Source: Falciphora oryzae (taxonomy: Eukaryota; Ascomycota; Sordariomycetes; Magnaporthales; Magnaporthaceae). Taken from it: a DNA stretch of 64,000 nucleotides. The DNA lies in contig JNVV01000059.1 in NCBI GenBank assembly GCA_000733355.1, positions 83,946 to 147,945 on the forward strand, read 5' to 3'. Shown one piece after another: positions 1-64,000 of the stretch. Made by a program: the position numbers and the translations under genes. The notes beneath the pieces are model-generated. The model saw nothing but the letters and a program-made list of their open reading frames with translations, ran no database searches and had not been told where the DNA came from. Numbering within the stretch: the first letter of the stretch is position 1; every line of letters starts with the position of its first letter.

Positions 1-401
1 TATAAATCCATAAACAAGCGTGGGAAAAGGGGGGCGGGAAAAACAGATGTCCTCGTGTGGATGCGTTGGTCGTCCAAATAAAGGGGTTTGGTTCCATCAA
101 TTAATTTCCCAACTGGCTTGGGCCATCGCATGGTCTCTCCACTGCTATGTCCAGCACTCAAGGAGACTCGTCCACATCCAGCGAGCCGGGCATGTGAAAG
201 TCGTCCCCGGTCCGTGGCCGCCTCCTAAGGCGATCAACGGCCACTCCAAAAGCCCTTCCTTTTTGCTTCGTTCATCGATGCCACCAACTATTACAGTATC
301 GCTGGACGGTAAAAACAGGGCCTAAAAAGCCCGCACACAACCTTTTCCTTTATACCACCAGGACCGAACAGTAGGCTCGTTAGTCCCCCGCACCCACGGC
401 T
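1..401. other. no recognisable gene
   Basis: Short open frames occur on both strands, but none has a recognisable domain, a signal peptide or a convincing splice structure. The right end runs into LINE-derived sequence. Confidence 0.5.
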
Positions 402-746
402 GGGCCCAGGGGTGGCCCCGAGGACCTCCCCGCCCAAACCCGGCCTTACCCCTTTTCCGGCATACCCGCCGGCCGAACGCGTCACTGCCACCCGCAGCGC
501 CCACAACGCCCTAGCGTATATATACGCCCCTCCGCCGATCGCCCGCTCACCAACAAGGAGCGCCGGAATGCGGCCCGACCCCCGTGTGCTTCCGGGTTTA
601 ATTTGTTAGCCGCCTCGATAGCAGCACTATAGCCTGGTGTAGATAGGCTTAGGTAGCGCTAGCACCCCGTATGCGCCTAGGGAGGCAGGGACTGGTAAAT
701 CCCGACTTTACCGACGTTAAATATACTCCTCCTCCTCCTCCTCCAC
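402..746 (+). mobile_element. 3' end of a Tad1-like LINE, with CTC-repeat tail
   Basis: This stretch matches 23140-23420 on the same strand and, reversed, 27311-27619 and 49830-50020. Shared blocks include the one starting CGCTCACCAACAAGGAGCGC and the terminal GACGTTAAATA. The copy ends in a CTC microsatellite at about 726-744, while other copies end in (TC)n or (ACTC)n. A common 3' end followed by a variable simple repeat is typical of non-LTR retrotransposons. No reverse transcriptase is present here, so this is a 5'-truncated insertion. The LINE family assignment rests on ORF1 and RT fragments elsewhere in the window. Confidence 0.7.
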
Positions 747-1049
747 CCCGTCTATTGCAATCCTTCCGCCGAAGACTTCCTAGCCTGGGACCCGGTTAGC
801 CGTGCCCTGAGCTGAAAGATGTGCCGGCCGGTCAAATGAACCTTCTGTCCTCCCCCACCCACATTCCCTGACACTGCTTCACTCAAACAAACGAATGCTG
901 ATGTAGCGGCATATCCATCAACTGCCACAGTCCCTTCACCTTGTCAACAACCTTGTAGGTGCGTCGCTCGCCGCCATAGGGACCACCGCGTTTCTTGGGA
1001 GTGCGTTCCTCCCCTCCCGATCCACAAGTGTCTACGCTACGCCGTCCCT
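747..1049. other. intergenic, nothing seen
   Basis: About 300 bases between the LINE tail and the stop codon of the HET gene. No gene, repeat or RNA structure is evident. Confidence 0.5.
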
Positions 1050-4000
1050 TCACGCCTTTGCCTTTGTCCAGCTCCTTGGCCCCGTCTTCTTCGGCATCCG
1101 GGCAGGTGGCCGGCATGAGGTGTCTTTATTTTGCTCCTCCGCCTTCTCTTCCTTCCCGACAATGTCGTCCGTCTGCGGCCGCTCCGCGGCTGCCTCGTCT
1201 TGATTTCGTGGGAGCTCCTCGACGACCCAGCAAGTGCTCATGCTCCGAACCTCGGGGTGCGGTAGCATCTCCCAGGCGGGATTGTACGGCGTGGCCACGA
1301 CGCAGGGCCCATCGACGTCGAACACCGCCACCAGCCGCCGCGCGCGATCTTGATCCGCCTCGAAAGCATCCATCTCGCCTCCGGCGAGCCCCTTGGCGAG
1401 CGTCATCAAGAAGCTCGGGGTCATATGTGGCATCAACCCGCCGCAGCTGCTCGGGTCGTTGAAATTCCGCACTAGGCCGGCTGAGAAAATGCCATGCATT
1501 ATCTGATCCACTAGCTGGCGGTCGAGGATTGTCCGGGCCCTCTTGGTCTCTGGACGCTTCCCCGGGGGTCCCGTTGAAGGGGTTGACGAAAACTCTTCAC
1601 CTCCGCAAACCAATGGGTCTTGCGCCACCATGGTTACCTCCTCCATAGCCTTCTGCGTCTTGCTTTGGAATCCTGGGAACCCCGGGATGTACGATCCGAC
1701 CCAGAGCGCTCCGTGTTCCATGATTCGATCGACGAACCACGTCTGATAGTACCCACAAGAGCCGCCCCTTCTTCTGTCCTTGTCGAGCTGGAGGGTCAAG
1801 AACGGATCTTCAAGCACATCCCGATGCTCAAACAGCTCCTCGCAGACTGTGTCCGGCAGGTCTCTTCGCTCGCGCGAGACACAGGCCACGCGCAGCGACT
1901 GCCAGATGCTGTCGGCCAGCCCTGCCGCCTGCGGGTCCGGAATCACGCTCAAGTGGCGCAGGATCCCGAAGATGATCTCGGCCACGCGCCGTCTGCTCTC
2001 GGCGCTGGACTCGACCTTGTTGGCAATGAGACGCACGCTGAATTGCGCGCCGTCGGGATACAAGCCGTCCCACAGCGGCGAGTCCCGCGGCAAGACACCG
2101 CCGTGGCGGATGGCTTCTAGCTTCGCCCTGGCGCCGAGGTCACCGTCGCTATCCGAGAAGAAGTGTCGGCGGAGCACCACCAGCCGCTCTGCCCTTGCCT
2201 CGGCAGACTCGCCTTCGATCGGCGTGATGGTGAGGACGCATTCCTTCAGCCCGTGCCACATGTCCGCATACTGGTGCTTGAGAATGCTCAGGTCAATCTC
2301 CCTGTCGACCGCCCAAGTATACGTGGGCAGACGCATGCCGGGATCCCCGGGGATCGGCTCATTACCGAACATGTAGGCAAAAGGCCTGACGCGGCTGGTC
2401 TGCGGCGGGGTTCGGTCGTTTATGCTGTCGGATGCGTGTCAAAAGGCGAGAGGAGGCCGCCGCCTCGCACGGCACAGGAGCAATCTGGCTTCCCGCAGGG
2501 CTGCTTGTCGGTCCCCGAGCAGCCATAAAGCTCGGGCACGAGCAACGAAAAGTCCGAATTGAGCAGGGCGAGCGAAAGGACGCCGGAGCGCAGCGAGCCA
2601 CAGTGCGCCGCCGCTTCGGCGGTGTCGATGCGGAGCTCGTAGCAGCACATGTTGGCCACGATGGCGATGCGGTCCTGCGCATCGCGACAGTTCCGCGTCT
2701 TGAGGAGCGTGAGTGCCGTGGCGGCGTTGAGGGCCTGCTGGTTGCCGTACTGTCCACTGCCAGCCATCTGAACCATATCGAACGGGTGTCGGCGGGTCGC
2801 GTCGGTTGGGTGTAAGGCCTCGGCCGCCTCCAATATATTCGTGTAGCCGTGGAGCAGCGCCTGGCCAGTTAGGCCGCGATGCATGAACGCATACAAGGAC
2901 CTCGTAGCCCTCGCCGCGGCACGGAAGTCGTCCACGTGTAGGCCGACAACCTCAGACGGCAATTTGGGCTTCCGAGTGTCCAGGCTGTGTGCCGGTACCA
3001 AAACCAAGCCACCGCCCTCGCCGCGGAACCTTTGTCTGCCCACGACCCCCGGGCTCCTACGAAACACCAGGAGGAGGCCCTTGTTGGAGCTGATGGCCTC
3101 TTGCACCACCCACGCGCGCGTGTACCAGCGCTCGCTTCTGACGGCATCCAAGAACCCCATGGCTTGCGTGTGCCAACGCGTCCCCCACACCCTGGCCAAA
3201 AACTGCGTTGCGAGCAGAGCGAACTGCCGCGGCGCTGACGCGGAGGATACGGTGGTGGTGGCCCTACCGAATGCCGCGAGCTCTTCGACAACGTCGAGCT
3301 GCTCCTGGCCGACCACGATCTCGTCGTGCAGGCCGGCCGTGACCATGGCGCGGTGGTAGACGATATCCATGGCCTGGACGCCGATCTGCTGGTAGATCCT
3401 ATCCTCCTCCGTCGCCGCCCCCTCCGGCTCCGCAGCCAGCTGCGGCAGACACTCCTGGTCGATCCAGATCATGCGCAGGCCGCATGTGTTGGCGAAGTCG
3501 ACGGCGCGGTCCAGCACGTCGTCCAGCGCGCGGGCGGCGCGCGTCGTGCCGTCGAGGTCGCGCATCCGACACGTGCGCCGGAGTCGGCTGTTGTCCTTGT
3601 CCACCCCTTCGCCGTCGGTCGCAGGCACCGCCGGCCAGCAGTACGAGACCGCCACATAGTGGGTGCAGGAGGGGGCGTTCCGCGGTAGCATGATGAGGCG
3701 GAACTTGCGCGCTCTTCTGTTACTGGGAAACTCCGGGAGCCTGGAGCAGACTCGGCAAGGGTGTCGTCGCCAGCCCACTGGCCTAGCTGCTGCTGGGCCG
3801 TTGGTAGGAGACCCGGCCGCCTCGTCGTCGGAAACGTGCTCTGCGCCAGGATCGCCGCGCTGTAGAGGTCTCCCCATCCCTATACCGCGGAAAATGCGCG
3901 CGATCGCTCCCTGCAAGGATCCGTCCGAGGCGCCGCCAGCCTCGGCGCCCCCCGGAGGGGTCGAAGGACCCCCCTCTGTGCTCGAGGAGCCCGCGGCACC

Positions 4001-4587
4001 AGGAGAGTGCACGTTCCTCAGCAACGCTTCGGTCCCCAGCTGGAGAGTACGCTCATCCTCTTCTAGCTCTGGTCCGCCTTGCGAGGAGCCAGCCTCGGTG
4101 CGGTTGCGTGTAGGCGGAGACGACGGGCCAGCCTCCTGTGGCGAGGGACCTGCCGTGGCTGTAGGGCTCGCGGGATTCAGAAACGCCTCAATGCCCCGCT
4201 GGAGCATCCGTTCGTCCGCATCTCCCGCATCTCTGTCGAGGCTGGCACCTCCTAAGAACTCGGCAAAGTAAGCTGCCGAGTACCAATCGCCACACCACCC
4301 GCCTGGCGCGAGGAGCCTTCTCCGTGATTGTCGGCCCGTGAGCCCTCCTCCTCTCCGGTCTCCATCGACATCTTCAGCGCCAGCTCCAGCATGCCCTCGT
4401 CGTCGTCGCTGTCGTAGCCGTTGGTTTTCTCGTCCAGGTCGTCGTAGACCAGGAACCTCATGTACGACTGCGCCCAGAGTGTGGCCTCAACGCGGTTGAT
4501 CTGGAACTCCCAGAGACCTTTCATTTCTTGCAGGCTCTCGAGCCCCATCGGGGGCTGACGCCCGCTTCGCGTGTCGTCTTCCAGCAT
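1050..4587 (-). CDS. HET-domain protein with N-terminal UIM-like motif
   Basis: The protein begins at 4587 with a segment holding DDDEGMLELALKMSMETG (residues about 61-78), which fits a ubiquitin-interacting motif: acidic start, LxxA core, Ser four residues on. A short intron is likely, ending at 4252 (AG) with a donor near 4295-4298, because the frame then continues as GASLDRD. Two related segments follow (DERMLQRGIEAFL and DERTLQLGTEALL). The HET domain sits around residues 295-470 with YVAVSYCW and IWIDQECLPQ, the family hallmarks; HET domains trigger heterokaryon incompatibility cell death. Near 2420 the frame ends (THPTA, stop) and resumes one frame over (RPFAYMFGNE) to a Lys-rich end at 1050. 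I see no credible GT-AG intron there, so a one-base frameshift or assembly error is likely. The protein would be about 1150 aa. HET is firm; the UIM is inferred. Confidence 0.8.
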
Positions 4588-4957
4588 TTTCTTCTTTTGT
4601 TTTTCTGTTCGTCGCGCAAAGGTCTGTGTTGTTTGATGTGTCGGAGGTAGGCCCGTGCCCTATGCACGGGCCCTACCAGGGCCATTTAGCCCTCCCGGCT
4701 TCTGGATCTAGAGTAGTCGAGAACACACAACACTCGTTCCAGGCTGTGCTGCCTGCATTCACCTCCCACATGATGCCCTCTCCCTGCTTTGCAGTGAGTA
4801 ACAGGATTTCGCCAGGGTCAAGTTCCTCCCCAGGTCGTGACTACACCCGGCCATCGAGCACCCGATGGTCCTCTTCTAGAGTGTTGGGAGACTGCCTGGG
4901 GGAAAGTGGTTTCACAGATCGGACACGTAGGTAAGGCAGAATCCCCCGCCCCTTTCC
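4588..4957. other. intergenic
   Basis: Upstream of the HET gene. Around 4650-4690 lies GC-rich dyad sequence (GCCCGTGC and GCACGGGC arms) resembling the interior of the short LTR family found near 49.6 and 56.1 kb, but no clear ends are visible. No gene is seen. Confidence 0.4.
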
Positions 4958-5929
4958 TCACCGAGGGGCAATGCAGCCTGCGCACTCGATGATTGGAAAA
5001 GAAGTCGCGGATAAGGCACAAAGTGCTATATCAGTGACACCATTGTGCAACAAGAACAGCTGAACTGCAAAACCGGGCGGTCTAACCCTCCAGAGGCCTC
5101 TGTACACGACTGCGCATGGGATTTCAAGCCACTGCAGGAGCTCCTGCGCCGTCGCCTGCAGCATCCACGCCAGGCCCAGCGCCGTTGTGCCCGCCGAACC
5201 GAGCGCCGCTGCGGCCGACCCGGAGATGATGGAGATGAATACGATGACCGAGATGACGATAATCACAAACATAAAGACGCTATCGAGCTTCTTAATAACC
5301 AAGTCCAGGTCCTTGAGCGACGCTGCGATGGTCTTCTTCTCCAGGTGGATCTCGTTGCAGGCCAGCCCGAGCCCGCCCATGGAGATGTCACCGTTGAGAT
5401 CCCGGTCGAACATTCCAAAACAAGCCTCGGCCTCGTCGGACATCTCGAAGACGCGCAGGAAGTCGTCGAGCACGATGGTCTCGCGGTCGGGCGGGCACAG
5501 GTACCGGTACAGCATGCGCGCCAGCGTCTGGCCCGACGGGGTCGACCGCAGCAGCTCGTTCAGGACCTTGCGGCCCGTGAAGTCGCCTGCCACGCGGTTG
5601 GCCACCGTCCTGAATTGGTTCCACCCCTGACACGCGCTCTGCTGCAGGGCGGCCATGGGGATCTTGGCGCCGCTGTTGCCGCCGGCAGGGTCTGGCGACA
5701 GCATCCACGACTCGAACCGAAAACGAAACATTGGCGGCCTCCGCAAGCCGCCCACCGAGACCCCTGACGATTCGAAGCCGGACGAGCGTGATGCTTTTAC
5801 CCCTCGGGCAGAGCGACAGGGGGGTGCGACGGCTGACGCAAATACGGACAAGACCCCGCTGGCCCGCCGACCATATTGACAAGTGCAGCAGATGTATGTC
5901 TTCTCCTCGGACGCCTCCTCGGACGTCAA
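4958..5929 (-). pseudogene. truncated EF-hand MscS-type channel
   Basis: The reading frame carries an EF-hand loop (FDRDLNGDIS) and then SLKDLDLVIKKLD followed by a hydrophobic segment (FMFVIIVISVIVFISIISG), a second glycine-rich hydrophobic stretch and ATAQELLQ. This order is that of fungal mechanosensitive channels of the MscS family with an EF-hand (Msy1/Msy2-like, ER membrane). After ATAQELLQ the conserved beta-domain that should follow is replaced by unrelated residues. The usual N-terminal membrane segments are also absent; the first 90 residues look like random translation. It is therefore an internal fragment of a roughly 900-aa protein. Confidence 0.7.
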
Positions 5930-6231
5930 CGGTGGCGGCCAGATCAGCAGCAGCAGTGCATTATCGACACAGAAGCGGAGGAGGCATATTGAACCCAGCG
6001 AAAACCAGTTGAGTTCTTCGCATTTGCCAGCGCCACGGGCAAACGTTGCCCTTTGCCCTCGAGCTTGCGGGGCTGGTTAGCGACTTCAACGCCGCCAATT
6101 TCGTCTCCCAGTCCTGCAGAGGCGACATCCAGGCCCTTGCTGTTGTTTGGACAGATCATGCTGGGTTGCTTCGTCATTGGCTAATTTTTATCATTGGTCC
6201 ATCTGCTGTCGTCTACCGTGAATTCCTTCCT
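5930..6231. other. no gene recognised
   Basis: Sequence between the MscS remnant and the nuclease-like fragment. Short frames only. Confidence 0.4.
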
Positions 6232-6330
6232 GCAGACACCAAAAACGGCGAAAAGGTCGACTTTTGTCTGACGATCAACCCGCACTGGACTGAGGAGGAC
6301 GAGCTCTCGATCGACAACATCGACACGTCC
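6232..6330 (+). pseudogene. fragment resembling a fungal PD-(D/E)XK-like protein
   Basis: The translated segment NGEKVDFCLTINP followed by an acidic stretch resembles the KxVDFC-type strand that precedes the catalytic core in a widespread fungal PD-(D/E)XK nuclease-like family. No ExK motif follows and the frame degenerates within 100 bases. I rate it as a remnant only. A homology search with this segment would decide. Confidence 0.3.
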
Positions 6331-7358
6331 TTCTACTGGCCCGCGACGACCTGGCCAGGCGCGTCGGCCAGCATCGTCGCATGTGGACGAGGCGCGGAAG
6401 GCTCGGCGTCGGCGGCGGCGGGCTGACAGGAGATAACAACCGGACGCTGCTTCAAGGGCAAAACACATCGGTGTGACAGTCGTCATTCCAGGGCTGCTCC
6501 GACTTTGTGCTAGGGTTCAGCGTAACCAAGATGCCCCAGGTCAAAAGGTCTGGTGGTGTTACAAGATCCCCGCACAACAAGGGGGCACGGTTTCACGGCG
6601 AGGATGGGGAGGAGAAGAACGAGCTCGACTTCGAGCTAGAACATATGCCGCGGGAGGTGGCAACGGGTGAGATGGTGTAGGTCGAAGAAGAGATCGCTGG
6701 TCTTGAGCCTTCGTGGCGGGTGCTGTAGAGGCTTTGAGGGCCGTGCTCGGGACTTGTTGTAGAAGCCACGCAGATGCAGAATTTGATTCCCACGCCCGGA
6801 AAGGAAAAGCAGACGTTTAAAGCTACATAGACTTATGTACAGGTAAAATTGAAGGGATATAGTTCACGAAAAAAGCAGCAAAGATGTCCGGCGGCCCAAG
6901 TGAAGTTGGAATTGGCGCGTGGGCGCACGCACGGCAAAACAGGTAGGCTGGCACGGACCATAAGTACTAGGAAAACATCGGGCGCGTAGCCCATTTCCCT
7001 TCCGACGGTCGTAGCTCGTCGCTTTCAAAGCTGCGCGACACCGTGTTTTTTGGTTCTAAGCTCACAAAAGCACCTGCGCGCTACTCACAAGCGACGAATC
7101 TCGCATAATCCGGTGGATCAGCGCGCTCCCGGCCGCGTTGCCCGCCGACGCGCCCCAATTGTCTTGCCCCTACCGTAAACGCAAGCCGCTGGCCCGTACC
7201 TCCTCTGCGTCCTCCACGGCCACGACCAACAGTAGCCGCTGCACCGGAGGCAACATCGGGAGCTCATTGAGGCGCGGCCGCTAGCCGGCAATGACACCCT
7301 GCCGGCAGGGCTGTTCGAGTGGCGGCGGTGTGATTGTTGACTTTGAGCCCTGGTAAGA
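6331..7358. other. no gene recognised
   Basis: About 1 kb of low coding content. No repeat family of this window and no RNA gene is evident. Confidence 0.4.
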
Positions 7359-8879
7359 ATGATAGACCGCTCTCTGCCTCGAATCGTGCTCCCATCCCCC
7401 CTCGTTTCTCTTAGAACCCTACGCCAGCTGGCCGGCCTCTACGACGACAAGTTCTGGGCCGTGCCGCGCTCGCCATCAGCTTCAAGTACCTGCGCGGGAG
7501 CTCAGCGGGCGCCTACGTGCACCTCAGGAGCAGCCTCGAGATCCTGGCGCGCTGGGGCGGCGTTGGCGGCCCCCACAAAAAGAGGTCGTCATCGTTCGAC
7601 AATGACCTGATCAGAAAAGCCCTGTGGCCCATCTACATGGGTCTCGCACTGAGCTGGCTCCCAATATCGTTCCTCGAACACCTACCGATGTGGCCACCGT
7701 AGACGTCGCCCAAAGCCGCACCTGCAGCGGCCGCGGCCGGCGACCATGTCCAGCCGCCCATGCGCCGTCAGGGGATGCAAACAACATGAACTTAGCTACA
7801 GACCCAAGACCCTGCAGCCTGACGCGCCGAAATCTACCCGCAAAGCGCCCAAGCAGGCGCCCGTCGAGGGCTTCGACGACTTCTTTCGTGTAATGACCCA
7901 CAGCGAAGCGAAAACCGTCGGGGAGGACGGGGAAACAGTGGTCGTAACGCGGGAGGACGGCTGGGGGCCCGAAAACGAGGTGGCACTGCGCGCGCAATGA
8001 GGCCAGTGGGCGCGGCGGCTGAACGCGCATTTCAGGGTCGTCACGCGCCTGTACAACGACAAGGAGCAACGCCGCGGCAGCGTCGGCGGACGGTAACCAG
8101 AGTAGTAGCAGCAGCAGTTGTTGCGGCCGCACCACGAGCCGTCGTCGGTCACGGTGCTGCGGCTGAAGTGGTGGGTTTTACGCCCCGCTGCTTTTGCTTC
8201 CTTCCCGTCCCTGGGCTACAGTTGTCGTTGGCTTTTTGTGAGGTCAGAGTTCTTACTCTTCCGTTGGGGTTCTGGGGATCTTGTGTGTCGGCGCAAAAGC
8301 AGCGGCTGCACCAGCTGTTCGAAGAGCTCATGATGCGGCGCTGCACGCACTGTACAGCACCCTGAGCGCCGTGATCCACTGCTACAACGACGGCGGTGCC
8401 GTGGTCAAGCCGCTCAATTAGAGTCCTGATGATGCGAGGCGCTGGCGATGCTGGTGCCGGGCTGTGCGATGAGGGATATCAACTAGGACGTGAAGTTGAG
8501 GAGGTACTGCGGCGGTGTTGCTAAAGAGTTACCGGCGCCGCCGAAGACAACGGGCGATGTCGAGGCGGTCGCGGCGGAGCCGCCTGAGGAAGAAGAGCAC
8601 ACGTCGAAAGACTAGGAGCAAAAGAAGGAATTCACAGAGTAGGGCGCCCCCGTTGGACGCCCAACACACCCCCAAAAGATCCGTCAACGCCGCCCATCCT
8701 CATCCCTATCCGTGCCCGGATTAACAGCCCGACTCGAGGAGAATAAGACGGCGCCATTAAGCGTATCCATTGCCCCCAGCGATTTCCCTACTCGTCCGAA
8801 CCCGGGACAGGACCGAGTTTTGATGCCCGTGGATTCCAACGCCTCCACCTCATACAGAGGAGGCGTGTAGTTGGGGTCG
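7359..8879 (+). pseudogene. decayed gene, possibly C-terminal part of a Zn2Cys6 transcription factor
   Basis: Coding-like segments appear in shifting frames on the plus strand: LRQLAGLYDDKFW; then AALAISFKYLRG with AYVHLRSSLEILARW, whose pattern recalls the middle region of fungal C6 regulators; then FDNDLIRKALWPIY, VEGFDDFFRVM, WARRLNAHFRVV and LHALYSTLSAVIH. Last comes a long tail in one frame (8517-8879, ending SYRGGV) broken by two TAG codons near 8610 and 8639. The frames change at least three times. No zinc cluster is seen upstream. The family assignment is tentative; that it is a decayed gene is better supported. Confidence 0.4.
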
Positions 8880-9709
8880 CAAGCCAGAGGGAACGGCATT
8901 CATGTATTCTCGCAGAGCCACTCGTTCGCCACTCTCTCATGTTTTGCTTCCCAGCCGTGTACGCCACACGGGTGCGATCAGTCCGCGACAGGAACGCAAG
9001 CCGCATCTCCAGAGGAACCCAATGCCAGGTGGCGGGACCACCACGGGGACCGACGCCGCGGGTAGGCGAAAGGAAAAGACCACGGCGGACGTCAGGATGC
9101 GTCGAGAGAGATACGTGCTGCAGAAGGGGAGCGAGGCAGAAGCAGAGGCAGGGCCGGGGCACCGTCGGGTTCAGAGGCGGTTGAGTAGGTGGGAAGCCAG
9201 GTAGAACTAGGATAACGTAGGCAGGGCATAAGCCTTTGGGGCTGACGTAAACTATGGGGGACACGTGCGTTGGAAACGCCCGTGTATCCGACTCGAGCTT
9301 TCGACAAGAAACCGATAAAAACCGTGCAGTAAAAAGGGGAGTAGGGGCTGGTCGACGACGTTGACGCTACCAGGATGTCGGACATGATCCTGGCCGCTCT
9401 GCGCTGCCTGCTGCAGTGACGGATGCAAGACCGACGTCTCGCCGTCCGCGTCCCTGTCCATCTCCGCTCCCTAGCGCAAACAGCTCGTGCGGTGTGCCGC
9501 TACAGGGTAGCGGGCGCATCTCGATGGGCTTTTCGGTTTCAGTCTATATTTCTATCTCCAGCTTGCGCGGGCCGGTGCTGCCGTAGTGTCGGCTGCTGGT
9601 TGTGGGCGACCGCGCGGATGACGCAGCGAAGTGGCGTGCGCGCAGGAGTGGGCGGGGCCGCTTCGAAGGGGAGTGTTCACCGTGCGTTGCGGGGCCTGCT
9701 GAGTGAGGG
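8880..9709. other. no gene recognised
   Basis: Only overlapping short frames on both strands. Nothing can be assigned. Confidence 0.4.
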
Positions 9710-9731
9710 AGTGAGTGAGTTTATTTAACGT
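9710..9731 (-). mobile_element. LINE 3' tip, (ACTC)n tail, cut by an LTR
   Basis: Read on the minus strand this is AACGTTAAATAAACTC followed by ACTC repeats, the same end as the LINE copy at 27311-27345. The LINE sequence stops exactly where the solo LTR begins. Confidence 0.6.
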
Positions 9732-10263
9732 TGCAACAGGTCCTGGCTCTACTGTAGCAAGCTACGGCAGTGTTGAGCCTGGAAGGGGGTTCTCTCAGGG
9801 GGACCTCAGAGGTCCAGCGGTTCAACAGTCGTATTCGTGCAGGGCTAAACAAGCCTATGGTAATGGGTAACAGAAAACAAAAACGATAGCTTGCCCTCCA
9901 GACTCCCTTCACAGGGGGTCCCTCGGGCCCTTCTTATGCCTTGGCCCTCCGGCCGTCCTTCGGTTGCCGTCGGCACGCCTCCTCCTCCGTGGCGTCCGCT
10001 TGGGGCCTGTCTTTCGGCTGTCATCGGCAAACCTCCTCCGTGGCGTCCGCCCGGGGCTGGATATGCTTTGTCCCCTATCAGGGTTCGGAGCTTGGATGCG
10101 CCTTGGCCGGGCTGGGTGTCCGTATCTGCGGAGCCAGCCGGCATGCGTGTTATAGAGCTGAACTCTTTTGATCCGCACGCCCTCCGGGGTCCGCGCCCCT
10201 CTGGCTACCGCACCAGTGGTGACCCATAGGGCTGCTGGTCATGGTTCTGTGCGGAGTGTTGCA
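9732..10263 (+). mobile_element. solo LTR, family A (about 500 bp)
   Basis: Begins TGCAACAGGTC and ends GGAGTGTTGCA, variants of the family ends TGTAACAGG and GGGGTGTTACA. Related copies lie at 15837-16337, 27620-28073, 44075-44565 (reversed), 59029-59548 (reversed) and 59773-59925, and a start lies at 48622. Terminal TG...CA and 5-bp target duplications at other copies identify it as an LTR. No matching flanking 5-mers are seen here, so one side may have been rearranged. Confidence 0.75.
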
Positions 10264-10745
10264 CTTTGCGTAAGCTAAAGCCCGTTTGGCTGTTGGCCCA
10301 AGCCTGCCGTTCTTCCGGAATTCTAATTAAAATTCGGAAGTCGGGTTTGGGGTTTAGGAGCCCCGTTCGGGCCACCGACGCGTAGGTGGCCGGGGGCGGG
10401 CGCTGCGGGTTGGGCGCGTTGTTGGGTTCGGGGGTTTCCCTCCCTTTGGGCCGGCGTTGGCAGGCCGAATAGGGCCCTTTGGCGTAGTCGATGAAACAAT
10501 CTTTCCAATTGTTTGCTTCGTGCATGGCCTCCGGCGGAAGGGAGGCGATGCCGGCGTCGGTAGACCGGGCCAACGTGGCGCAGATCAGGGCCGTTTGGTT
10601 TTGCTTGCGGGAAAAGCTTGCAATTATCTCCTCCGCCGCCGCTGCGGCCGACCCATGGGCGGGCGCGTAGGCCGGGAGGAGGGTGTCGTTGGGCAGTAGG
10701 GTAGGGGATGGGGAGGGAAACGAGTGCGCTGCACCTTTTGCCCAG
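10264..10745 (-). pseudogene. Tad1-like LINE ORF1 fragment
   Basis: The minus-strand frame reads AAAAAEEIIASFSRKQN, then GIASLPPEAMHEANNWKDC, RRPKGRETPEP, PPPATYASVAR and KPDFRILIRIPEE. The ATYASVAR and RILIRLP-type pattern is that of ORF1 in Tad1-group LINEs (a Gag-like, nucleic-acid-binding protein). It is cut at its 3' side by the LTR at 9732-10263. Related ORF1 fragments lie near 28080, 43740 and 45180. Confidence 0.65.
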
Positions 10746-12747
10746 CGTCAATCGGGGTAGTCAGCATCGCCGCTCTAAATCAGTCTCGCGTCACTCCTTG
10801 CTCAGGGATGCTCAGGGATAGGTCACCGCGATACCACCGGAACGCACGGCGCATATTCACCAACATCGTTTCGACCTCCCACCCTGTCGATTCTATTCTA
10901 TACATGCATGCTCCTGCCGGACATCGCAGGGGACCAGCTCAGATTGGCCAGAGGCCTGCGATTGGACCCAAATTTTGAAAGGTGCGGCGCCCGCAGCATG
11001 CGTCTCCCTCACGATTACCCCTTACGCCGCGTTCCTCAGTCTCATCACCATGGACCACGACGACGACATGTTACCTACCTAGGTAGGTGTTTACCCGCCG
11101 TTCCCGTCTTGGCGCGACTCAATCAGATCAATAAATGTTCGTGGCACGCTGATATCAATATCAACAAAGTGGGGTGAGAAGGCCTTGGTATATTCTATGT
11201 ATCCAAGTGTCGTCTGTCTTCTAAGAACAACGGAATGGCTCCTCGTGCGAGCCCTTTGGATAAACATATCCCATTCACGGAGGCCGCGGGTGCGGCCGTA
11301 CAGGCAAACCCTGGTGCCGGGCTTGATTCGTAACTTGCACCGCCTCCGTGCATGACCGGTGATCCCCATGCAATGCCTTTTCCCTTCGTGCGACCGTTAA
11401 TTATGCTTCCAACAATAAAGTTTGGGGCGGCGGCTGATAAAATGCGCGGCGGGCGTTGAGTGTGTCTCCTGGGACCGGCGGGCTTGCCAAAAACAAATGT
11501 ATTTTCGGTGCCTTTTCCGATAAACAACACGGCTTCAGGGCCCGCTTCTTGGAGCAGGTATCCGCCTCTCCCCGCGGAGTGGATTTCCCCGGCGGTCAGG
11601 GCGTGTTGACGTCTCGAATGACTCTTTTGGGCATAAAAAAAAAAAACATGCACCCTGCTGTCCGTATTCTTGCGACTTCTTCGGCCCGACCTTTTGTCGT
11701 CCGGCCTGGAGGAACCAAAATAACCTCGCCTACCCGTCGCCACCAAAGCTTGGTGTGTTGTGACTGCTGGCGCCGGCCGAATCCGACCGATAGTGGCGGC
11801 TTCTTCACGTGGTAATGTTGCGGTCCCCCGGTCCCCTGGCGAGACCCCACCTGTCAGGAACCTTGCTGAGACCTCGCTTGCGGCTCTCGAGCCCGTGCGG
11901 CCTCGCCCCAGCAGCCCACCCCCGAACTTTATCGATGTTTGCCACTGCTCGGGTGTTTCCTGGCCAGGAACGGGTCCTGGTTGATATTGCCTACCTAGTT
12001 ATCTAGACTAGGTGGTAGGTACGGAGCAAATACACAGCACGCCGGAAGCGCGCTGCGGCCGGGTGAGCCAGCAGCTGGGCCGCTCTTGTCGGCTCACGCA
12101 ACCGCGATAGTCGCGTGCATGTCTACCAAGGACACACGGCCGGCAGATCGGGACCACGCTGTATGCTGAGCCGCTCGATCAAGGGGTCGCGCGGGTGGTT
12201 GCTGCACTCTGACCGTGGTATCGGGGGAGCGAGGTCGCTCCAGCTGCAGGGCCGTGGGCGGCCTCTTTGCGCGGCCTCGGCCCTCGATGCGTGTCCGATC
12301 TGACGGCTACGCTCGTCCTGATCCAGGCGGGGGCCTCCCTGGACCAAAAAGGCGAAAAAAACGTGCTCTCCCTGGAGAGATCTGGAGCTTTGAGCGTCCG
12401 TCACCCCGGTTTGATGCTCCAGTTGCGGTACATCGGGGCCCTCCTCTTGGCGGGGTCGGGTCTGTTTCATGGCGGTTGACAGAGCCACCGTATATATCGG
12501 GCTAATTTTGGTCATTATTGCGGGGCGAGAGCGCGGGAGCAACGTGGGGAGAGATCTTGGTTGGAATGGTGGATTTGGGAATGGAGTCGCCAGGGACGCA
12601 CGGCTGCCACCCTCCAGCTGCGCGATTCAAGAGATCACACCCTACCATCAAAGCGCGTTTCTAAATGTTTGCAGCGGGTTGATCGAAAATAGCAGCAAGC
12701 CACCAAGTGTCGGTGACGCTTCTATGGCGCTTCTATGGAAGCAGGCG
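10746..12747. other. intergenic region without a recognised gene
   Basis: Two kilobases with only unconvincing open frames; the longest, on the minus strand at 11195-11746, has no domain or codon pattern I recognise. It contains a 16-bp palindrome at 11073-11088, an A12 run near 11637 and an imperfect CCTACCTAGT/ACTAGGTGGTAGG hairpin around 11990-12020. Confidence 0.5.
11073..11088. repeat. perfect 16-bp palindrome
   Basis: ACCTACCTAGGTAGGT reads the same on both strands. A related imperfect hairpin lies about 900 bases downstream (11990-12020). Function unknown. Confidence 0.7.
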
Positions 12748-12749
12748 AG

Positions 12750-12990
12750 GATAAATAGCTAGCCGTGCGCCATCATCAAGTCTCTCTTCCTCCTCCTTTC
12801 TCACCACCGTCGGGCACAATTTCCTTTTGTCTTTTGTCTGTTGTTTTCCTTTTGTCTTTTTCCTTTTGTCAGTTTCCTTTTGTCTCTTCTCATTCTTACC
12901 TTCATCCTTCCTTCCACCCATCGCCTCTTTTCGTCAACTTTCGAACCAAACCAACCACTATCGACAACGGTTTCTATTTCAGCAGCAAAA
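12750..12990 (+). promoter_or_regulatory. core promoter and CT-rich 5' leader of the 12991 gene
   Basis: A TATA-like GATAAATA lies at 12750-12757, followed by a pyrimidine-rich leader with repeated TTTTGTC. The 12-mer ATTTCCTTTTGT (12819-12830) recurs exactly in the leader of the second precursor gene (24438-24449), which also has ATAAATAT upstream. Confidence 0.5.
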
Positions 12991-13617
12991 ATGCAGTTCT
13001 TCAAGATCTCGTTGGCCCAGGTCGTCGTGGCCGGCCTCCTGGCCACCTCGGCCGCCGGCGCCCCCCTGCCCCTGTCGGGCGATCTCGCCATCCGCGATGA
13101 CTTCTCCGCCATCGGGGGCCCCGTGCTGTACACCCGCGAGCCCAAGAGCAAGTTCAACCGCTTCATCAGCGGTGCCTGGAATAAGATCAAGCCCATCGCC
13201 AATGCTGCCATCCAGACCGTCGCGCCGGGCGTCGAGATCTCGAAGCGCGAGCCCGAGCCCGAGCCCAAGAGCAAGTTCAACCGCTTCATCAGCGGTGCCT
13301 GGAATAAGATCAAGCCCATCGCCAATGCCGCCATCCAGACCGTCGCGCCGGGCGTCGAGATCGCGAAGCGCGAGCCCGAGCCCGAGCCCAAGAGCAAGTT
13401 CAACCGCTTCATCAGCGGTGCCTGGAATAAGGTCAAGCCCATCGCCAATGCTGCCATCCAGACCGTTGCGCCGGGCATCGAGATCGCGAAGCGCGACGTG
13501 GTCGACACCCTCATGGCCCGCGACTTCGACGAGGCTGCCGAGCATGAGGAGGCCGCCGAGTTCGACGAGGCCCCCGAGTCCCTCGAGGCCCGCGACTTCC
13601 ACGAGCACTGGGAGTAA
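12991..13617 (+). CDS. secreted Kex2-processed tandem-repeat peptide precursor
   Basis: The 208-aa product starts with a clear signal peptide (MQFFKISLAQVVVAGLL, cleavage likely near SAAGA). After a short pro-region come three nearly identical 41-residue repeats at residues 50-90, 91-131 and 132-172. Each holds KSKFNRFISGAW, a KPIANAAIQ segment and a Lys-Arg pair (85-86, 126-127, 167-168). Between repeats the residues after KR are EPEPEP, the X-Pro dipeptide pattern a Ste13-type dipeptidyl aminopeptidase can trim, as in alpha-factor precursors. The predicted released unit is about 33 residues, net charge about +4, a cationic N-terminal half, a central Pro and a hydrophobic C-terminal half, reminiscent of cecropin-like helices. 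The tail is acidic (DFDEAAEHEEAAEF). I chose this ATG because upstream in-frame sequence is the CT-rich leader. A role as antimicrobial or signalling peptide is inference. Confidence 0.85.
   Translation: MQFFKISLAQVVVAGLLATSAAGAPLPLSGDLAIRDDFSAIGGPVLYTREPKSKFNRFISGAWNKIKPIANAAIQTVAPGVEISKREPEPEPKSKFNRFISGAWNKIKPIANAAIQTVAPGVEIAKREPEPEPKSKFNRFISGAWNKVKPIANAAIQTVAPGIEIAKRDVVDTLMARDFDEAAEHEEAAEFDEAPESLEARDFHEHWE
13138..13506 (+). repeat. three tandem 123-bp coding repeats
   Basis: Units start at 13138, 13261 and 13384 with GAGCCCAAGAGCAAGTTC and differ by only a few, mostly silent, bases. They encode the repeated peptide of the precursor. Confidence 0.95.
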
Positions 13618-15836
13618 GCTTGCTCCTATCGCTCTTGCCCTGATGGGCAGTCTGGGTGCGGCTCGCACAACTGTTTTCTTTTTGTTTTTGTTTCAGTCAG
13701 GATTTTCTGGTTGCATAACATTGCGGTTCAGGGGGCGGCGGGTTGGTTAGGTTGGATGTTGGCTACTTTTTTGTGTGATAATCTTGCAGACATGGATTTC
13801 TGCTTTCTGCAGAGATGTCTCGTGAATTGATCATTTTTAGGATGAGCATGAACAGTTGCATGCGTTGCAAAGTGACAGTGAACTTCGCCGGGTCTTTCGG
13901 TAACCCCGACTTGGACCACAGCCTTGGCGGCCTGCTCTGGGCTTTGTCGGGTGCGTCGGTTGGAATGGAAGCCCCTAAAAGCGATGATTCATTGAAGATG
14001 GAAAATCAACAGCGCCGCGATGAAAGAGATAAGAGTGGACCAAAGGGCGCAGGGGTCCCAGCAGTCTGGGTGGCATCCGGCGTCTCTGTGCTGCTGGTGG
14101 AGATGGCGACTACCTGTCCCGCCAACCTCAATAGCGCGATGGCTCTCCCTCGGCGATGTCACCCCGAGAGCTCTGTTATTAGCGGCGCTGCAGGCCATGC
14201 ATGCATGACTTCATGACATGGCATGGCTTTATGAAACGGAGTGTGCTTGTTGAAAACGTTTGGGTATAAGGACGTTGGCAAGCCCCAGACGGGCGAGGAA
14301 GGGCTCGCAAGGGTGCGTGATTTGATCAGGACACCACGCCGCTCAAGACCGCCGGAGGTGTGGCCCAATCCTGGAGTTTTCGCGTCTTGGGGCGCCCGCT
14401 CCCGCTCGTTGATTCTATTGGGACGCTTCTTTTGTTCCTTCTCCCGTTCCAACACCCGCCGAAAGAAGCTAGGGGAGGACGGCGCGGGCAAAAACCCGGC
14501 ACCATGCATGTTGGTGCGTGGCCCAGTGTCTGCCAGCTATTCCCCCGAAACCACGTGGGCCATGCAAGGCCGTGGTGGGTGGGTGACATCTGCCCAAGAC
14601 GCAATTAGCTGCTCTGCGTGTTTTGATGATTGCCGCCAAGGTCTAATTACATCCATACGTACCTATATAGTCATCCCCGAAAAAAAATTGCCCCTAAGTC
14701 TGGATTGAGTGCCGCCCTGAGGTGCCGCCGCTTCAACCTGAGCAGGGGGCGGCACAGGGTCAGTCACAGGTGATCAGCCTGAGTTAGCACTTGGCATCGT
14801 TTCAGCACTCGGGTGAACTTGCCTCAAGTCAAACGGCAATGCCACACTTCTGTACCACCTGCAACGCATTTGCTTCCAGGCACCCGGCACGCGTCTGCTT
14901 CCAGGCTCCGGGCGCAATCTGTCCCACCGGCCTCCCTTTCCCGTGGCTTGCACCAGGTTCCCGGCCTGGGGCCCTCAAGGCCACATAAGTTCAAGGCATC
15001 TTCCCTTTGAAAAATACAGCTTGGATCACACGAGACTTGCAGGTCCTAGTTCGCGCGGATCAATTTTTTTTTTTTCCGGATAATAGGACAGGCCGAATAC
15101 AAAGCAACGGCGCCTCTCCTCGCCAAGTGTGCTATTATATATAAGGCATCTGGTCCGCCCTTTAGAGAATTGAAAAGGATAAACATGTCGGAAAATATGC
15201 TGCGAGGTAATGGGAATGCTGGAAGTCGTGGAGGGAAGTACAAAGATGTCGCGGTACAGGGGCCTACGGTGCAAGAGGGGCGGAGCCATGGTGCAGAGGA
15301 GCATGGAGGTGCGAAAATGTGAAGTGCAAAGCAGTGCCAGCAGGTGCAAGGACAGTGCCAGGAGATGCAGGAGGGTTCCGAGCGCGGCAGGAAGCTATGC
15401 CTCAAGACGGTGCAAGTACGTGCAACAATATCGGGAGCCAAAGCCGTAGGCGATGCAAGGACCTACACCAGGTGCAAGGACCTGCACCCAGGCGCAATGA
15501 AGTCAGACCCCCAGCACGGGAAATGCAATGAAGTACAAACGGGCATATAATAAGTAGAACTACGAATCTATACAAATAATTACCCCACTGAGGATGGGTG
15601 AAGGGTTTAGACTAGCCTCACAAGCTCGCCTTTTCGGCCAAAGCCAAATCCATTTTGTCCGCATCTCTATTCCTTTCCCCTTAAGAAAGCAGGAAAGCTT
15701 TAATCCCTATAACAGCATTCCGCAATCCCGTCAAATTTCCAGATCTGCTTGCCTCCTGGGCCATTCCCGTAATGTAAGCACAAACATTTACAAGCCCAGA
15801 CGGAGCATCCTGCCGGACGTTGGCTGCCAGGGTTGC
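13618..15836. other. intergenic, no gene recognised
   Basis: The 3' flank of the precursor gene and then 2 kb without a supportable gene. At 15290-15500 the sequence is a degenerate array built on TGCAAGGAC and GTGCAAG. A T11 run lies near 15065. Confidence 0.5.
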
Positions 15837-16337
15837 TGTAATAGGTCTTGGCTCTGCTATAGCAGGCTACAGCAGTGTCAGGCCTGGAAGAGGGGGGTTC
15901 TCTCAGGGAGATCTCAGAGGTCCAGCAGCTCAACAGTCGTATTCGTGCAGTGCTAAACCAGCCTATGGTAAAGATAAAACAGAAAACGATAGCTTGCCCT
16001 CCAGACTCCCTTCACAGGGGATCCCTCGGGCCCTTCTTATGCCTGGCCGTCCGGCCGTCCTTCCGTCATCGTCGGCGCGCCTCCTCCTCCGTGGCGTCCG
16101 TACGGGGCTGGGTAAGCTCTGTCCCCTTATCAGGGTTCGGAGCTTGGATGCGCCTTGACCGGGCTGAGCGTCCGTATCTGCGGGGGTCAGCCGGCATGCG
16201 TGTTATAGAGCTGAACTCTCTTGATCCGCACGTCCTCCAGGGCGTGCGCCCCTCTAACTACCACCCGGAGTCCTCCCCCGAAGCCACCGGTGGCGGTCCC
16301 TAGAGCTGCCGATCATGGTTCTGTGCGGGGTGTTACA
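15837..16337 (+). mobile_element. solo LTR, family A
   Basis: Starts TGTAATAGGTCTTGG and ends GGGGTGTTACA, 501 bp. It shares long blocks with 9732-10263, for example the one starting GATAGCTTGCCCTCCAGAC. No target duplication is visible. Confidence 0.75.
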
Positions 16338-16806
16338 GCGCATACCTCGGTAGGGCACTCTCTTTGCAGGGCGCTGTACTTAACCCCGGGGTTCCTTTTG
16401 ACTGTTAAAAGTAACTGCCTTTAGCCGCGTTAGAGAGCTTCCCAGGGCTACCGGAACGAGGCAGGGACTCAAAGGTGCTGTGGTTTTGTGCGCGTTTGAT
16501 CGTGTTGGTAATGGTGCGCGTCGTTCATTGGAACTCCTCGGCCAGGGCTCTTTTGGATTTACCAGCCTCCTAAGCGCTACAAATAAATGCACGCTGCATG
16601 GGAGTTAATTCGGCATTTTTAAGGCGATTTCCGCTTATAACAGCACCAAAATGACGGATAGGAGCCGCCATTTAAGCCAACAGTCGGCGATAGAAGATGG
16701 TACGCGGTGGTGCAGACGCGACGCGATTTTTGGTGGGGGCGGGGAAAGTGGAACAGACTTTTGTCACATTACTGTACAATCCAACAGCCACGGTAGTTAC
16801 GAGAAG
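16338..16806. other. upstream region of the 16996 gene
   Basis: No separate gene is seen. An in-frame upstream ATG at 16651 exists, but the translation from it to 16996 has no coding character. Confidence 0.4.
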
Positions 16807-16816
16807 AGCTATAAAT
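16807..16816 (+). promoter_or_regulatory. TATA-like element
   Basis: GCTATAAATC lies about 180 bases before the chosen start codon, within a GC-rich region, so it is a plausible TATA box for the large gene. Confidence 0.4.
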
Positions 16817-16995
16817 CCGGCGAGGGTCCCCCGAGGCTATTGGGCAAAAATTCTCCACCCTCCAGTATCCATTCTCTGGGCCCGGAGAGAGTACGCACAC
16901 CGAAGCTATTCACACATCCACGCACACTCCTCTTGGGCCTTTGCTACATACCCACACCAACCTACTTCGTCTTTTACCCTCACATATCCCATACA

Positions 16996-19900
16996 ATGAC
17001 GCTCACCAATCCTTTCGCTCGCCGTCCCCCCGTCCCAAGCCAGCCCCCGTGCAGTGCCTCCAGTGAGACACTGCATTCACGGCCCGCGCTGGGACAGGAT
17101 GTGCAGCTCGGCATGCTCTACGATGCGCGGACCTCGCGGCTCTTCCCCGGCGCCTCGCTATTCACCGGTGACGTTGTCAACGCGAAGCAGGAGTTGAGCG
17201 AGCATCAGGACCAAATCCCCAGCTTCAACGCCTCATACTCGCTCAAGGAGGCGCGCCAGAACAGCTCCCTCAGTGCCGAGGACTCGCTGGGCCTCGACCT
17301 CGGGCTCTTGGACGTCACGGGCTCGGCCAAGTACCTCGTCCGAAACAAGGAGAGCGCGTACGAGGCGCGCGTCGATGCAACCTGCATCGTTAGGCGTCGC
17401 ACGCGCCGCATCCCGCAGGAGGCCCTGGCATCCATGGCATACGAGAGCCACCCCGACGACGCTCGCTACACGCACTTCGTCGCCGAGGTGGCGGAGGGTG
17501 GAAGCGCTACTCTCACTTTCTCCTATCGCTGCAAATCAGCCACGGAGGCCGAAACAGTCGCGGACCAGCTCAAGATGAGGATCCTTGCGAGGATACCAGT
17601 CGGGCTTGTTCCCGGAGACAGCGTCAATGCGGATGTTTTGGAGATGGGAGAGTCCATGCTCGACAAGGTCAATTTTTTGTACAGCGGCGCGGTGGCTGAA
17701 GACGTGCCCAGCATCGAGGACGCCCGACGTATTGTTCAAGAGATGCCGGAGAAGCTCGCGACGCGGCTTGACACGATCAGCTACAGGCTCCTGCCGCTCA
17801 GCGTGCTCAACGGAAGAACGGGTCGTCTTGTCCACGACATCGACGCCGGTCTGGTCGAGAAGACGGCTGCAGTGCTCGACGCCGGCACCACGGCAGGCCT
17901 CCAGCTGAGTGAGCTGCGCTACGAGTCCGAGTTTCTAGATCTTTTCCCTAGCGTCGGGGTACAAATCATCAACATCCAGACCGTCTTTGCCGCAGCCGAG
18001 GCTGAGTTCGTGCGGGAGGTGCGGCGCCTTCTGCCCGAGCTGCGAGACGGCGAGACGGACGTTTGCACGCAAGCCAAGGTCGCTGAGCTCCAAGCGGCTG
18101 TCGCTCTCTTCCGGCAGCGTGCCAGACTTGCTGAAGATTTCATCACCAGGAAGCACAGCGAACTCCGTATTCTTCGCGGGTCTGCCTCCGAGCTGCTGGA
18201 GCGCGGCTTCGAGGACCATCTCAACCGGCCGCCGCATGCCCTCTTGGACGCCGGAGCGCCGAAACTGCTCCTATCATTCGGAGGTCGTTCGATCGGACGT
18301 GCCGAGCACCCACTCAGGGCGAGGATCTTGTCCCCAGTTCTGGAGACCGGTGAGGGACATGTGGCTGAAGACGACGACTGGGTCAAAGAGGGCGACGACG
18401 ACTCCGGCACCGAGGTAAACCACGACGACTCGGACGACGAGGAAGAAGAGTGGTTTGAAGATCAGCAGGTCGTCGCCACGGTGAAGCAATCTGCGGCCCT
18501 CCTACTCCAGCAGCTCTCGCTGACAGCCGGAGGGGCCGACGTTGTTTTCGGAGTGGCGAACATCGACAAGGCTTCTCGCCCTGGAAGGAAGAACAAAACC
18601 AAGACCAGCGTCGGCGATATCGTGCTGGCCAGCCATGGAAAGCTTGTCATCGCCACGGGATGTCTCCCCAAGGCTCCCGCGGCCCCAAAGCTGACCGTCG
18701 ATGGCCAAACCATTACTGTGACTTGGCGTCATGAGCGCGGGGAGCCCGAGGAGCTAGTCATCCCGACGACCGGCTTCACCGTCAAGTATCGCCGTCGGCT
18801 TAACCCCCTGAAAGACGGCGCCTTCCCTCGGGCCGCCGAGAATGAGGGTGCCACCGAGATCGCCTGTGATGCTCCCGTCACACGGGCAGTGCTAGGCTCG
18901 CTGTCCGACGACTGCGACTACGAAGTGGCACTCAATATCCGGACGACTGTAGGAGTGTCGGAGTGGAGCGTTTTTGTCGTGGCCCGCACGGCCAAGCTGC
19001 CATCAGTGGCTTCCAAGATGATGGACTTCTTTGACAAGAACAGCGACTCTCTCTCGACAGCGCGCTCTAGAAAGCAGCTAAAGTCGTGGGAACTGGACGC
19101 TTCTGGCAAGGGTGGGCACAAGAAGACGCTTTTTCTGAGTCTCACTGAAGTAGCCCGGCGTTACAGCACAGACCCGCGTTTCTCGAGCGAGGTTGCTGTT
19201 CGCATTGTCGACGTCGCCGCCGACTTCAGGCCCGAGATCAAGGCTGCGCCCATCGATGACTTAAACAAGACCTTGGTGGTCGTGTTTGCGGGCACCAGTG
19301 GCCATGGCAAGAGCACCGAGATCAACGCCTTCATCTCGTACCTGCTGGGCGGCGAGGTTGATGACCCGGCACGTATCCTGGCAATCGATGACCGCGGCGC
19401 CCCGCAGTCCGGGTCGGTGACGCAGATGGTCACCTGCTATCGCATTCGGCCACTCTCGTCCCTCTTCCAGGGGAAGACGCTGCTCATCGTTGACACGCCC
19501 GGCTACGGCGACTCTCGGGGCCTCGAGCGTGACGCCTTCGTTACGGCGGCCATGTCTGAGTTTTTCAAGACGATCGACCATGTCAACGCCATTGTCTTCA
19601 CCTGCCGCGCCAACGAGGTGCGCACCACTTTCCTCAGCCCTGTGTCGACATATGTCTTTTCGCTTTTCGCTAAGGATGTCCACAGCTGCCTGCGGACTAT
19701 CTATACCTTCAGCGACGCCGGGATCCCTTTGGCCCGTGGCGCCCTGACCAAGCTCGAGTGGCCGGTAGAGAATGGTGAAATCTCGGTGAACAATAGTGCT
19801 TTCACCGTCGAAATGGACGGCGGCCAGAACGATATCGCGATTCGCGAGGGCTGGGTCCAGTCGGTTAGGGGTCAGTTCCGGCTGATGCAGATGCTCCTGC

Positions 19901-20943
19901 GCGCGCCGGCTGTGTCGACCAAGAAAAGCGCTCGGGTGACGGACAACCGGATCCGGCTCGAGCAAAAGTGCGAGCTCGCCGAGAAGATGATTCTTCGCAC
20001 CGCAAACGACGCACAGCAGCTCATCGCCCGCCTGGGCGCGCTCGCCGACGCCGTCGGAGCCGCCCCGGGCGAAAAGATCGAGGTGATCCAGGACAGGGCG
20101 GTCCAGAAGCCCGTCCCAGACGGCAAGGCAACCACGCTCTGCCTCGACTGCAATTTCACATGCCATGAGATCTGCTTATACGGCGACGACAAGGACAAAA
20201 TGTTGTGCACCGCTATGCATAACGGCAAGTGCATGATGTGCAAGGGACACTGCAGCTGGGACAGGCACAAAAACGCCACCTTCACAATCATCACCGAGAA
20301 GTACTCCACGTGGATGGTGCCCCAGGAACTGATCAGTCGGTGGAATTCCAATAATAACACGCTGGAGGGCGCCCTCGTCGCTGCCATGGACACCTACCTC
20401 CTACTTCAGGAGAAGCTGCGGAACGACATCCTCGATTTGGCCGAGCTGAGCGAGGAGCTCATAACAACGGCGATTCTGCACGACCCGACCAGCCTTATAG
20501 ATTACATCGACACATTGATTCAGACGTCTCGCGCTCGCGGCGCTCCTCCCGCACAGCTGGCGCAGCTAGCGACGGCCAGGAACACCCTAGTCCTCGTAAA
20601 AGAGGTCAAGGGCAAGAGGGAGGGGGCGACGCGGGACTCCATGATCTTGCTGCAGGTCATAAAGGCCGTGCGCGAGGAGATGGTCCGGAGAATGAAACTA
20701 TCCCCCAAAGAGCGTGCAAAGGAAGAGACGAAGTCGTGCAATTTGTACAACAGGCTTCGCGAGGAGCTCCCCGTCGAGATTCGGGGCGAGGCGCCACCGC
20801 CGCTCGAAAATGGAGGCTGGTTCACGAAAGGCGCGCTCTATCCCGAGAACCTCCAGGCGGTCGTGACGCTGGTCCAGATCGTGCTGACGGACGGCGGCGT
20901 TGTTGCTGCGCTCGCCGCCTCGGGCCGCCTCGCGAGCCGCTAA
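16996..20943 (+). CDS. SNTX/MACPF-like plus GTPase multidomain protein
   Basis: The product is 1315 aa and intronless. Residues about 35-300 (VQLGMLYDARTSRLFPG and after) match the N-terminal MACPF/CDC-like region of the stonustoxin family. A middle helical region and a SNTX-type thioredoxin-like part follow, then an acidic linker (about 463-490) and an FN3-like segment (about 560-660). A GTPase domain of AIG1-like type follows, with P-loop GTSGHGKST at 766-774 and DTPG at 833-836. A Cys/His cluster at about 1049-1098 (CxxCxxxCH...CMMCKGHC) and a helical C terminus end the protein. Fungal relatives of stonustoxin usually keep the fold without proof of pore formation, so toxicity is not implied. 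I chose the ATG at 16996 because it opens directly before the conserved region and sits in a typical leader. Neighbours suggest a defence or recognition context. The cellular role is unknown. Confidence 0.8.
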   Translation: MTLTNPFARRPPVPSQPPCSASSETLHSRPALGQDVQLGMLYDARTSRLFPGASLFTGDVVNAKQELSEHQDQIPSFNASYSLKEARQNSSLSAEDSLGLDLGLLDVTGSAKYLVRNKESAYEARVDATCIVRRRTRRIPQEALASMAYESHPDDARYTHFVAEVAEGGSATLTFSYRCKSATEAETVADQLKMRILARIPVGLVPGDSVNADVLEMGESMLDKVNFLYSGAVAEDVPSIEDARRIVQEMPEKLATRLDTISYRLLPLSVLNGRTGRLVHDIDAGLVEKTAAVLDAGTTAGLQLSELRYESEFLDLFPSVGVQIINIQTVFAAAEAEFVREVRRLLPELRDGETDVCTQAKVAELQAAVALFRQRARLAEDFITRKHSELRILRGSASELLERGFEDHLNRPPHALLDAGAPKLLLSFGGRSIGRAEHPLRARILSPVLETGEGHVAEDDDWVKEGDDDSGTEVNHDDSDDEEEEWFEDQQVVATVKQSAALLLQQLSLTAGGADVVFGVANIDKASRPGRKNKTKTSVGDIVLASHGKLVIATGCLPKAPAAPKLTVDGQTITVTWRHERGEPEELVIPTTGFTVKYRRRLNPLKDGAFPRAAENEGATEIACDAPVTRAVLGSLSDDCDYEVALNIRTTVGVSEWSVFVVARTAKLPSVASKMMDFFDKNSDSLSTARSRKQLKSWELDASGKGGHKKTLFLSLTEVARRYSTDPRFSSEVAVRIVDVAADFRPEIKAAPIDDLNKTLVVVFAGTSGHGKSTEINAFISYLLGGEVDDPARILAIDDRGAPQSGSVTQMVTCYRIRPLSSLFQGKTLLIVDTPGYGDSRGLERDAFVTAAMSEFFKTIDHVNAIVFTCRANEVRTTFLSPVSTYVFSLFAKDVHSCLRTIYTFSDAGIPLARGALTKLEWPVENGEISVNNSAFTVEMDGGQNDIAIREGWVQSVRGQFRLMQMLLRAPAVSTKKSARVTDNRIRLEQKCELAEKMILRTANDAQQLIARLGALADAVGAAPGEKIEVIQDRAVQKPVPDGKATTLCLDCNFTCHEICLYGDDKDKMLCTAMHNGKCMMCKGHCSWDRHKNATFTIITEKYSTWMVPQELISRWNSNNNTLEGALVAAMDTYLLLQEKLRNDILDLAELSEELITTAILHDPTSLIDYIDTLIQTSRARGAPPAQLAQLATARNTLVLVKEVKGKREGATRDSMILLQVIKAVREEMVRRMKLSPKERAKEETKSCNLYNRLREELPVEIRGEAPPPLENGGWFTKGALYPENLQAVVTLVQIVLTDGGVVAALAASGRLASR

Positions 20944-20958
20944 AGCGGGCGTGTCATC

Positions 20959-21460
20959 CTACATCCGTGAGGCCGAGACGAACCTGACGAGCTCCTCGAA
21001 GAAGCTCTGCACGCAGTGGTCGTAGTGGATAGTCACCATGTTTTTGGTGCGGTACGACGGCATGGCGCCCTTGGTCAAGACGGCCGAGTCGGACCGCACC
21101 CGCTTGCGCGTGTGCGCCCGCGCCCTCGCCTGGGCATCTTCGATGATTTGCTTTTTTTCCCGGGGTTTGGTCGTTTTCGGCTGCTGCGCGTGGTGGCGCC
21201 GTCGCGGCGGTTGCGGTCGTGTGCGGTTTCGCTGCTAGTGAGGCCGGTGCGGCTAGTGTTTGGGTTGGTGTTGCTGTTGCTGTTGTTGCTGTTGTTGCTT
21301 TTGCTGGAGGTGCTGGCGTGGGCGTCGGGGTTACTTCCGAAGCGACCAGCTCCGGTGTCGGGGTCGTCGTGCCATTGTCGGGCGGCTGGTTCGCCTCAGC
21401 TAACTTGGCCAGCTCGATCTGGCGCTGCTCGATTTGGCCGCTGGGCTCCTCGAGGTGCAA
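20959..21460 (-). CDS. hypothetical protein, frame broken at a T7 run
   Basis: The first frame starts at 21460 (MHLEEPSGQIEQRQIELAKL), passes through a Thr/Ala/Pro-rich low-complexity part encoded by a GTT/GCT-type repeat, and reaches PGKK. One frame over, the sequence continues naturally as KQIIEDAQARARAHTRKR, KNMVTIHYDHCVQSFFEEL and a stop at 20959. The junction is the plus-strand T7 run at 21152-21158, so a single-base indel (real or assembly) explains the break. The joined protein would be about 167 aa. I do not recognise the family. It converges on the large gene with only 15 bases between the stops. Confidence 0.45.
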
Positions 21461-21879
21461 GCAGTAGACCTATTGGAATTGATCTATTTCTCTGAGGAAC
21501 CAAGAACGAGTGGTCTGGATGGAGGGGGCCCTCTGCCCTTATATACATGGATGCTCAGTAGTGGTATCAAGGACCTTCCTTGAGACACGTGGGAGCGCGG
21601 TAGTTGTTGAAGCGCTTCCGTGATGATCGCGAGCTTCTGTAATCAGGCTCCGGTGCTTGATACGCGCTGGATCTCCATCCTTTGTGACACTATACCCTTC
21701 AGGGTAGGCCTATTTAGCCCATTAAAGGATGGCCACCTTCGGTAATTAAAACTCCATCTGGAATACGAGGTGTTTCCGTATAGTTCTCCGTGAAGTACCA
21801 CCTCCAGATCCCGTCCTGGGCACGACGGCTTCACAGGACCCCGCTCGTCATCCTGCCTTCGTTGTCCATCAGCCGGTTG
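21461..21879. other. intergenic, nothing recognised
   Basis: Upstream region of the minus-strand small gene, with AT-richer sequence and TATATACATGG near 21540. No repeat shared with the rest of the window was seen. Confidence 0.4.
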
Positions 21880-22450
21880 CTCTTCAACATTTTATGGACC
21901 TCCCCCCGCGCATCGCTGGCCCCCGGCACGCCGACCACCCATGCGCTCGAGACACGGTGTTTGGAAACCTTGACCCCCTGACGGACGGCTGTATAGCGCG
22001 GGCCAAGCCAGACCCCTACTACGGTGCACACCCCGAAGACCCCAACCCATGCGCCCGCGGCGAGCTCGGCCATCACATCGCCCCGCCGACCACGGAGGGC
22101 AAGCCCCTGGCTCCGAACTTCTCCACAGAAACCAAAGGACCGGATAGGTCCGCAGCCGTAATGCAAAAACAAGCACGCTACGACGGGGCGATCGGAGCCC
22201 GCGGCATACACAGCCTGCAGAACTACGGCAATGACGAGAGGCCGTACACATTCAGCTCGACCTACCAAGACGGCTAGCTCAAGCTATATGCCACCGAGCC
22301 GACCACTTTTCGTACGAGGCGCCACCGCATTCAGGAACGCCCGCGACTTGGCGAAGAAGCACCGGGACAGCTTCATCCGAGCAGCAAATGAAAGAATACC
22401 CCAATCCCGAGAAGAACCCAGCAGGCACAACAGTAGTACAGCCGGATAAA
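21880..22450 (+). pseudogene. decayed fungal PD-(D/E)XK-like gene
   Basis: The frame starting at 21894 reads LDPLTDGCIARAKPDPYYGA, then KPLAPNFSTETKGPDRSAAVMQ, then GARGIHSLQNYG and FSSTYQDG. Proteins of a common fungal family have this order, with an ExK (here ETK) at the nuclease-like core. A TAG at 22275-22277 stands where the family has Gln (CAG to TAG is a C-to-T change). The conserved tail FVRGATAFRNARDLAKKHRD then appears in another frame from 22306, implying a deletion between. It is broken by at least one nonsense change and one frameshift. Confidence 0.55.
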
Positions 22451-22803
22451 GGCCCGAGTCCCGATAAATTTGTGGACTGTGAGGAGTTCCTTTCAATATT
22501 CGATGTCCATGAGGAAGCGTCTGGTCCGCACCCTTAACAGAGCCTCGTTGGTGTTGACGATTACACCCCGCACCAAGCCACTTACAACGAACCCCGTTTC
22601 CCCTCATATTTTTACGATGGTAACGACGATCAGCAAAACGAAAGTCAGTCACCCGTACCGTTCGACACTTCCCAAAACCCGGAGGCAAGCGTCGAAACGA
22701 GCTTACGCCAAGCTTTGCGTCGAGCTCCCCGTTATCGAGCCACCGCCCCGCCCATGGTTACGGATCCCATTCTAAGCGCCCTAGGAATTCACAAAGTCCA
22801 CCA

Positions 22804-23005
22804 TGTCACGGCCAGTAGGGCCTCAACTATAGATAGAGGAGTTGGGACCAGAGACCCTTATCGTCAGATAAGGGTGGAGGCTCCACAAGGTGGATCCCGC
22901 ACAGAGATATCCCAAATCTCTGCAGGGCCAGGCCTCCGGCCTCCAACCTGCTCCGAATATCATCTTCCTGCTACTCCAATATCTCTGCCCTCGACTGCTT
23001 TGACA
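22804..23005 (+). mobile_element. short LTR-like element, family C, diverged
   Basis: Starts TGTCACGGC and ends CTTTGACA. The inner block GGCCAGGCCTCCGGCCT and CTCCGAATATCATCTTCCTG match the elements at 49570-49738 and 56110-56281. Flanks share only three of five bases, so the target duplication is not secure. Confidence 0.5.
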
Positions 23006-23131
23006 CACGGCTTAATCGTCCTACGAACTGGCAAACCGCGCAGCCTATCGTTTCGATACGCGATAAACACACAAGGAGCACATAGGGTTGGAATTAGGCC
23101 CTCCAGCCCCCGAACTTTTCTTTCTTTCTCT

Positions 23132-23420
23132 GGCCGGGCCCAGGGGGGGTCCCGAGGTCCCCTCCGCCCTTACCCGGCCGTACTCCTTTTCCGGCACGCC
23201 TTTTACCGATTGCCCGCTCACCAACAAGGAGCGCCGGAATGCGGCCCGAACTCCGTGTGCCTTGGGCTTGCCCCATGGTTTGATTTGTTAGCCGCCTCGA
23301 TAGCAACATATAGCCTAATGTCAAGCTTAGGTAGCGCTAGCACGTCGTATGCCCCCTGGGAGGCAGGGACTGGTAGATCCCGACTATAACGACGTTAAAT
23401 ATACTCTCTCTCTCTCTCTC
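23132..23420 (+). mobile_element. LINE 3' end with (TC)n tail
   Basis: Nearly the same as 402-746, including GGAGCGCCGGAATGCGGCCC and the terminal GACGTTAAATATACTC, but followed by a (TC)n tail at about 23404-23420 rather than CTC repeats. It abuts an NLR-like coding fragment. Confidence 0.7.
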
Positions 23421-23605
23421 ACACACACGGCAATTTTGCCCGCGTCCGCATCCCAAACTCAGCAGATGCTCAGGTATCACTGCGGCTCCCTCATCACAAT
23501 CGTGAGCAAGAAAGTTTACTTTCTTCATCAAACAGCGAAAGAATTCCTCCTGCACTATGACGCAAAGGACCCCGACACATTCGACTCCAGTGGACCCACC
23601 TTTTA
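23421..23605 (+). pseudogene. NACHT-type NLR fragment (post-NBD region)
   Basis: The frame reads LRYHCGSLITIVSKKVYFLHQTAKEFLLHY. The pattern CGSLI..V...VYFLHQTAKEFLL is the well-known segment after the nucleotide-binding domain in HET-E/NACHT-ankyrin proteins of fungi. Nothing of the NACHT P-loop or the repeats remains. The LINE 3' end immediately precedes it. Confidence 0.6.
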
Positions 23606-24348
23606 GCCCAAGGAGTGGGGCCTGGCCTGACGGGGCCTGCAGCTCTTATCTACTGATAAGGGCGGGGTGCGGAGATTTACTCTCGCGCCTGCGGGCCCAT
23701 CTCCGGCCTGCACTTTTCCTTGTAGACTATCTAGACTATCACGACTTTACTATACCAGGCCTTGTCAAGGCCCGTCGATACGGACTCTGCTCGTTGCCGC
23801 AAAACCCGCAAGAGATGCAGCTGCCCTTGTTGTTCCATGGGGTGGCATGGAAGCAAAAAAAGTCACAACACGGACTTGTTGAGGGTTCAGTTGATTGATC
23901 TCCCGATCTGGCAGGTCTTGGCCATAAAACGTTTTTAACTTTGTGGGTAGGCCTGGCCCAAGCACCTATTCTGGGTACGACGGACCCACTCCACGAGTCG
24001 AGCAGCAGCAAACACGCACCGCTCGTGCACCGAACCCCACACTCGATCTGGAGTTTTGTCTTCAGTTTGTGTTATTTTGGGCCCCTTCAATGCCATCCCC
24101 CGCCTTTGGCCTGGCGGACCACCATGGTAGTGTTTGAGCTTGTCGTTTGCAGCGCGTGCTCTTGCGGCCGCTTGGACCATTTCAATGTCGAGGCGAGATG
24201 GCAGCGCCCGCGTCTGTCCTCCCGCGCACCATGATCCATGCTCGCCGTCGGGATCGTTGTCGACGGCAACCTGGTCTCCAAACCATGGACCTTCAAATCG
24301 GGCAAGAGACATAAACGCAAAGCTCACGAGCCTCGGAGGCGAGCAAAC
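23606..24348. other. intergenic, no gene recognised
   Basis: Between the NLR fragment and the second precursor gene. Short frames only. Confidence 0.4.
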
Positions 24349-24489
24349 ATAAATATCCCGTCGCCCACCTCCCCGACTCTCCTCTGCTTTTCTCCTTTAC
24401 CACCATCCGCCTGGTATCCAATCTCATCCTCCGCTTTATTTCCTTTTGTTTTTTTTTTTTTCCTTTTTGTCATTTTTTTATTCTTCAAA
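24349..24489 (+). promoter_or_regulatory. core promoter and CT-rich leader of the 24490 gene
   Basis: ATAAATAT at 24349-24356 is TATA-like. The leader is pyrimidine-rich with long T runs and holds ATTTCCTTTTGT at 24438-24449, identical to a 12-mer in the leader of the 12991 gene. Confidence 0.45.
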
Positions 24490-25265
24490 ATGTACTTCTC
24501 CACCCACTCCGCCGGCTACACCATTCTGGCCGCCGTCCTGGCCATCCAGGTCGCCGCCCTGCCGCTGGCCCAGGACCACTCCGTCGCCGCCATCGCCGCC
24601 CGGGCCCCGGCCACCTGGACGGCACCCCAGGCGTGCTCGAAGCGCCCTTGCCCGCCCGGAAAGCGCGATGTCGCGGAGGAGGCCGCCGAGGCCATCACCC
24701 AGCTCGACACCCGGGCTCCCAAAAAGACGACTGACCAGGGCCTGTTTACGTGGCCCCGGCCTTGGAGCAAGAACTCCAAGCGCGACGTCGCCGACGGCGA
24801 GACCGCCCTGGCCCCTAGGGGCCGACAGTTTTCCTACAAAAAAACCGACGGTTCCCCTATCAACAGAAGCGCAACCTCCGAGCAACGCCAAAGGGTCGTC
24901 GCCGAGCAAATGGCCAGGGACAGGCTCAAGGCGAAAAGCTCAAGTACAGCTCCCGCCCTGTGAAGAAGCGCGACGTCGCCGATGAGGAGGGCGACGAAGA
25001 GGCCGACCTCGAGGCCCGCGGCTTGAAGCAGTCCGCCCCTGCGTTCGGCAAGAACGTCGGCAAGGCCGCCCTCAGCGGCGCCAAGAAGCTCGCCTCCAAG
25101 ATCCGCGCCCGCGACCCGAACGAGGCTGCTGAGGAGGCACCCGCGCTCGAGACTGGTAAACCCAAGGTGAAGGGATTTTCGGCGGTCGGCCCGGCGTCTC
25201 TTACTTCGCCGTCTGCGGCAAGAGCGGCGCCCCTAACCAGGGTTGCTAGATCCAGTAGCTTTTGA
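24490..25265 (+). CDS. secreted Kex2-type multi-peptide precursor, one frame break
   Basis: The product has a signal peptide (TILAAVLAIQVAALPLA) and then alternates basic segments with short acidic spacers. Lys-Arg pairs at residues 51-52, 58-59 and 97-98 are followed by spacers of the form DVAEEAAEA and DVADGETA ending in Arg. The first frame stops at 24963. One frame over, from the A7 run at 24838-24844, the pattern continues: another KR, a basic stretch, KKR then DVADEEGDEEADLEAR, and a cationic segment APAFGKNVGKAALSGAKK, to a stop at 25265. The DVA/DVV spacers match the tail of the 12991 precursor, so the two genes share one design. A single missing A explains the break; a real pseudogene or an assembly error are both possible. 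The peptides differ in sequence from each other, unlike in the first gene. Biological role unknown. Confidence 0.65.
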
Positions 25266-25628
25266 CCTATGAGCGTGTGGGAGTTGGGAAAGGTGCATTG
25301 TTATTTGAGCGTTTGGGTATCATTTTTAGCCAGCGTTGGGTTTATCGAAAAGTTTTGTTGTTATTTTTGCATTTGCGTCCCTGTCCATTTTTGACCCATT
25401 TCTGGCGTGTGTTGCTTCATGTTCAAGTCCGCTGTTGAAGATCTCATAATGGCGCAGCCTTTGACTGTGCCCTGCATCAAGCCATGAGAGAAGGTATTAC
25501 CTCTCCCGCTGTCGACCCCGGGCACCGTGGCCAAGGTAAATGACAAGCTTAATCCAGACAGGACTCGGGGTTTCTCGCAAGCCGAGCAGACCGCGACGTG
25601 TCAGCCTAAAAATGGACTGAAGGTTACA
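25266..25628. other. 3' flank, nothing recognised
   Basis: AT-richer sequence downstream of the precursor gene leading into an assembly gap. Confidence 0.4.
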
Positions 25629-25827
25629 NNNNNNNNNNNNNNNNNNNNNNNNNNNNNNNNNNNNNNNNNNNNNNNNNNNNNNNNNNNNNNNNNNNNNNNN
25701 NNNNNNNNNNNNNNNNNNNNNNNNNNNNNNNNNNNNNNNNNNNNNNNNNNNNNNNNNNNNNNNNNNNNNNNNNNNNNNNNNNNNNNNNNNNNNNNNNNNN
25801 NNNNNNNNNNNNNNNNNNNNNNNNNNN
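25629..25827. other. assembly gap (N)
   Basis: 199 undetermined bases. The right flank is a minisatellite, which may be the cause of the gap. Confidence 1.
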
Positions 25828-25854
25828 AGGGCTACTAAGCCCAGTATAGCGACA

Positions 25855-25950
25855 ATCAGACGCTGTAAGGCGCTGACTGATGCTGTAAGGCGCTGATACA
25901 GCATGCACAGCGCCAGGATACCTGAGTTCAGACGCTGTCAGGCGCCGACT
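25855..25950. repeat. minisatellite of GCTGTAAGGCGCTGA units
   Basis: Units such as GACGCTGTAAGGCGCTGA, GATGCTGTAAGGCGCTGA and GACGCTGTCAGGCGCCGA recur with spacers. A stray relative, TTCAGGCGCTGAC, is at about 26893. Confidence 0.6.
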
Positions 25951-26335
25951 CCAGCGTATGTCCAACACCCCAGTACAGATAGAAAGGGGGTCTATAAGAG
26001 CAAGCCTAACAGAGGCCTCAGAAAAAGGGGAACCTGAGAGAGAAGCGACAGAATAAGAACAACATCACGAACAATCCTTCTTTGGTGCTAAAAAGTCGAC
26101 ACGACGGGCCTATGTGTGCTTTGACCGGGTCCTGTCTGTTACAATCAGGGGTTCTGCTCCTAAGGTAGGGCGCCTCAGGGGTGGACTGGACAGTAACTGC
26201 GGTGATCACTTCAGTGGACTGGGGTGCTAGAAGGTAACTTCTGATTGCTTGCCCTGGAGGTTGTCCAGGAGCTAACTTAGATTGACTGATGCCGAGGCCT
26301 CAGTCAAAGCTATCTATTATCCAAGGAAATCCTTT

Positions 26336-26556
26336 CCTTATATATCCATGCTCTGGGTTGCAATAGCAAGCGCTATGTGCCTCCGATCTGTTGCTCTGCT
26401 TACAGATCAACAGAGAGGTTGTGGTCTGTCCTGGGAACATGCTTACTTAAGCTCTCTTATCACGTGCCCTGTAGTGCGGGGTCGGGATGCTCCCTCCCAG
26501 GCTGCCCACCCTTAGGTGGCTGCCTGCAGCCTCCTTTCCTGGCCATGGTCGTAAAC
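26336..26556 (-). mobile_element. LTR-like element, family D, diverged inverted copy
   Basis: Reversed, this stretch matches 27019-27246: ACGACCATGGCCAGGAAAGG, GGCTGCAGGCAGCCACC, and CATGGATATATAA near the other end. The two copies face each other across about 460 bases. The start (TTTACGACC) is degraded. Confidence 0.5.
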
Positions 26557-27018
26557 TGTCAGCCTGAAACGGCCTTAGAGCAAATTCTGTTGGTAAACGA
26601 GGTCTCGGGGGCCAATCTGTACTGTATTAGCACCCAGTGGAATGCGGTTGTTTGTTGTTGGGTCAAGATGGGTCTCAGTACTTCCAGTACTGGATCCGGG
26701 CTAAGTACATGAAGTTTGACATAGTAACGTGACTTCCAGCCATCGTTCCTAAACCAGATTGTCCCCCAGGGCCGTGTCAGGAGGCCGTGTTGTGCCTGCA
26801 GTCCAACAAATTCTCTACCAGAATACTCCTTAAGTTTCTACAGCCTTCTATGACACCCATATGGCATGCCTACAAGAACACACACAGCAATGTTCAGGCG
26901 CTGACAACAGTAGTGCTTAGACACTAAGTCAGTGCACCCCCCCACTTTCCGGCATCAGATCGACACTAAACCTAGCGCATTCAACTGCAGATTTCTACCT
27001 TTATTTAACTAACCTCGA
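26557..27018. other. sequence between two inverted LTR-like copies
   Basis: No open frame with transposon domains is found. It may be the residue of an element interior or unrelated host DNA. Confidence 0.35.
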
Positions 27019-27246
27019 TGTTACGACCACGGCCAGGAAGGGAGGCTGCAGGCAGCCACCCAAGGGTGAGCAGTCTGGAAGGGGCGTGTCGACCCCGCAC
27101 CAGGAGGGTCACGTGACAAGTCATGTGACGACAAGGTGATATGTCTAATATGCCTGCTATGCGGCATAGCAGACAGCAGACATAGCAGACATAGCAGGCA
27201 TAGCACTTGCTATAGCAGCACAGGAACATGGATATATAATCTAACA
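27019..27246 (+). mobile_element. LTR-like element, family D
   Basis: Begins TGTTACGACC and ends ATCTAACA, 228 bp with TG...CA ends. No target duplication is seen. Confidence 0.5.
27150..27216. repeat. CATAGCAGA short tandem repeats
   Basis: Degenerate units GACATAGCA and GGCATAGCA lie within the LTR-like element, giving a local palindrome-rich tract (TGCTATGCGGCATAGCA). Confidence 0.6.
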
Positions 27247-27310
27247 AGGGGTTAAAGACGGCTTGGAGAAAGATCTCTATATTGCAGGTAATCTTTCTAT
27301 GGGCTCAAAA

Positions 27311-27619
27311 GAGAGTGAGTGAGTGAGTGAGTTTATTTAACGTCGGAAAATCGGGATCTACCAGTCCCTGCCTCCCAAGGGGCATACGACGTGCCAGCGC
27401 TACCTAAGCTTGACACTAGGCTACATGTTGCTATCGAGGCGGCTAACAGAATCAAACCCGTAGGCACACGGAGTTCGGGCCGCATTCCGGCGCTCCTTGT
27501 TGGTGAGCGGGCAATCGGTAAAAGGGCGAGTAAACGCCTGGGCGCCGTAAGCGCTGCTGTTGGTAGTGATGCTGTCGGCCGGCGGGTGTGCCGGAAAAGG
27601 GGGTGAGGCCGGGTTTGGG
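27311..27619 (-). mobile_element. LINE 3' end with (ACTC)n tail
   Basis: Read on the minus strand this matches 23132-23420 and ends GACGTTAAATAAACTC with ACTC repeats (plus-strand GAGT repeats at 27313-27334). At its far side a run of ten or more G joins it to a 5'-truncated LTR. Confidence 0.7.
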
Positions 27620-28073
27620 CGGGGGGGGGGGTTCTCTCAAAGAGATCTCAGAGGTTCAGCAGCTCAGCAGTCGTATTTGTCAGGGCTCCACAAGTCTATG
27701 GTGATGGTAAAAACAGAAAACGATTGCTTGCCCTCCTGACCTCCTTCACAGGGGGCCCCTCGGGCCCTCCTTATGCTCTGGCCCTCCGGCCATCCTTCAG
27801 CTGTCATCGGCACGCCTCCCCCTCCGTGGCGTCCGTACGGGCTGGATATGCTTCGTCCCCTTATCAGAGTTCGGAGTCTGGGTGCGCCTTGGCCGGGTTG
27901 AGTGCCCGTTATCTGCCGGGGGCTCCCCGGCATGCGTGTCATAGAGTTAAACTCTTTTGGTCCGCACATCCGTCAGGGCTTGCGCCCCTCCGGCTACCAC
28001 CCGGAGCCCTCCCTTGAGGCCACCGGTGGCGTCCCCTCAGGCTGCTGGCCATTCTTCTGTGTGGGGTGTTACA
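27620..28073 (+). mobile_element. LTR family A, 5'-truncated
   Basis: Starts inside the family at GGTTCTCTCAAAGAGATCTC and ends GGGGTGTTACA at 28073. The first about 60 bases are missing. The join to the LINE is a poly-G tract that both elements possess nearby, suggesting a deletion through G-run homology. Confidence 0.65.
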
Positions 28074-28560
28074 TTCCGCTGGAAGGGAAGCGATGCCGGC
28101 GTCGAAGCATCGGGCTAGCGTGGCGCAGATTAAAGCCGTTTGGTTTTATTTGCGGGTGAAATTCGTGATAATATCTGCCGCGGTCGCTGCGGCCGACCCG
28201 GGGGTCGGGCGCGTAGGCCGGGTTTGGGGGAAATGGGGAGGGAGGGGAAAGGAAAGGAAAGGGGCACCTATGCCGGTGCTGCCGTCGTAAGTGCCTTCCT
28301 GGCCCTGGCCGGGCCTTGATGGGAGTTGCGTGTTTCGCAACGGAGACGGCGTGATCGGGTGCGCTGGCGCGCGGGGGGCCGGTGCCGGCAGCGACGCGTT
28401 CCTCCGAGCCGGCTGGCCGGCGAGGAGGGCGCGCGCTACCCCATTGGCCGAAGGGGGGCTGTTGGCAACGGCATGTTGCCGTCGCCAGCGCCGTTGGCGG
28501 GCGTGGTTGTTGGTGTTAGGTCGCTGATTGGCAGGTGTTAAGTAAATGTATGCAAATTGG
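28074..28560 (-). pseudogene. LINE ORF1 5' region fragment
   Basis: The minus-strand frame around 28146-28220 reads SAAATAADIITNFTRK, matching SAAAAAEEIIASFSRK of the 10264-10745 fragment. The DNA from 28250 to 28470 matches 43860-44074 (GTAAGTGCCTTCCTGGCCCTGG type blocks), the upstream part of the same LINE. Confidence 0.5.
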
Positions 28561-28622
28561 CAGTGTGCACTAACAGCGCAATGCCAACATTTGGTGAATT
28601 CGAGGAAGGTGTCACCTCGAGC

Positions 28623-28625
<3 letters not shown>

Positions 28626-28657
<32 letters not shown>

Positions 28658-28695
28658 ATTTAACGTCGGTAAGTCGGGATCTACCAGTCCCTGCC
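28626..28695 (-). mobile_element. extremely 5'-truncated LINE insertion, (TC)n tail
   Basis: On the minus strand the element is only about 42 bases (CAGGGACTGGTAGATCCCG to CGTTAAATATACTC) plus a (TC)n tail of about 28 bases. It interrupts or follows the C-terminal coding part of the gene at 28696-29170. Confidence 0.65.
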
Positions 28696-29170
28696 CAACA
28701 AGGCACGCCGCGCCATCACAAGCGAGTGGATGCCCCGACACGTTTTCCACGCGCACTGGCTTGGGGGCCCCGGGTGTCTTTGGTGTGGACTCGGCTGATG
28801 CTTCGGGTGGCGTGCTTTGGCTCTCTGCAGGTGGCACAGGTGGCGCTGGTGGCCCGGCGGTCGACGGGGCGACTCCTGTCTCGGCCGCTCCCTGTGCCTT
28901 GTAGACTGCCGGATCCTCTGGCAGACTCCAGTAAACACCGAACTCTCTGAGATGCTTCTTGGGGGTGTTATTGCCGGCTATCCAGCCTGGGGGTGATGGT
29001 AGAGGGCCTCCCAACTCCTGGACCTTGGCTTCGAACTTGTCTAGCTCGGCGGCGTTAAGCTTTGCCACCCACCTGACAGCGTTCGCTGTACCCTTATCTC
29101 GCACGAAGTGCAAGACAGCGCGTGCTATCTGTCGGTCCTCCTCGTCAAGGGGATAACCTTTCTTGGGCAT
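28696..29170 (-). CDS. hypothetical protein truncated by a LINE end
   Basis: The frame opens with MPKKGYPLDEEDRQIARAVL and reads RDKGTANAVRWVAKLN, ELDKFEAKVQELGG, followed by a Pro/Ala/Ser-rich part (about residues 88-150). It then runs straight into the LINE-derived sequence at 28695 and stays open through the (TC)n tail as alternating Leu-Ser. The N-terminal 70 residues look like a real folded domain, but I do not recognise the family. The original C terminus is not identifiable. Confidence 0.45.
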
Positions 29171-29969
29171 CGATCAATGGCCACCAACATCTGCTGTGCC
29201 AGCAATGGAGTGACCGTCTGATCGGAAGGGGGGAGGGCAGTGGGTAGACCGATGATGTCGCCCACTCTTGTGCCTCCTAGTCGGCACGATTGTTGTTTTT
29301 TGGGGAGTTGGATTTGGGGAATTGAACTCGACGCCAGGCAGACGCCCGTGCCTCTGGTGGGTTGGGACTTGCGTTCCGAACAGGAGACGTGTTCCTCTGT
29401 CTGCTGGCGACGGTACTTGGTTCCGCATCGACAGCGCCAAGGTACTGACGGCTGTCTGTTGTACTGACTATCCGATTGAGCTGATCGGGAAAATGAGGGG
29501 AATGACTTGTCCTGGCAGGGGGTCTCGCGAGTCTTTGCGGAGTTTTTGGTGCTGACGGCTGGGTGCCACGGCAGACGACCGGCACACCGTCTGATGGTCT
29601 CTTCGTCAAATTTCCTCGCGAGAGCGGCTCGATCGTGAAAAAATTGAAGAAGTATAGGTCTTAAGTTCGCAACCAGGAGTTGCTACCATCTGGTAGGCCT
29701 GCCGGTGGCAGAGCCTAACGATGGAGGTGCACCGAGCACAAGGCAAAAAGGTAAGGTGATCGATGATGTCAAGTCCTGGTCGGGTCCCTGCAGGATGGAT
29801 CCGACGGCGGGAATCTATCTAGGTGAGGCGTGGCCCGTGCACGGGCCCTCCGACCGACAGGTCTAGGGACCTATCAATACCCTTTCCATAGTTAACTAGC
29901 CTTTTTCCATGGTCCCTTTCCATGATCTGTTCCATGGCTCCTTTCCATGATTTGTTCCATGGCCTCATT
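29171..29969. other. no gene recognised
   Basis: Short frames on both strands. GC-rich dyads near 29840 (CCCGTGCACGGG) resemble LTR interiors, but ends are not seen. Confidence 0.4.
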
Positions 29970-30050
29970 CCATACCCTCTCCTCCATGCCCTCTCCTCCA
30001 TGCCCTCTCCTCCATGCCCTCTCCTCCATGCCCTCTCCTCCATGCCCTTT
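29970..30050. repeat. 14-bp minisatellite CCCTCTCCTCCATG
   Basis: About five near-perfect tandem copies, preceded from 29905 by looser TTTCCATG and GTTCCATGG repeats. Confidence 0.85.
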
Positions 30051-30124
30051 CCATGCCTTCCACATGTTTCCCCCATATTCCAGATACAGCGAAAGTTGTT
30101 CCAAAGCCAACCTCTACGTCCGCA

Positions 30125-30724
30125 CTACTCGTCAGGAAATAATACGGCATCATAAGTGGGTTTCTCCTCGAGCACCTCGCCTGCTGACAGGTCCCAGATC
30201 TGCACGGGCACCGCCGCCACGGCACGACCGCCACGGTCGCACCGCCACGGCACCGCCACGTGCACCGGCCTGTCGATCCTAGATAGGATCCCTCGCGACG
30301 ATCGTTTGACGATCCGACCGAGGGAGAGATCATCTATCTTCTTGTCTTCACTTCTGGTGCCTGTCGGCCTCCGACGATCCTTTTGGGATCCGTCACCTGC
30401 CGCCCGCTGCCGGATGCGGTCCAGCCGGTCCGTCCTGGCCGGCTCCGGCTCAGGGCTGATTTCGAACGCTTCCAGCGACATGCTGCACATGTAGCAGTAG
30501 AAGCATTGCGGGTAGATCCTAAGGAGGGGGCCTAAAACCAAAGGTCGGCTGCGATCCGCGGGCTTCGTCGCCGGTGCTTCGATGCCCTGCTTTGTCCACG
30601 CGGTGATTTGCCCAAGGTTAATTACATCGGCGGGACTTTCGCGCTTGATAGAGTGCCACTCCCGACTGTGCCTGCCCGACGCATTCCATGCGCCTCCATC
30701 CCTTTCCCATTTTTCTCTGTGCAT
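30125..30724 (-). CDS. doubtful hypothetical ORF
   Basis: A 199-codon frame with LGPLLRIYPQCFYCYMC and an Arg/Asp-rich second half. No domain is recognised and GC-rich DNA gives long frames by chance, so it may not be a gene. Confidence 0.2.
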   Translation of the reverse strand: MHREKWERDGGAWNASGRHSREWHSIKRESPADVINLGQITAWTKQGIEAPATKPADRSRPLVLGPLLRIYPQCFYCYMCSMSLEAFEISPEPEPARTDRLDRIRQRAAGDGSQKDRRRPTGTRSEDKKIDDLSLGRIVKRSSRGILSRIDRPVHVAVPWRCDRGGRAVAAVPVQIWDLSAGEVLEEKPTYDAVLFPDE

Positions 30725-31175
30725 CTCCCAAGGCTCGCAGCGGCCAGGGTGGTTGGAGATCTTCCCATCCTCGAGAAGCCGTCGCTACCTGAGTGTCTCT
30801 GGCCAGTCGCGGAAAGCCGGCCCCTGGGCTGATTTTGTCGCCCTTCGACTACGAGCCCAGCCAGGGTGGCAGCCGCGCCATTGAGTGCAGATACGAACAT
30901 ATCCTGCCTTGGCGCATCCGGGTCGTGCTATTGGCGGAGCAGAAGCGCCAAAAGCACATTTCTCGTCTTGTTCAGGGATGATGCGTAGTGGTTGGAAGAC
31001 AAGTGGGTGTGTAGGGTGGGGCGCAGCAGACGGTTTTCGGACGGTAGAGGGAAGCTTGGCTGAGAGAAAATGGGAACGAATGCGTCCGTTTTTGGAACCA
31101 AAAGCGTCCGTTTCTGGACGCCTTTGATCCCATTTACTCTCAAAACCTCCACAAACCAAAACATGTGAGGGCCGA
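30725..31175. other. no gene recognised
   Basis: Contains two direct copies of GCGTCCGTTT around 31080-31110. Nothing else is evident. Confidence 0.4.
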
Positions 31176-31226
31176 ACTAGTACTCAGGTGGGTGACCACT
31201 GGGGAATCCTCGGTGTTGTATGTTTT
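31176..31226 (+). pseudogene. 5S rRNA 3'-half fragment
   Basis: TCAGGTGGGTGACCACTGGG, GAATCCTCGGTG and TTGTATGTTTTG correspond in order to the internal control C-region and 3' stem of fungal 5S rRNA, followed by a T run (terminator-like). The 5' half, including the A-box, is absent. Dispersed 5S genes and pseudogenes are normal in filamentous ascomycetes. Confidence 0.7.
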
Positions 31227-31733
31227 GTTTTTTTTTTGCCCAAGGCTTTGCCTGATGTTCGAGGGGTTGATGCATCCGCCATCCAGGCCAAGTTCGAGGC
31301 AAAGGACCAGAGCGAGCTGGATTCTGCTCAGCTGAATACCTTGCCTTGGACTGGCCCTGGCTTGTCGGAAACGCCGGCCATCATTTTAACATGAAGCACT
31401 TGTGTTATGGCACGATATCCGAGTGTATAGACGGACAATTTTTTTTTTTTTTTCTTACAACGCATCTAGAGCGATTCCCAAGAACTCCTTGCCTGAATCA
31501 CCGCCCCGATATTAATAATACAAGCTGGCAGAAAATAAAACCAGTATTTCAACCCAACCGGCAACCCATTTCCCGCCGCTAACACCTAGCCGTCCAGAGA
31601 AACAACCACCGCTCTTTCGGCTCGAGTCGCAGGGCCTTAAGCGGGAGCAGGGCTGAGATGTGCCCCGAGGTACTCCATCGCGAACGAGGTTGCGGTCGGC
31701 GCGTGGAGGGCAGCAGAGGCACGTGCATATGTA
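31227..31733. other. 3' flank, nothing recognised
   Basis: Contains a T15 run near 31440. No gene seen. Confidence 0.4.
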
Positions 31734-32357
31734 TCAAGCCCGATGCTTCGTGATGCGGCCCGACACCACCCTAAGACGGTTGCGTTTTCCGCCCTTGTTA
31801 TGCGATCGGGGCCCCGAGAGACGCTGCAGCAACGAAGCAAGGTAGCCCGGGGGCCTCTTCGCCTCCTCGAGATTGATCCTCTTCTCGTCTTGGAGGGTGT
31901 AGGCGCGGAACTTTTGGAAATCGTCCCACACCTCGACTTTCTTGCCCGTCCGCCGCGTGTCGATGAGGTCGACAATGTTGACCAGCGTGTTCCTCAGGTT
32001 CCTCTTGCACTCTGCGACCTGGTCGCTCGGGTCGATGCCGACCTCGCGGCACAGGGCTTGGTAGCCCCGGAGCGTGATCTCTTCTGCGCTGAGCTCTGCT
32101 TCCTCTTCCTTTTCGTCGACGTCGTCGAGCTTTTGCGGCTGCGAGAAGAAGTGGAGCTCGAGCTCCTCTTTTATCGCGATGGTGCGCTGGCGCGTGTATT
32201 CCTGGGAGCCGGGGACCCACTGCTGGGATGACGCGAGGCGCGAGAACTCATCGTCGAATGGCGCCGCATCGTCGGGTGTGAAGTGCTCGAACTTGGCGAA
32301 GTGGGACTGCGAGGGCGGAGGCCCACCGTCCTCGTCATCCGCCGACAGGAGGGGCAT
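31734..32357 (-). CDS. conserved fungal protein of unknown function
   Basis: The 207-aa product reads FAKFEHFTPDDAAPFDDEFSR and RLASSQQWVPGSQEYTRQR, then a basic/acidic helical part, and LRGYQALCREVGI, ECKRNLRNTLVNIVDLID, RRTGKKVEVWDDFQKFRAYT. This order (a short N-terminal FxHF..EF.RLA segment and a C-terminal VNIVDLID-RRTG block) is familiar from many Pezizomycotina genomes as an unnamed cytosolic or nuclear protein of similar length. The start at 32357 follows an AT-richer leader and places the conserved block correctly. No signal peptide or membrane segment is seen. Function unknown; I am fairly sure it is a real gene. Confidence 0.75.
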   Translation of the reverse strand: MPLLSADDEDGGPPPSQSHFAKFEHFTPDDAAPFDDEFSRLASSQQWVPGSQEYTRQRTIAIKEELELHFFSQPQKLDDVDEKEEEAELSAEEITLRGYQALCREVGIDPSDQVAECKRNLRNTLVNIVDLIDTRRTGKKVEVWDDFQKFRAYTLQDEKRINLEEAKRPPGYLASLLQRLSGPRSHNKGGKRNRLRVVSGRITKHRA

Positions 32358-34730
32358 TTTGGGGCGGCAAATTCAGAGGTTTTGTGTGTTCTTTGAGGTT
32401 GTTCGTTGTTGACTTTTTACGCGTAGGTCGGCACGGGTAGCACAGCAACCAGGGATATAACGTCAAGTCACGTGAAGATAAGACAAGGGGAATCCTGGAC
32501 AATTACCAACAGCACGGTAGGCGGTTTCTCCATGATCAACCCCCTCGGGCCCCTGTTAGATCTACCACAACAAATACAATGCCTCACATCTGCCAGGCTG
32601 CGAGCGGATTCTCCGTCCTCCGCCGTTTGTAAGGGCTGCTATGAAAGCGGACAAACATGACGGCGAGCTAGGGTGGAAGCTATCGGAAGAAAGCAACGTG
32701 TGCGGGGTGCACCAAGAATGCCGTGAAAAGTGCCTGGTTCGTCCCGGAAACGGAAGGCTGCCTACTAGGGTGGGAGTCAGACCCACTGACCCACCGTTCA
32801 TGCTTAAGTTTGGCTGCCCGAAGTCCATGGTTCTGGAACTCGGTCTTCCAACGGTGGCGACCCATGGGCGCGTCAGTCAGTCCCGGCCCGTGCAGCCCTG
32901 TCGCTGCGCGTTTCTCCCAGCCGGATCGATATCAGAAAGGCGTCTCGTCTCGGCGTTACGAGCTTGTCCGCGGCGTCCACTGAAGCCAAGCCAGGTCGGC
33001 GCGACTCTTCCTTCACCTCGTCATCGTCGTCCCCCGCGCATCGATCTGCTTTGGAAGCATGCATTCACCCATGGCGAAGCCTGAGCAGATGCGGCCGAAA
33101 CACCTCGATTCCCCCGGTCGGCCGCGCACAGTGACCGCCGGACTCGAGACCCGGAGGGCAACGATCTCCGTTCCTCCCCGATTGATCCCCAGAGTCTAAC
33201 CATCACGCACACGCGACCACGTACTTCCACACCGAGTCACAGTCGGCCAAGGAGGCGATAAGGCTGCGGGGGGTCCGAGCTCGAGCGACAGAGGGCGACC
33301 TGCAATGCCCTGGACAAAATGTCTTCGCCAGCATGCCGGGGGACTGCTGCGACCAGCGTAGCTAGTATCTGCGGCAGCAAGGCCTGCCGCGGCAGTTACC
33401 CCGCACCAAGGGCATTACCAGCCGCATGGCATGGCAGCTCGTCGCAGCATTCTAGCCACTGGCTAGGATCAGTCATCCACCCAGACGTTAACTCGCCTGC
33501 GGCAACTTGCTAGACTGGCAACCTCTTTGATAATGGGACGCCGAGTTGATCCCCCAGGGCCGGCCGAAGCTCAACAACGGAGGAGCCGAGCGGTTCTTCT
33601 AGGAACACAGACTTCGTTTTGGCGTCGGGTTGGTCCCTTGCGCTGGAACTCTCGCACCAAGCCAGCCCAACCCTCCTCTCTGTGTGCACGGAGTCGGGAC
33701 GGCGCCGCTGCTCTGCTCCCAGAAACGACCGAGTGATCGTCGAGATCGAGCAATGCATCTCGCCGCCGTCTGGGCCACATGGATGGAGAGGCTTTATCCG
33801 GCAGGCTCGTGATACACGCACCGTGGTCTTCAAAGCCGCCGAGCAAGTGCTGGCAGGCGTGACTAGCTCCAAAACTCATCTTCGCCCTTGCTACGAGCGT
33901 GCGAGAGCGGAATTTCCGGGAATCCCTGACAGCAAGGCTACCGGGGCGGCCAGCAGGACCACCACTATCCCAATGCTAACCTTGCTACGGGTGCCGACTA
34001 CGGAGAATGCGACTACCCGCTCCCGGACCAAGCGGATTCCTCGCAGCAAAAGTAAGACGGGGATTATGACTGTCGGGAGGAGCACGGCGGAGCTGGTGGT
34101 AGTGGTGTTGGTGGTGGTGGTGCTGCTGCTGCTGCTGCTGTCGCAGCTGCAACAGAATTCCCGGCGCTTCTAGCCTCCGGATCTCACTCCCCCAGTTTGT
34201 TTCCCGCATCCTTTCGTTATTATTTGGCCTGCGCAGGGCGGGCAGCCAGACAGGCGGGCAGCAAAGCGAGCAGACGGGCAAGTAGACGGGCGAGCAGATA
34301 AGCGGGCAAGCAGGCTGGCGCAACTTGCATGCTTCCAGTTTGAGCAAATCGCCGATACTAGCAGCCATTTTACCCCTGGATGTTCGAGGGAAAGCATAGG
34401 AACTAAAGCCGCCGACACTGCCACCCATTCCACGTTTGGATGCCCGAAGCAAAACAGGAACCCAAAACCATCTGGACCAGCAGAGTGCAACACGTGGGAG
34501 CCAGAGGAACATTTGAACAACGCACGCAAGTTAGTCAACGCCTATCCGAAAAGGAAAACACGTCGCAAAACGGAACGACCTGGATCCAGCACCACACCCA
34601 CAATAATACCCCAGAAAAAAAAACCATGGGCCTGTTCCAGCTCCCCATCGACCAAACGAAGCCGGCAGTGCAAGGGCCGCCTGCCCCAGTCCGTCTGCCC
34701 TCCCCTCCTCCTCACAAGCACACCGATCGG
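32358..34730. other. 2.4 kb without a supportable gene
   Basis: Many overlapping frames but no recognisable domains. Holds a (GGT)n(GCT)n microsatellite at about 34093-34146 and a degenerate array of GCAGACGGGCAAG-like units at about 34235-34320. Confidence 0.45.
34093..34146. repeat. GGT/GCT trinucleotide microsatellite
   Basis: GGTGGT units pass into GCTGCTGCTGCTGCTGCTG, a simple-sequence tract outside any supported gene. Confidence 0.8.
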
Positions 34731-35459
34731 CTAAGCGTACAGCTCGTCGTCGGGGCCACCGCGAGTATCTTCCTCCTCCTCCTCGTCCTCCCACTCTCCC
34801 TCACTATTGCCGCCGTTATGAACGATTTCCACCCAATTGAGCGTAATCAGGCGACCCCCGTTGTCGAAGCCACTCGCGGTGTAAAGCTCCGGGCGGTAAG
34901 CCCAACAGGGGTCCTCGGGGTGGCGGTTAAGCGCCCGCCGTTCGATAGAAGTAGCAGGCTTATAGTTGAAGCCCATCCAGTCACGCATGAGACGGCGGGC
35001 CGAGAGGTTACGGAACGCCCATCGGGCGTCAGTGCCGGCGGCAGCCGAGATGTTTGAGGCCGTGACGGGCCAGGACGATCGTGGAGATGGCCGTGCCATT
35101 GCGATTCTCCTAGGAAAGCATGTTCCGACGGCAGCGAGCAACCACACGACCTACGGCGGCGGCAGGACGGCCGGCGTGGAAGCTCCAAACCGCCTCGAGA
35201 TGGCCAAGGTCTTCGTCGAAGGGAGCGCCTTAAGGACCGAATGAAGACACCGAACTAGAGAGGGAAAAGACAAAGGAAGAAAAGTAGCCAACTTGCAGGT
35301 TGATACAAGGCCATTGGTTGACCGCGCACCCGTAACAAGGACCGTGCGGCGTAGCGCCCTCGACGCAAAAGATTTCGCGCTGGTGGTAAACGCCACCCCG
35401 CACCAGGTTCGAGTAGCAGTTGCCGCAGGGCCGCGGGCGTCGGTTGGGCTCGATTTCCA

Positions 35460-35460
<1 letters not shown>
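34731..35460 (-). CDS. probable multi-exon gene, Cys-rich N-terminal motif
   Basis: A first exon from 35460 reads CGNCYSNLVRGGVYH, REIFCVEGATPHGPC and YGCAVNQWPC, a cysteine arrangement (CxxC...C...CxxC...C) suggesting a small metal-binding or disulphide module. A donor GTTGGC follows near 35303 and an acceptor CTCTCTAG near 35250. Further on the minus strand, WMGFNYKPATSIERR, NRHPEDPCWAYRPELY and LITLNWVEIVHNGG look coding and end in an acidic tail at 34731. The frames between are not resolved, so the exon structure is uncertain and it could be two genes. I do not recognise the family. Confidence 0.4.

Positions 35461-35462
<2 letters not shown>

Positions 35463-35491
<29 letters not shown>
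35463..35491. repeat. A29 homopolymer
   Basis: 29 consecutive A on the plus strand, immediately upstream (minus strand) of the putative first exon. It could be a retroposed poly(A) end or a promoter T-tract. Confidence 0.95.
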
Positions 35492-35927
35492 CGGGCCCTG
35501 CCTCTAAAGGTGGATGCCGTTCACGAAAGTTGGCGGCGAGTTGACGAAGGCGGATCCCGGACATGGGGAACTGGCTCAAAAGCCGCTCCCTTTCGCCAAG
35601 GTCGCCAGGCCGGTAGGTCGCGGCATCAGGGTGGAAAGGGTCGCGATGGTAGGGCACGTCGACAGGCTGAAAGACAAGTTCGGAGTCGTACTCGCCGTTT
35701 TCCTAAAGGCCGCGGGAGATGTAAGATATCGTACCTGCCAAATCAGGTTAGCGGCACGATCGGGACTATCGCTTCAAAGGTGAGGGCTCTCCCAGTTGTC
35801 GGTCCGCCCACACCGATAGCAACCTCGCACTGCGGCATGGTCAAGCTGAGAACGCCGGCCATGATGGAGATTATTAGCACTGCCTGGTGGGTTTCAGGGT
35901 TTAGATTCTTCCGTGTGTCCAGCCTGT

Positions 35928-36606
35928 CAACGTCTGCGTCTCCGGCGAGCAGGACGTGCCCAGCGTCCCGCCCGTGTCGTTCGACTTCTCCGAGATGGCC
36001 TTCCTCACCAAGGGCGTCGGCGCCGACGAGGATGGCAGCATCTGGGGCCGGCTCGACCCCTTCCCGCAGACGGGCATCTTCACCGAGGACCAGAACTGCC
36101 CCGTTGTCCACCCCAGCCCGACGAGCTCCTCCGTCGCCGTGCCGGCCTCTACCGGCCCTGCCACTACCTCCACCGCCTCGGACACCGTGGTGGCGCCCAC
36201 TGCTGCCCCTGTCGACACCACCGAGCCCGTCAGCGCCCCTGCTCCCGCTGAAGCCCCCGCCGCCACTCCCATCTCTGTGCATAGGCTGGCGCTGACCTCC
36301 TCCTGCGGCCGCGAGCGCGCCGAGGCCGTCGCCGACGCTGAGAACAATGAAACTGCTGACGCTTTCGTTAGGTTTCTGCCGAGGAGGAGGCTCTCCCGGC
36401 CTAGGCCAAGGCCAGGAAGGCCAGCAGGATTGCGGCCTAAGCGCCCCGTCCTAGATGCCGGCTACATGGCTTCAAGCCTGATAGAGCCACAAAATGCATG
36501 TCATGACGTACGAGAAATATGCTTACATCGTTTACAACATTATCGAGACACCTGGGCTCTCTACTTACGTATTCCTAGCCCTGCTACCGTCAATATACCA
36601 ATCATT
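35928..36606 (+). CDS. hypothetical Thr/Ala/Pro-rich protein, partial
   Basis: The frame reads VCVSGEQDVPSVPPVSFDFSE, then KGVGADEDGSIWGRLDPFP, then a long Thr/Ala/Pro/Val-rich linker. The first part looks structured, the second like a secreted-protein stalk. An acceptor-like TGTGTGTCCAG lies just before at about 35926, so an upstream exon is likely but not found. The frame runs on to 36759 into the antisense of the next gene, so the true end is probably earlier. No family recognised. Confidence 0.3.
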
Positions 36607-37552
36607 TTAGTCCTTCATGAAACCAAGAGCGACATCTCCAGATATAACACCCCCTATCTGCTTGCTCTTGCCCCTCGCTACCATCTTATCTATAGTAACG
36701 CTGGCTCCCCCGGCCTTCACGTCGCCGATCACACCGAGCAGCTGCCTGGACTGGTCTAACGCCTCCGCGTACACGACCGTGTTACCTGTCGCCGCTGTAG
36801 CGTCCCCCAGGATGGGCAGGCAGACGGCTGCGCACCTGGTCAGCATCTCGGCCTGCCACTCCAGCGCCCCAAGCAGCGCCTGGTTCTCGCTGCCGAGCTG
36901 CGCTGCCGCAGCCTCGATGCCAATGGCGAGACCTTGCACCTGGCCATTAATGCTGGCCAAAGTGCTGGTCGCGGTCGACTCGAGGCGGCGGAGGGTTTCG
37001 CCATTATCGGAGGCCGATTTGCTGGGATACCGGAGTCTGGTCAGTTTCGGTCGTTGTATTTTTCCCTAACCTTCAAGCTGCCGTGGGACAAGTCGGCGTG
37101 GCTGCGTTGTCATACATGGATGCGAACGAGAGCGCGAGGTTCAGCGTTGACTTGTAGCTCTGGATCCGGAACTTGAAGCCCGCGACGGTCTTCTCCTCAA
37201 AGTGCAGCCTCGTCCGATCGCGCCAGCTGGTGTGTCCAGGCGTCGAGTGCGTTGTGACTTTGCCGAGCCAGGCCTTGAACTCGTTATATGTTACCCCGCA
37301 GGCTTCCGCGGCAGGCCCCACGTTGGCAAGCCACGTCTCGTACGATTGCGACCGACTTTCCCGCTGGGTCTCGAATTCACGGGCTAGCGAGTCGAGGATG
37401 TCATTGAGTGCCTCGACGTCCGAGGTCGTCTCCGACAGAAGTTTCGGCGCGTCCTTGATGCCTTTGATTATCTCATATAAACCCTTTCCCACCTGGGCGG
37501 CAAGGGTTATGACCCCAATCGCGCTGGCGGCGGTGCCGAGGAATTCTGCCAT
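36607..37552 (-). CDS. HeLo-like/STAND-N-domain effector with C-terminal pseudo-repeats
   Basis: Two exons, 37552-37116 and 37021-36607, are joined by a 94-base intron with donor GTATGA, branch AACTGAC and acceptor CCCAG. The join is in frame and gives 283 aa. The N terminus (AEFLGTAASAIGVITLAAQV and GLYEIIKGIKDAP) is typical of the helical N-terminal domains of fungal STAND proteins and HeLo-like cell-death domains. The C terminus has two pseudo-repeats: SRQLLGVIGDV at about 237 and SKQIGGVISGDV at about 265, the latter reaching nearly to the end. Glycine-rich paired motifs at the very C terminus recall HET-s-related amyloid motifs. The gene is head-to-head with an NB-ARC/TPR NLR 552 bases away whose N terminus has similar motifs. 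A role as cell-death effector switched on by that NLR is inference. Confidence 0.75.
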
Positions 37553-38104
37553 GTTCCGGACTTTGAAGGGTGAAGGGTGAGGGGATGATTGCTGGGACAA
37601 GAAGCGAGAGCCCGTCTACGGTTGTCTTCTGGTACCACGCATGGTTAACGAGACATATTTTCAAGACATCAATGGGGGGTCACATTGCTACCTACCCCAC
37701 CGCAAACTTGCAGGAGGTGTCGACCAGGGCTACTGTTGGTCGCTGTCTCGTAGGTTGGGCGCGATCCATAACTATGCAAAAGAAGAAAAATAAAATAGAG
37801 TAAAATAAAATAAAATAAGGCCAGCCAATTCAGGAGGCGTCAACCACTGCATTTTCGTACTGCCGTCTCGTTGGCTGACGCCGTATCTTTACGTAAAATA
37901 CAGAGACTGAGGCTAAGAAGGGCGGAGGCCGAACAGCGCATAGGGGATTCGGCCAGCCCGACCTGAAGCTCCCTCAGAACAAACCCGGCATCCCGTCCGA
38001 CCTCTTTCAATTGACAAGCACGATCGCCTACCAGACCTGTCGCGCCTTTCGCAGCGAAATCTGCTCGCCGGCTCCAGCACCCAGTTGACAACCGAACCGC
38101 TACA
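37553..38104. promoter_or_regulatory. shared divergent promoter region
   Basis: A 552-base intergenic region between two divergent starts. It includes an AT-rich TAAAA tract at about 37786-37818. No gene within. Co-expression of the pair from here is plausible but not shown. Confidence 0.4.
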
Positions 38105-40881
38105 ATGTCCCCGTCCTCGGGGGTGACTGCTCGCAGCGATGGCGCAGCACTGCCGTCAACTGCCCAAGGACAGGCGGATGGCAGCATCGCCCGAGAATTC
38201 CTGGGTGGCGAAATAACCGCCGGAGCCCATGGTGCAGTGCCGCCAGGCACAGGCGCGACCCACGTTGGCTTGGCGAGCGCCTCTGGGAACGCGAGGCAGA
38301 TTGTTGGCAACGTCATAACGAACAACTACATGGGCTCGCCGGGCGGGCAAAGTGGTGTGTTTCCTTCTTCGAGTTGTGCCAATATCTGGCGTGATATCGG
38401 CGCTGCCCCGTAACGTTAAAAAAAGTTAGCGCCGTCCGTGCTGCCTAGGCCAAAGCTGACGTTTGCATCCGCAGAACGACCAGAAACCCCGCCGCAGCCG
38501 TTCGCGACCATCCCCTTCTCCCGCGACCCCGATTTCGTCGACCGTGGAGACATTCTCGACCGGCTTCGTCAGCGATGTTCCGAGCCGGCCGGCCGTGTGG
38601 CTCTTGTAGGCCTGGGTGGCATTGGGTACGCGTAGTTCTGTTCTGAACCTGCCGGAAGAAGGCTGACCAGCAGCAGCAAATCGCAGCTGGCCATCGAATT
38701 TGCCCACCGAATTGCCCAGGAAGCAGCCGAGAAATGGATCTTCTGGATCCATGCTGGCACGCAGGCTCGCGTTGAAGAAGGCTTCAGGGCCATTGCCGAC
38801 GCCGTTAAGCTGCCCGGTCGAAACCAGCCCAACGCCGACATCCCACAGCTCGTCCACAACTGGCTGTCCAACGAACGGAACGGCACGTGGATCATTATCC
38901 TTGATAGTGCTGATGACCGAGACGCGTTTTATGCAATGAACGGCAGCCGCGAAGGGAAGCCGTTGGCAAGCCACCTCCCACAAAGCCGAAACGGATTTAT
39001 CGTTGTCACGACACGCAACAAAAACCTGGCCTATAGGCTGACGGGGAACCACAAAAACATTACTGAGGTTGGGCCGATGGTGCTGGTAGATGCTCTGATG
39101 CTTTTGGAGAAAAAACTGGGCCCACTTTCGGATACAAACACGGCAAAGGAGCTGGTGCAGGCGCTTGACCTCGTTCCCCTTGCCATCAGCCAGGCGGCGG
39201 CGTACATCCAGGCAAGGTCGCCGATGAGCTCGGTTGAAAAGTACTTGGCCGAGTTTCGCAAGGGCGAGCGTAAGCGGGCCTTGCTTTTAGCCCACGACGC
39301 GGGCGACCTGCGGCGAGATGGCGGCGCGTCGAACGCGATCCTTATTACCTGGCAGATCTCGTTTGACTATATCCGCTCGCGGAGATCTTCCGCGGCCGAT
39401 CTTCTGTCGCTTATGAGCTTCTTCGATCGACAAGGCATCGCTTTGTCGCTTTTAAAGCCCGTTAACGGCGAAGGTGTCCCGCAAGTAGCGCGCCTTGATG
39501 CGCCAGAGGACTCAGGATCCGAGTCTAGCAGCAGCAGTGACGAATCAGATAACCGCTTTGAAGACGATGTGGCTATCCTGAGGACTTTTGTCTTGTGGGT
39601 ACGAACGAAGATGGGAGTGCGTTTGAAATGCACGGGCTCGTGCAGCTGTCGATGCGGAGGTGGTTGGAAACGGACGGGCGGCAAAACAAGTTCAAGCAGC
39701 AGTTTGTTGAACGGATGGCGGCAGTGTTTCCAACGGGGGACTACAGCAATTGGGCGACGTGCCGGCAGCTTTTTGCGCACGTCGAAGCCGCTGTAGACTG
39801 CCGGCCAGCGGAGGAGGGTGTGCAGGAGTTGTGGGCAAGTCTTATGTGCAACGGGGGATGGTATGCGTGCTCGCAAGGCAGGTACGAGGTGGCAGAACGA
39901 ATGGAGGGCAAAGCGTTAAGGAGTCGTAAAAAGAGGTTAGGAGAGGAGCATCCTTCGACGCTGACCAGTATGGCCAACCTGGCATTAACGTATGGCAACC
40001 AGGGCCGGTGGAAGGAGGCGGAGTCACTGGAGGTGCAGGTAATGGAAACGAAAAAAAGGGTGCTGGGAAAGGAGCACCCCGACACGCTAACCAGCATGGA
40101 CAACTTGGCGTCGACGTACCGCAAGCAGGGCCGGTGGAAGGAGGCCGAATCGCTGGAGGTGCAAGTGATGGGAACGAGCAAAAAGGTGCTGGGAAAGGAG
40201 CATCCTAACACGCTAACCAGCATGGCCAACCTGGCGTCGACGTACCGCAACCAGGGCCGGTGGAAGGAGGCCGAATCGCTGGAGGTGCAAGTGATGGAAA
40301 CGAGAAAAAGGGTGCTGGGAGAGGAGCATCCTGACACGCTAACCAGCATGGCCAACCTGGCGTCGACGTACCGCAACCAGGGCCGGTGGAAGGAGGCCGA
40401 AGACTTACAAACAAAGGAACTTGAGATTTGCTCAAAGGTGCTGGGAAAGAAGCATCCCGACACGCTAGCCAGCATGGCCGATTTGGCGTCGACGTACAGC
40501 AACCAAAGCCGGTGGAAGGAGGCCGAATCGCTGGAGGTGCGAGTAATGGAAACGAGGAAAAAGGTGCTGGGGGAGGAGCATCCCGACACGCTGACCAGCA
40601 TGGCCAACCTGGCGTTGACGTACGAGGACCAGGGTCGGTGGAAGGAGGCCGAAGACTTACAAGCAAAGGAACTTGAGATTTGCTCAAGGGTGCTGGGAAA
40701 GGAGCATCCCGACACGCTGGCCAGCATGAGCAACCTCGCTTTCATTCGGAAAGGCCAAAACCGGCATGCGGATGCCTTGGCGTTGATGAAGGAATGTGCG
40801 CAGGCTCGGCAGCAAGTCCTTGGTCCAGAGCACCCGTACACTTTATCATCTTTGGCAGTGGTGGGCAGGTGGAGTAGTTAG
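38105..40881 (+). CDS. NB-ARC/TPR NLR with N-terminal amyloid-like motifs, one frame break
   Basis: Exons 38105-38354, 38475-38625 and 38677-40881; introns 38355-38474 (branch GCTGAC) and 38626-38676 join in frame and complete the P-loop GLGGIGKSQ. NB-ARC signs follow: IIILDSADD (Walker B), FIVVTTRN, LVPLAISQAAAYI, a winged-helix stretch and FEMHGLVQLSMRRW (MHD-like). The C terminus has eight 42-residue kinesin-light-chain-type TPRs (EHPDTLTSMANLA). Before the NB-ARC, residues 28-40 (IAREFLGGEITAG) and 62-74 (NARQIVGNVITNN) are 34 residues apart and resemble each other and the C-terminal repeats of the divergent neighbour. At 39591-39600 the frame shifts by one base between FVL and GTNEDG, so the gene is either inactivated or mis-assembled there. 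The TPR DNA repeats are nearly identical, typical of fast-evolving fungal NLRs. Confidence 0.8.
39918..40850 (+). repeat. 126-bp tandem TPR-coding repeats
   Basis: Seven to eight units with GGTGCTGGGAAAGGAGCATC and CGGTGGAAGGAGGCCGA blocks at 126-base spacing. High DNA identity between units suggests recent duplication or conversion. Confidence 0.9.
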
Positions 40882-42250
40882 AAAGCGTCTATTCGGTTTT
40901 ACGGAATATGACGGTGCTTTGCAGCACAAAATTGACATGAAAAGAGTGGTTGCTTTGCAGATGTCCATGATTTCGACGTCGCCCAAGTGTTGCTGTACAG
41001 AGCGGACGGAGAGCACACTGTAATCGGCGCCGTGTCAGGAACATCCAAAGCTGAAACTTGGACACTGATTTCGGTCTCTGCTGCAATTCAACGTGTGCGC
41101 GCGTCGAAGGCGCTCATTGGAATGATGAAGCCCGCCTTTTGACGCTGTCGCTGGCGCGCGCGCGTTTGACTTGATTTGGTGCTATCGCGGTTCGTTCCAA
41201 ATGTGCGTTTCGCACTTCCATTCGATTGTGCACGCATCCCGTTGAAATATGGATGTGATGGTCGGAACCCGTATGTGGAAAAGTCGCTATATGCGTACCC
41301 TTTCGAATGCTGCCCGCAATCGAGTTGTGGGAACACTAGCAGGGCGGGAAAAGAGGCACTTGGGAAAGTGAGAGCAACAGGAGCGCAGGGCCACGCCCTT
41401 AAAAAAAAAAAAAAAAGGCAATTCGATGGGGTCTGGCGAACTGCCCGGAACGGCAATACTGCTCCCGCATCTACGAAAATAATAGGTGTAATTATTATTT
41501 TCAACTAGAAAATTTATTAAGCAGCGAATCCGTTCGCCATTTATTTAACTACGGAAAGGACCTCGCAAAACGATTACGGACCACGGAAGGAACGGAGCCC
41601 ATGGCCCTATCAGGTGACCAAGGCAAGGGCCCAACGGGCCCGGGCCGCCGGATCAAAAGGAGCCAGCCTTCCCGGAGTGGGCCCTGATGCAGTAGACACT
41701 GCCAGAGGTCCCGCCGCGCTCTAGGGTGCTTGGGGAGAAAGTTGTAGGCAAGGTAAAGAAATTGGAAGCGGAGACGGACGGAGGGAGCCAGGGGCAGTCG
41801 CCGGGCTCGCAACCGCCACCCTGGACCCTATGGTCATGCTCAAGTCGAACGGCACCGCCGCCGCCACCGCGTGCCCGGCGACAAGGGGAGTGAGGGCGAC
41901 CCGGCGGCGGCGTGCTTGCTGCCGCCCAAGGCGTACCAGTGCCGGCTGTGCCCGTGTGCGCGCACATACGGCGTCCAAGACCGAGAACGGCGCCGTTGTC
42001 GTGATGTCCGTTGCTGCACTAGCCGTGCCGGCCGCCGGCGTAGTATCCGCCGCAACTCCAACTTTGCCCTCTTGGGTTTCGCATTACGCGCAAGCGGCGG
42101 CACGGTACCAGCAGCAGCAGCAGCTCCGTCTTGCGGTGGCCCAAGCGAGCCTCCTGCTGCAATAGGCTCTGCGACGGGCCGCGTCGGTGCCGACACGACG
42201 CTGATGTCGGCAGATGCAGGGCCGGGACGGAAAGGACTGTCGCCTAGTGG
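40882..42250. other. no gene recognised
   Basis: The 3' flank of the NLR and GC-rich DNA with unconvincing frames. An A16 run lies near 41400 and a CAG microsatellite near 42108-42125. Confidence 0.4.
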
Positions 42251-43200
42251 TCGAGCAGACTCGGAGGTAGCTCCGAGGCTATTCCACGTCGACCCGGTAA
42301 TTGTTTTCGTGGCCAACGTGAGGTTCAACTTGAGAATGTGCTGGTGGAATCCGGCAAGGTTGGGTTGATGTCGTCTATGAGCTTGGCGGCTCCGGAGCTC
42401 ATTTCACCGTTGTCGAGGTCCTCGTCGTCGTCCTGATTAACGACAGCAGGTAGCTTTGCGAGAGTGGCGACGGGGGGTCACCCGTCTTCCACATCGCCGC
42501 GGTATCAAAACCGACGTTCCCAGTTCGGCATCGGTTCCGTCGTCCTCATCGCGGCCATTCTGGTCAGCGGCAGCTGGAGGCGCGGGACTGGAAGCAGCGG
42601 TGCGCGGGGCTGCCGGGGATTCCTGTACAGGAGCGGCAGGCGCGGGTCCGGCAACTTTTGGGGCGGCCTAAGGCGTTCCTAGTTGTTGGTCAGTCGTGCG
42701 GTATGGGCAAGGGTGAACCATTCAGCCTCCGTTGGCTGCTGCTCTGACCGGGCACGCCGCTTCGCATGGCGCGGCATGGGCTGGGCCTCTTGGACATCAC
42801 TATCGCTCAAACGTCGTTTCCTTGGGCGCCTTTATGCTGCTTGGCTTGCGCCTTGCCCATGTAACATCGTCCTCACACACCCACCGGGCCGTATCTCGGG
42901 GCCCCTGTCTGAAATTTCGGGCGGGTGCGTCCCTGTCATACGTCAATTAGCACAACGTCTCCCTGAAGGTAACGGCGGGATGGTAGACGTGGCCACCCGC
43001 TTGTTCCGACAAGAGATGCCTATATTTGTCCCTGAACTGGACTTTCTTTTTCTCACAATATTGGAGATCGTCCGGCCCGTCGCCACGGGAAAGGACTCCA
43101 TGTTCGTCGATACGAAGCTCGTCGGTCTCAACAATAGGCCGGCCTGCCTCGCCACAATGACGCCGTAGCCCCATCATCAGGTCGCAAACAGATCTTTTCA
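42251..43200 (-). pseudogene. possible decayed gene, family unknown
   Basis: Minus-strand pieces read naturally but in different frames: VETDELRIDEHGVL, YCEKKKVQFRDKYRHLL and GHVYHPAVTFRE near 43000-43150, then RRLSDSDVQEAQPMPRHAKR and QQPTEAEWFTLAHTARLTNN near 42680-42820. Stops and shifts separate them. I do not recognise the family and rate it as a probable remnant. Confidence 0.25.
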
Positions 43201-43637
43201 CTCGATTCCAATTGAGATCGTGCAGGTCATAGCGGGGGGTATAGAAAACCTGTCATGGCCTCAGAGGCTCCCCAGGTTTGGGGCTGATCCCAGTCCTTCC
43301 CAAGGGAACGCTGTCGGGAATGCTGGTTATGTAAACAAACGATTCCTGTGTTACAGGGCTCGCTGACCGCAGTTCATACTCTATCAACGGGAGGGACCAC
43401 TGACCTGCAAAAAGCCCCCTCCCTCGCTGATCGGCTTGCGAAGCTGCCACCACTCACTTCGTGGATCGTGGCAACAGCCGGCGCCCGCGGACCACGCGGA
43501 CAACACGAGGTGAATATCGTCGACGCCGAGGACCGATGGATTGGCTTCTGTTACCTGGTGATCATGGAAAAGTGATTGTGAGAGCCGATAGGTAGGGTCG
43601 TCGAAAGTGGTGGTTAGGTGGGTTGTATTAGGAAGAA
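43201..43637. other. no gene recognised
   Basis: Short frames only. Confidence 0.4.
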
Positions 43638-43731
43638 TTGCAGGCCCCAGAGGCCGGAGGCCTTGGGTGTAAGATATCTGTGCCTGGAGGCCTGGTCACG
43701 TGGCCGGCCAGGCCCTCTATCAGCTATGACA
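43638..43731 (-). mobile_element. LTR family C remnant
   Basis: On the minus strand begins TGTCATAGC and contains GGCCTCCGGCCTCTGG, like other family C copies. It abuts a LINE ORF1 fragment. Confidence 0.4.
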
Positions 43732-43734
43732 GTC

Positions 43735-44074
43735 GCTCGCAATTATTTCCTCCGCAGCCGCTGCGGCCGACCCAGGGGGCGGGCTAGCAAACCGGGAGGT
43801 AGGCGCCGGGCGCTCGCACGCAGTTGGGCCGTAGGGAACCTGGGGGGAGGGTAAGGGAAGGGGAAGGGAAGGGGAGGCGCCGTTACGTGCTGCACGCTGC
43901 GCATTAGGGCCTGTCGGGACACTTGTGTCGGTGCCGCCGCCGTAAATGCCTTCCTGGCCCTGGTCGGGCTTTGTAGGGCGCTGGGAATTTCGTAAAGGGG
44001 ATGGCGTGATCGGTTGCGCTGTCGCGCGCGCGGGCCGGGGCGGCAGCAATGCACTCCTTCGGGCAGGCGAGCAG
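43735..44074 (-). pseudogene. LINE ORF1 5' region fragment
   Basis: The minus-strand frame ends SAAAAAEEIIAS, the same start as in the copies at 10.6 and 28.1 kb. The sequence is interrupted at 44075 by an LTR and resumes at 44566-44613 (GCTACCCTATTGGCTAAGG, matching 28436-28455). Confidence 0.55.
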
Positions 44075-44565
44075 TGTAACACCCCGCACAAAACCACGAC
44101 CAGCAGCCCGATGAATCACCGCTGGAGGCCTCGGAGGAGGACTCCGGGTGGCAGCCAGAGAGGCGCGGCCCCTGACTGACGCGCTGGTCAAGAGAGTTCA
44201 ACTCCATGATGCGCATGCCGGCTGGCCCCCCGCAGATAACGGGCACTTAACCCGGGCAAGGCGCACCCAGACTCCGAACTCTGATAAGGGGATGAAGCAT
44301 ATCCAGCCCCGTACGGACGCTACGGAGGAGGCGTGCTGACGACAACCGAAGGACGGCCGGAGAGCCAGGCATAAGAAGGGCCCAAGGGACCCCCTGTGAA
44401 GGGAGTCTGGAGGGCAGGCTACCGTCTTGGTTTTGTTCATCACCATAGATTTGTTGAGCCTTTGCACAAATACGACTGTTGAACCGCTGGACCTCTGAGA
44501 CCTCCCTGAGAGAACCCCCTCCTTTCCAGGCTTATTACCGCTGTAGAAGCCCGAAGCCTGTTACA
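44075..44565 (-). mobile_element. solo LTR, family A, inside a LINE
   Basis: Plus-strand ends are TGTAACACCCCGCAC and CCTGTTACA, 491 bp, reversed relative to the first copies. Flanks AGCAG and GGCAG agree at four of five bases, fitting a mutated 5-bp target duplication. Confidence 0.8.
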
Positions 44566-44613
44566 GGCAGCCGAAGATAGCGTACTGTGCTACCCTATTG
44601 GCTAAGGGGTGTG

Positions 44614-44789
44614 TGTCACGGCGTGTGGGGGGTCTCCCAGGCGCACGGGCCTGGAAGCCGATTAGATAAGCCCCTCCCAGGCAGATACCTAGTAGAGTGC
44701 ACGGCACGCGCCCAGGCCTCCGGCCTCGATTTCTTCCCAATACATCTCTCTTTTGGCCACCTTTTGCAGCCACCCTACCTGCCGTGATA
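44614..44789 (+). mobile_element. solo LTR, family C, with exact target duplication
   Basis: Begins TGTCACGGCG and ends GCCGTGATA, 176 bp, flanked on both sides by GTGTG. Its last 97 bases recur exactly, inverted, at 45073-45169. Confidence 0.75.
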
Positions 44790-45072
44790 GTGTGGCACTC
44801 GCTTGTAAACCACGTTACTTTATAAATTTTTAACATTTTACATTTAACTTGTATGCAATAAGTGCGGTAAAAGCTTTAAAGCTTTAAAAAGAAATAAAAA
44901 AAAAGGGGGGGGAGGGGGATGAAGTGCAAGGTAGGTCGCGCGGAAAAGTACAGGGTAGGCAAATATTTTTAGTGGTTCCAACCGCGAGGGAGGCGTCGGA
45001 AACCCCCCGGCACCGCTCGACAGGGCGCCGCAGGCCTTAGGGCGGCCTGGAGGGGGTATCAGCGAGGGGTAC
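44790..45072. other. AT-rich spacer between inverted copies
   Basis: Contains AT-rich DNA at 44815-44900 (AAAGCTTTAAAGCTTTAAA) and a GC-rich part. No gene seen. Confidence 0.5.
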
Positions 45073-45169
45073 TATCACGGCAGGTAGGGTGGCTGCAAAA
45101 GGTGGCCAAAAGAGAGATGTATTGGGAAGAAATCGAGGCCGGAGGCCTGGGCGCGTGCCGTGCACTCTA
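45073..45169 (-). mobile_element. LTR family C, truncated inverted copy
   Basis: All 97 bases equal the reverse complement of 44693-44789. It joins LINE ORF1-like sequence at about 45176. Confidence 0.75.
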
Positions 45170-45175
45170 TCTGCC

Positions 45176-45330
45176 TAGGGGTTTCCCTCCCTTTGGGCCG
45201 GCGTTGGTAGGCCCAATAGGGCCCCTTTGGCGAAATCGAGGAAGCAATTCTTCCAATTGTTGTCATGGCCTGGCGTGTGGAGCTAATGCACGGACCACCA
45301 TTGGTGGGGTTTAGCCCGTAGCATCCCGCC
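45176..45330 (-). pseudogene. LINE ORF1 fragment
   Basis: The minus-strand frame reads SPKGPYWAYQRRPKGRETP, close to AKGPYSACQRRPKGRETP of the 10.5-kb fragment. Confidence 0.55.
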
Positions 45331-45696
45331 TGCCACCTTTCAGATAGATCCTTCCTCATCTGTAATTGACTGTTCACATTTAGATCACGTATTGTCGTGC
45401 CGTCATCAATCAGACAGAACAATCAATCAACCCAATCAGATCAATTCATTCTCGTTATGCTGTGCAACATCTGCAAACCCGCACCTCTGCTATCTACTGG
45501 AGGCCCTAGTGGCCGTGACAATGGCTTTGATAGTGATGGATATTCGACAGGTAACCGTACGAAAATGCTGGACTCTGGTCCCCTCATGTTGGGTGGGGAG
45601 ACGGGTCGGGGGAAAAAAAATAAACAATCCGCTCCACTTTGTCGAATTTATAAAGGAACGCCCAGAGCCCCATAGACGCCATTTTCGTATAGCACC
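45331..45696. other. no gene recognised
   Basis: Contains repeated CAATCAATCAACCCAATCAGATCAA. Otherwise nothing. Confidence 0.4.
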
Positions 45697-46614
45697 TTAC
45701 TGCGATCCCTTGCTAGGAGGCGTGGGCCGGAGGCGCTTGCAGGTGACAGAAGAAGCGTTGACTATGTTGCAATCGGTCTGCAAGCCGCCTTGAACAGGGC
45801 CTTTAGTGGGGTCCGCCAGCCAGGTCTGATCGAGATCCATAGCCCGGGCTCCTTCAAGGTTCAGGGTCTCCCCGATGGCGGTAGCGGCGTTGGCGCCGGT
45901 CCAGGTAATATTGTCGACGAAATCCGTAAGGGGCATCGGCCTTCCGAAGCTGGTGTACTGGGAGGCAATCCAGTTCGCCGTCTGGCCGCAGAAACCACCG
46001 TCGTTGCGCATAAGCCGGTAGGTCTCCTGGGCGGTGTTCAGATTCTTTATAGTGCCGTTGAACAAGGTCGGCGACAGCGGGATTAGTTCCATATGGACCT
46101 CATCTCCAACCCGGAGAGGGAAACTGAGAACGTTCTCAGATCCGCTAGCATCATCACCCCAATTCCAGCTCGCTCTAAAGTTGTTTGCACGCAGGTCGCC
46201 GTGGTCGCCGGTCGAGCTGGTCGCATGCCAGATCGAGACGAGTGGAGAGTCCTTATTGCAAGGGGGGAGCCCGTCGAGACGAACGGCAAGATATATGCCC
46301 GAAGTCCAGCCGTCGTCGCGGTTGCGCCAATCCGGCACTTTGACTGTGCCAGCAATCTTGTTGATACCGGTGCCGGCCTTGGTGGCGCCAGACCAGTTCT
46401 CCAAGTGGAGAGAGTCGGGAGCTCTCTTGTTCAGGGCGAAAGAGGTCTGTATAGCAAACTAGTAGTTAACATTCCATTATTCTAGTAGCGAGTGTTCGAT
46501 GCGGCTTACCAGGACACCGTCCGTAAACTCGGCCCTAGAGACGCTAGTGGTAGGGACCGTTACGGCGGTAGCAATACCTGCCGCAGCCGCAGCGGTGAGA
46601 AGGAGACCGAGCAT
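45697..46614 (-). CDS. secreted eqolisin (peptidase G1/A4)-fold protein, probably inactive
   Basis: Exons 46614-46510 and 46446-45697 are joined by a 63-base intron (donor GTAAGC, acceptor TATACAG), in frame, giving 284 aa. Exon 1 encodes a signal peptide (MLGLLLTAAAAAGIATA). A Lys-Arg in LNKRAPDSLHLENWSGA could free the mature N terminus, as in eqolisin pro-peptides. The body follows the G1 peptidase fold order: ENWSGA, a WNWGDD strand, FPLRVGDEVHMEL, NGTIKNLNTAQET, CGQTANWIASQY and PLTDFVDNITW. The family uses a Gln and a Glu. The Glu normally follows in the xEWIxE segment, here ANWIASQ, and the Gln-bearing strand also reads differently. Both catalytic residues thus seem replaced, pointing to a non-enzymatic binding role. 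The alignment is by eye. Confidence 0.75.
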
Positions 46615-47059
46615 TTTGAAATGGTGAAGGTACCGGGGCTGGGATTGGAAGGTCGAGGAGAAACCTGTAGAGATGCACGATCAGTGAGCAATGCCGCGCC
46701 CCTTATGACAGTTTATATACCGTACATAAGGTCTCGTGCTTAGTGTTCGCGGGTTCCAGGCCCTTTGGTTCCCGGTGTCCTAGTGCCGGCAGGTGGTCCC
46801 GGTGTCCTAGCGCCGGCAGTAGGAATAGGCAGGTAGTATTTAGGTTATATATGGACAGGTTGAATGCGGTGTTGTCCCCGCCGGCCAAACCTTTCGGCTG
46901 CATATATCCGCTTCGGAATCCAAGTTTCGTTCACTACCCCGCGCCTTTCCTTGTCCAAGAGTTGCATTGGCTCGTGGTATCCTACAACCCTGAGAATCGC
47001 GTGCGGGGGAATTTCTCCTCCGAGCTGGTCACCAACCCAGCCCTTTTCTAACATTGGCG
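46615..47059. other. intergenic
   Basis: Promoter side of the eqolisin-like gene. Two direct copies of CCCGGTGTCCTAG with GCCGGCAG are at 46768-46820. No gene seen. Confidence 0.4.
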
Positions 47060-47931
47060 GTTAATCCGGATCGAACTTGCATATACGCCGCGCTCCTACC
47101 CATGCAGGAGCAGCAACAGCCGTACCAGGTTGAAGCGTGCATCTGCTCCGTCTGAGAGCCGAGGTTTTGTGGACCCCGCCGAACCATTTCTTGAGCAGGC
47201 CTGGCGCTGTCTCATCGGACAGGGACTGCGCGTGCCTACACTCCATGAGCCCAGTAGAGCTGATACTGGCCAAACATCAGCACCCGCGGTGCCAGCATGC
47301 GCTCCTGGAACACCCATCCCCGGCTCTCCAGCACGCTCCTCGCGACCGTGGTACCCCACTCATAGTTCGGCACCACTTGGCACTTCTTCAGCGTGCTCTC
47401 GGGGTATCTATAGGTGGGGGGGGGCATAAATATCTGCAAATCCTCGGCCTCTAGGTCGCCTAACGGGGTGCGCGGGCGGAAAAGCCCACCGGCGCTGTCG
47501 CTGGAGGCGGCATCCGCGATATTGAGGTAGCTGCACGAATAGACCTTCTCCATCTGGGCCGATTCGACCTGCCAGTCCTCGAAATCCTGCTGGATGATGC
47601 AAAGGGAATCGATCCAGATATACCGCAGCGACAGCTCGCAGCATACCTCGACGGTTTCGCGGGACGTATTGGGCAGCTCGGGGATCGGGGTGCCTGCTGC
47701 GGTGGTCCATTCGTTGGTGTTGTCCCTGTCGGGATTTGGGGATTTCGCGCTACCCCAGCAGTGGTTCGACGTCGCGCAGGGGCCATCCACGCTTTTCGCG
47801 GGTCGTCGGGACGGGGCGGGCCGAACCTGCGGCGACACCAGAGGTGTCGATAAGCCGAATCGGATACCAACCAAGTTCGCTCGCTTTCTGCACAGCTTAT
47901 GGCCGGAGTCGCTTTTAGCACAATTTTCCAA
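47060..47931 (-). pseudogene. broken HET-domain gene
   Basis: The frame has NHCWGSAKSPNPDRDNTNEW, LSLRYIWIDSLCIIQQD, DWQVESAQMEKVYS and SAGGLFRPR, the core of a HET domain. RGWVFQERMLAPR then follows, and LYW. After that the frame is lost at about 47250: LMECRHAQSLSDETAPGLL continues one frame over. The segment before CWG is replaced by unrelated sequence. At least two lesions make it a pseudogene. Confidence 0.75.
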
Positions 47932-48023
47932 CCACTTTTTTGCAACCGTCCTTACCGGAGCCGAAAAGGTTATGCTGCCTTGGAGAATGTACCTAGGCAG
48001 GTGTGCTGCATAAAAATACCTTT

Positions 48024-48257
48024 TGTCACGGCACCAACGAGGGCGAAGAGGCTGAGCTGCAACAGACCCTCAGGTTGATTTGGCTATCTAGAGTTAAGGA
48101 ACAAAAAAGGAAGAGTTGTGCGTTGCACCTGTTCGGATCGATTGCCTTAGGTAGGGCGATCGAGCCGGGCTCCACTTGTCGCACGGATCTGCCAGGCGCC
48201 CGTGCAACAGGTGGGCGTACCTGACACCGAGCCCTACCAGGGCTACGTGCCATAACA
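48024..48257 (+). mobile_element. solo LTR, family B (about 231 bp)
   Basis: Begins TGTCACGGCACCAACGAGGG and ends GTGCCATAACA. A near-identical copy at 60024-60254 has an exact 5-bp target duplication, which identifies the element type. No duplication is seen here. Confidence 0.75.
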
Positions 48258-48621
48258 ACAAGCGCTAAAATTAGCGCTGTGCAGGGCCCTAAGCTTAGTT
48301 TGGCTACAGGGCTTTTATTGCAAAGAGGGGTCACTAACACTCGACCCCTTATACTTGTGCGGACTTAAAACGTCTCGCACGAATCGACCCTCTGGGGATT
48401 ATCAAGTATACCTTCCGACGTCGATCCCGCGGGTTTTCCGCCCAGGGGGCTTCCGGTGCCGTGAGCGATTTTCCGAAAAAATATTTTGTAACTATGAGAT
48501 TTGCAAAAAATCGACCCACGGGCACCAAACCCATCTCCGCGTTAGGCCTTCAAAGTTAACTTGTGCAAATTTTCAATCTAACTCGCACTTTAGGCCAAGC
48601 GCAAAGTAGGTTGAATTAAAT
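48258..48621. other. no gene recognised
   Basis: Starts with the near-palindrome AGCGCTAAAATTAGCGCT. No coding signal. Confidence 0.4.
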
Positions 48622-48647
48622 TGTAACAGGCTCCGGGCTTTTACAGC
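48622..48647 (+). mobile_element. start of an LTR family A copy running into the gap
   Basis: TGTAACAGGCTCCGGGCTTTTACAGC matches the reversed end of the copy at 44075-44565. The rest is hidden by N. Confidence 0.6.
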
Positions 48648-48884
48648 NNNNNNNNNNNNNNNNNNNNNNNNNNNNNNNNNNNNNNNNNNNNNNNNNNNNN
48701 NNNNNNNNNNNNNNNNNNNNNNNNNNNNNNNNNNNNNNNNNNNNNNNNNNNNNNNNNNNNNNNNNNNNNNNNNNNNNNNNNNNNNNNNNNNNNNNNNNNN
48801 NNNNNNNNNNNNNNNNNNNNNNNNNNNNNNNNNNNNNNNNNNNNNNNNNNNNNNNNNNNNNNNNNNNNNNNNNNNNNNNNNNNN
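48648..48884. other. assembly gap (N)
   Basis: 237 undetermined bases, starting inside an LTR copy. Confidence 1.
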
Positions 48885-49569
48885 GACTGCAGCCCTCCCT
48901 CGCCAAATAGGTAGCGGGGGCCCTTGCCGCGGGAGGAGAGCCTTGTGTGTGTGCCGGAGGACCGACAGCCGCTGCCCGACTTTCTGCCTTGGGTGAAAGC
49001 CAGCGCCTCATACACCAACAGTTCAGCGACGCATGGCGGCCCAAGCGAAAGGCTGTCGTACCTACGTCCGTCGACGGCACCATTCAAACAACATCCCAGG
49101 CGTTGCGGCCCAACGGGAAGGCAAGGCGTACCCCAGAAGGGCTTGGGAAGATGTCGCTGAAATAAAACTGGTGAAATCAACCCTGCAGCACCAAGTGGAG
49201 CTGCTTCAGCGCGCGTGACAGCAGTCGCAGGAAAGCAGCGGCAGGATGAAAAAAGGAAAAAGGTTGCAACAGCTTGGTTACTTTTTTTCCCGAAGGCGTT
49301 AGGAGGCTGGCGCAGAATGACAATTCAATCTCATTCCAATTGGCTGTGTAATTAGTCAGCACGTCAGCCCAGGCTGACGTGCTGACTAACCGATGCTTTG
49401 GTGGCATTTATCGATCGATGCTTTGCTCGCTTCGAGGTCGGACCTAGCCGATTTTGGAGGCCTAACGACCCGTGTTCCGGCAGGCGGTACCCAGCGCCCC
49501 CGCCGGCCTGGCGCCCCGGCGGTTAACCCCTGGAGCGACGCACGCTACGGCGCACGCGGAGGCACGCGC
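48885..49569. other. no gene recognised
   Basis: Short frames (for example RLIHQQFSDAWRPKRK near 49010) without a recognisable family. A hairpin CAGCACGTCAGCC/GGCTGACGTGCTG lies at about 49357-49385. Confidence 0.4.
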
Positions 49570-49738
49570 TGTCACGGCACCCAGGGGGTCACGTGCACTG
49601 GCCCTACCAGGCCCTCTGCACGGGCCTCCGGGCACCACTAGATAGAGATTTACTTCCAGGCCCGGCCTCCGGCCTGGCACCTACTCCGAATACCATCTTT
49701 CTGCTCCTCCAATTGTACTGCCCTCGACCGCGTTGACA
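49570..49738 (+). mobile_element. solo LTR, family C
   Basis: Begins TGTCACGGCACCC and ends GCGTTGACA, 169 bp. Flanks CGCGC and TGCGC differ by one C/T change. Confidence 0.65.
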
Positions 49739-49829
49739 TGCGCGATATGGAGAATTCCGGAGTGCTGTGTGCTTTGCTATTGCACCTTTAAAACTTTGAA
49801 AATGCATTACATTTGATGTAGGTGAGAGA

Positions 49830-50020
49830 GAAAAAGAGAGAAAGAGAAAGAGAGAGAAAGAGAGAGAAAGAGAGAGAAAGAGAGAGAAAGAGAGAGAAAG
49901 AGAGGGAGAGTCTGTTCAACGTCGGCTAGTCGGGATCTTCCAGCCCCTATCTCCCTAGGGGCACACGGGGGTCGAGCCGCGTTCCGGCGCTCCTTATTGG
50001 TAAGCGGGCAATCGGCAAAC
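49830..50020 (-). mobile_element. LINE 3' end with (CTTT/CTCT)n tail
   Basis: Minus strand: GCCCGCTTACCAATAAGGAG, CGGGATC-type blocks as in other copies, then CGTTGAACAGA and a long CT-rich microsatellite (plus-strand GAGAGAAAGA units at 49830-49908). Confidence 0.7.
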
Positions 50021-50689
50021 GGGCTTTGGGGGGATAATAATTGGGCGCGGCGAACTCGACAACACCCTGCCCTCGATCCTGCACCGCCTCCCCTGGAACG
50101 TTCGAGGGATCGAGTCCGCCGACGAGGTCACCTCGTATCGCCACCTGGCGGTGCACTCCCGGCTGGCCAGCGTGTCGCGCCGCGTGCCGCCTGTACTTCG
50201 GCATGGGTCACGAGCTCGTCGCCTCAGGCCGCCCCTGCGTCCAGGATGAGCAGCCGCCGCCGTGCGAGGGGTTTGGTCGGGTCCACACCGCCGAGGTCCA
50301 GGACGCCGTCTTTGAGCGCGATCCGCGCCTGTAGCTTAACGTGCTTCACGCCTTCTTCCCCGGCGTCAGGCGCCTCGTCGTTTCTGCGCCCCCGTGGCGG
50401 GTCCCGGCGCCGGCCGTCGTCGCCTGCATCCACGATGCGTCCGCCAGCTTCTGGATCTTTCAACAATGCCGCAGCCCTACCACGGCCCCGTGTCCCTTCT
50501 CGGCGGCTCCCGCCATCCCAATCCTTAGGGCCATTTGCTTCGGGTCCGAATCGCCGTCGGGGACTTTGGCGAGCCGGCCAACAATGCGCTTATGGGGCAT
50601 GGAGGATTGAAAGCATGTTCAATTCGAGTTGCCTGGCTGGCAGTTGGAAGCTGTGGTGCTGCGGCTGAGGAAGAGGAGTGATTGATGCG
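50021..50689. other. no gene recognised
   Basis: Several frames (for example LPWNVRGIESADEVTSYRHL near 50090 on the plus strand) look coding-like in short pieces, but no gene can be supported. Confidence 0.35.
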
Positions 50690-51220
50690 GGGTGCTCTGT
50701 TTTGTTTTCGTTGATGTGGTGACGGTTGAATGTGTGGCCTCGGGCATTAGACCAAGTTTGCCAAGGGCCGGGAGTGGGACGTTGTCGGCATTTCCACCAG
50801 CCCCATCTCAGCCCCAGCTCAGCCCCATCAACCTGCTTGACAGTAAGACACTTGTGCTTCCTCAGCTGCCCGAGTCTTTTCAGAAAAGTGTCCCATCACT
50901 CAAACTGTGGAGGCCAAATACTGCATCTGGCAATCCACTGCATCAGGCGATAACGAAAGGGAGCAATAAACAGCAGTTGCATGTTAACGTTGGGGACTCA
51001 GGGAGTCGATCGGGTTGGCGGGGTTGCTCCTCACGGCCTCGACCGTCGTGAACGCACCCAGACGCCCGTTGGTCGGGCAGACGGGCGTGTCGGCCCAGAA
51101 GATCGTCCTGCCCCCGACGAAGCTGCTTCTGGCTCTTCTTCAGTTAGACAAGCATCCGGAAGGGTGGGCAGCTGTGATACACGAAGCCGCGTTCGCCTGC
51201 AACAACGAACGCTACGTATG
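50690..51220 (+). pseudogene. possible decayed gene, family unknown
   Basis: Pieces such as NLLDSKTLVLPQLPESFQKS, QLHVNVGDSGS, VGGVAPHGLDRRERTQ and TKLLLALLQLDKHPEGW, AAVIHEAAFACNNERYV read naturally but in three frames. I do not recognise the family. The pattern is that of a gene with two frameshifts. Confidence 0.35.
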
Positions 51221-51344
51221 ACAGAGGGGAGTAGGTAGAGTAGCTAGAAGGTCCATAGGACTAACCTCAATGAGACAGTTAGTCCCTCTCTTTGGTGGTG
51301 ACTGACCCCGCGGACGTCAAGGCCCAAGGCGTTCCAGAAGGGTT

Positions 51345-51850
51345 CTCGAGCGGATGCCGGACAGCTACGAAAAGGCCATAGAGGCCCAGCGTCTTTATTA
51401 CAACCAGAAGCGCCAAGCGCAGCAGTACGGCGTTGGGCAAGTCGTAGGGCTTTCCACACGCCACTTCCGCTTCAAGGCGAGGGCTAGGGAGTTGACCCTT
51501 ACTTATATCCGCGTACCCATCGTGGAGAAAATAGGAAAGTCCACCTACCGCGTCCAGCTCCCTGCCAAGTATGTGAGGCTCCACGGCGTGTTTTCCGTCA
51601 CCGGGACGACTCCCGGCCACAGGTAGTCGCCAATCTCCCGGATTTGGAAGAAGAACAAGAAGAAAGGGATTCGAAATATCATGGGCGCCCAGCGGGGAGA
51701 CGAAGGCCAAGAATCCTTCCTCGTCAAATGGAACGGGTGGCCAGCCGAATACAACACGTGAGTTGGGTCGACAGAAATAGTAAACGTGAACTTAAAAGAG
51801 GCGGCAGCGGCTTCATCTGTGCTGGCCTGCACGCCAGAGGGGCTTTTGAA
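51345..51850 (+). pseudogene. Ty3/Gypsy integrase C terminus and chromodomain
   Basis: The frame from 51354 reads YYNQKRQAQQYGVGQVVGLST, YIRVPIVEKIGKSTYRVQLP and VRLHGVFSVT, the C-terminal integrase region. One frame over, near 51720-51780, ESFLVKWNGWPAEYNTW and VNLKEAAAA form a chromodomain, which targets chromoviral Gypsy elements to heterochromatin. Frame breaks lie between. No protease, RT or RNase H remains nearby. Confidence 0.75.
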
Positions 51851-52589
51851 TAGGTGGATTTGGAACCCTACATTTTGTTTTTACCTGTAGCCAGCCTAAT
51901 ACCGTCTTTCCAACGGCTAAATCGGACAATTTTCACGCCGTAGCTACCACAACCCTGCAACTCGAATTTAGATGCAAACGCTTGAGGATGTGCGGTCAGC
52001 CTAGGACTTCCAGGCTACGAAGCACAACGTCTATCCCTCGTCTGGCGTATTTAGAGATCGCCTTCGACGTCCACTGTTTTGGTCCACTCGTTGATCCACT
52101 CCCCACCAACTCGGCTCGGCGTTGAAGAACTGTGCGAGTTTGTCGTATCACTGCTGTCCAGCGTAGAGAGTCGCTGAGAGAGCCCACTGCTTGAACCCAT
52201 CTGGTGGGCATATATGGGCATATATGCCCTTTCCAGATGGCTCCATCTCGCTCTGAGCCCATCTAAATAGGTCGCCAACTGCCTGATTTGACGCGCTGCT
52301 GCTCCCGGTGTTTTTCAGTGCCGTTTTCGGTAAGGCTTTGCTCGATTCGGAAGGCAATGATCAGTCAGCTTCCGGGAAAGTAAAACCTTCCTTCTGCCGT
52401 CGTGCTTCCTCCACCAGCGTCCCTCCACCGCCAATAAGGTAGGTCCAGCGGGCAGAGGCCCAGCGATGCCTCTGGCAGGCCGTGTACACATCCCCAGTGT
52501 TAGCAATGATTCGGCCTGGCTGCTTCGGACTGAAGCCGAAGCCGAAGGGGGTTTTGTTCCCGAGAGAAAACTCACTGTCCAAACCACCG
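51851..52589. other. no gene recognised
   Basis: Short frames only; a direct repeat ATATGGGCAT is at about 52208-52228. Confidence 0.4.
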
Positions 52590-54480
52590 CTTATGCGGCT
52601 CCTCGGGCGCCGGGTCGCTGAAGTGGGCATCGTCGCGCCACTCTTCCTCGAGCCAGCGCTTGTGGCTCCGGGCACACAACGACCCTGGGCCCGGCTTCCT
52701 TTCCAATGCAAAAGTGGCAGTTTTCCAAAGAGCCGAGGCTTTGGACGTAACGCTGTCCGCTGCTAAGCACATCCAGCTCGACACAACAAAACGTCTCGGA
52801 GCCAGTCTCTCCACCGGCTGGAACCGAGTCACGAGCTGCCATGTCCGAGTGCGAGCCGCCACAGGTGGGCTCCGGTTGCTCACTGCCGAAGCCCAGCTGG
52901 TGCAATCGCCGGACGGGGACGGCTTGAAGCCTTTGGGCCCGCCAGAAGGGGGCCTCTTCCACCTGGGCGCCCTGGGCAAGGGCGCATCGGTGGAGCTGCA
53001 GTTCCCCTACACAGTAGAGCAGGAAATGCCGACTGTCGCCGTCCGGATTAAAGTGTCGTACCGCACCGACGAGACGGGACCGACATACGAATTCGTAAAA
53101 ACGCCGTTTATCGACATTGCTCTCGCGCTTGGTGTTAATGTTCAAAATGTCTTTAAACGCGACGCTCTCTTCTCCCGATCCGCCGTATCCACTGCCAGAT
53201 TTAGCCCGTTGCGCTTGTTTGCGAGCGAGCTCTTGGAGTCGGACCTTTTCGCTCCCGACTTTGGTGATGTGTCGCCACCCCTTGCCGACATGGACCGCCG
53301 CGGAAACGAGGGAGGTGCCACTGTGGTATTCCCACGGCAGCCGGCTAGCCTTCTCTACAATATCAGCCGAAAGCCCGGATCAAAGGTTACCGGCGCCAAA
53401 ACGCGGAAACTATGACTTGAAGCTTTACTACAGCGTGGTGCAGGAGGAAATCGAATCCTCGGTCGGGGCGTCCCTAACGGAAGCGTTCGAAGCAGATGCG
53501 GATGCAAAATAAGGCCAGTCCCTTCGGCCATTTTCTCGCCTGGCTGTCAGCACCGCTCTTGCCCACGCCCGGGGCGGGCTGATCTCGGCCTACGAGATGG
53601 AGAGAGCCGTAATGCTGGGGTCGATATCGACCTCGTTTCTTGTAGGCATCTCCTGGGAAAAGGAATTCTCGGCCTTCACCTGCCACGGACCGGGCGACGA
53701 CGGGCAGGCGTCCAAATTGGCCACATTTATGCGGGAGTGGCAAGAACGGCAGCCACGGCTACAGCTGAGTGCGCCGAGGCCGAAGGCGACGGAACTTCGG
53801 TCGATTTCGATTCCGGTCGATGTTCCGTTTATTACTATTATCCACACAGCCGATGTTCGGCTGCACCAGCAAGCGGCCCCAGCTGTCGTCGTACCCGGGC
53901 GTGCCGGCCAGGCCATGGTGGCGGTTAACCAGCTCGTGCCTGCCACACTGCGTTTTAAATGGTCTCGAATCTGGGACACAGGACACCCGGAATCGGATGT
54001 CCCCGGGCCACCGGCTACAGAGGATGTCGAGTTCACATACGAAGTAACGGCACCACAAGATACATGGCTGTTTGGCGGCCGGCGCAAGGGACATTTTGTT
54101 ATCCCAGGACTCCCAGACCCGCGCGGCCCGGCGGCGGCTAACGCCTATGCAGAGGGGGTATTGTCCACAGCCCAAACAGAGGCCGACATCCCTCTGCTGC
54201 TCGCTCCCCTTCGCGAAGGGTGGCTGCCGTACCCAGCTGTTGAAATCCGCGAAGTTCGAGGCGGGTTAACAAACAGCGAAGGCTCCGGCACCAGCCCTCA
54301 CGGAATTCAGCACCGGCGACAGGGGATGGTCGAGACGATCGATCGCATTGTTCACTGCGAAACAGACTATAGAAATCTCGGCGAAACCATCCATGTTGTG
54401 ACTAGCCGGCAAAAGGTCACACTCAGTTTGGACGCCAGTGGGCCGGGAGGCGGGCCATTAGTTCTAGAAAGCAGATGCTA
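52590..54480 (+). pseudogene. C-terminal copy of TRAPPC10/Trs130, broken
   Basis: Segments follow the C-terminal half of the TRAPPII subunit TRAPPC10 (Golgi/endosome tethering): ALDVTLSAAKHIQLD, STGWNRVTSCHVRVRAATGG, ELQFPYTVEQEMPTV and PTYEFVKTPFIDIAL. A frame change comes near 53405, then LKLYYSVVQEEIE, a TAA at 53510 and a second stretch from about 53540 (SAYEMERAVMLGSISTSFLV, PVDVPFITIIHTAD, NQLVPATLRFKWSRIWD, LLLAPLREGWLPYPAVEIREV) to a stop at 54480. Only about 600 of the roughly 1400 residues are present. The protein is essential or important in fungi, so an intact copy elsewhere is likely and this is a decayed duplicate. Confidence 0.75.
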
Positions 54481-54724
54481 AATACACCGAATACCCTTGT
54501 GGCTGAAAGTGAGCCGGCAGTCCCGTGACTGGGCTGATGTAAAGGCGAAAGGCTTAGCGGGAAAGGAGAAGATAGGGGGGATACAAACGGGGACGTAAGT
54601 TAATACTCCATGCCCATCGGCCCAGCCCAACATGGATAAAAGTAAAGCGTCCACATCAGGAGGCAATGGACCGATTAAATTTAAACGCCAGCTGCCTGGA
54701 GGCTTGCAGGAGGTCTAGAATTGT
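54481..54724. other. intergenic
   Basis: Nothing recognised. Confidence 0.4.
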
Positions 54725-55130
54725 TTAAGCCAGCAGCTTTACCGACATCTTGGCGAGGAACGTCTCGAGCGCCCCGTTCTCTGCCACTAACCGACGCCCA
54801 GCACGGCCGGAAGCACGAGCAAGACGGCAGGCAGGCCGAGCAGATTGCGGCGCCAGGCCGGCGCATCGAGGTAGTTGTTGCCCGCGCTGGAGGTGGATTC
54901 CATGCCCCGGCTTGCCCATAGTGGCCGAGATGGAACTAGTTGTGACGGATAAGTCCGGGTCGTGCGTGGCGCGGCGGCTCCTTGTGCAGCGCCTGCACGC
55001 CCAACGCCTTGGGCCCGACTGCCGTCTGGTCCTGGGCAAGCATGAGGCCCTTGAAAATGGTGTCCTGCAGCACCATGGCAGCATGGACGGGGCCGTTAAG
55101 GGGCGCGACTGGCTTATTTGGCGGATCACG
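54725..55130 (-). pseudogene. possible decayed gene, family unknown
   Basis: Minus-strand pieces AMVLQDTIFKGLMLAQDQ with GPKALGVQALHKEPP (about 55080-54960) and NNYLDAPAWRRNLLGLPAV with a hydrophobic stretch (about 54890-54800) read naturally in different frames, ending NGALETFLAKMSVKLLA at 54725. Family unknown. Confidence 0.3.
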
Positions 55131-55779
55131 AGCTCCACGGCACGCTGGCTAACTCTATCCCCCTTGTATGGAAGATTGCGAAGAGACGGACATCGTGCTA
55201 AGGGAAATGTTAGCAAAGCTTGTGGTTGGACAAGCGTTCTAGGAGAGGGAGGGACGAAAACTATGTTGCTCACCAGGTCAGACGAGCCCAAAGCGGGGAA
55301 TCCAGGTGCAGACGGGCTCAGAGAGCGCGACGACGAGAGGATCAAACGGGCATAACAAGAAGCAGGTGGATAGGAGTGCATGGGGCAAGAAGCCGTGCAG
55401 GCAGGGAAACGAGGCTCCAGTGAGGGAAGGAAAAAGTGCCTGGAGTTAGGAAGTGGAACCGCCTGGCACCCATGCACGCACCTGCCGTCGCCAACACGCT
55501 CCGTCCCTTTGCTCCCCTCGCACAACGAGATAAGGTGCACCCACAACAGCCACGTTGTCGCTATTCCCACCGTTGCCACCGCCACGGAAGGAAGCAGCCC
55601 AAAAGGGGAGGACATGTGACAATCCCAGTAGAGCCGCATTACCACTACCACCCCACACGCCTGGTCACGGCGACCGCCTTAGATAAGCTGTCGTCCACAG
55701 CTCCCTCGCGCCGCGCCGCTATCTGGGGTGGCACACTGCCTGAGCGCGCACAATTTAACCCCCCTTGTATGGATCTCCA
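55131..55779. other. no gene recognised
   Basis: Short frames only. Confidence 0.4.
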
Positions 55780-56501
55780 CTAAGCAAACCCGGTGCAGAC
55801 GTAGTAGTCGAGCCACAGGTTGGAGCACGAGTCGTTAATCTCGACGTTCCAGTCCTTCAACTGGGCCACAGTAACGCCATTCTTCTGGGCGACAATCTCG
55901 CAATGGTCACCGGACTGGATGTTGTAAAAGCGGTTGCAGTTGGCGACGATGCCGGGCATTTGGGGAAAATTGCCCGGAGTGTCTGGAGGCGCGGTCGTGG
56001 TCGTGGTCTGCTGAGCGGTGGTCGACAGGGTGGTGGTCGTGGGCTGGGGAATCCCCGAGCCAGTGGTTTGGCCAGGAGTCCATTCACCGATGACGCAGCA
56101 CGACTTGCCTGTCACGGCACGTAGGGGCCCCTACGGGCCCGTCACGTGCCCGGGCCTCCACACGGGCCTCCAGGCCACAGTAGATAGAGATTTTCTCCAG
56201 GCCCCAGGCCTCCGGCCTGGCTTCCTTCCGAATACCAATCTTCTTTGCCGCCATTTTCTCTAGCCCCTATCCGCTGTGACATTGCCGGCCTCAAGGTTCG
56301 GACAAGGTATACTAGGGTTAATTTTGGCAAACTCGTTTGCAGAGATGCCCCACTAGATGCCATGCTCTCGCAGGTTTCGCCACTGTCGGCCGGAATCTCG
56401 AAGTAGCACTGGACGCCGCGGCGTCCGTATGGTACACCCGAGACCAGGCCCGAACCCGAGATTAGCCAGCAGGCAACGAGGGAAATGGTTAAGAAGTGCA
56501 T
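55780..56501 (-). pseudogene. secreted LysM protein gene split by a solo LTR
   Basis: The 5' part from 56501 encodes a signal peptide (MHFLTISLVACWLISGSG) and the first half of a LysM domain up to GETCESMASS. There the frame shifts by one base (about 56360), after which the expected LysM pattern resumes in another frame. The LTR at 56110-56281 then interrupts. On its far side the frame resumes with KSCCVIGEWTPG, a Thr-rich linker, and a second LysM (CNRFYNIQSGDHCEIVAQ, GVTVAQLKDWN, DSCSNLWLDYYVC) to the stop at 55780. Two-LysM secreted proteins bind chitin and often act as effectors. With the frameshift and the insertion this copy should be inactive. Confidence 0.8.
56110..56281 (+). mobile_element. 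solo LTR, family C, inside the LysM gene
   Basis: Begins TGTCACGGCACG and ends CGCTGTGACA, 172 bp, flanked on both sides by TTGCC, an exact 5-bp target duplication. Confidence 0.85.
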
Positions 56502-57462
56502 CTTGTCCAAGGGTTTAACTGTCTGGTATGAAATGGAGGAATGGACCAGGAGCCGGAGGGTGGGTGAGGGGGGATTTGAAGGAATGTGATTGTCCTGCGG
56601 GAAAAGGAGATGTCTTGCCCTTCACGAGAAGCTCCAGGCCAACATCTTATACTATGCGCCAAGTGAAAGAAAATTCGCTCGCTCCGTAGTGATATGGCAG
56701 CGAGCGATTCCGCAACAAAAAAGCTAAGGTCCAGACTCTAGACGCGATCCAGCATGGACCTCGAAGCAAGCTTGTTTTTGGCTAGACGAGAAGGCCTGCC
56801 TGACAAGGAAAGACTCCATAACTCAGCCTCGCCTGCGAGTTACGCCGTGGAGTTGTCCGGCGAACCGGAATGAGGTTCTGGTGTTGGTTTGGCTAATTGC
56901 AAGCTCGGCCACGCAAACCCATGGCGTCCGCTTTGGGTAGAGCCAACTGTGGACATCACAACATTCGCGGTTTATCGTTTCCGAGGTTGCATTACGCCTT
57001 ACAGGGACTAGCGCCGCTTATAACGGAACAACGGGCAAGTTCCGATATGCGGGGGCGGGGTTGAACCTAAATAGCTTAATGGAACATCCCCACAAGAAAC
57101 CCTCCAATCGAGGGCCAAGGCTGGATAAGGCTTTGGCGGCCTCCATGGCAAGGGCATGACGTCAAAAGCGGCATGAGCCGGCCGAGGTGCCCATATAGGC
57201 CGGGATCCTCAAAGGCATGTTGTTTTTGCGGGTATTCCGGGGTCCAAAGCGTAATGCCAAGCTTGTTTGGAGATCACCCGATAGCGGGACGCCGTGGAAG
57301 TGGTGTGGGGTCGGCGCTAACTGCCTGGACTTCCAGCCTGTAATTACTCCCCAGCCACACATGCCAACCCGCACGGTACCGCGTAATCAAAACATCAACT
57401 CAACAGGCAAATCAATGCATTTGCGTCGCCGCTCACATTATCATTCTCCAGTCATTTCGAAA
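56502..57462. other. intergenic, no gene recognised
   Basis: Promoter side of the LysM gene and of the next gene. An in-frame upstream extension of the next gene exists to 57217 but has no coding character. Confidence 0.4.
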
Positions 57463-58188
57463 ATGGCCTCGGGATTCGGCCCACGCGGCCCACGAATCTT
57501 GATAACACATGTAATCCAATTCCAGGATCACGCTGGTAACTGGGCGCTTACCGCGTTCCGCAGTGAGGCAGACAATCCGCTTCCGCTCCTCTACAGCTAT
57601 TCTATTTACTTTACCCACCCCGACGTCCGCCCCGACAATCCCGACTCTGTCACATCCGCAAAGCGACTATACGAAACAATCAGGGAGGGCCCGCTTTACG
57701 ACTCGAACGATACCGAGTTCCGTCTGGACCTGTACTTTATCCCGAACGGCAACCGAAACGATTGCATGCAGCATTACCGGGCGGAAAAAAACGCGCGAGG
57801 CAGCTTTGAAACCCAAATTGAGGTCGTGGAAAGCGGTGTCCGCCCCGGCCCCAGCGGCCCCAGCGGCCACAACGTAAAAGGAGAGGGCGGGTCGGGCGGG
57901 ATAAAAATGCCCGGGCTGGTTCCTTCTTATGTGTACGACAGGATCTCACATCGCTACCATAGCCTTATTTACATTTGCGACGATACGGATTGGCAGGGCG
58001 GCGAAGACCAGACGATGACGCGGCTTGAGTTCGAACCGCTATCTCAGGAGGATTACGAAAAGTTCAGCAAGGACCGGAGGACCACCGCGAGCCGGACGCG
58101 CTCCCCGAGATACAAACCGGGGTCGAGGCCCTTTGCAGGAGCAGCCCGGGATACGGCAAAGCGATTGGGCATTTCGGGCGCACTGTGA
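57463..58188 (+). CDS. hypothetical protein, about 241 aa
   Basis: The frame from the ATG at 57463 reads ASGFGPRGPRILITHVIQFQ, NWALTAFRSEADNPLPLLYS, FRLDLYFIPNGNRNDCMQHY, SYVYDRISHRYHSLIYICDD and EPLSQEDYEKFSKDRR, with a basic C terminus. It looks like a compact folded cytosolic domain with no signal peptide or membrane segment. I do not recognise the family. I chose this start because the preceding 80 codons are low-quality and a purine at -3 precedes the ATG. Confidence 0.55.
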   Translation: MASGFGPRGPRILITHVIQFQDHAGNWALTAFRSEADNPLPLLYSYSIYFTHPDVRPDNPDSVTSAKRLYETIREGPLYDSNDTEFRLDLYFIPNGNRNDCMQHYRAEKNARGSFETQIEVVESGVRPGPSGPSGHNVKGEGGSGGIKMPGLVPSYVYDRISHRYHSLIYICDDTDWQGGEDQTMTRLEFEPLSQEDYEKFSKDRRTTASRTRSPRYKPGSRPFAGAARDTAKRLGISGAL

Positions 58189-58439
58189 GATCCATGGGCT
58201 CCCACATGTGGGAAAGGGCTCCTTACCAACGCATGGGAGTATCGGAGTGGCAGGAGGCGAGGGACAAGGGGTGGACTTCTTGGTAACAGGCAGCAAGACA
58301 TGGCTTAGGTGCGCACGGCTGAAGGCCACTGCCTAATGGGCGCCAATAATGCAGGTGGAAGGATTGGCATTGTACAATAAACCACGGTATCTTTCCTTTG
58401 ATAGCTGCTAATATTCTAGACATTCCATCCAAGCAAGGT
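58189..58439. other. intergenic
   Basis: Nothing recognised. Confidence 0.4.
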
Positions 58440-58680
58440 GCGAGCTCAGGACGTCAAACGGACCTCAAAACCCACAGCCTCACTCTTACGAAGACAACCC
58501 GACGCAGTACGCATACCCTCCCCAGAAAAGCGGAAGGGGTAAGGTACGGATACGCGGACGATATAGGCATATGCGTAACGGGTAACTCCCCGGAGGAGTG
58601 TTCCCGTAAAGCAGGGACAACGGTAACGGAAATCCTCCGTTGGGGCAGGGCTAATAAGGTCGCTTTCGACCCAGGGAAGT
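58440..58680 (+). pseudogene. LINE reverse-transcriptase fragment
   Basis: The frame reads GVRYGYADDIGICVTGNSPEE and ILRWGRANKVAFDPGK. YADD is the catalytic motif of reverse transcriptase and W....N...F.P.K is the following block in non-LTR elements. The fragment ends at the LTR starting at 58681. Confidence 0.75.
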
Positions 58681-58820
58681 TGTCACGGCACCAACGAGGG
58701 CGAAGAGGCCGGGCTGCAACAAACCCTCCTGGTTGAATTGGCTATCTAGATCTGCCAGGCGTCCGTGCAACAAGTGGGTCTTCCTGGCACCGAGCCCCAC
58801 CAGGGCTACGTGCCATAACA
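58681..58820 (+). mobile_element. LTR family B, internally deleted
   Basis: Both ends (TGTCACGGCACCAACG and GTGCCATAACA) are intact, but about 91 inner bases are missing between CTATCTAGA and TCTGCCAGGCG. It separates the LINE RT fragment from the NLR remains. Flanks do not match. Confidence 0.7.
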
Positions 58821-59028
58821 ACATGCCGCGAATAATAGCAGCTTCGCCGCGTCCGCATTGATTTTGTGAATTTTGCGGCTAGTAGCTCGACTTTGTCCCG
58901 ATCCGTGTTGTGGAAATTTTCCAAGTATTCCGCAATCGATACCTGGTTTTCGTTCATATAAGCGGCCGCTTGGGTGATCGCTAGCGGCAGATGGGCGAGC
59001 TTTTTTAGGAATTCGTTAATAGTGTTTT

Positions 59029-59548
59029 TATAACACCCCAACCATGTCCAGCGGCCTTAGGGGACACCACTGGTGGCCTCAAGGGAGGGCTCCGGGTGGT
59101 AGCCGGAGGGGCGTAAGCCCTGACGGATGTGCGGATCAAAAGAGTTTAGCTTTGCGACACGCATACCGGTTAGCCTCCGCAGATCCGCCCGGCCCGGAAC
59201 CCTAAAAGGGGACGAAACACATCCGGCCCCGACGGGCGCCACGGAGGAGGCAGCGTGCCGATGACAACCGAAAGACAGGTCCCGACGGACGCCACGGGGG
59301 AGGAGGCGTGCCGACGACAACCGAAGGACGGCCGGGGGCCAGAGCATAAGGAGGGCCCGAGGGACCCCCTGTGAAGGGGGTCGAGAGGGCAAGCTATCGT
59401 TCTTGTTTCTACCTACCCATAAGCTTGTTGAACCCCGCATGAATACAACTGTTGAGCTGCTGAACCTCTGAGATCTCTTTGAGAAAAACCCCCCTTTTCC
59501 AGGCCTGACACTGCTGTAGCTTGCTATAGTAGGAAAAGACCTGTTACA
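59029..59548 (-). mobile_element. solo LTR, family A, with exact target duplication
   Basis: Plus-strand ends TATAACACCCC (G-to-A at base 2) and CCTGTTACA, 520 bp, flanked on both sides by GTTTT. The host reading frame continues exactly when the element and one duplicate are ignored. Confidence 0.9.
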
Positions 59549-59772
59549 GTTTTGCGGTGGTAGATTTGGTTCAACTAATGACTTTTTTAAAAATTCTCGT
59601 GCTTCGCCGCGACTTATTTCTAATAGGTCGACGATATTATTCCTGGCAACACTGGTGGCTACTTTTCGAAACCAAATCGTAAACAGGATCCGGCCACCGC
59701 TGCTTTGCGGCAGCTAGTCGTTTATTCCGCCTTTATTGCCTTACCCGAGCAAAGTATCCCAGTTGTCGGCGT

Positions 59773-59925
59773 TGTAACAGGTCTTGGCCCTACTATAGCT
59801 AAACTCTTTTGATCCGCACGTCCTTCAGAGCTTGCGCCCCTCTGGCCACCACCCGGAGTCCCCCCCTGAGGCCACCGGTGGCGGTCCCTAGGGCTGCTGA
59901 TCATGGTTCTGTGCGGGGTGTTACA
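59773..59925 (+). mobile_element. LTR family A, internally deleted, with exact target duplication
   Basis: Ends TGTAACAGGTCTTGG and GGGGTGTTACA, only 153 bp, flanked by GGCGT on both sides. The deletion joins two TATAG sites of the full LTR. Confidence 0.9.
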
Positions 59926-60023
59926 GGCGTTGTTAACGATTAGCAGTCACTTTCCTGCCGTCGCCGAGCAAAAATGGCGGCGGAATGTATTTTTGGCACC
60001 TTTATCATCGCTGAGTGGAACGC

Positions 60024-60254
60024 TGTCACGGCACCAACGAGGGCGAAGAGGCCGAGCTGCAACAAACCCTCAGGTTGATTTGGCTATCTAGAGTTAAGGA
60101 ACAAAAAAGGAAGAGTTTGTGCGTTGCACCTGTTCGGATCGATTGCCTTAGGGCAATCGAGCCGAGCTCCACTTGTCGCACGGATCTGCCAGGCGCCCGT
60201 GCGACAGGTGGCCGAGCCTGGCACCGGGCCCTACCAAGGCTACGTGCCATAACA
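60024..60254 (+). mobile_element. solo LTR, family B, with exact target duplication
   Basis: Ends TGTCACGGCACC and GTGCCATAACA, 231 bp, flanked by AACGC on both sides. Confidence 0.9.
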
Positions 60255-61248
60255 AACGCGCAGCTTCCCGATTCTGTTAACGCACGCTTGCTTGAAGCTT
60301 GCCATGTTTAAAGCCGGCACCCAGAAAACGGACCACCCTGACTTATTCTTTTGCGTCGAGTAGGCGAGCTGCAATGCCACCTGTGCCTTGCCGATGCCGC
60401 CGAACCCGACGAGGGCAACGCGTCGAAGGCCATCCTCGCCAGACAGCTTTTTTTTCGAGCCTGCAGAGGACTTCCGCCCGTCCCACAAAATATCTGTTCT
60501 TTAAAAGCGGGATGTAATAATGGGTATCGACTTCTTTTCGTTATGTTAGTTGCTGTGCGTTACTAAAGGGCAGCGCTTATACTAACGGGGCACTCCCCCA
60601 AATTCGGCTACCGAGGCTTTTTCCCGCCCGAGGAACTCGTTTACGAACTTGCCGAACAGTCCTTTATAGTCGCGGAGGTAGTTTAATGTGTGCGCCGGGA
60701 TTTTGCTTGCCTTTTTCCAGTCCGACAGCGTCGTATCCTCGAGGCCCCGCTCCACGTTAAATCGAAAGTACTGGCCGTTAACCACGAACCGGCTGTCAAG
60801 CCGATCCGCCACCTGCTTCGACGTCGTCGCCATCTTTTTCAGATAATAGCGAGTTTAAAATTGCGGGTACCACGACATCCCCAAGCCCCGTGCCGATACT
60901 AAGAATCTGCATCCGCTCGCGTCCGGGGAACCGCCGCCGCGCCTTTTCGATAAGCACCTCGCACGGGTTGTTATATCCGAAGCCGGCATCGATAAACTCG
61001 ATCTCGTCCCAGCCGACCCGGATCGGCTTGAAGAAGGTTGTCGCCGCCGACGTCGCCCGCGCAACCTGCCAGATGGTGCAGCCGCTCAAGCCGATCGAGG
61101 TGTCGTACGTCGTGAACAGGGTCGGTCGCGCGTCGACATTGTCCTTGGTGATGGCCAGTACGGCCCTGTGGGCGTTGGCTATACGCATGTTTACGGAAGC
61201 GCCGTTCCTAGAACATACGTAGCACCCGCTCGCCGACGGTGCATGCAC

Positions 61249-61878
61249 TGAGCTATACGCGGCGTTCTTGCCAGACGTGACTTTGGATGCACCAGGGCCC
61301 GAATCTTGGGGTAAGAAAAATCCTCATTTTTTTTTTTTTTTTTGGCAGAGCTCTAGCTTGGAAAAAGGACAGTTGCGTGCTAATTAATGCCAAAATCCCT
61401 TATCTTTCTAGTCATCCCTTGGGGCAGAATAATGCCAATCCGGAAAGATCTGCACAAATCGACGGAACCAGAGGCAGCTGGAGGCAACGTGGCTGCACGC
61501 AAATTCTGGGAATGGAGCGAGTAGCGGATTCGATAGTTTCTCTGATGTACTTGGGTCTCTAGTAGATTCCAGCCTTGTCCTGCATCAGAGAAGGAAGGTG
61601 ATATCACAATACCTATGTTGATGAGAGTGAAAGGCGGCAATGGCAGTCAGGGCTGGCACAATGAAGGTATGACCGCAGACACAAAAAGTAGAGATCTTAT
61701 TAGTTCACCAACGGAGGTAAACATGTGTTAGAACACTAATCTATAAACAGGACGAATCCTCCCAGCGACGTTAAGACAAAGATCGTGTCTATATGGGCTA
61801 GACATCATGCTGCTCTTGTTCAGCATTGATTAAAGATCCTGACAACACCATGCGCCTCCTGAGCGCTCCACCAACACA
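61249..61878. other. intergenic, no gene recognised
   Basis: Contains a T18-like run near 61326. The missing N-terminal patatin part is not found here. Confidence 0.45.
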
Positions 61879-63934
61879 TCACCACATCGCCAACTCGAAC
61901 TCGTGGTTGCAGCCAAGACTCGACAGGATTTTCGATGACACGAACTCCGGATAAAGATGCGAGGGCGGCCGGAAGCTTCCCAGATGTCGCTGCTCGTACC
62001 GATCCATGCTCAGCAGCCTGACCACGCCGGTGCCGTCGTCCCCGTCGCCGCGGTGCACCCTCCACGCGTGGCGTCCTATCTTAACGATGCGCAGGCCCCG
62101 CCCCGCCTCGACCAGCTGGCGTGCCAGCGCCTTGCGCCACTTCACGCCGCTTACGACGTCCTTGAGATGCCTGTTCGCGACGATCAAGGACTCCATCTCC
62201 TCGGCTGTTATGGAGGGATCACGACACAATTCGAGCACTGGCATCGACGGCGCGCCGAGCACGAGCTCGCGCAGGCCAGGCGTCCGCCGCAGCATGGATT
62301 CCAGGTCGTCCATGTGCCATATTGCGGGGCCGGTGGGGTCGAGTGCCGTGTACAGGAGGAGGCTGCTCGCGTTCGAAGCCAGGCCCAGGTACTCCGCCCA
62401 CGTTTTCTTCCTTATATCTTGGGTAGTATTCAATAGCCCTGTGCCGACGGCCAACTTCTGCACCTCCATGGCCCTGCGGATCCAGCCCATGTTCCCCATC
62501 AACCGTCCGTAGTAGGGCCTGTCGGGTTCGTCGCCCCAGAGTCGCAGGACAACCTGCTTGTGGTCGAAGCGGGGTCGCCGGCTGACTTCCGACTGGTGCA
62601 GGGTCTCGTCGACCGGTATATCCAGGAGGGAAATGAGAGAAGTCGGCATGTCTGACAGGTCTTCAGGGGCCCTGAAGAACCCCAGTCGTCGAAGGGCTGG
62701 GGCGCAATCGGGGGTGAGAATTTCCCAAGGGACCGGAGCAGGCCAAAAGCCAGAGTGGGAGGGATGTGGTGCCCCGAAGGTGCTGCTTGCTCTGTTATCA
62801 ATGTACAGCTCCTCGAGGACAGAGACATCCGTTAGATAGGAGAGGTATTGGGCCGGTAGCGCACTGTCTGACTCCTCCTCCTCGATTGGGTCAGCCGGCA
62901 GTAGCGTCACGCCGAGTCCCAGTCGAAGGACCTTGAGCCGCAAAGGACGATCAGCGCGCTTGAAATAGTTCAGACAAAGCTTTCTGAGGAATTCGCCGCA
63001 GGTGTAGTCATAGGCACCGGTGGTATTGTGGACGCAGTAATCGCTGAAGCTCAGCGTCAGCTCCTCGAGGTCCGGGCATGCAAGGAGGATTCTCAGAATG
63101 TCCTGCGCCCACAGGCCTTCCGTGAGGAGCATGGAAGGGTCGAACATCTCTCCCACCGTCAGCTTGGTGAGCCCGGAGAATCGGGCGAGGTGATGCATCC
63201 CTGCCAAGGACGCGTGCTCCACCGGGTCCATGGTCTCGTCTTCGGGCTCCTCGGGTTCATCGGGGTCGCTTTCCTCGTAGTCGCTCAGCACATCGTCATC
63301 GAAGACCCAACCTCGGTCGAGGTCTTCGTTGGGGACGAAGATCATCACAAAGGCCTTCAGCCTGGGGCACGAGTCAATCAAGGCCGACATGGTCTCTTGG
63401 TGCAAGCAGCCGCCATCCCATCTGTGGGCTGCCTGTTAGAAGACCGGACGCAGGGTATGTTGGATCACATCGGGTTGCCAGCGGGAATAAATGGCACCGG
63501 AAGGACGGATAATGGCCCACTCAAACTCCTCGAGCGTGGGCATGCGCCTCACAAGCGATCGCACCAGCTCGTTTACGGAACCCCGGTGGCTGAAGCCGCA
63601 CTGGAGACGGCGCACGTGGCGGAGGTGCGGGTTGCCTGGGAGTGCATTGAGGATATCTGCGCGCTGCCCGTCTTTGCCCGTGACGATATCCATCTCGGAG
63701 TAGAGCACCGGGGTGAAGACCTCGTTGAATGTCTTGTTGACGAGACAAAGGTTCCGGAGCTGGACCTTGTTCTGTATCTGCAGGAGGGGAGGCGGGCGGT
63801 CAGCATCACAGCGACGCGCTCGACGAGGGCCCTCAATCTGTGACGGGGTCACGGGGCAAACCCACCTGGTCCACAAGGCACTGGACCAGATCCAAGGTTT
63901 GGATGAACCTGGCCGTGGCGGTACTGTTGGCCAT
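61879..63934 (-). CDS. F-box/LRR-like protein, three exons
   Basis: Exons 63934-63866, 63777-63521 and 63421-61879 join in frame to 622 aa. Introns are 88 bases (donor GTGGGT, acceptor CTCCTGCAG) and 99 bases (donor GTGGGC, branch TCTAAC, acceptor CCCACAG). The N terminus has VQLRNLCLVNKTFNEVFTPV, the end of an F-box-like helix bundle as in many fungal F-box proteins. Leucine-rich repeat-like strands follow (NPHLRHVRRL, MPTLEEFEW, LIDSCPRLKAFVMIF, LLACPDLEELTLSF, VLEELYIDN, TPGLRELVLG) and an acidic insert lies at about residues 137-160. Such proteins usually give substrate specificity to SCF ubiquitin ligases. The canonical F-box start is short here, so SCF membership is inferred. The gene looks intact. 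Confidence 0.75.
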
Positions 63935-64000
63935 GTTGCTGGGATTTGAGATGGCGCCGGCAGAGAGTAGGACCAATTTGCCAGGGTCGTCGAAGGTGCA
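63935..64000. other. window end, promoter side of the F-box-like gene
   Basis: 66 bases upstream of the start codon. Nothing else can be said. Confidence 0.5.

Follow-up and report, generated by a model that had tools for sequence, protein, structure and literature searches.

Four described fungal systems come closest to the locus analysed here, which lies in a window (the whole stretch of 64,000 nucleotides that was studied) of Falciphora oryzae DNA. The FNT1/HELLF pair of Podospora anserina, of the HRAM type, combines a HELL effector of 277 aa carrying a two-repeat tail with an adjacent NB-ARC/TPR NLR; the window holds the same arrangement with an effector of 283 aa. In the passages cited, HELLF is assigned to HRAM5 (PMC7889193). 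The PNT1/HELLP pair of Podospora and Chaetomium, which uses the PP motif, also unites an NB-ARC/TPR body with a HELL effector and, like the window, has a same-phase intron directly after the NLR motif exon. The Podospora intron of PNT1 (nt 95-148) agrees in phase with NLR intron 1 of the window, and that of HELLP (429-475) with the effector intron (PMC7885112). The NWD2/HET-S pair of Podospora (HRAM1) resembles the window in its doubled C-terminal effector motif, its N-terminal NLR motif and its adjacent genes, but it is built of a HeLo domain and a NACHT/WD receptor, whereas the window has a HELL domain and no match to PF11558. Near-identical fungal NODs with different N-terminal domains have been tabulated (Dyrka et al., 2014, Table 2 as cited; PMC4986451), and highly similar nucleotide-binding bodies with differing heads are likewise found here; in those NLRs, however, whole N-terminal domains differ, whereas in the window the exchange apparently takes in both a motif exon and the adjoining effector gene. 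As both FNT1 and PNT1, the partners of HELLF and HELLP, are given as NB-ARC/TPR proteins in the cited portions (PMC7885112; PMC7889193), the view of the first-pass annotation that TPR-type NLRs paired with such effectors are less described is not supported.

The locus is read here, with a probability of about one half, as a fungal amyloid-type cell-death pair of a HELL effector and an NB-ARC/TPR receptor, in which the NLR is a chimera of a PP-type body with a different first exon and effector. The two genes face each other, as had been claimed, with start codons at 37552 (minus strand) and 38105 (plus strand) and 552 bases between them, a head-to-head layout that recurs in the C78 PP pair of the same genome. 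The effector gene (36607..37552, minus strand), delimited from open reading frames and splice enumeration, is open and spliced in frame; it consists of exon 1 (37552-37116, 437 nt, phase 2), one intron (37115-37022, picked among several candidates) and exon 2 (37021-36607). The predicted HeLo-like domain was recovered as PF17111 (PigL_N, HeLo-like domain; residues 3-209, E 1e-23), and a tail of 74 aa follows this HELL death domain. The quoted segments SRQLLGVIGDV (residues 237-247) and SKQIGGVISGDV (residues 265-276) lie in the tail. In the register of the HET-s motif its repeats are R1, TGNTVVYAEALDQSRQLLGVI (36727..36789, minus strand, residues 224-244), and R2, ASVTIDKMVARGKSKQIGGVI (36643..36705, minus strand, residues 252-272), which begins 7 residues past R1. 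Among 6780 candidates from a large protein collection, seemingly with few fungi, no effector homologue was found at E <= 0.001, and the effector copies in the stretches fetched from C67 and C5 are decayed pieces only.

The NLR gene (plus strand) begins with a head exon (38105..38354, 83 codons and 1 nt, phase 1), followed by intron 1 (38355-38474), exon 2 (38475-38625), intron 2 (38626-38676) and exon 3 from 38677. Its receptor character is borne out by an NB-ARC coding part (38475..39589; PF00931 30.5 bits against a cut-off of 23.5, E 2.8e-7) and a TPR part (39592..40881, stop codon 40879-40881) with a repeat unit of 126 bp, in which TPR_10 matches eight stretches and TRF reports a period of 126 with 6.3 copies at 39940-40736. 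The two NLR segments quoted earlier, IAREFLGGEITAG (38186..38224, residues 28-40) and NARQIVGNVITNN (residues 62-74), are encoded by the head exon and, like the two in the effector, lie where stated and outside the matched Pfam domains; the best candidate motif, r0, is GATHVGLASASGNARQIVGNV (38252..38314, residues 50-70). The effector intron and NLR introns 1 and 2 were our choice among several candidates; they have acceptable donors, a branch-like CTGAC and AG, and join in frame. The claim of in-frame joins on both sides is not confirmed, as the NB-ARC and TPR parts are in different frames. The break (39582..39590) is a one-base length difference relative to both sibling copies described below, which read through. 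Many GT/GC-AG pairs near 39582 could formally bridge the frames in the splice enumeration; an ordinary intron at this junction was rejected as unconvincing, since the candidates listed are very short or lose residues present in the siblings. Because of this break, the window NLR copy may no longer be working, or the assembly may be in error there. RIP indices in six stretches were unremarkable by eye.

Two further loci of this genome pair a HELL effector with the same NLR body, whose NB part is 81-91% identical in DNA to that of the window (90.9% for the C78 copy), while the HELL effectors align at ~25-27%. Both sibling loci are of the PNT1/HELLP type, with the published PP amyloid motif common to effector tail and NLR terminus: the full 81-aa tail scored 73 and 58 against the NLR terminus, values reached in 0/5000 shuffles each, and trimmed peptides gave the same result. 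Against the PF17046 cut-off of 23.2, sibling peptides reached 25.9, 23.9 and 24.4 bits, and the C60 tail, with 15.6, lay below it. The PP motifs of the sibling NLRs occupy the corresponding first exon, and intron 1 is of phase 1 in all three copies. For the head exon of the window no counterpart was found in the sibling NLRs and no relative in a search of the genome. The window pair was rejected as a PP pair; it lacks the NxGxQxGxN core, including the GxQxG of PNT1/HELLP, and PF17046 has no match at E <= 10. The shared body block ('chassis', 38424..41498, plus strand) corresponds to ~3450-6863 of the C78 sibling L027, which carries an insertion and differs in its number of TPR units. Intron 1 of the window NLR is itself chimeric: in a five-copy alignment identity ends inside it, with sibling similarity beginning at ~38424, near the siblings' intron-1 donor. 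A single clade of the two PP-headed bodies is rejected by the AU test (p 6.1e-6); heads and bodies have therefore recombined. Pairwise dN/dS of the body is 0.15-0.24. No second intact pair with a head of the window type was found in the genome, and further heads in the stretches fetched from C9 and C78:89k are decayed or truncated. With a body near-identical to that of its sister pairs and an exchanged signalling end, the pair resembles a rewired version of a known fungal death switch.

The direction of the exchange could also have been the reverse. Gene conversion from an NLR of the PP type may have replaced the NLR body of an old non-PP pair, instead of a head having moved onto the body. The stretch similar to the C78 copy, which runs from intron 1 to ~600 bases beyond the stop, is in keeping with such an event, and nothing decisive speaks against it, as both histories yield the same chimera. 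This order of events, to which we give somewhat less than an even chance, is an alternative within the chimeric reading, and its likelihood is not to be added to those of the other explanations.

The agreement between the two motif-bearing ends is weaker in the window pair than in its siblings. In a Smith-Waterman comparison of the 74-aa tail with 82 aa of the head exon, 452 of 5000 shuffles equalled the score of 35 (p 0.09). When the same tail was aligned to the PP-type NLR of C78, its score was equalled in 386 of 5000, so that its own partner was no better. An 11-residue block common to four segments was equalled in 17% of 150 shuffles. The internal repeat of the tail is significant by shuffling (p 0.003), and that of the head exon is not (p 0.28), which removes residues 28-40 as a genuine repeat. 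From these shuffle results one motif copy in the NLR is possible and a second is not supported; the 'matching' motifs claimed earlier are not confirmed. No Pfam amyloid model matched the tail or the NLR segment; an absent profile match is part of the refuting outcome named in the first-pass annotation. PF11558 gave no match at E <= 10 in the window segments and two across the genome, both below cut-off; its absence is not defining for HRAM, because it matches only 38 of 155 HRAM proteins (PMC4518210). PDB sequence searches listed 6 matches for the head exon, 4 for the effector, 3 for the tail and 2 for a profile of three segments, with no amyloid chain among them. The sigma motif spans ~40 aa, with three repeats of two submotifs.

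The weak match, together with the frame break, is what might be expected if a 5'-truncated copy of a dispersed NLR body had landed next to a HELL gene unrelated to it, with exon 1 open only by accident and the likeness of the motifs due to chance. Of the seven other body copies examined, five are truncated or decayed, the C78 PP copy carries its insertion, and no relative of the head exon was found in the genome, all of which fits a dead chimera. However, the window repeats the layout of the C78 PP pair, and by our arithmetic a given copy would fall by chance within 2 kb of one of the 8 PF17111 places in 50 Mb with a probability of ~6e-4. Moreover, intron 1 has retained its phase and the effector is open with in-frame splicing. 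We regard this explanation as rather unlikely, albeit the foremost of those competing with the chimeric pair.

Slightly less probable still is an ordinary pair of the FNT1/HELLF type, with an HRAM motif and no new class of head, in which R/K15, Q16 and G19 would be the signature. The HRAM rule prescribes hydrophobic residues at 5, 8, 10, 16 and 18 (Q being allowed at 16/18 in some classes), a positive residue at 15 and G at 19; the published preferences are R/K for position 15 and G for position 19, to which HRAM5 adds Q at 16 (PMC4518210). [RK]Q..G recurs in the same register in R1, R2 and NLR residues 50-70, so that positions 15, 16 (Q) and 19 agree in all three segments. The HELL domain with two tail repeats separated by a 7-aa loop, within the published 6-18, and the NB-ARC/TPR partner, as FNT1 is for HELLF (PMC7885112, in the passage cited), also conform. 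Two [RK]Q..G 23-39 apart, a pattern defined post hoc, occurred in 0/1091 background pieces. Yet R2 carries G at position 18, where the rule fails, and R1 and the NLR segment have only A at positions 8 and 10. The candidate r0 begins at residue 50, whereas the very N terminus is expected and most HRAMs start at 5-9 in the portion of PMC9815663 cited. The strict rule gave p 0.05 and 0.11. A lenient-class scan seemed supportive, its scores being reached by 5 and 13 of the 1091 pieces, a background that includes window and sibling-locus pieces; it was discounted as unspecific because the tail of the unrelated HELL protein L030, a longer piece, scored equally high. Class numbers differ between papers, with a Podospora HELL protein placed in HRAM4 with Q at 18 (PMC4518210), and owing to this disagreement Q16 in HELLF is not established, for which this reading was given slightly less weight. 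Relative to FNT1/HELLF, the window pair follows the motif rules in part, has its NLR candidate at residues 50-70, carries an NLR body of the kind that bears PP in this genome and has a broken NLR frame. Least likely is a pair working without amyloid, in which exon 1 would be a linker rich in glycine, alanine and serine (by eye) and the effector would be activated otherwise. The weak helices modelled over R1 and the NLR segment, which would favour this, have a pLDDT of ~43-65 without alignment, and the matching first exon of the sibling NLRs bears PP motifs. The single-sequence models (mean pLDDT without alignment 46.9 for exon 1 and 59.5 for effector exon 2, whose residues 105-137, holding R2, are below 50) count neither for nor against.

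The observation of the first-pass annotation is therefore partly confirmed and its interpretation partly supported. A HELL effector with a C-terminal extension adjoins an NLR whose N-terminal region is short. The amyloid-signalling layout draws its support mainly from the two sibling loci, where effector tail and NLR terminus have the PP motif in common, and less from the window's own motifs, which are weak. If the chimeric pair was ever functional, as we infer, the TPR array would sense a ligand, after which the NB-ARC domain would oligomerise. The clustered exon-1 segments, with residues 50-70 as the best candidate, could then provide a cross-beta seed converting the two repeats of the effector tail, and the HELL domain would be released for membrane attack. 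Such working presumes amyloid formation by tail and exon 1, with mutual templating between the two.

On the reading preferred here, the head on the PP-type body is non-PP and possibly HRAM-like. More speculatively, the exchangeable unit may be an intron-bounded cassette of NLR motif exon and divergent effector gene, which would switch one body from PP to a second, non-cross-seeding amyloid code, perhaps of an undescribed motif class; this we consider doubtful. Co-inheritance of neighbouring effector and NLR genes in recombination is treated as possible in the cited part of PMC9815663. The genome provides an apparent instance, in which the same receptor body bears PP heads at two loci and another head at a third, and the break between head and body falls in intron 1. 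Should both heads be functional, one could test directly whether the signalling code is fully portable from body to body and whether pathways are kept separate by motif class.

The HELL effector gene is located on the minus strand (37552-36607), contains one intron and encodes 283 residues, of which residues 3-209 are spanned by the HeLo-like domain (PF17111, E 1e-23, Pfam). The Pfam search of its tail (residues 210-283) gave no match. Facing it at a distance of 552 bases, the NLR gene starts on the plus strand at 38105 with a first exon of 250 bases, followed by introns at 38355-38474 and 38626-38676. Downstream of these, the NB-ARC domain scores 30.5 bits against a Pfam cut-off of 23.5, and the TPR array, built of 126-bp units, extends to 40881. 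In-frame splice joins had been claimed for both genes in the first-pass annotation. This holds for the effector, whose 94-base intron (37115-37022) was picked from several in-frame candidates, but not for the NLR, where the NB-ARC and TPR parts lie in different frames. A one-base difference at about 39582 distinguishes the window NLR from two sibling NLRs of the same genome (C78 and C60), both of which read through; the NB-ARC and TPR parts were handled separately in family searches.

Two minus-strand open frames in the window carry a heterokaryon incompatibility (HET) domain (PF06985; 2423-4486, E 9.4e-12, and 47239-48069, E 9.9e-23), which gives the region several genes of the non-self-recognition type. 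The plus-strand frame 12763-13617 has, by eye, three near-identical segments of 30-odd residues with KR-EPEPEP-type spacers, resembling a processed precursor of pheromone or antimicrobial-type peptides; Pfam returned nothing but a sub-cut-off Orai-1 match. Another plus-strand frame (16609-20943, 1444 residues) contains a P-loop-like GTSGHGKST segment, also noted by eye; no Pfam family matches it at E <= 0.001.

At least 9 PF17111 matches occur at no fewer than 8 places in the 50-Mb genome. In the C78 pair, the HELL gene and the NLR are arranged head to head, with VTFGSHNQGQQVGVNSGTISGRFGRKA at the tail end and MMQFTFGSGNRGQQVGQNYGTISAEIHLPPG at the NLR start. In the C60 pair, the HELL gene precedes the NLR on the same strand, with VTFGNGNRGQQVGVNSGIISATFGGKE in the tail and MTTHLFTSFGPGNHGQQVGQNYGTMNTEIHLPPG in the NLR. 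Full tails matched NLR termini within pairs (scores 73 and 58) and across the two pairs (57 and 80), with 0 of 5000 shuffles reaching any of these scores. The PF17046 cut-off of 23.2 was passed by three of the four sibling peptides (C78 tail 25.9, C78 NLR 23.9, C60 NLR 24.4), the C60 tail scoring 15.6; in the whole-genome scan two places exceeded it and the C78 NLR motif, at 22.0 bits, fell below. The GxQxG core identifies the sibling motif as the PP motif that PMC5485727 describes for HELLP/PNT1. The C60 NLR stays open from its NB part through to the end, with splice joins modelled in part. In the C78 NLR, an insertion of roughly 0.8 kb interrupts the NB part (L027, G000:C78:1-9000, ~4110-4975).

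Exon 2 of the window NLR is closely matched by four other copies (87-94% protein identity) and weakly by one more (49%), none of these matches reaching into exon 1. Including the window copy, 8 body copies share at least 62% protein identity. The C61 and C78:149k fragments have different upstream sequences, the former alpha/beta-hydrolase-like below the Pfam cut-off and the latter without Pfam match; copies C9, C17 (known from its search match) and C78:89k are truncated or carry stops. Near the truncated C78:149k copy lies a minus-strand NACHT/NPHP3_N STAND protein (L028, G000:C78:144500-151537, 470-2137) immediately preceded by HELL-like sequence. Remnants of the window-type effector (85-87% DNA identity), decayed and carrying stops, occur at L040 (C67, 4582-4897) and L041 (C5, 4754-4888), and these retrieved stretches contain no match to the window NLR as far as its frame break. 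An additional HELL copy with an in-frame stop (L032, G000:C91, ~5040-5447, minus strand) is followed by a lipase-like GHSLGG segment, seen by eye; no frame of that stretch contains an N.G.Q.G.N or GQQVG string.

In the DNA alignment of five NLR copies, similarity begins near the siblings' intron-1 donor (window ~38424) and, for the C78 copy, continues across the intron, NB-ARC and TPR to about 600 bases beyond the stop. NB-region identities are 90.9% between the window copy and the PP-headed C78 copy, 81.5% between the window copy and the PP-headed C60 copy, 86.2% between the C60 copy and the C61 fragment, and 82.9% between the two PP-headed copies. Forcing the two PP-headed bodies, a group chosen after these identities were known, together was 46 log-likelihood units worse (AU p 6.1e-6), and grouping the C61 and C78:149k fragments was not rejected (AU p 0.064), the latter filling only 31% of columns. 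In contrast to the bodies, the effectors align at just about 25-27%. Therefore, either the head cassette (effector and motif exon) was swapped or the body was overwritten; under both histories, the window NLR is a chimera joined inside intron 1. This intron is phase 1 in the window, C78 and C60 copies, as calculated here also for Podospora PNT1 (nt 95-148), and the HELLP intron (nt 429-475) is phase 2 like that of the window effector (positions from PMC7885112). Pairwise body dN/dS values of 0.24, 0.15 and 0.18 (281 codon columns) show past constraint on the family and give no sign that the window copy is alive.

The motif strings quoted earlier are present in the window proteins, and the internal repeat of the effector tail scores well (p 0.003). 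The proposed repeat within the NLR was not supported (p 0.28), and the alleged matching of tail and exon 1 proved weak, its score being reached by 452 of 5000 shuffles (p 0.09). The tail shows no preference for its own partner, its scores against the C78 and C60 NLR termini being reached by 386 and 3763 of 5000 shuffles, respectively; a four-segment block was equalled in 17% of 150 shuffles.

Published HRAM rules (PMC4518210) were applied with a numeric score over nine positions devised for the present analysis. The best windows were effector residues 224-244 and 252-272 and NLR residues 50-70, with [RK]Q..G in common register. Under strict residue classes the shuffle p values were 0.054 and 0.106, under lenient ones 0.010 and 0.016; among 1091 open-frame pieces from the window and retrieved loci, 18 and 119 equalled the strict scores and 5 and 13 the lenient (counts derived from fractions). 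The 104-residue tail of another HELL protein (L030) scored 12 strict and 14 lenient, the window effector's tail 11 and 14, and the two PP tails 8 and 12-13, so the scan discriminates poorly. Moreover, class numbers conflict: PMC4518210 places Q at position 16 in HRAM5 and 18 in HRAM4 and assigns the Podospora HELL protein to HRAM4, and HELLF is termed HRAM5 in PMC7889193. Therefore, an HRAM-like motif is the best named guess, short of demonstrated membership.

HELL effectors with NB-ARC/TPR NLRs are already known from FNT1 and PNT1, so the suggestion that TPR-type NLRs form a less described version falls. Different heads on near-identical NODs are likewise known (PMC4986451), and PMC9815663 proposes that an effector and its neighbouring NLR may be inherited together. 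Joint exchange of motif exon and effector onto a PP-type body was not found in the literature covered, consisting of partial texts and few subscription journals. For the window pair the data establish architecture, adjacency and the exchange, and from these we infer that its proteins may pair, form amyloid and function today. By analogy with HELLF/FNT1 and HELLP/PNT1, the most likely mechanism is that a ligand at the TPRs would induce NB-ARC oligomerisation, and the exon-1 segments would form an amyloid seed that converts the tail of the effector, whose HELL domain would then attack the membrane.
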